A stretch of 16,608 nucleotides of DNA. It comes from Sediminispirochaeta sp. GTDB taxonomy: Bacteria > Spirochaetota > Spirochaetia > DSM-16054 > Sediminispirochaetaceae. The DNA is taken from contig DSBN01000260.1 in assembly GCA_011046055.1 (NCBI GenBank), positions 1 to 16,608 on the forward strand, read 5' to 3'. The notes beneath the pieces were generated by a model. That model had not been told where the DNA came from. It ran no database searches and saw nothing but the letters and a program-made list of their open reading frames with translations. A program made the position numbers and the translations under genes. This document shows, piece after piece, positions 1 to 16,608 of this stretch; position 1 is the stretch's first letter, and the number at the start of each line of letters is the position of its first letter.

Positions 1-86
1 ATTTTGAAGCGCACATACCAATTAGGGATAAAGTAAAGCTTGTTATTTCACTATCTTTTTGATACTCTTATTAATAAGCGGTAAAC

Positions 87-115
87 CTGTCAAGCTTCTT
101 TTCCGAGAATATAGT
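87..115 (+). promoter_or_regulatory. Sigma-70-like promoter of the acidic protein/Maf operon
   Basis: CTGTCA (87-92, four of six matches to the -35 consensus) and TATAGT (110-115, five of six matches to the -10 consensus) are separated by exactly 17 bp. The predicted transcription start near 122 leaves a leader of about 20 nt before the ATG at 144. A second, sigma-28-like reading of the same DNA (TAAA 82-85, TCCGAGAA 102-109) is described in the findings. Positions 1-80 are AT-rich and show no gene. Confidence 0.55.
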
Positions 116-132
116 ATCGTGATGTTGAGGTG

Positions 133-137
133 AGGAG
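133..137 (+). promoter_or_regulatory. Shine-Dalgarno site of the acidic protein gene
   Basis: AGGAG lies six nucleotides before the ATG at 144. It fixes that start codon and marks this ORF, rather than the serine-rich antisense ORFs, as the translated strand. Confidence 0.75.
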
Positions 138-143
138 AATATT

Positions 144-2702
144 ATGGCCTTTGATGACGAAAAAAAGCACAGCAGCCTAAGCCAGGAGTCGGAGCTGGAA
201 AAGTATGGGGTCTGGGTCAAAGTAGGTCCTGAAGAGATAGACGGGGAAGACGAGCTCATCGACAGTGAGTACGAGCTCCATGATCTTAGCCCGGAGGAAG
301 GAGATACGTCGTCATCGGAGGATTCAATCAACGAACTCACGGACGAAGAAGAGGAACTACTCGGAGAACTGGAAATGGACCTTGATACTGAAAATCAGGA
401 AGAGGGTTCTGAAGATGAATTAAAATCCGAAGATTCCGATAGTGGCTCACTGGATCTCGAGGAGCCTCTTGATTTTGAAATCCCCGAAGATGAGGAAGAG
501 AGTGATAGCGAGACTGAAGATCTGGAGGACTTGGATATAGACGATCTTGAAGAACTCTCGGATTTGGAGCTTCCCGATGAGGAGAGCACCGCCGGGGATA
601 TTGGGGAGGAAGAGTCCGAGGAGATGCCTATGGAAGAAGAGGACCTCGAACTCACCGAGGATGAAGATTTAGATATTGATGAGGATCTTTTATTACAGTC
701 CGAAGACTTGGATGAGATAGAAGATCTGGATATAGATAGTTTAGTGAAAGAAGACCTGGAAGAACTGAAAGAACTCAGCGGCGTCCAGACCAGTTCGGAA
801 GGTTCGGAAGGCGAAGATTTTATAGAGGGTCAAGAGGAAGAACTCCCCATCATCGAACAAGAGATCGAAGATATCAGTCTCGACGAACTACAGCAGGAGT
901 CGGACTTGGACAAGGTGAGTTCAGACTTCGAGCCGGAGAGTGATGAAGAGATCGAAACCGAGGAAGATTTTGAGTTTGAAGATTTTGACGATCTGCAAGC
1001 TCTTGAAGAGGAGCTGCAGGAGGATGCATCCGTACCCGCCGCGGCACCTGAAACAGCGCCTGCCTCGTTTACGGACTCCGAGGAAGCAGGGACGGACTCT
1101 ACCGGTTCGGGGGAGATACTCTCCAAAATTGAGCAGGAATTGCTGTCTATTAAAAGCGAACTCTCCTCGCTAAAACAGGAGTTATCCTCTCTCCGCTCCG
1201 CCAGAGCGGATGAACCCGCAACTGCGGAGCAGGGTGTATCCAGGACGGATGAGCGGCCTCCGGAGACATCGGCAGACTCTTCGGAAGAGAAGATATCCGA
1301 GACCGGTTTTTTTGATGAAGATGAAGATGAGACAATCGCCCTCACCGGGGATGAATTGGACAATATACTCAACACGGCTCAATTCACGGAGGAGAACGGT
1401 ACCGCCGAGGTCCTGGGCGAGGATAACGAAGAAGAGACCTTTGCCGTCGAATTTGAGGATGACATAACATTGCCCGATTCGGACAATCAATCAACGGCTG
1501 ACTTGGATGAAGAGCTCTCAGGGGAAGAAGAAGAGACGGAGACTTTCGACTCAGCACAAGACCTGCCAAGCTCAGAGGAAGAAGAGCTCTCGGAAGAGCC
1601 TGAAGCGGAGATGCTTCTGGATGAAGATTACGATAACGAAGCACTGGAGCTCCCCGACGAGGACGAAGAGCTCGGCGAGCAGGAAGACATCCTCGGGGAT
1701 ATTGAAGACCTCGACGAGCTGATGGACGAATTAGAACAGGACCAGGAAGAGGAGCTCGCGGAACCCGAAACGGAGAAAGAGATTCTCCCTGACACGGAAA
1801 GCGTGGCTGATCTGCCCGATGACGAAGCAGCAGAAAACACCGCCGATGAAGCAATTGATGAAGAAGATATCGTCGACATCGACCTCAGCGATATAGAAAG
1901 CGCGACCGTTGAGGATGATCAAGAAGCACAAAGCTCCGCCACCGCGGAGGATCACGAAGAAGAAAGCGAAGAGCTGGAGAGCCTGGAAGACGAAGTCTTC
2001 GACGACCTAGAAATCGATTTGAGCAGCGAGGAAGAGGAAGCGAAGCCGGAAGCATTATCACCGGAAACCGACCAGGATTCCGCTGAAGAGTTGGCCGATC
2101 TATCTTTTGAGGAAGAGGAAATTGATCTGGCAGGCGACGAAGAGATGGAGTCCGAGGCTGAAGACGATGATGAAGAGCTCGATTTTGACAATTTTGACTT
2201 CGGCGGCATTGAAGAAAACGCCGATGATGAGGAAGCAAGCGCCAAAACCGAGGAGTTCGTACCGCCTACGCAGGACGATGGAGAGACATCAGACGAGGAC
2301 ATTGATCTGGAAAGCTTGGTGCCTTCCGATGTTGAAGAGCTGGAAAGCGAAGAAGAGCTGGATACCGATTCCATAGAGACACCGGCCGATGAGGAGATTC
2401 TCTTCGATGAGGGAGAACTGGACGAGGAGGATTCCGACATTACCTCATTGGAACCGTCCTCTCACGAAGAAGTCGATCTCAGCGATGAGTTCAGCAATCA
2501 ATCGGAGGAAGAGATCTCGGCAGCACCACCAATCTCTAACGAAGGGCTACCCGACGGTTTGAAAAGCGAGATCAAGTCGGTTCTCTCATATATGGATCAG
2601 CTTTTAGAATCACTTCCTGAGGAGAAGATACAAGAGTTCGCCAATTCTGAGCACTTCGAAGTGTACAAGCGACTTTTTGACGAGCTGGGATTGAACGAGT
2701 AG
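144..2702 (+). CDS. Very acidic, low-complexity protein with coiled coil and C-terminal helical end
   Basis: I do not recognise a named family for this 852-residue protein. Glu and Asp make up 40 of its first 100 residues, and most of the chain is the same kind of E/D/S/L-rich sequence, predicted to be disordered. Three parts stand out. The N-terminus has a short non-acidic motif around YGVWVKVGPEEI (about residues 21-32). A four-heptad coiled coil (pattern ELSSLKQ) lies near residues 325-354. The last 50 or so residues form a normal amphipathic helical segment (LKSEIKSVLSYMDQLLESLP, then FANSEHFEVYKRLFDELGL). There is no signal peptide or membrane segment, so it is probably cytoplasmic. The start is supported by the AGGAG site. 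It is the first gene of the unit, 13 bp before the next ATG. A scaffold or charged adaptor role is inference only. Such proteins usually run anomalously large on gels. Confidence 0.8.
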   Translation: MAFDDEKKHSSLSQESELEKYGVWVKVGPEEIDGEDELIDSEYELHDLSPEEGDTSSSEDSINELTDEEEELLGELEMDLDTENQEEGSEDELKSEDSDSGSLDLEEPLDFEIPEDEEESDSETEDLEDLDIDDLEELSDLELPDEESTAGDIGEEESEEMPMEEEDLELTEDEDLDIDEDLLLQSEDLDEIEDLDIDSLVKEDLEELKELSGVQTSSEGSEGEDFIEGQEEELPIIEQEIEDISLDELQQESDLDKVSSDFEPESDEEIETEEDFEFEDFDDLQALEEELQEDASVPAAAPETAPASFTDSEEAGTDSTGSGEILSKIEQELLSIKSELSSLKQELSSLRSARADEPATAEQGVSRTDERPPETSADSSEEKISETGFFDEDEDETIALTGDELDNILNTAQFTEENGTAEVLGEDNEEETFAVEFEDDITLPDSDNQSTADLDEELSGEEEETETFDSAQDLPSSEEEELSEEPEAEMLLDEDYDNEALELPDEDEELGEQEDILGDIEDLDELMDELEQDQEEELAEPETEKEILPDTESVADLPDDEAAENTADEAIDEEDIVDIDLSDIESATVEDDQEAQSSATAEDHEEESEELESLEDEVFDDLEIDLSSEEEEAKPEALSPETDQDSAEELADLSFEEEEIDLAGDEEMESEAEDDDEELDFDNFDFGGIEENADDEEASAKTEEFVPPTQDDGETSDEDIDLESLVPSDVEELESEEELDTDSIETPADEEILFDEGELDEEDSDITSLEPSSHEEVDLSDEFSNQSEEEISAAPPISNEGLPDGLKSEIKSVLSYMDQLLESLPEEKIQEFANSEHFEVYKRLFDELGLNE

Positions 2703-2715
2703 AGGGGAGGAACCG

Positions 2716-3752
2716 ATGACCGAGAGACACGACGCTAATCTTAAAATCCCCAAAAAAGGTGGTTTGCTCAGCAGCGCTATTTCCATCCAAAAAAGCGAGT
2801 CCGTACTGGATGTAAAAAAAAAAGCTCTGATAACGTTGCGCATGGTATCTTCCAGAATATAGCGGAAACGATACAAGATGCCGAAGCCTATCCTTTTGCC
2901 GCAGTCGAACTCTTTGTCCCAATTTTCGATCAAAAGATAATTAGCCGCGGAACACTGTTGCTGCCGGACCGCGAAGGTCAACGTTTCGCACCAAGGCTGC
3001 AGATAGGTCTGGATGTCTCCAGTATGCGGCGACTCCGTATTCCCATAGCACAGATCGAGTCTCACATAAAAACCGATGTGAGCCTTTTCCAACAAGATGA
3101 GTTGCTTTTCCTGGAACCATTTCTTTCTAGAAGAATATTTGAGTCCAGCGAGCAGGCCCTGTTTATAGCATTTCGCAAATCTGGAAAGTGTATTGCTCTC
3201 CTCTTGGAGTTGGACGGTGAGGCGGAGGACAATTTTCCGGTTTTAGAGGCCTTTCCACAACCTTTACTGATCGAAACCACGGATTTCTTGATGAGATCAC
3301 GCAAAAAACTCTCTGGGTCGGTGCAAAACACCTGCTCCGAAGCGTCTCAACTCATGCAAAGGACCGAACGAACAATAAATCAAGCAAAAAACGAAGGCAA
3401 GCACCTGCTGTTTCTCATCTTGGACCTCAGCCCTCTTCTGGATGCGCTGACTGAAATTTCCCCCAGCTTGGATAGGTTTACCCTTGCCGAGGATCTAAGG
3501 GGTGGTCTTTCCTTGCTGACCACCGATCAGGGATTCTGCGCCGAAGGAAAGGACGACTACACAATCATGGCTCTCATCAGCAAGAAAGCCCATAGTCGTA
3601 GCGTGCTGGTCCACCAAATAAACAACCTATTGAAGAGAGAGTGGTTTGGCGGACGGGAGATTCCGCCCTTGAAAATTTTTAGCAGAACTTGGCCGGAAGA
3701 CGGCAAGCAAGCCGAAGAACTACTCGCCGATTTTATTTTGAAGCGAAAATGA
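2716..3752 (+). CDS. Protein of unknown function, frame broken at an A10 tract (needs a -1 shift)
   Basis: The natural start is the ATG at 2716, preceded by GGGGAGG. It opens a frame that runs 48 codons and stops at TAG 2860-2862. The frame leading to the stop at 3750-3752 is open from well before that point. The two frames meet at ten consecutive A (2814-2823). Reading one base back there, or adding one A, joins DVKKK to SSDNVAHGIFQNIAETIQ and gives a continuous protein of about 345 residues. No ATG with a ribosome site starts the downstream part; the first plausible codon is a TTG at 2958. The chain looks soluble, with no membrane segments. The C-terminal third (FLILDLS near 3415, then DDYTIM, and FSRTWPEDGKQAEELLADFI at the end) vaguely resembles a degenerate GGDEF-like fold, but I would not assign it. 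The stop overlaps the next ATG (ATGA, 3749-3752). The break could be programmed slippage, phase variation, a real mutation or a homopolymer sequencing error. Confidence 0.72.
2814..2823 (+). repeat. A10 homopolymer / potential slippery site
   Basis: Ten A residues lie inside the second gene of the operon. In the start frame they read GTA AAA AAA AAA GCT, which contains the A AAA AAA heptamer favoured for -1 ribosomal slippage. Runs of nine or more A are also known substrates for transcriptional slippage and strand-slippage mutation. One extra A restores a single open frame. Confidence 0.85.
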
Positions 3753-5299
3753 GTACCGAGCAGTCTCCACAAATCTCGCTGCACTCCAAGTACCGTCCTC
3801 AGCTCGAAGCGCAAAGATACCTTGACTCCTTGGATTTGAAGCGTAGCATCAGCACTTTTTTACTCATTGAACCCGGACATGGTTACTTGAGCGGAGAGCT
3901 CCGAAAGAGGTACCCCAGGGCTAAAGTATTGGAAGTGCACTGCGATCCGGTATTCGCAGCGTCGAGGAATACCGAAGATACTTTTCTCTGGACTCCGGTG
4001 GAGCAGCTCTCTTTATGGGCTTTCCTCTCCACGCATATACATGATTTAGAATTGGGAAGCTTAGAATTAATAGAATGGCCTCCGGCGGAAAGGCGTTACG
4101 GCGAATCGTACCATCGGGTACTTAAGGATGTGCTGTTGTTCTTGCAAAACCGAAGATCCGTAGTACATACCACCGGGATTTTCGGGCCTTTGTGGCTGCG
4201 CAACACCTTTCTACGCTTGCTGAGCTCCCCCATCATTATGGAGCCTTTTATCGAAAATCGCCCGATACTAGTCGCCGCCGGCGGACCAAGCCTGGAATCA
4301 GCCATTCAGCTCTTAAAATCAGCCCCCGCGTCCTACGCCGTCTGGGCCCTGCCCTCGGCTCTTCGAGCTTTAAGGGCGGCTAATATTCCCATCGACCTGC
4401 TTATCCACAGCGATCCAGGCTACTACGCTCAGCGGCATCTTCTATGGCTGCCCCAGAGTTCAGACTCGGCGTCTCCTCTGTTCGCCGCCCTTCCCACTCG
4501 ACGGCGGGAACAGCCCACTCTGCTTCTCCACAGCCATAGCCGGATCGAAGATTTTTTTATATCCCGACTCTCCTTGCCGGCAGCGGATGTGATCGCCCAT
4601 GGAACCGTCGCTGGAACGGCCCTGTCGTTGGCCGAGAGGTACAGCAGGGGGCCAGTTATCTTCTCCGGTCTTGACCTCGAGTTTCAGGATATAAAGAGTC
4701 ACGTATCACCCCACGGTTTCGACGAACTGCTTTTCGCCTCGAGCCATCGTTTTGATCCTATTGAGGAGGTGTACTACCGTCGAAGTCCTCGCTCGCAGGG
4801 AGAAGACAAGAAAAGAAGCTTCGCCTTGAATCGATACAAGGATTGGTTTTCTTCCCTCCCGCCCCAAAAACATGGTCGCTATTTTCGACTTTTTCCCTCA
4901 TCGACAAAAATTCCCTTTTTTCTCGATATCAACAACGAATCAGATCTAAAACGGCAATTGACCGGGAGTACCATTGATGAGCGTAGCACCGCTCACACGG
5001 TTCTTCACCCTCATCGAGCCGATACGGTAATAAAAGAGTATTTTGACCGTATAGAGAAAGAGATTGCTTCGATGACACGGAGATTTCAAACGAAGCCTTT
5101 CGTCGACCTCCTTCGTCAGCACCCCTTAGCCACTGAGTTCTTGAGCTACTGCTGCTACCCGCAGCTCTTTCGGGTTCATATGGACAAGCTCAAAGACGGA
5201 GGGTCTGGGGCTGGAGCCATGGCAGAGCTTCGGCACCGGGGTTTGCACGCGATAGACAAGTATCGACAAGTTACAAATACCCTGGGGGCTACGGGATGA
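3749..5299 (+). CDS. Maf/DUF115 (MptE-like) protein, first of two paralogues
   Basis: Member of the 6-hydroxymethylpterin pyrophosphokinase MptE-like / Maf superfamily. Bacterial Maf proteins act with nonulosonic-acid pathways to glycosylate flagellins, probably as glycosyltransferases. The core of this 516-residue protein shows the family landmarks: AAGGPSL (about residues 176-182), PIDLLIHSDP (214-223) and GTVAGTALSLAERYSRGPVI, followed by FSGLDLEF (about 285-312). The histidine of the usual GG-x-V-x-H motif is replaced by Gly (VAGTA), and the segment after the GLDL motif differs from that of the next gene. The N-terminal 150 residues are less conserved but include a Rossmann-like FLLIEPGHGYLSGEL stretch. 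I chose the ATG at 3749 because it overlaps the upstream stop as ATGA; the in-frame ATG at 3689 lies inside the previous gene. No signal peptide is seen, so it should be cytoplasmic. Confidence 0.8.
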   Translation: MSTEQSPQISLHSKYRPQLEAQRYLDSLDLKRSISTFLLIEPGHGYLSGELRKRYPRAKVLEVHCDPVFAASRNTEDTFLWTPVEQLSLWAFLSTHIHDLELGSLELIEWPPAERRYGESYHRVLKDVLLFLQNRRSVVHTTGIFGPLWLRNTFLRLLSSPIIMEPFIENRPILVAAGGPSLESAIQLLKSAPASYAVWALPSALRALRAANIPIDLLIHSDPGYYAQRHLLWLPQSSDSASPLFAALPTRRREQPTLLLHSHSRIEDFFISRLSLPAADVIAHGTVAGTALSLAERYSRGPVIFSGLDLEFQDIKSHVSPHGFDELLFASSHRFDPIEEVYYRRSPRSQGEDKKRSFALNRYKDWFSSLPPQKHGRYFRLFPSSTKIPFFLDINNESDLKRQLTGSTIDERSTAHTVLHPHRADTVIKEYFDRIEKEIASMTRRFQTKPFVDLLRQHPLATEFLSYCCYPQLFRVHMDKLKDGGSGAGAMAELRHRGLHAIDKYRQVTNTLGATG

Positions 5300-6978
5300 A
5301 TACGAATGGGGTGCTCAGCAGAAACATGCTCTCCCTTTCATCGGCGCAGCCGGCTCTTTCGGCCCGAATCGGGGCCCAAGAGCCATCTATAATGGTCGAT
5401 GTGGTTCCATCCAAATCGGGCGAGCCGGTTCCGGTACTTTTTCAGGATGATAGAAAATATTACCTGCATTCTAGAATAGATCCGGAAAAGGAGGGGCGAA
5501 GATTTTACGACTCTTCGCCCTACGGTGGTTATCTCGTCTTTCTTGGATTCGGCGCCGGTCATCATATCTTGCCCTACCTCAAAAGAAACGATATTTCAGG
5601 CATTTTGATCATTGATTACGACGCAGCTTTATTCAAATCTATTTTAGCAAAGATCGACCTGCGTCCGTTTTTTTTGGATTCACGGGTGCGCTTTCTCATC
5701 GAGCCTCAGCCCGAAGAGATTGTGAAGGACATGCTGGACAACTACCTTCCGGCGGTTTCTGGTAACTTTCACCTCTTGCAACTCCGAGCACGCGTTCAAT
5801 CGGCGCCGAGCCGATTCAACCAGGCCAAGGAAGAGATCCAGCGCGTACTGAAGTCGATTTCCGAGGACTATTCGGTGCAGTCTTACTTTGGGAAGCGCTG
5901 GTTTATCAACAGTCTGGAGAACCTTAAAGTGGCGGAGTTCTCCACCACCACCCTGCCTCCGATCCGCCATGCCTTGATTACCGCCGCCGGACCGTCATTG
6001 GAATTGCAGCTGAATGAGCTCAAAAGGCTCAAGAGTCAAGGCACTCTCATAGCCACCGATACCTCGCTCCCCTTTCTTCTCAACCACGATATTCTACCGG
6101 ACATGGTAATTTCCATAGATTGTCAGCACGTGACTTACCACCATTTCATGTCGGGCTATCCGGAACGGGTTCCCTTGATACTGGACCTAGCCTCCCCCAA
6201 CCACCTTACTCGCCAAACCGACAAACTGGTCTTTTTCACCAGCGGGCATCCATTTTCCCGGTATGTCAACAGCAACTGGCGGCGTTTTCCCTTTATTGAC
6301 ACCTCCGGGGGGAATGTTGGTCACGCCGCCGTCAGCTTGGCCGAAGCATTGGGCGCACAGCGGATATCTCTCTTCGGGATGGATTTCTCTTTTCCCAACG
6401 GGAAGAGCTACGCCCGAGGAACCTATCTCTACCCCTTTTTCCAGCATACGGCCAATAGATTTCTCACTACCGAACTTTCTTTTATGAAGCTGCTGTTTCG
6501 CAACGACAGCATTATCAAGATAAAAGATGGGAATAACTTCCGATATACTACCAGACCGATGATCAGTTACAAAGAGAGATTGGAGCAGGCATTCACCCAT
6601 CTGAACGCAAAGGTTGAACCGATGCCGGGAAGAGGAGAGCCGATCCGCCGTCATCCGGGTAGGGAAGAGTACCGAGAGAAGCAGATGGTGTCTCGACTTT
6701 TTTCCGCCGGCGCCGCCGAAGAACCATGGGAAGATTTTCTGCGCTCCTATCGTGAAGCTTTGCTCCTCCTCCCCGAGGCATCCGAGTCTCTATGGGACTA
6801 TAAAGCGTCTCTGAATAAAAAACAGAGAGATATACTCACAACCCTCTACCCGGCGGCTGCGGCAATGAGACGAGAGCACGAGCTGATTGGATTGCATCGC
6901 GCCGGTGCGAGAATAATTCCCGATGTCATAGACTGGAGTGTCGCGGTAATCGATAGTCAACTGGAGGCACTGGAGTAG
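5296..6978 (+). CDS. Maf/DUF115 flagellin-modification-type glycosyltransferase, second paralogue
   Basis: This 560-residue member of the Maf/DUF115 family is closer to the canonical pattern than its upstream neighbour. Landmarks are an N-terminal Rossmann-like FLGFGAGHHILPYL (about 82-95), AAGPSL (230-235), PDMVISIDCQ (268-277), TSGGNVGHAAVSLAEALG (336-353) and GMDFSFPNGKSYARG (361-375). Known Maf proteins transfer pseudaminic or legionaminic acid type sugars to Ser/Thr of flagellin in the cytoplasm; the sugar and target here are not visible. The start overlaps the previous stop as ATGA, and a GGGG-rich stretch precedes it, so the two proteins are probably made in fixed ratio. A T8 run (5668-5675) encodes Phe-Phe without breaking the frame. 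The 3' end overlaps the convergent MEMO gene by 22 bp. Confidence 0.85.
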   Translation: MNTNGVLSRNMLSLSSAQPALSARIGAQEPSIMVDVVPSKSGEPVPVLFQDDRKYYLHSRIDPEKEGRRFYDSSPYGGYLVFLGFGAGHHILPYLKRNDISGILIIDYDAALFKSILAKIDLRPFFLDSRVRFLIEPQPEEIVKDMLDNYLPAVSGNFHLLQLRARVQSAPSRFNQAKEEIQRVLKSISEDYSVQSYFGKRWFINSLENLKVAEFSTTTLPPIRHALITAAGPSLELQLNELKRLKSQGTLIATDTSLPFLLNHDILPDMVISIDCQHVTYHHFMSGYPERVPLILDLASPNHLTRQTDKLVFFTSGHPFSRYVNSNWRRFPFIDTSGGNVGHAAVSLAEALGAQRISLFGMDFSFPNGKSYARGTYLYPFFQHTANRFLTTELSFMKLLFRNDSIIKIKDGNNFRYTTRPMISYKERLEQAFTHLNAKVEPMPGRGEPIRRHPGREEYREKQMVSRLFSAGAAEEPWEDFLRSYREALLLLPEASESLWDYKASLNKKQRDILTTLYPAAAAMRREHELIGLHRAGARIIPDVIDWSVAVIDSQLEALE

Positions 6979-7808
6979 AGAACTCCAGCATAACCCACGA
7001 AAGAGCTATCCCGGTGCAAGGAATAGCTGCTATCGTAGCCTACCAAAACCCCTTCCCGGCAAAAACGCACCGAAGCGTATTCTATGACCGCAGCAGCCGC
7101 CCCCGCGGAACACGCCGCCTGCTTTTCATTGCCCAGCTCCAGAACCCTTTGCGCGTCCATCTCCAACATTGCCCGGATAATAGCGGCGTCGTTCACATTC
7201 TGGGCCCACTCTCTGGCCTGCTCACCGCTTCCATGGGGTGTAAAATTGTAGTTTGGTCCGTAATGGGTCAGATCCGTGGAGCCGACCACGTTGATTCTTC
7301 TCCCCAGATCCTCGCTGATCCCCGAGAGGCAGCGCCCGAGTTCCAAAGCCTCTTCACTGGCGCCGACTCGCAACCACAACAGTTTAGCCCGTGGAAAAAG
7401 TACCGGAATAAAGGGCAGCTGGACCTCCACGGTATTGTCGATTCGCCGATCCTCCCTCAAGGCGAGTTGATCGGATAGAGCCTGCAGAAGTTCGGAATCC
7501 CCGGGTATATCCCCCATCGGTGTCTCGAAAAGATCCTCATAGGCGGCCACAAGCCCGCTGCCGGCCGGTAGGTGTCCGCCCACAAGTACCACCGTCTCAA
7601 CGTCTCTGTTTAGTCGCCTCAGAGTTTTATAAGCCAAGCTTCCAGAAAAAGCCCACCCAGCATGGGGTACGATTGCTGCCAGACCGTGGAGCTCCGGTTC
7701 GCTTCGAATGGAGCGCTCCCACTGCTCGACGGTTTTCTTTAGGTCCTCGGCGGTGTCGGGGTACCATCCCCTTGGCAGCTCTCTTCTTCGTTTTTTCACA
7801 ATTCCCAT
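6957..7808 (-). CDS. MEMO1 family protein (AmmeMemoRadiSam protein B type)
   Basis: This 283-residue protein has the MEMO fold signatures: IVPHAGWAFSG with His49, a VGGH segment with His79, TVEVQLPFIPVLF, GSTDLTHYG and QAACSAGAAAAV. These match the positions of the metal-binding His, His, His and Cys of human MEMO1 (H49, H81, H192, C244). The widespread EHSxE motif before the QLPF strand reads DNTVE here, so its histidine has become Asn. In many bacteria this protein is encoded with an AMMECR1 protein and a radical-SAM enzyme; neither is in this window, so it stands alone. MEMO relatives are structurally close to class III extradiol dioxygenases, but the bacterial substrate is unknown. The ATG at 7808 lacks a spaced Shine-Dalgarno site and sits 7 nt downstream of a -10-like box. 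The 3' end overlaps the second Maf gene tail to tail. Confidence 0.85.
   Translation of the reverse strand: MGIVKKRRRELPRGWYPDTAEDLKKTVEQWERSIRSEPELHGLAAIVPHAGWAFSGSLAYKTLRRLNRDVETVVLVGGHLPAGSGLVAAYEDLFETPMGDIPGDSELLQALSDQLALREDRRIDNTVEVQLPFIPVLFPRAKLLWLRVGASEEALELGRCLSGISEDLGRRINVVGSTDLTHYGPNYNFTPHGSGEQAREWAQNVNDAAIIRAMLEMDAQRVLELGNEKQAACSAGAAAAVIEYASVRFCREGVLVGYDSSYSLHRDSSFVGYAGVLYSSASS
6970..6988. other. Small hairpin at the convergent 3' overlap
   Basis: CTGGAGT (6970-6976) and ACTCCAG (6982-6988) can form a 7-bp stem with a 5-nt AGAGA loop. It begins inside the last codons of the second Maf gene and lies within the end of the MEMO gene. No T-tract follows on either strand, so an intrinsic terminator is unlikely; it could be a 3'-end or processing element, or chance. 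Confidence 0.25.
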
Positions 7809-7814
7809 ACCCCA

Positions 7815-7843
7815 AATTTAAAAAAAGCATCCACGGTCCTCAA
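7815..7843 (-). promoter_or_regulatory. Candidate promoter of the MEMO gene
   Basis: On the minus strand TTGAGG (7843-7838) and TAAATT (7820-7815) are 17 bp apart. The ATG at 7808 begins only 7 nt after the -10 box, which is where transcription itself would be expected to start. A leaderless mRNA is therefore possible. Confidence 0.35.
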
Positions 7844-7860
7844 GCTTTTGGAAAAAATAA

Positions 7861-7889
7861 TTTTACTTTCCCCGGTTTTTCTTTATAAT
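7861..7889 (+). promoter_or_regulatory. Candidate promoter of the GGDEF-like membrane protein
   Basis: A perfect TATAAT lies at 7884-7889 with TTTTAC 17 bp upstream (7861-7866). The -10 box overlaps the first in-frame ATG (7888). If it is used, the transcript would begin at about 7896 and translation would have to start at the second ATG (7897), essentially leaderless. Confidence 0.4.
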
Positions 7890-9006
7890 GAGCTCTATGA
7901 AAAGGAATAACGCTAGAAGTTCCAGTTCTCTGAAGATAGTGAGCATCATCGTATTGTTTGTTTTGGCTGTCAGTCTCACCGGCTTCGGGCTATTCGCCCT
8001 AACCAAAGCGAATGAACTCGAGAGAGTGGGTATTCAAACAGTGGACTCCCTGAGCAGAAGGGGGCATGCTCTCTTCTCTGAAAAACACGAGGTCTCTGAA
8101 TTGATCAGGTTTCGCCAGGATCTGCTCGAATCTCCGCAGGTGAAAGGCCTTATTCTCTACGACGCCGAGGACAAGCTGATATACGCCTACGCTCGGAACT
8201 CCAGTTTTATCGATCTGCCGCCACGGTACGACAGGAAGGAGAGTATTTCCATTGAAGAAGTCGATCTTCTTCCCCGTTCGATGGAGGATAAACTAATCCA
8301 ACGTAGTTTTAGGGAGGCGCAAACCTTCGGATCCAAGGCGATTGTCGAAGTGCTCCCCTTTGAGTCGCTGTTCAAACCGATGCTGGCACTTCTTCTGCTT
8401 CTCCTCTTCAGTGGAATATTCTTTCTCCTAGCCCTAATCGCAGCGCAATCCCGAGACAGGTCCCCAGCGCCCCCCGATAAGGTCGTTCAAACCTTCAACA
8501 CCGAAAAAGACTGCAAAGAGCATGTCTCCCCACCGGATAAAGTGGAGGATGATGATTTGCTCAACAAACTGGGCAACGAACTAAAGCGCGCGGCCAATTT
8601 TGATCAGGATCTGGTTTTGGGTCTGATCTCCTGCGGTCGCGGACTTTCCAATTCCGAGAGAGCGAGCTTTTTCAAACTCCTGGAAGAACATTTTGAATAC
8701 AAAGACCTCATCTTCGAACAGCAGGATTCTCAAGCGGCGGTAGTGCTTCCGAACACGGAGCTTGAGCAGGGTTTGTCCAAATTTAACAGCTTCCAGAAAA
8801 TGGTTTTCAACACCAACACCAGCTGCCGTTTTGATATCGCCATTGGATCGAGTTCGCGAAACGGACGACTAATCGGTGGAGAGAGGCTCCTGGGAGAAGC
8901 TCAAGCGGCGCTGCGGAAAGCCGAATCGGCTCAGGACAACCGACTGGTAGGATTCAAACCCGACCCGGGCAAGTACCGCGCGTTTTTGGCCCAGGAAAAG
9001 TCATAG
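7888..9006 (+). CDS. Two-pass membrane protein with degenerate GGDEF-like domain
   Basis: Layout of the 372 residues: a short basic N-terminus, membrane segment 1 (about 15-38), an extracytoplasmic region of about 120 residues (39-161), membrane segment 2 (about 162-186, a Leu-rich run), a linker, and a cytoplasmic domain (about 225-356). The last domain follows the GGDEF plan: LGNELKRAANFDQDLVLGLI at its start, AVVLPNTELEQGL in the strand after the active-site hairpin, FDIAIGSSS, then LLGEAQAALRKAESAQDNRL at the end. The GGDEF signature itself is replaced by EQQDS, and the usual DxxxFKxxND metal/GTP motif is absent, so it should not make cyclic-di-GMP. It could be a sensor, partner or nucleotide-binding scaffold. 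The outer ATG (7888) is given so no residue is lost; the ATG at 7897 may be the true start because a TATAAT covers the first one. Confidence 0.75.
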   Translation: MSSMKRNNARSSSSLKIVSIIVLFVLAVSLTGFGLFALTKANELERVGIQTVDSLSRRGHALFSEKHEVSELIRFRQDLLESPQVKGLILYDAEDKLIYAYARNSSFIDLPPRYDRKESISIEEVDLLPRSMEDKLIQRSFREAQTFGSKAIVEVLPFESLFKPMLALLLLLLFSGIFFLLALIAAQSRDRSPAPPDKVVQTFNTEKDCKEHVSPPDKVEDDDLLNKLGNELKRAANFDQDLVLGLISCGRGLSNSERASFFKLLEEHFEYKDLIFEQQDSQAAVVLPNTELEQGLSKFNSFQKMVFNTNTSCRFDIAIGSSSRNGRLIGGERLLGEAQAALRKAESAQDNRLVGFKPDPGKYRAFLAQEKS

Positions 9007-9024
9007 CCCCGGCGATACTCCGTC

Positions 9025-10605
9025 TCATCGGCGGCGCCGGTATCGAAAAAATCCGTACAGCAGGATGATACTCGGCACAAGTATCAAGCTGAGAAACCGC
9101 GATCTTGCCATAACCAAGTTTATTTTATCTCGGCTCGATCCGGTCAGCTGCGGGTAGGCACGGACACTCCTCCTCCGTAGTCGCATCAGATCTTCGTCTC
9201 CGACAAGATATTCGGCGACGGAGAGAAGAAAATCGAGATTGTACAGACTGTCGGAGTACTGGATGGTATCGGTGGCAAAATCGGAATCTCCCACCACTAT
9301 CAGCTCCGCCTCTTCACTGCTCTTCCTCAAGTCTTCGGTGGGTTCTATCAGGCCATTGGGAAGCTCCTCCCGCTGATCAGCGAAATAGCTCTCAAAGCGA
9401 CCTCTCAAAGCAAGACCGAGCTTGTACCGACCGGCGCTTTCGGCCCCCAACACGTGCAAGTCCGCCGCATCGTAGGGGTTGGTGAAGTACCTCTCCTCCA
9501 TCAGCCATGCTTCGGAGCTCGATTCAAACAGCGAGACAAGCTCCTTTGTTCCGTCTATTCGATGGGGGTCGATCTGTAATGGCGAGGGCCACAACAGATC
9601 CAGTCCTTGATAACCATCAGCGACCGGATGAGCCTCGTTGCTGTTTTCTCGGAGAATTCGGACCCAATGGGGGTAGGTATCAAGCACTTCCCAACGTACG
9701 GATCCAAAATCTTGGCTGGGAACACGGTAGTTCCGCGCCGACTCATCCAGGACCAAGGCTTTTCTCACTCCCACCCCGTAGTGTTCGAGCAAATCAAACG
9801 CCGGACGTTGTCCGATCTCCTTGGCTTGCAGATTTTGCTGAGTGTCAATCCACACCGCTTCTATACCCCAAAAAACTCGATTACCGGACATGAGGTACTG
9901 ATCGATCAGGAACAGATCTTCCACTTCCAGCCTCTCGCCGCCGAATATGAGAAGCCCATCCAGGAATTTCGGCAACTCGTCTCCTGGGGATAGAAAAACC
10001 AAGTCGTACCTCGACGCCAGGGTCTGTTCGAGTAGCGAATAACTCCGTCTTGTTCTCTGACTACCGTGTCCGAGGAGAATTCCGACACTCTTTTTCCCCT
10101 CCCCGGTGAGCTCTCGAAGCTTCACATTCAACTGGTATTCCAGCATCCTTGGGTGGTAGACCTCGGGCAGCAACGCTCGGTTTCCGCCGTAGTTCAGTAC
10201 AATAGCCGAGTAGACCTGGACGTAGCTGCGCTCGCCCTCTTCGACGATCTCCAGATTGGTAGGGGTGATACCCAGCTGCTCCAGCTCTGGTTCCGCTTGC
10301 CCGGAAGGCAATCGGTGAAGCTGTATATCGATCTTCGATGGAAAAGCTCGTCGCAATTCGTTGAGTTGGCTCTCCACCTGCTTCGGTATGTAGGACCGGC
10401 GCTCTAGATTTTCGGAGACGTAGTACTCCAGTCTCAAGTTGTTCGGTAGATTCTCAAGACTTCGACGGCTGATCTCCGATAGGGGGCTCAAATTCTCGGA
10501 GTCCGGATCGATCCTCAAATAATACACCTGGCTAAGAAAAAGAAGCACGGTGAATACCAGCAGGGCAGCTATGATGGCGATGCTCTCTTTTTTTCTCTTC
10601 CTCAT
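9025..10605 (-). CDS. GldG-like ABC transporter auxiliary membrane protein
   Basis: This 526-residue protein has a membrane anchor near the N-terminus (about residues 8-30), a large extracytoplasmic part and a C-terminal membrane segment (LILVPSIILLYGFFRYRRRR) ending in basic residues. The first soluble part shows the GldG pattern: LSPLSEISRRSLENLPNNLR, where the polypeptide is modelled as pushing on a substrate, and LEYQLNVKLRELTGEGKKSV, leading into GILLGHGSQRTRR and a DUF4350-like domain with FLDGLLIFGGERLEVEDL. In Bacteroidetes GldG works with GldA and GldF in gliding, but homologues in non-gliding bacteria have unknown substrates. An upstream ATG at 10638 exists. I prefer 10605 because AAGGA lies six nucleotides before it and it leaves a normal 14-bp gap after the permease. 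It is last in the cluster and ends 18 bp from the convergent GGDEF-like gene. Confidence 0.8.
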   Translation of the reverse strand: MRKRKKESIAIIAALLVFTVLLFLSQVYYLRIDPDSENLSPLSEISRRSLENLPNNLRLEYYVSENLERRSYIPKQVESQLNELRRAFPSKIDIQLHRLPSGQAEPELEQLGITPTNLEIVEEGERSYVQVYSAIVLNYGGNRALLPEVYHPRMLEYQLNVKLRELTGEGKKSVGILLGHGSQRTRRSYSLLEQTLASRYDLVFLSPGDELPKFLDGLLIFGGERLEVEDLFLIDQYLMSGNRVFWGIEAVWIDTQQNLQAKEIGQRPAFDLLEHYGVGVRKALVLDESARNYRVPSQDFGSVRWEVLDTYPHWVRILRENSNEAHPVADGYQGLDLLWPSPLQIDPHRIDGTKELVSLFESSSEAWLMEERYFTNPYDAADLHVLGAESAGRYKLGLALRGRFESYFADQREELPNGLIEPTEDLRKSSEEAELIVVGDSDFATDTIQYSDSLYNLDFLLSVAEYLVGDEDLMRLRRRSVRAYPQLTGSSRDKINLVMARSRFLSLILVPSIILLYGFFRYRRRR

Positions 10606-10619
10606 AGTAGATCCTTCAA

Positions 10620-11339
10620 TCAAACCCTGGATGAGCATTTCTGGATCACCAGAGTTCTGACACTTATATACAGGCAGAGAGCCGTGGCCAGAACAAAGAA
10701 GAACAGATCCCGGGTGTCTAAAATACCGCGGATAAAGCTCTGGTAGTGATATTGCAGCGATAGTTGTCCGACCAGTTTCGCCAAGGGGCCGTCGAAAGCG
10801 GATAGGTTCAGCTGCGAGAGCAAAAGCAACAGCAGCAGGGTGCTTAGAAAAGCGGTGATTTGATTCTTGCTCAAAAGCGAAATCAGCTGTCCTAAGGCGA
10901 CAGAGAAAGAGGCCAATACCAACAGACCAATATAGCGCACCAGGAGCCGCCCAATGGAGAACTCACCCAGAGAGAAAAGCGACAGCGGTAAAACGGTGCT
11001 AAGAGCAAAGACAATCAGCAGTAGAAGCATATTGCCTAAAAACTTACCCAGGATCAAATGCTGCTCTCTAAAGGGTAGCGAAAAGAGTATCTCACCGGTT
11101 CCCTGCTTGCGTTCTTCCGTCCAGAGACCCATGGTCAAAGCGGGCACGGTAAACAGCAGGGCAAAGGGAAAGGATGAAAAATAGGGCTCGAAAGAAGCGA
11201 CACCTTGGCCCAGAAAATTTTCAAAATAAAAGAACCATATCCCCGTAATAAGGAGAAAACCAAGACTTACCACATAGGCAACGGGAGAGTTGAAGTAGCT
11301 CGCCAGTTCTCTCCGAGCGATGAGCATCACCTTATTCAT
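10620..11339 (-). CDS. ABC-2 type permease, GldF-like
   Basis: This 239-residue integral membrane protein has six hydrophobic segments: SPVAYVVSLGFLLITGIWFF, FPFALLFTVPALTMGLWTEE, a segment after LILGKFLGN, LVRYIGLLVLASFSVALGQL, ITAFLSTLLLLLLLSQLN, and DLFFFVLATALCLYISVRTL. The MLIARRELASYFNSPVAYV start and the WTEERKQGTGEILFSLPF loop are typical of the GldF/NosY type of ABC-2 transporter subunit. It would form the membrane channel for the ATPase encoded just upstream. The two genes overlap by 8 bp (ATGAATAA arrangement), which supports coupled synthesis. The transported substrate is not visible from sequence. Confidence 0.85.
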   Translation of the reverse strand: MNKVMLIARRELASYFNSPVAYVVSLGFLLITGIWFFYFENFLGQGVASFEPYFSSFPFALLFTVPALTMGLWTEERKQGTGEILFSLPFREQHLILGKFLGNMLLLLIVFALSTVLPLSLFSLGEFSIGRLLVRYIGLLVLASFSVALGQLISLLSKNQITAFLSTLLLLLLLSQLNLSAFDGPLAKLVGQLSLQYHYQSFIRGILDTRDLFFFVLATALCLYISVRTLVIQKCSSRV

Positions 11340-12285
11340 GCGAATGTCCCGTCATGCGCAAAAAAATATTTTCCAAACTGGTCGACTTCTTCCTGAGCTC
11401 GAGCAGTACGTAACCCTGCCGACAAACCCAATGGAAAATATCTGCTCCTTCCCTGTCCGGGCGGAGCCGAATATCGATACTCCACGAGCCGTTCTCTTGA
11501 TTGAACGATGCCGACTCGAAGCTCGGTTCCATTTCTATCTGTCGACGTAGTTGGTCTTCGGATATTGCCGATCCCGTTTCCCCTGCTCTTAGTCTGAGCT
11601 GGTAGCTCTTTTGGGCATTCGCATCTCCTTGCTCTCCGCCGCCGCTTTTTATCTCCGTCAGCCGTCCCCCATTCATCAGCAAAAGACGGGTGCACAGCTT
11701 CTGAGCTTCGTCGAGAATATGGGTGGAGAGAATGACCGCTTTCTCCCGCGCCCGCTGTCTGATCAACTCTCGTACCCGGGATAGCTGTTGAGGATCAAGA
11801 CCGGTGCTTGGTTCGTCGAGGACGAGCACTTGCGGATCGTGTATCAGCGCCTGGCCCAGTCCTACCCTCCTCAAATATCCCTTCGAGAGTCTCCGCATTG
11901 GACGACGATAGACGTCTCTTAAATCCAGCTCCTCTATCAACGTATCGACTCTTTTCTTTCGCACCGAACCCTTCAAACCGTGGGCGGATGCGGCGAAATC
12001 GAGATATTCGTCCACTTGGATATCGTGGTAAAAAGCGGACTCTTCCGGTAGATACCCGATCCGCTTTTTGAGATAGAGCGGATCTTCGTCCATCTTCACC
12101 CCATCGAGGCTGACCCGGCCGCTGTCGGGATAATGCACTCCCGACAAAATCTTGATCAGACTCGTTTTGCCAACCCCGTTGAGACCGAGGATTCCCAGGA
12201 TCTCACCGGGAGCTAGCTGGAAGGACACGTCGACCACGGCGTGCAGATTGCCGTAGCTTTTATTCACCTTCTCCAACTCTAACAC
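11332..12285 (-). CDS. ABC transporter ATP-binding protein, GldA-like
   Basis: This 317-residue ATPase has Walker A GLNGVGKT (34-41), a signature LSKGY (133-137) in place of LSGGQ, as is common in this subfamily, Walker B VLVLDEP (153-159) and switch histidine 189 in STHIL. The Q-loop reads GYLPEE, with Glu where Gln is usual, also seen in ABC-2 exporters. Residues 225-317 form the accessory C-terminal domain typical of these ATPases (RLRAGETG to LENIFLRMTG). It uses a GTG start five bases after the rnz stop; an AGAGG in the end of rnz may serve as its ribosome site. With the next two genes it forms an ATPase, permease and GldG-type unit of unknown substrate. Confidence 0.88.
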   Translation of the reverse strand: MLELEKVNKSYGNLHAVVDVSFQLAPGEILGILGLNGVGKTSLIKILSGVHYPDSGRVSLDGVKMDEDPLYLKKRIGYLPEESAFYHDIQVDEYLDFAASAHGLKGSVRKKRVDTLIEELDLRDVYRRPMRRLSKGYLRRVGLGQALIHDPQVLVLDEPSTGLDPQQLSRVRELIRQRAREKAVILSTHILDEAQKLCTRLLLMNGGRLTEIKSGGGEQGDANAQKSYQLRLRAGETGSAISEDQLRRQIEMEPSFESASFNQENGSWSIDIRLRPDREGADIFHWVCRQGYVLLELRKKSTSLENIFLRMTGHSHE

Positions 12286-12290
12286 CGCTG

Positions 12291-13223
12291 TTATGCCTCT
12301 CGGTAAGTCAATTCAATACACTGACCGTCTTGGGTCAGAACCGTATCTGGGAAAATCGCTCTCGCCTCTTTCAACAGCTGTTTGAGCTCCCCCTTGGTGT
12401 ATCGGGGACTGTAGTGGATGAGCCCCATCCTCTTCACCCCGCCGGCATCCCGGGCTATCCGTGCGGCCTGAACGGAGGTGAGGTGCTTTTTTTCCCTGGC
12501 GCTCTCTTCGAGTTCAGCTCTAAACATACCTTCGCAGACCAGAAAATCCGAATCGGTCACACTCTGAGCGATTTCCGGAAAGTAAGAAGTATCGGTGATG
12601 AAGGAGAACTTCCGCCCTGGACGGGGAGGACCCATTACGTCGGATGAACTGACCCTACGACCGTCTTCCAGCTCCACAAAGTCACCGCGCTGCAGCTGAG
12701 CCCAGAGGGGACCCTTGGGCACTCCCAATGCGACCGCCTTCTCCGGATGGAACACCCCGGGGCGGCTATCCTCGATAAGACTGTAGCCCAAACAGGGCTT
12801 GGTGTGTTGGAGCCAAAACGCTTCCACTCGGAATCCATCCCCCTGGAAGATTGTACCTGCCTCGTGGATCTCGTTGACTATTATTTCGTAGTTTATGTAC
12901 ATATCCAGTACCCGACGGCTCTCTTCCACATACTCCTTGATTTTTGGAGGGCCGAAAATATACAGAGGCTCCTCTCGGTCCACCTGGCTGGAGAGCATAA
13001 GTATACCCGGAAGACCGGTCACGTGGTCGGCGTGGGTGTGACTGATAAAAATAACGTTGATCTTTTTCCATCGCAAGTTGAGTTTCCGCAGAGATACCTG
13101 CGTCCCTTCTCCGCAGTCAAAAAGAAACAGGTCCCCTTCTCTACGCAGTAGTACCGAGGTGAGGAACCTGTTGGGCAGCGGCATCATTCCGCCGGTTCCT
13201 AGAATAAATAGTTCCATGTTCAT
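12291..13223 (-). CDS. rnz: Ribonuclease Z (tRNA 3' processing endonuclease)
   Basis: This is a 310-residue metallo-beta-lactamase-fold nuclease that cleaves tRNA precursors after the discriminator base. The zinc site is SHTHADHVTGLPG (His62, His64, Asp66, His67), with later ligands in LQHTKPCLGYS, FITDTSYF and LIHYSPRY. The RNase Z exosite arm is recognisable from ALGVPKGPLWAQLQRGDFVE to SSDVMGPPRPGRK, which separates it from general beta-lactamase-fold hydrolases. Length fits the short bacterial form. The N-terminus is MNMELFILGTGG; the first ATG (13223) is given, but the second Met two codons on aligns with the usual family start. No strong promoter is seen in the 103 bp upstream. Its stop is five bases from the ABC ATPase start, so the four genes probably share a transcript. 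Confidence 0.9.
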   Translation of the reverse strand: MNMELFILGTGGMMPLPNRFLTSVLLRREGDLFLFDCGEGTQVSLRKLNLRWKKINVIFISHTHADHVTGLPGILMLSSQVDREEPLYIFGPPKIKEYVEESRRVLDMYINYEIIVNEIHEAGTIFQGDGFRVEAFWLQHTKPCLGYSLIEDSRPGVFHPEKAVALGVPKGPLWAQLQRGDFVELEDGRRVSSSDVMGPPRPGRKFSFITDTSYFPEIAQSVTDSDFLVCEGMFRAELEESAREKKHLTSVQAARIARDAGGVKRMGLIHYSPRYTKGELKQLLKEARAIFPDTVLTQDGQCIELTYREA

Positions 13224-13275
13224 AGCTTAGAAGTCCATATATGTATTATGATCAATGCGTACACACAAATAGAGA

Positions 13276-13320
13276 CCCGTCGGCGAGACCATCGTAGAAT
13301 ACTGAGTCTTCGCCGACGGG
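13276..13320. terminator. Hairpin between clpC and rnz
   Basis: CCCGTCGGCGA (13276-13286) pairs perfectly with TCGCCGACGGG (13310-13320), and an inner GAC/GTC extends the stem past a bulged T. It lies just after the clpC stop on the minus strand and before rnz, so a clpC terminator is the natural reading. The clean T-run (TTTTTCTT) follows it on the plus strand, while the minus-strand side has only TCTCTATTTG. Confidence 0.65.
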
Positions 13321-13326
13321 TTTTTC

Positions 13327-15822
13327 TTAGTTGCTCACCGATGCCGGATCGGGTACCTGTTCCGGTTTTTTGGCGGTGAAGTTAATCTGTCCCTTTCTCA
13401 TACTGAGAATCAACCGGGTACCACTCGAGCACTTGCCTTCTAGAATCTGCATCGATATGGCATCTTCTATCTCTTTGCTGATCAGTCGTCGCAGGGGACG
13501 AGCTCCATATTTTGGGTCGTACCCATGCTGAATAAGGTAGTCCTTTACCGACTGTTTGACTTCCATAATTATGTTCATCTCCAAAAGCCGCAGGGATACT
13601 TCCGAGAGCATGATATCGAGTATCGACGCTACCTCATTGTGACTGAGGCTTTCGAAGACCACTATTTCGTCGACCCGGTTGATGAACTCCGGACGAAAGG
13701 CCCTCCGCAACTCGTTGAGAGCCGAAGCCTTTATATCCCGATAATCCATGATTCCCTCGTTCACCTGAAAACCAAGGGCGCTCTCATGGGAGATCTCTCG
13801 GGCCCCGGCGTTGGAGGTCATTATCAGCACGGTATTTCGAAAGGATACCTTGTGCCCCAGATTGTCCTGAAGCTCCCCTTCCTCGAGTACCTGTAGGAGC
13901 AGGTTGAACACATCCGGATGGGCTTTCTCGATCTCGTCGAGCAGGATTACCGAATAGGGACGGCGCCTGATCTTCTCCGTAAGCAATCCACCCTCCTCGT
14001 AGCCTACATACCCCGGAGGTGCCCCGACCAGACGACTCAAATTGTGCTTTTCCATAAAGTCGGACATATCGATTCTGACCAGGGCGTCCTCGCTGCCGAA
14101 AAGATACTGGGTGAGGGTCTTGGCTAACAGAGTCTTGCCAACGCCGGTAGGACCGAGAAAGATGAAAGATCCCAGCGGTCGCTTGGGTGAGCTCATCCCG
14201 GTACGCGATCTGCGTATACTGGAGGAGACCGCCTTTATCGCCTCGTCCTGACCGATAACCGTCTTGTGAAGCTCCTCTTCGATCCGGAGAAGCTTCTCCG
14301 ACTCGCTCTGTACCAGTCGGGAAAGGGGAATTCCGGTGATATGACTGATAATGTTTTGAATATCGTTCTCATTGACCGGGTTTCGTTCGTTCTGCAGGGT
14401 CTGGGACCAGGATTTTTTTATCTCTTCCACCCGGTTTTTCAGTTGTCGGACCGAATCTCGAACCGCGGCGGCTTTTTCGTAGTCCTGGTTGTTGACCAGG
14501 TTGATCTTCTCTTCGGTCAACCTCTCTATCTCCAATTCCAACTCGGTCAATTCTTTGGGCCGGATTGTGTTGTGTATTCTTTTGTAGGAGCCCGCCTCAT
14601 CAATCAGATCGATTGCCTTGTCGGGGAGAAACCTGTCGTTGATATAACGGCTGGAAAGGCGAGCGGCTTCACGAATCGCCGTGTCGCTGTATTCGACGTT
14701 GTGGTGTTCCTCGTACTTATTTTTAATGCCGTTGAGTATCTCCACGGTCTCATCGACACTGGGCTCTTCAACAAAGATAGTCTGGAACCGCCGTTCCAGG
14801 GCGGCGTCCTTCTCGATGTACTTCCGGTACTCGTTGTGGGTTGTGGCACCGATACACTGGATATCTCCCCTGGAGAGGGCGGGCTTGAGCATGTTTGAGG
14901 CGTCGATCGCTCCCTCGGCTCCGCCGGCTCCGATTATGGTGTGCAGCTCGTCGATAAACATTATGACGTTCCCGGCGGTGCTGATCTCTTTCATCACCTT
15001 CTTCAGCCGCTCTTCGAACTCCCCCCGGTACTTGGTCCCGGCTATGAGGGAGGCAATATCCAGAGTCACCACCCTTTTGCCGATCAGGACCTCTGGAGCA
15101 CTGCCGTCTTCTATTCTCTGCGCCAGCCCCTCGACAATTGCAGTTTTGCCAACTCCCGGCTCCCCTATCAGGACCGGGTTGTTTTTGGTTCTCCGTGCCA
15201 ATATCTGTATCACCCGCTGGATCTCCCATTCTCTGCCTATGACCGGATCCAGGCGGCCTTCACGCGCGTATTCGGTGAGATCTCGAGCGAACTCGTCCAA
15301 AGTTGGGGTGTTTTTATTGCTCTGGCTGGCGGTCTTTCTCTTTATACCGCCCTGTTGAGGATGGCCTTTTTTTCGTACATTTCCGGTTCCGCGAAGCTCC
15401 GTAATGGCGTCCCTAATATTGTCGACGCTGATCGAGTGTTTCACCAAGTACCTCTGCAGCACACTGCCGGCCTCCTTGCTCGCCGCGAGCAGGAGGTGCT
15501 CAGTACCGATGTACTCGTGACCCATGCTGCGGGCCTCTTCGGCGGCGTCCTCCAGGACCTTCTTTCCCCTGTGCGAGGGAGGTACATCGCCGAGAATGAA
15601 ACCGGCGTGTTTCTTGGGTATGCTCTTCTCTATCTCACTCTGTAGTTCCGACGGGTCGAGGTTCATATTCTGCAACGCTTTGAAACCCAGCCCCTCCCCG
15701 TCCTTGAGCAAGGCCAATATAATGTGTTCAGGAAGTAGCTGATCCGAGTGAAACCTTTTGGCCTCTTCCTGAGCGAAAATAGTGAGTATTCTTTGTGCTC
15801 TTTGGGTTAATCCCTTAAACAT
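13327..15822 (-). CDS. clpC: ClpC AAA+ unfoldase (Clp protease regulatory subunit)
   Basis: This 831-residue Hsp100 protein unfolds substrates and feeds them to ClpP. A double Clp-N repeat (about 1-145) keeps Glu32 (LLPEHII) and Glu108 (IGTEHLL), which match the two phosphoarginine-binding glutamates of Bacillus subtilis ClpC. AAA module 1 has GEPGVGKT (220-227), Walker B MFIDE (288-292) and Arg fingers in ALERRF (344-345). The middle domain contains a UVR-like coiled coil with [11 protein letters not shown] (446-456). AAA module 2 has GPTGVGKT (557-564), ILLDE (626-630) and sensor-2 GARPLRR (773-779). The ClpP-docking tripeptide LGF is at 683-685, so it should work with ClpP. It starts 12 bp after the McsB-like gene behind a strong AAAGGAGGAGG site. 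ClpB is excluded by the short UVR-type middle domain and the LGF loop. Confidence 0.96.
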
Positions 15823-15834
15823 CGGCCTCCTCCT

Positions 15835-16608
15835 TTAGCCGGAAGCAAATCCAAGAGCGTACTTTACCAATTTCGCACGCCCGTATTTCGTCTGCCTGAA
15901 AAGTTCATCGCTCGGTTCATCGCCCATCATACCTTGAATATGAGCTTTGCCGGTGAGAATCATCAGCTGATTGATTCTTTGGATAGGAAAGTCCAACCAA
16001 CCGATCCCCACCCCGAGTCGAATATCGGAGAGCAGCTTGAAAGACTCCTTTTCTCCCAGTAGACGACAGTGGGCTAATGTTCCCCAAGCACGGTAGACGA
16101 TGTCCTCGAGCTCCAGTCGTCGATGCCTTTTCATCTCTTCTCTTGCTCTCCTCTCATAATCTACTAACTGGGAGCTCATATGTGCAAGTCTTTCCAGGAG
16201 TTCTTTTTCACTTTCTCCGATCGCCACGGGGTTGTAGAGCTCGTAGAGCGCCCCCAGAGACCGATCCTCGTCCCCGGTGAGCCCTTTTATCTCGTAACCG
16301 GCTTCCATCACCTTTTTCACCGCCCGATCTATAAGCGACGAGTATTCTAATGCTGGAAGGTGCAGCAGTGCCGAAGCCCGCAGTCCGGTACCGCAGTTTA
16401 ATATATCACTGGTCAGATAACCTTTGTCCAAGGAGACGGCAAAGTCGAGTTGGGACTCCAGATCCACCTCGATTCCGCTGACCCTGCGGTAGGCCTCCTC
16501 CAAATTCAAGCCGCCGGCGAATCCGGCGATTTTCAGGTGCTCTCCCTCATTCACTACCGCCGCAAGGGTATTCTCGCTATCGCGAATGAACAAGCGTTCC
16601 TTCTGGAG
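15835..16608 (-). CDS. mcsB: McsB-like guanido kinase homologue, 5' end cut by window edge; probable pseudokinase
   Basis: The 257 residues seen match the C-terminal two thirds of McsB, the protein-arginine kinase that marks proteins for ClpCP (family length about 350). The frame stays open to the right edge, so the start lies outside; a TTG at 16593 is internal. Clear family stretches are VVNEGEHLKI, GYLTSDILNCGTGLRAS, LLHLPALEYS, LGALYELYNPVAIGESEKEL and LLSDIRLGVGIGWLD. Key positions differ. The second Glu of NEEDH is Gly. The essential Cys of TSCPTN is Asp, with a Cys four residues later. The Glu of GEGSEALG aligns with Arg in GDEDRSLG. The C-terminal RDxxRA phosphoarginine motif reads TKYGRA. 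The GTGLRAS and SDIRLG arginines that contact nucleotide are kept. The family assignment is secure; activity is doubtful. It probably shares a transcript with clpC. Confidence 0.85.
   Translation of the reverse strand, partial: LQKERLFIRDSENTLAAVVNEGEHLKIAGFAGGLNLEEAYRRVSGIEVDLESQLDFAVSLDKGYLTSDILNCGTGLRASALLHLPALEYSSLIDRAVKKVMEAGYEIKGLTGDEDRSLGALYELYNPVAIGESEKELLERLAHMSSQLVDYERRAREEMKRHRRLELEDIVYRAWGTLAHCRLLGEKESFKLLSDIRLGVGIGWLDFPIQRINQLMILTGKAHIQGMMGDEPSDELFRQTKYGRAKLVKYALGFASG

Follow-up and report, generated by a model that had tools for sequence, protein, structure and literature searches.

A gene split between two frames at a run of ten As

Why should a conserved gene be split between two reading frames at a run of ten As? 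The question is raised by a gene of Sediminispirochaeta sp. located on a stretch of 16,608 nucleotides, which was analysed at its full length and is called the window in the following. The window represents contig 9 of a fragmented assembly (2.29 Mb in 400 contigs, 68% complete). As read from the window letters, the gene begins at ATG 2716, proceeds for 48 codons and ends at TAG 2860-2862. The original prediction had described this start frame and its good ribosome site, the continuation of the protein in the -1 frame, the meeting of both frames at an A10 tract (2814-2823) containing an A AAA AAA heptamer, and the ATGA overlaps linking two downstream Maf genes. All of these features were confirmed in the sequence, with the overlaps located at 3749-3752 and 5296-5299 (Table 1).

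The domain frame, i.e., the -1 frame encoding the downstream part, is open from position 2745 to TGA 3750-3752 and contains 308 codons beyond the A10. Its sole start codon before position 3000, TTG 2958, already lies within the domain. The third frame has no more than a short open stretch, from 2816 to 2830. The offset between start frame and domain frame corresponds to a -1 shift of the ribosome or to one extra A in the mRNA. No other A or T run in the window reaches nine, and base composition alone predicts about 0.013 A10 starts per strand of the window. The same gene is present in a relative of the same genus (G001, locus L002).

Table 1 Features of the A10 gene and its neighbours in the window.
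Feature	Position	Strand	Remarks
Upstream gene, 852-aa acidic (Asp/Glu-rich) protein with conserved C-terminal end	144..2702	+	No Pfam match
Ribosome binding site and spacer	2702..2715	+	GGGGAGG 5' of ATG 2716; from sequence
Zero-frame ORF, short product	2716..2862	+	48 codons; from sequence
A10, putative slip site	2814..2823	+	Domain frame shifted by one relative to the start frame
Predicted GAF domain, then predicted GGDEF-fold domain without GGDEF motif	2824..3752	+	-1 frame; 2826-3749 modelled
Maf/MptE-like gene 1	3749..5299	+	PF01973, E 8.6e-12; start overlaps preceding stop, ATGA 3749-3752
Maf/MptE-like gene 2	5296..6978	+	PF01973, E 3.5e-31; ATGA overlap 5296-5299

Run and offset recur across the family

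A search with the downstream part of the gene detected it in 21 of 60 relatives, and A10 runs were again located at the same place in loci from this search. The downstream protein is conserved: a profile search covering 394 genomes of the class matched it in 143, and its weakest or incomplete hits are represented only in part among the examined loci. These comprised 130 loci from the relative and profile searches (123 genomes after clean-up) and 80 loci reached via the downstream Maf gene. Among the latter, 42 yielded both a start and a match to the domain, and motif and position served to place another 24. Loci with an identical last 90 nt were regarded as duplicates, which reduced 194 to 161 records, and removal of five of the rows listed below left 156 members. 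Rows were dropped when the start was off the contig (L143, which has an A10), the sequence contained N (L110), the start of a gene in frame had been mis-called (L080 and its duplicate L219) or the loci were not orthologues (L176 and L180). For L130 and L140 no start was obtained. Start calling gave preference to MG-L starts and, where the start was out of frame, to candidates with a run in their frame, which could bias single cases but not the overall pattern. Omission of four 5'-truncated loci (L017, L092, L119 and L211) from the 156 gave the 152 members used for counting.

A run of at least A9 together with the offset of the window was found in 52 of these 152 distinct untruncated members, and 48 of the 52 runs were exactly A10. 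The comparison of the tract in related genomes, proposed in the original prediction, thereby revealed both run and offset to be kept. Another 13 members carry a run of at least A9 in frame, and 85 are in frame without such a run. The remaining two (L215 and L218) show the other offset, both with A9 where A10 is usual, i.e., out-of-frame offsets are split 52 to 2 in favour of that of the window. The 52 members span 16 family codes and eight further MAGs. Addition of L119 (A10, start off the contig) resulted in 53 runs, composed of 49 A10, one A9, one A11 and two A12, and a single offset is common to all of them. Since the offset is kept at lengths 9, 11 and 12 too, the relation between the two frames appears to be under selection, and it appears to be the offset rather than the run length that is conserved.

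Runs of this length are rare in the surroundings of the gene. The coding strand surrounding the 53 loci (286,089 nt) contains one other run of at least A9. Given this rarity and the recurrence of the A10 at the same junction in relatives, its placement is far beyond chance. GC content is at least 0.55 in 34 of the 53 loci, where the run is unbroken (33 A10, one A9), and AAG and AAA are used 111 versus 92 times in the rest of these 34 genes. Apart from the run itself, its flanks share little between loci.

The out-of-frame state is spread over the domain tree, the end branches of which reach 1-2 changes per site. A quick tree of 104 rows, including two with the start off the contig (L017 and L092), needs 12 changes of this state, only four of which are forced by well-supported branches. 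A10 is found throughout in the families f28, f40, f41 and f43. In f6, in-frame A10 and A11 occur beside out-of-frame A10, and in-frame runs of A10-A13 and A10-A12 are found in f12 and f23, respectively. A slip is not needed everywhere, since 85 of the 152 members have no run and 13 have it in frame. Conservation of A10 in out-of-frame as well as in-frame members suggests a need for two products.

Sequencing error, phase switching and internal starts

The original prediction had offered three readings of the tract, programmed slippage, a phase switch or a broken gene, with a homopolymer miscall as the main alternative. A miscall in sequencing or assembly, or a recent private frameshift killing the gene, would be in line with a fragmented, 68% complete assembly and with the existence of intact relatives. 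It fails to explain, however, why the same run and offset are found in 52 distinct members from 16 family codes and eight further MAGs, and why the downstream domain stays open and conserved. With this recurrence the miscall lost its rank as main alternative, and we assign practically no weight to it. Intact relatives without a run, regarded beforehand as a sign of an error or a private mutation, do exist (85 of 152 members), yet they do not refute programmed slippage, given the wide conservation of the run in other members of the family. The comparison of sequences strongly supports, to near certainty, the A10 as a programmed slip site, and as neither a miscall nor a private mutation.

In the case of phase variation, replication slippage would change the length of the tract in the DNA and turn the gene on or off, and the assemblies would mostly have caught off states. 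Length variants and in-frame runs as in f6, f12 and f23 would fit such a switch, as would the other offset seen at the A10 of a TauE-like gene in the window's genome. The two offsets should then be about equally frequent, but they were found 52 to 2. Moreover, 48 of 52 runs are exactly A10, the members with A9, A11 and A12 keep the same offset, and dnaX of the window's genome is of the same design. Phase variation is thus a very improbable explanation. Among the three readings, programmed slippage is the one that stood, on the basis of 52 members with one offset, whereas the phase switch was disfavoured by the constancy of length and offset and the broken gene by conservation.

An internal start for the domain was also considered and rejected. 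In the window, TTG 2958 inside the domain would be the only candidate. Nor is an internal start a general answer, as within 120 nt after the run 29 of the 53 loci have none, 15 have GTG or TTG only and nine have ATG. In 52 of the 53 loci, there is no start codon 5' of the run in the domain frame.

Other A10 tracts in the same genomes

The assembly of the window's genome (2.29 Mb) contains six tracts of at least A10. One of them lies in dnaX (L261, G000:C110, minus strand, 2479-2488), after domain III, and shows the offset of the window gene; GKKKSP precedes the stop of the short form, and the long form goes on in the -1 frame. Another one (L262, G000:C224:2767-2776) connects a ChlI-like AAA ORF, which ends with LKKKSPA at its stop, with a VWA ORF that is read in the -1 frame. 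This corresponds to a chlD-like arrangement, and the offset is again that of the window gene. A10 is so rare in some genomes that listing every A10 amounts to listing candidate slippage genes, and in the window's genome such a list picked out dnaX and the chlD-like gene. In G018 and G019 (each 81% complete), the single A10 of the assembly is the one in this gene. The single A10 of G025 (97% complete) is also located in this gene, but in frame.

Among the other tracts of the window's genome, the A10 of L030 (G000:C7:8801-8810) is located at a frame junction of the TauE/SafE-like gene with the other offset, and this split may be a true break or a switch. The A10 of L263 (G000:C239:1639-1648) lies upstream of the start of a GroEL-like gene, named by eye from the sequence, and the sixth tract is antisense to a long reading frame.

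For dnaX, 31 loci were compared, i.e., the best 30 of 53 genomes with a match and the window genome's own. The gene breaks at an A-run in six of the 31 loci, all with the same offset (one A9, three A10 and two A11), and carries an in-frame run in three (A10 in G008 and G033, A9 in G053). In G008 and G033, the window-type gene has an in-frame run as well. Two genomes of f6 carry in-frame A10 or A11 runs in dnaX (L298 and L300) and in the window-type gene (L007 and L015), where slipping would make the short form in both genes. In L086, from the same genus as these two genomes, the window-type gene is out of frame.

Probable slippage by polymerase or ribosome

We hold with considerable confidence that programmed slippage of RNA polymerase on the A10 yields a short peptide and a long, sensor-like protein from one gene. 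RNA polymerase would slip on the A10 in a fraction of transcripts and add an A. Unslipped transcripts would be translated in the zero frame to the nearby stop, resulting in a peptide that comprises a few dozen residues and includes the helix motif GLLx(K/R)A, while in the slipped product the same motif would be linked to a GAF and degenerate-GGDEF sensor-like module. Both products would be used, and the slip rate would also limit the number of ribosomes arriving at the overlapping Maf start.

Most of the slipping would be done by the polymerase rather than the ribosome. This assignment is favoured because the run is never shorter than nine and never interrupted in the counted frame-broken members, because all three codon phases occur (34, 9 and 5 of the 48 A10 runs, with 34 in phase 1), even inside family f28, and because stimulators of ribosomal shifting are hardly in evidence. 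L110 may be broken in frame without having a run, but it was excluded from the count because its sequence contains N. Folding of the 70 nt downstream of the runs in the 53 loci gave a mean z of -0.62 compared to -0.08 for control windows, and z was below -2 in 13% versus 6%. SD-like sites were present in nine of 53 loci and 29 of 318 control windows, slightly above control. No conserved RNA stimulator was evident from this pseudoknot-free folding.

Alternatively, the long form could arise through a programmed -1 shift of the ribosome on A AAA AAA or A AAA AAG within the run. The uniform offset equals that of a -1 ribosomal slip, every A10 contains the slippery heptamer A AAA AAA, phase 1 accounts for 34 of the 48 A10 runs, and 26 of the 48 have an AAA AAG end containing the E. 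coli ribosomal heptamer. The slight excess of downstream folding and SD-like sites points in the same direction. However, A7 or A6G suffices in E. coli dnaX according to an excerpt of PMC3711429, yet no counted frame-broken member has a run below A9. The occurrence of all three codon phases, and the lack of a uniform stimulatory structure in the pseudoknot-free folding, also argue against the ribosome, which we consider unlikely to replace the polymerase as the source of the long form. Given the excess of phase 1 and the AAA AAG ends, the ribosome may nevertheless help at the A10.

With polymerase slippage as the preferred reading, a slip yield of tens of percent would be expected by analogy with chelatase cassettes in E. 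coli, for which an excerpt of PMC3711429 gives 63% with 11 As, 40% with 9 and 10% with 7.

Relation to known recoded genes

The comparisons with known genes draw on excerpts of the cited papers. dnaX and chlD are known recoding families (PMC3711429, PMC9227772). Slippage on A9 is described for Thermus dnaX (PMC3711429, PMC5009743), and transcriptional realignment was inferred for nine two-ORF dnaX genes with 10 As by Antonov et al. 2013 (PMC3711429). The A10 gene resembles these two-ORF dnaX genes in that the run comprises about ten A, the -1 frame encodes the longer product and the short product ends soon after the run. In-frame and out-of-frame versions of dnaX both exist in the class, and dnaX of the window's genome follows the same design. 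dnaX slips late, whereas the A10 gene would slip about 34 codons in (median), leaving just a motif-bearing peptide as its short product.

A frameshifted chlD has been named for Spirochaeta thermophila (PMC9227772). The -1 genes of chlD and Mg-chelatase share with the A10 gene the A-run, the direction of the shift and two proteins per gene, but both chelatase products are large and there is no Maf operon. In Shigella spa13/spa32, the transcriptional slip site is found after 58 codons and 25-30% of slipped product is made; the extension of spa13 overlaps the start of the next gene, the expression of which is affected by slippage (PMC5009743). The early slip site and the overlap with the next start are thus alike, whereas the proteins are unrelated and belong to type III secretion.

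No mention of the A10 gene was found in the excerpts of PMC3711429, PMC5009743, PMC1088944, PMC9227772 and PMC12236494. Likewise, no title among those returned from open PMC papers deals with slippage of this gene, which may nevertheless be listed in the supplementary GeneTack cluster tables of PMC3711429. On the evidence of sequence comparison, the A10 gene is a new family among the known A-run slippage genes, represented in many families of one bacterial class. If true, the short list of bacterial programmed-slippage genes gains a deeply conserved family, which is regulatory-looking, unlike genes for replication or chelatase subunits.

The operon and its Maf-type genes

The operon has a conserved order of acidic protein, A10 gene and two Maf/MptE-like genes. 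In 149 of the 150 loci offering enough space, the A10 gene is immediately preceded by a match to the end of the acidic protein, and it is directly followed by a Maf-type match in 152 of 156 loci. The best-hit identity of the acidic protein's end has a median of 71% in the 150 loci, window included; outside this conserved end, the protein is low-complexity and acidic.

In both downstream genes of the window, the MptE-like domain (PF01973) scored above cut-off. Gene 2 reached 22.2 of 23.5 bits with Maf_flag10_N and 54.2 of 670 bits with the PseD model, both below cut-off, and gene 1 matched neither the Maf N-terminal nor the PseD model. Since the finer Maf and PseD models remain below their cut-offs, "Maf" is used here as a family-level label. 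The two Maf-type genes are thought to decorate flagella.

An effect of slipping on Maf expression, proposed in the original prediction as control of Maf translation by the rate of frame correction, is plausible by analogy. In a stronger form of this idea, which is compatible with polymerase slippage as the source of the long form, slippage would chiefly control Maf by translational coupling, with peptide and sensor being secondary. The ATGA overlaps at 3749 and 5296 and the precedent of Shigella spa13/spa32 (excerpt of PMC5009743) support this possibility. However, the stop of the A10 gene overlaps the Maf1 start in 42 of 85 measured members that lack a run and are in frame, about the same frequency as in out-of-frame members (31 of 52 measured), and Maf1 may have its own ribosome entry. 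We therefore doubt that Maf control is the chief role of the slip. As the overlap is about equally common without a run, it was rejected as a special mark of A10 members, and coupling is a general property of the operon.

The two proposed products

Beyond the preferred reading of two products from one slipping polymerase, their relation can be described tentatively. The A10 might be part of an ancient poly-A ratio device in a motility-glycosylation operon, in which the bare GLLx(K/R)A peptide and the sensor-fused peptide compete for one partner; some lineages would have flipped polarity, with an in-frame A10 and a slip to the short form. This remains a speculation that could well be wrong.

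The putative short product of the window gene carries GGLLSSA, its form of the family motif GLLx(K/R)A, and the slip position has a median of ~34 codons after the start in the 53 loci. The zero-frame tail was considered as a carrier of conserved function, which was rejected as tails range from 0 to 28 codons and differ in sequence.

The structure of 2826-3749 was predicted with a pLDDT of 88.2 and a pTM of 0.84. The long form is best read as a GAF domain followed by a degenerate GGDEF-fold module, a predicted assignment placed by fold comparison alone. Pfam and NCBIfam returned no match for the window protein, a Pfam scan of 29 members yielded one weak GAF_3 match (E 0.016), and a PDB sequence search gave nothing better than E 0.33. 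The GAF-GGDEF proteins DcsBis (4zmu) and PelD (4eu0) are alike in domain order alone, with identities of 5-20% and poor whole-chain superposition (TM 0.36 and 0.25, respectively, by query length). They differ from the A10-gene family in that the GG(D/E)EF active site is absent from the window protein and only 3 of 156 members show a loose form of the motif.

A protein search returned 12 proteins called "hypothetical protein" or without a name. The database protein of L003 (P0002) has 298 residues compared to an open frame of 354, and 298 is the length given by a late start at an internal GTG. Gene callers miss the real product of this gene, as this example illustrates. In six MAGs named Treponema or Spirochaetaceae (L231, L239, L250, L251, L252 and L260), a shrunken gene of 112-123 residues occupies the same place in the operon and still begins with MGLLSKA or MGLLRKA.
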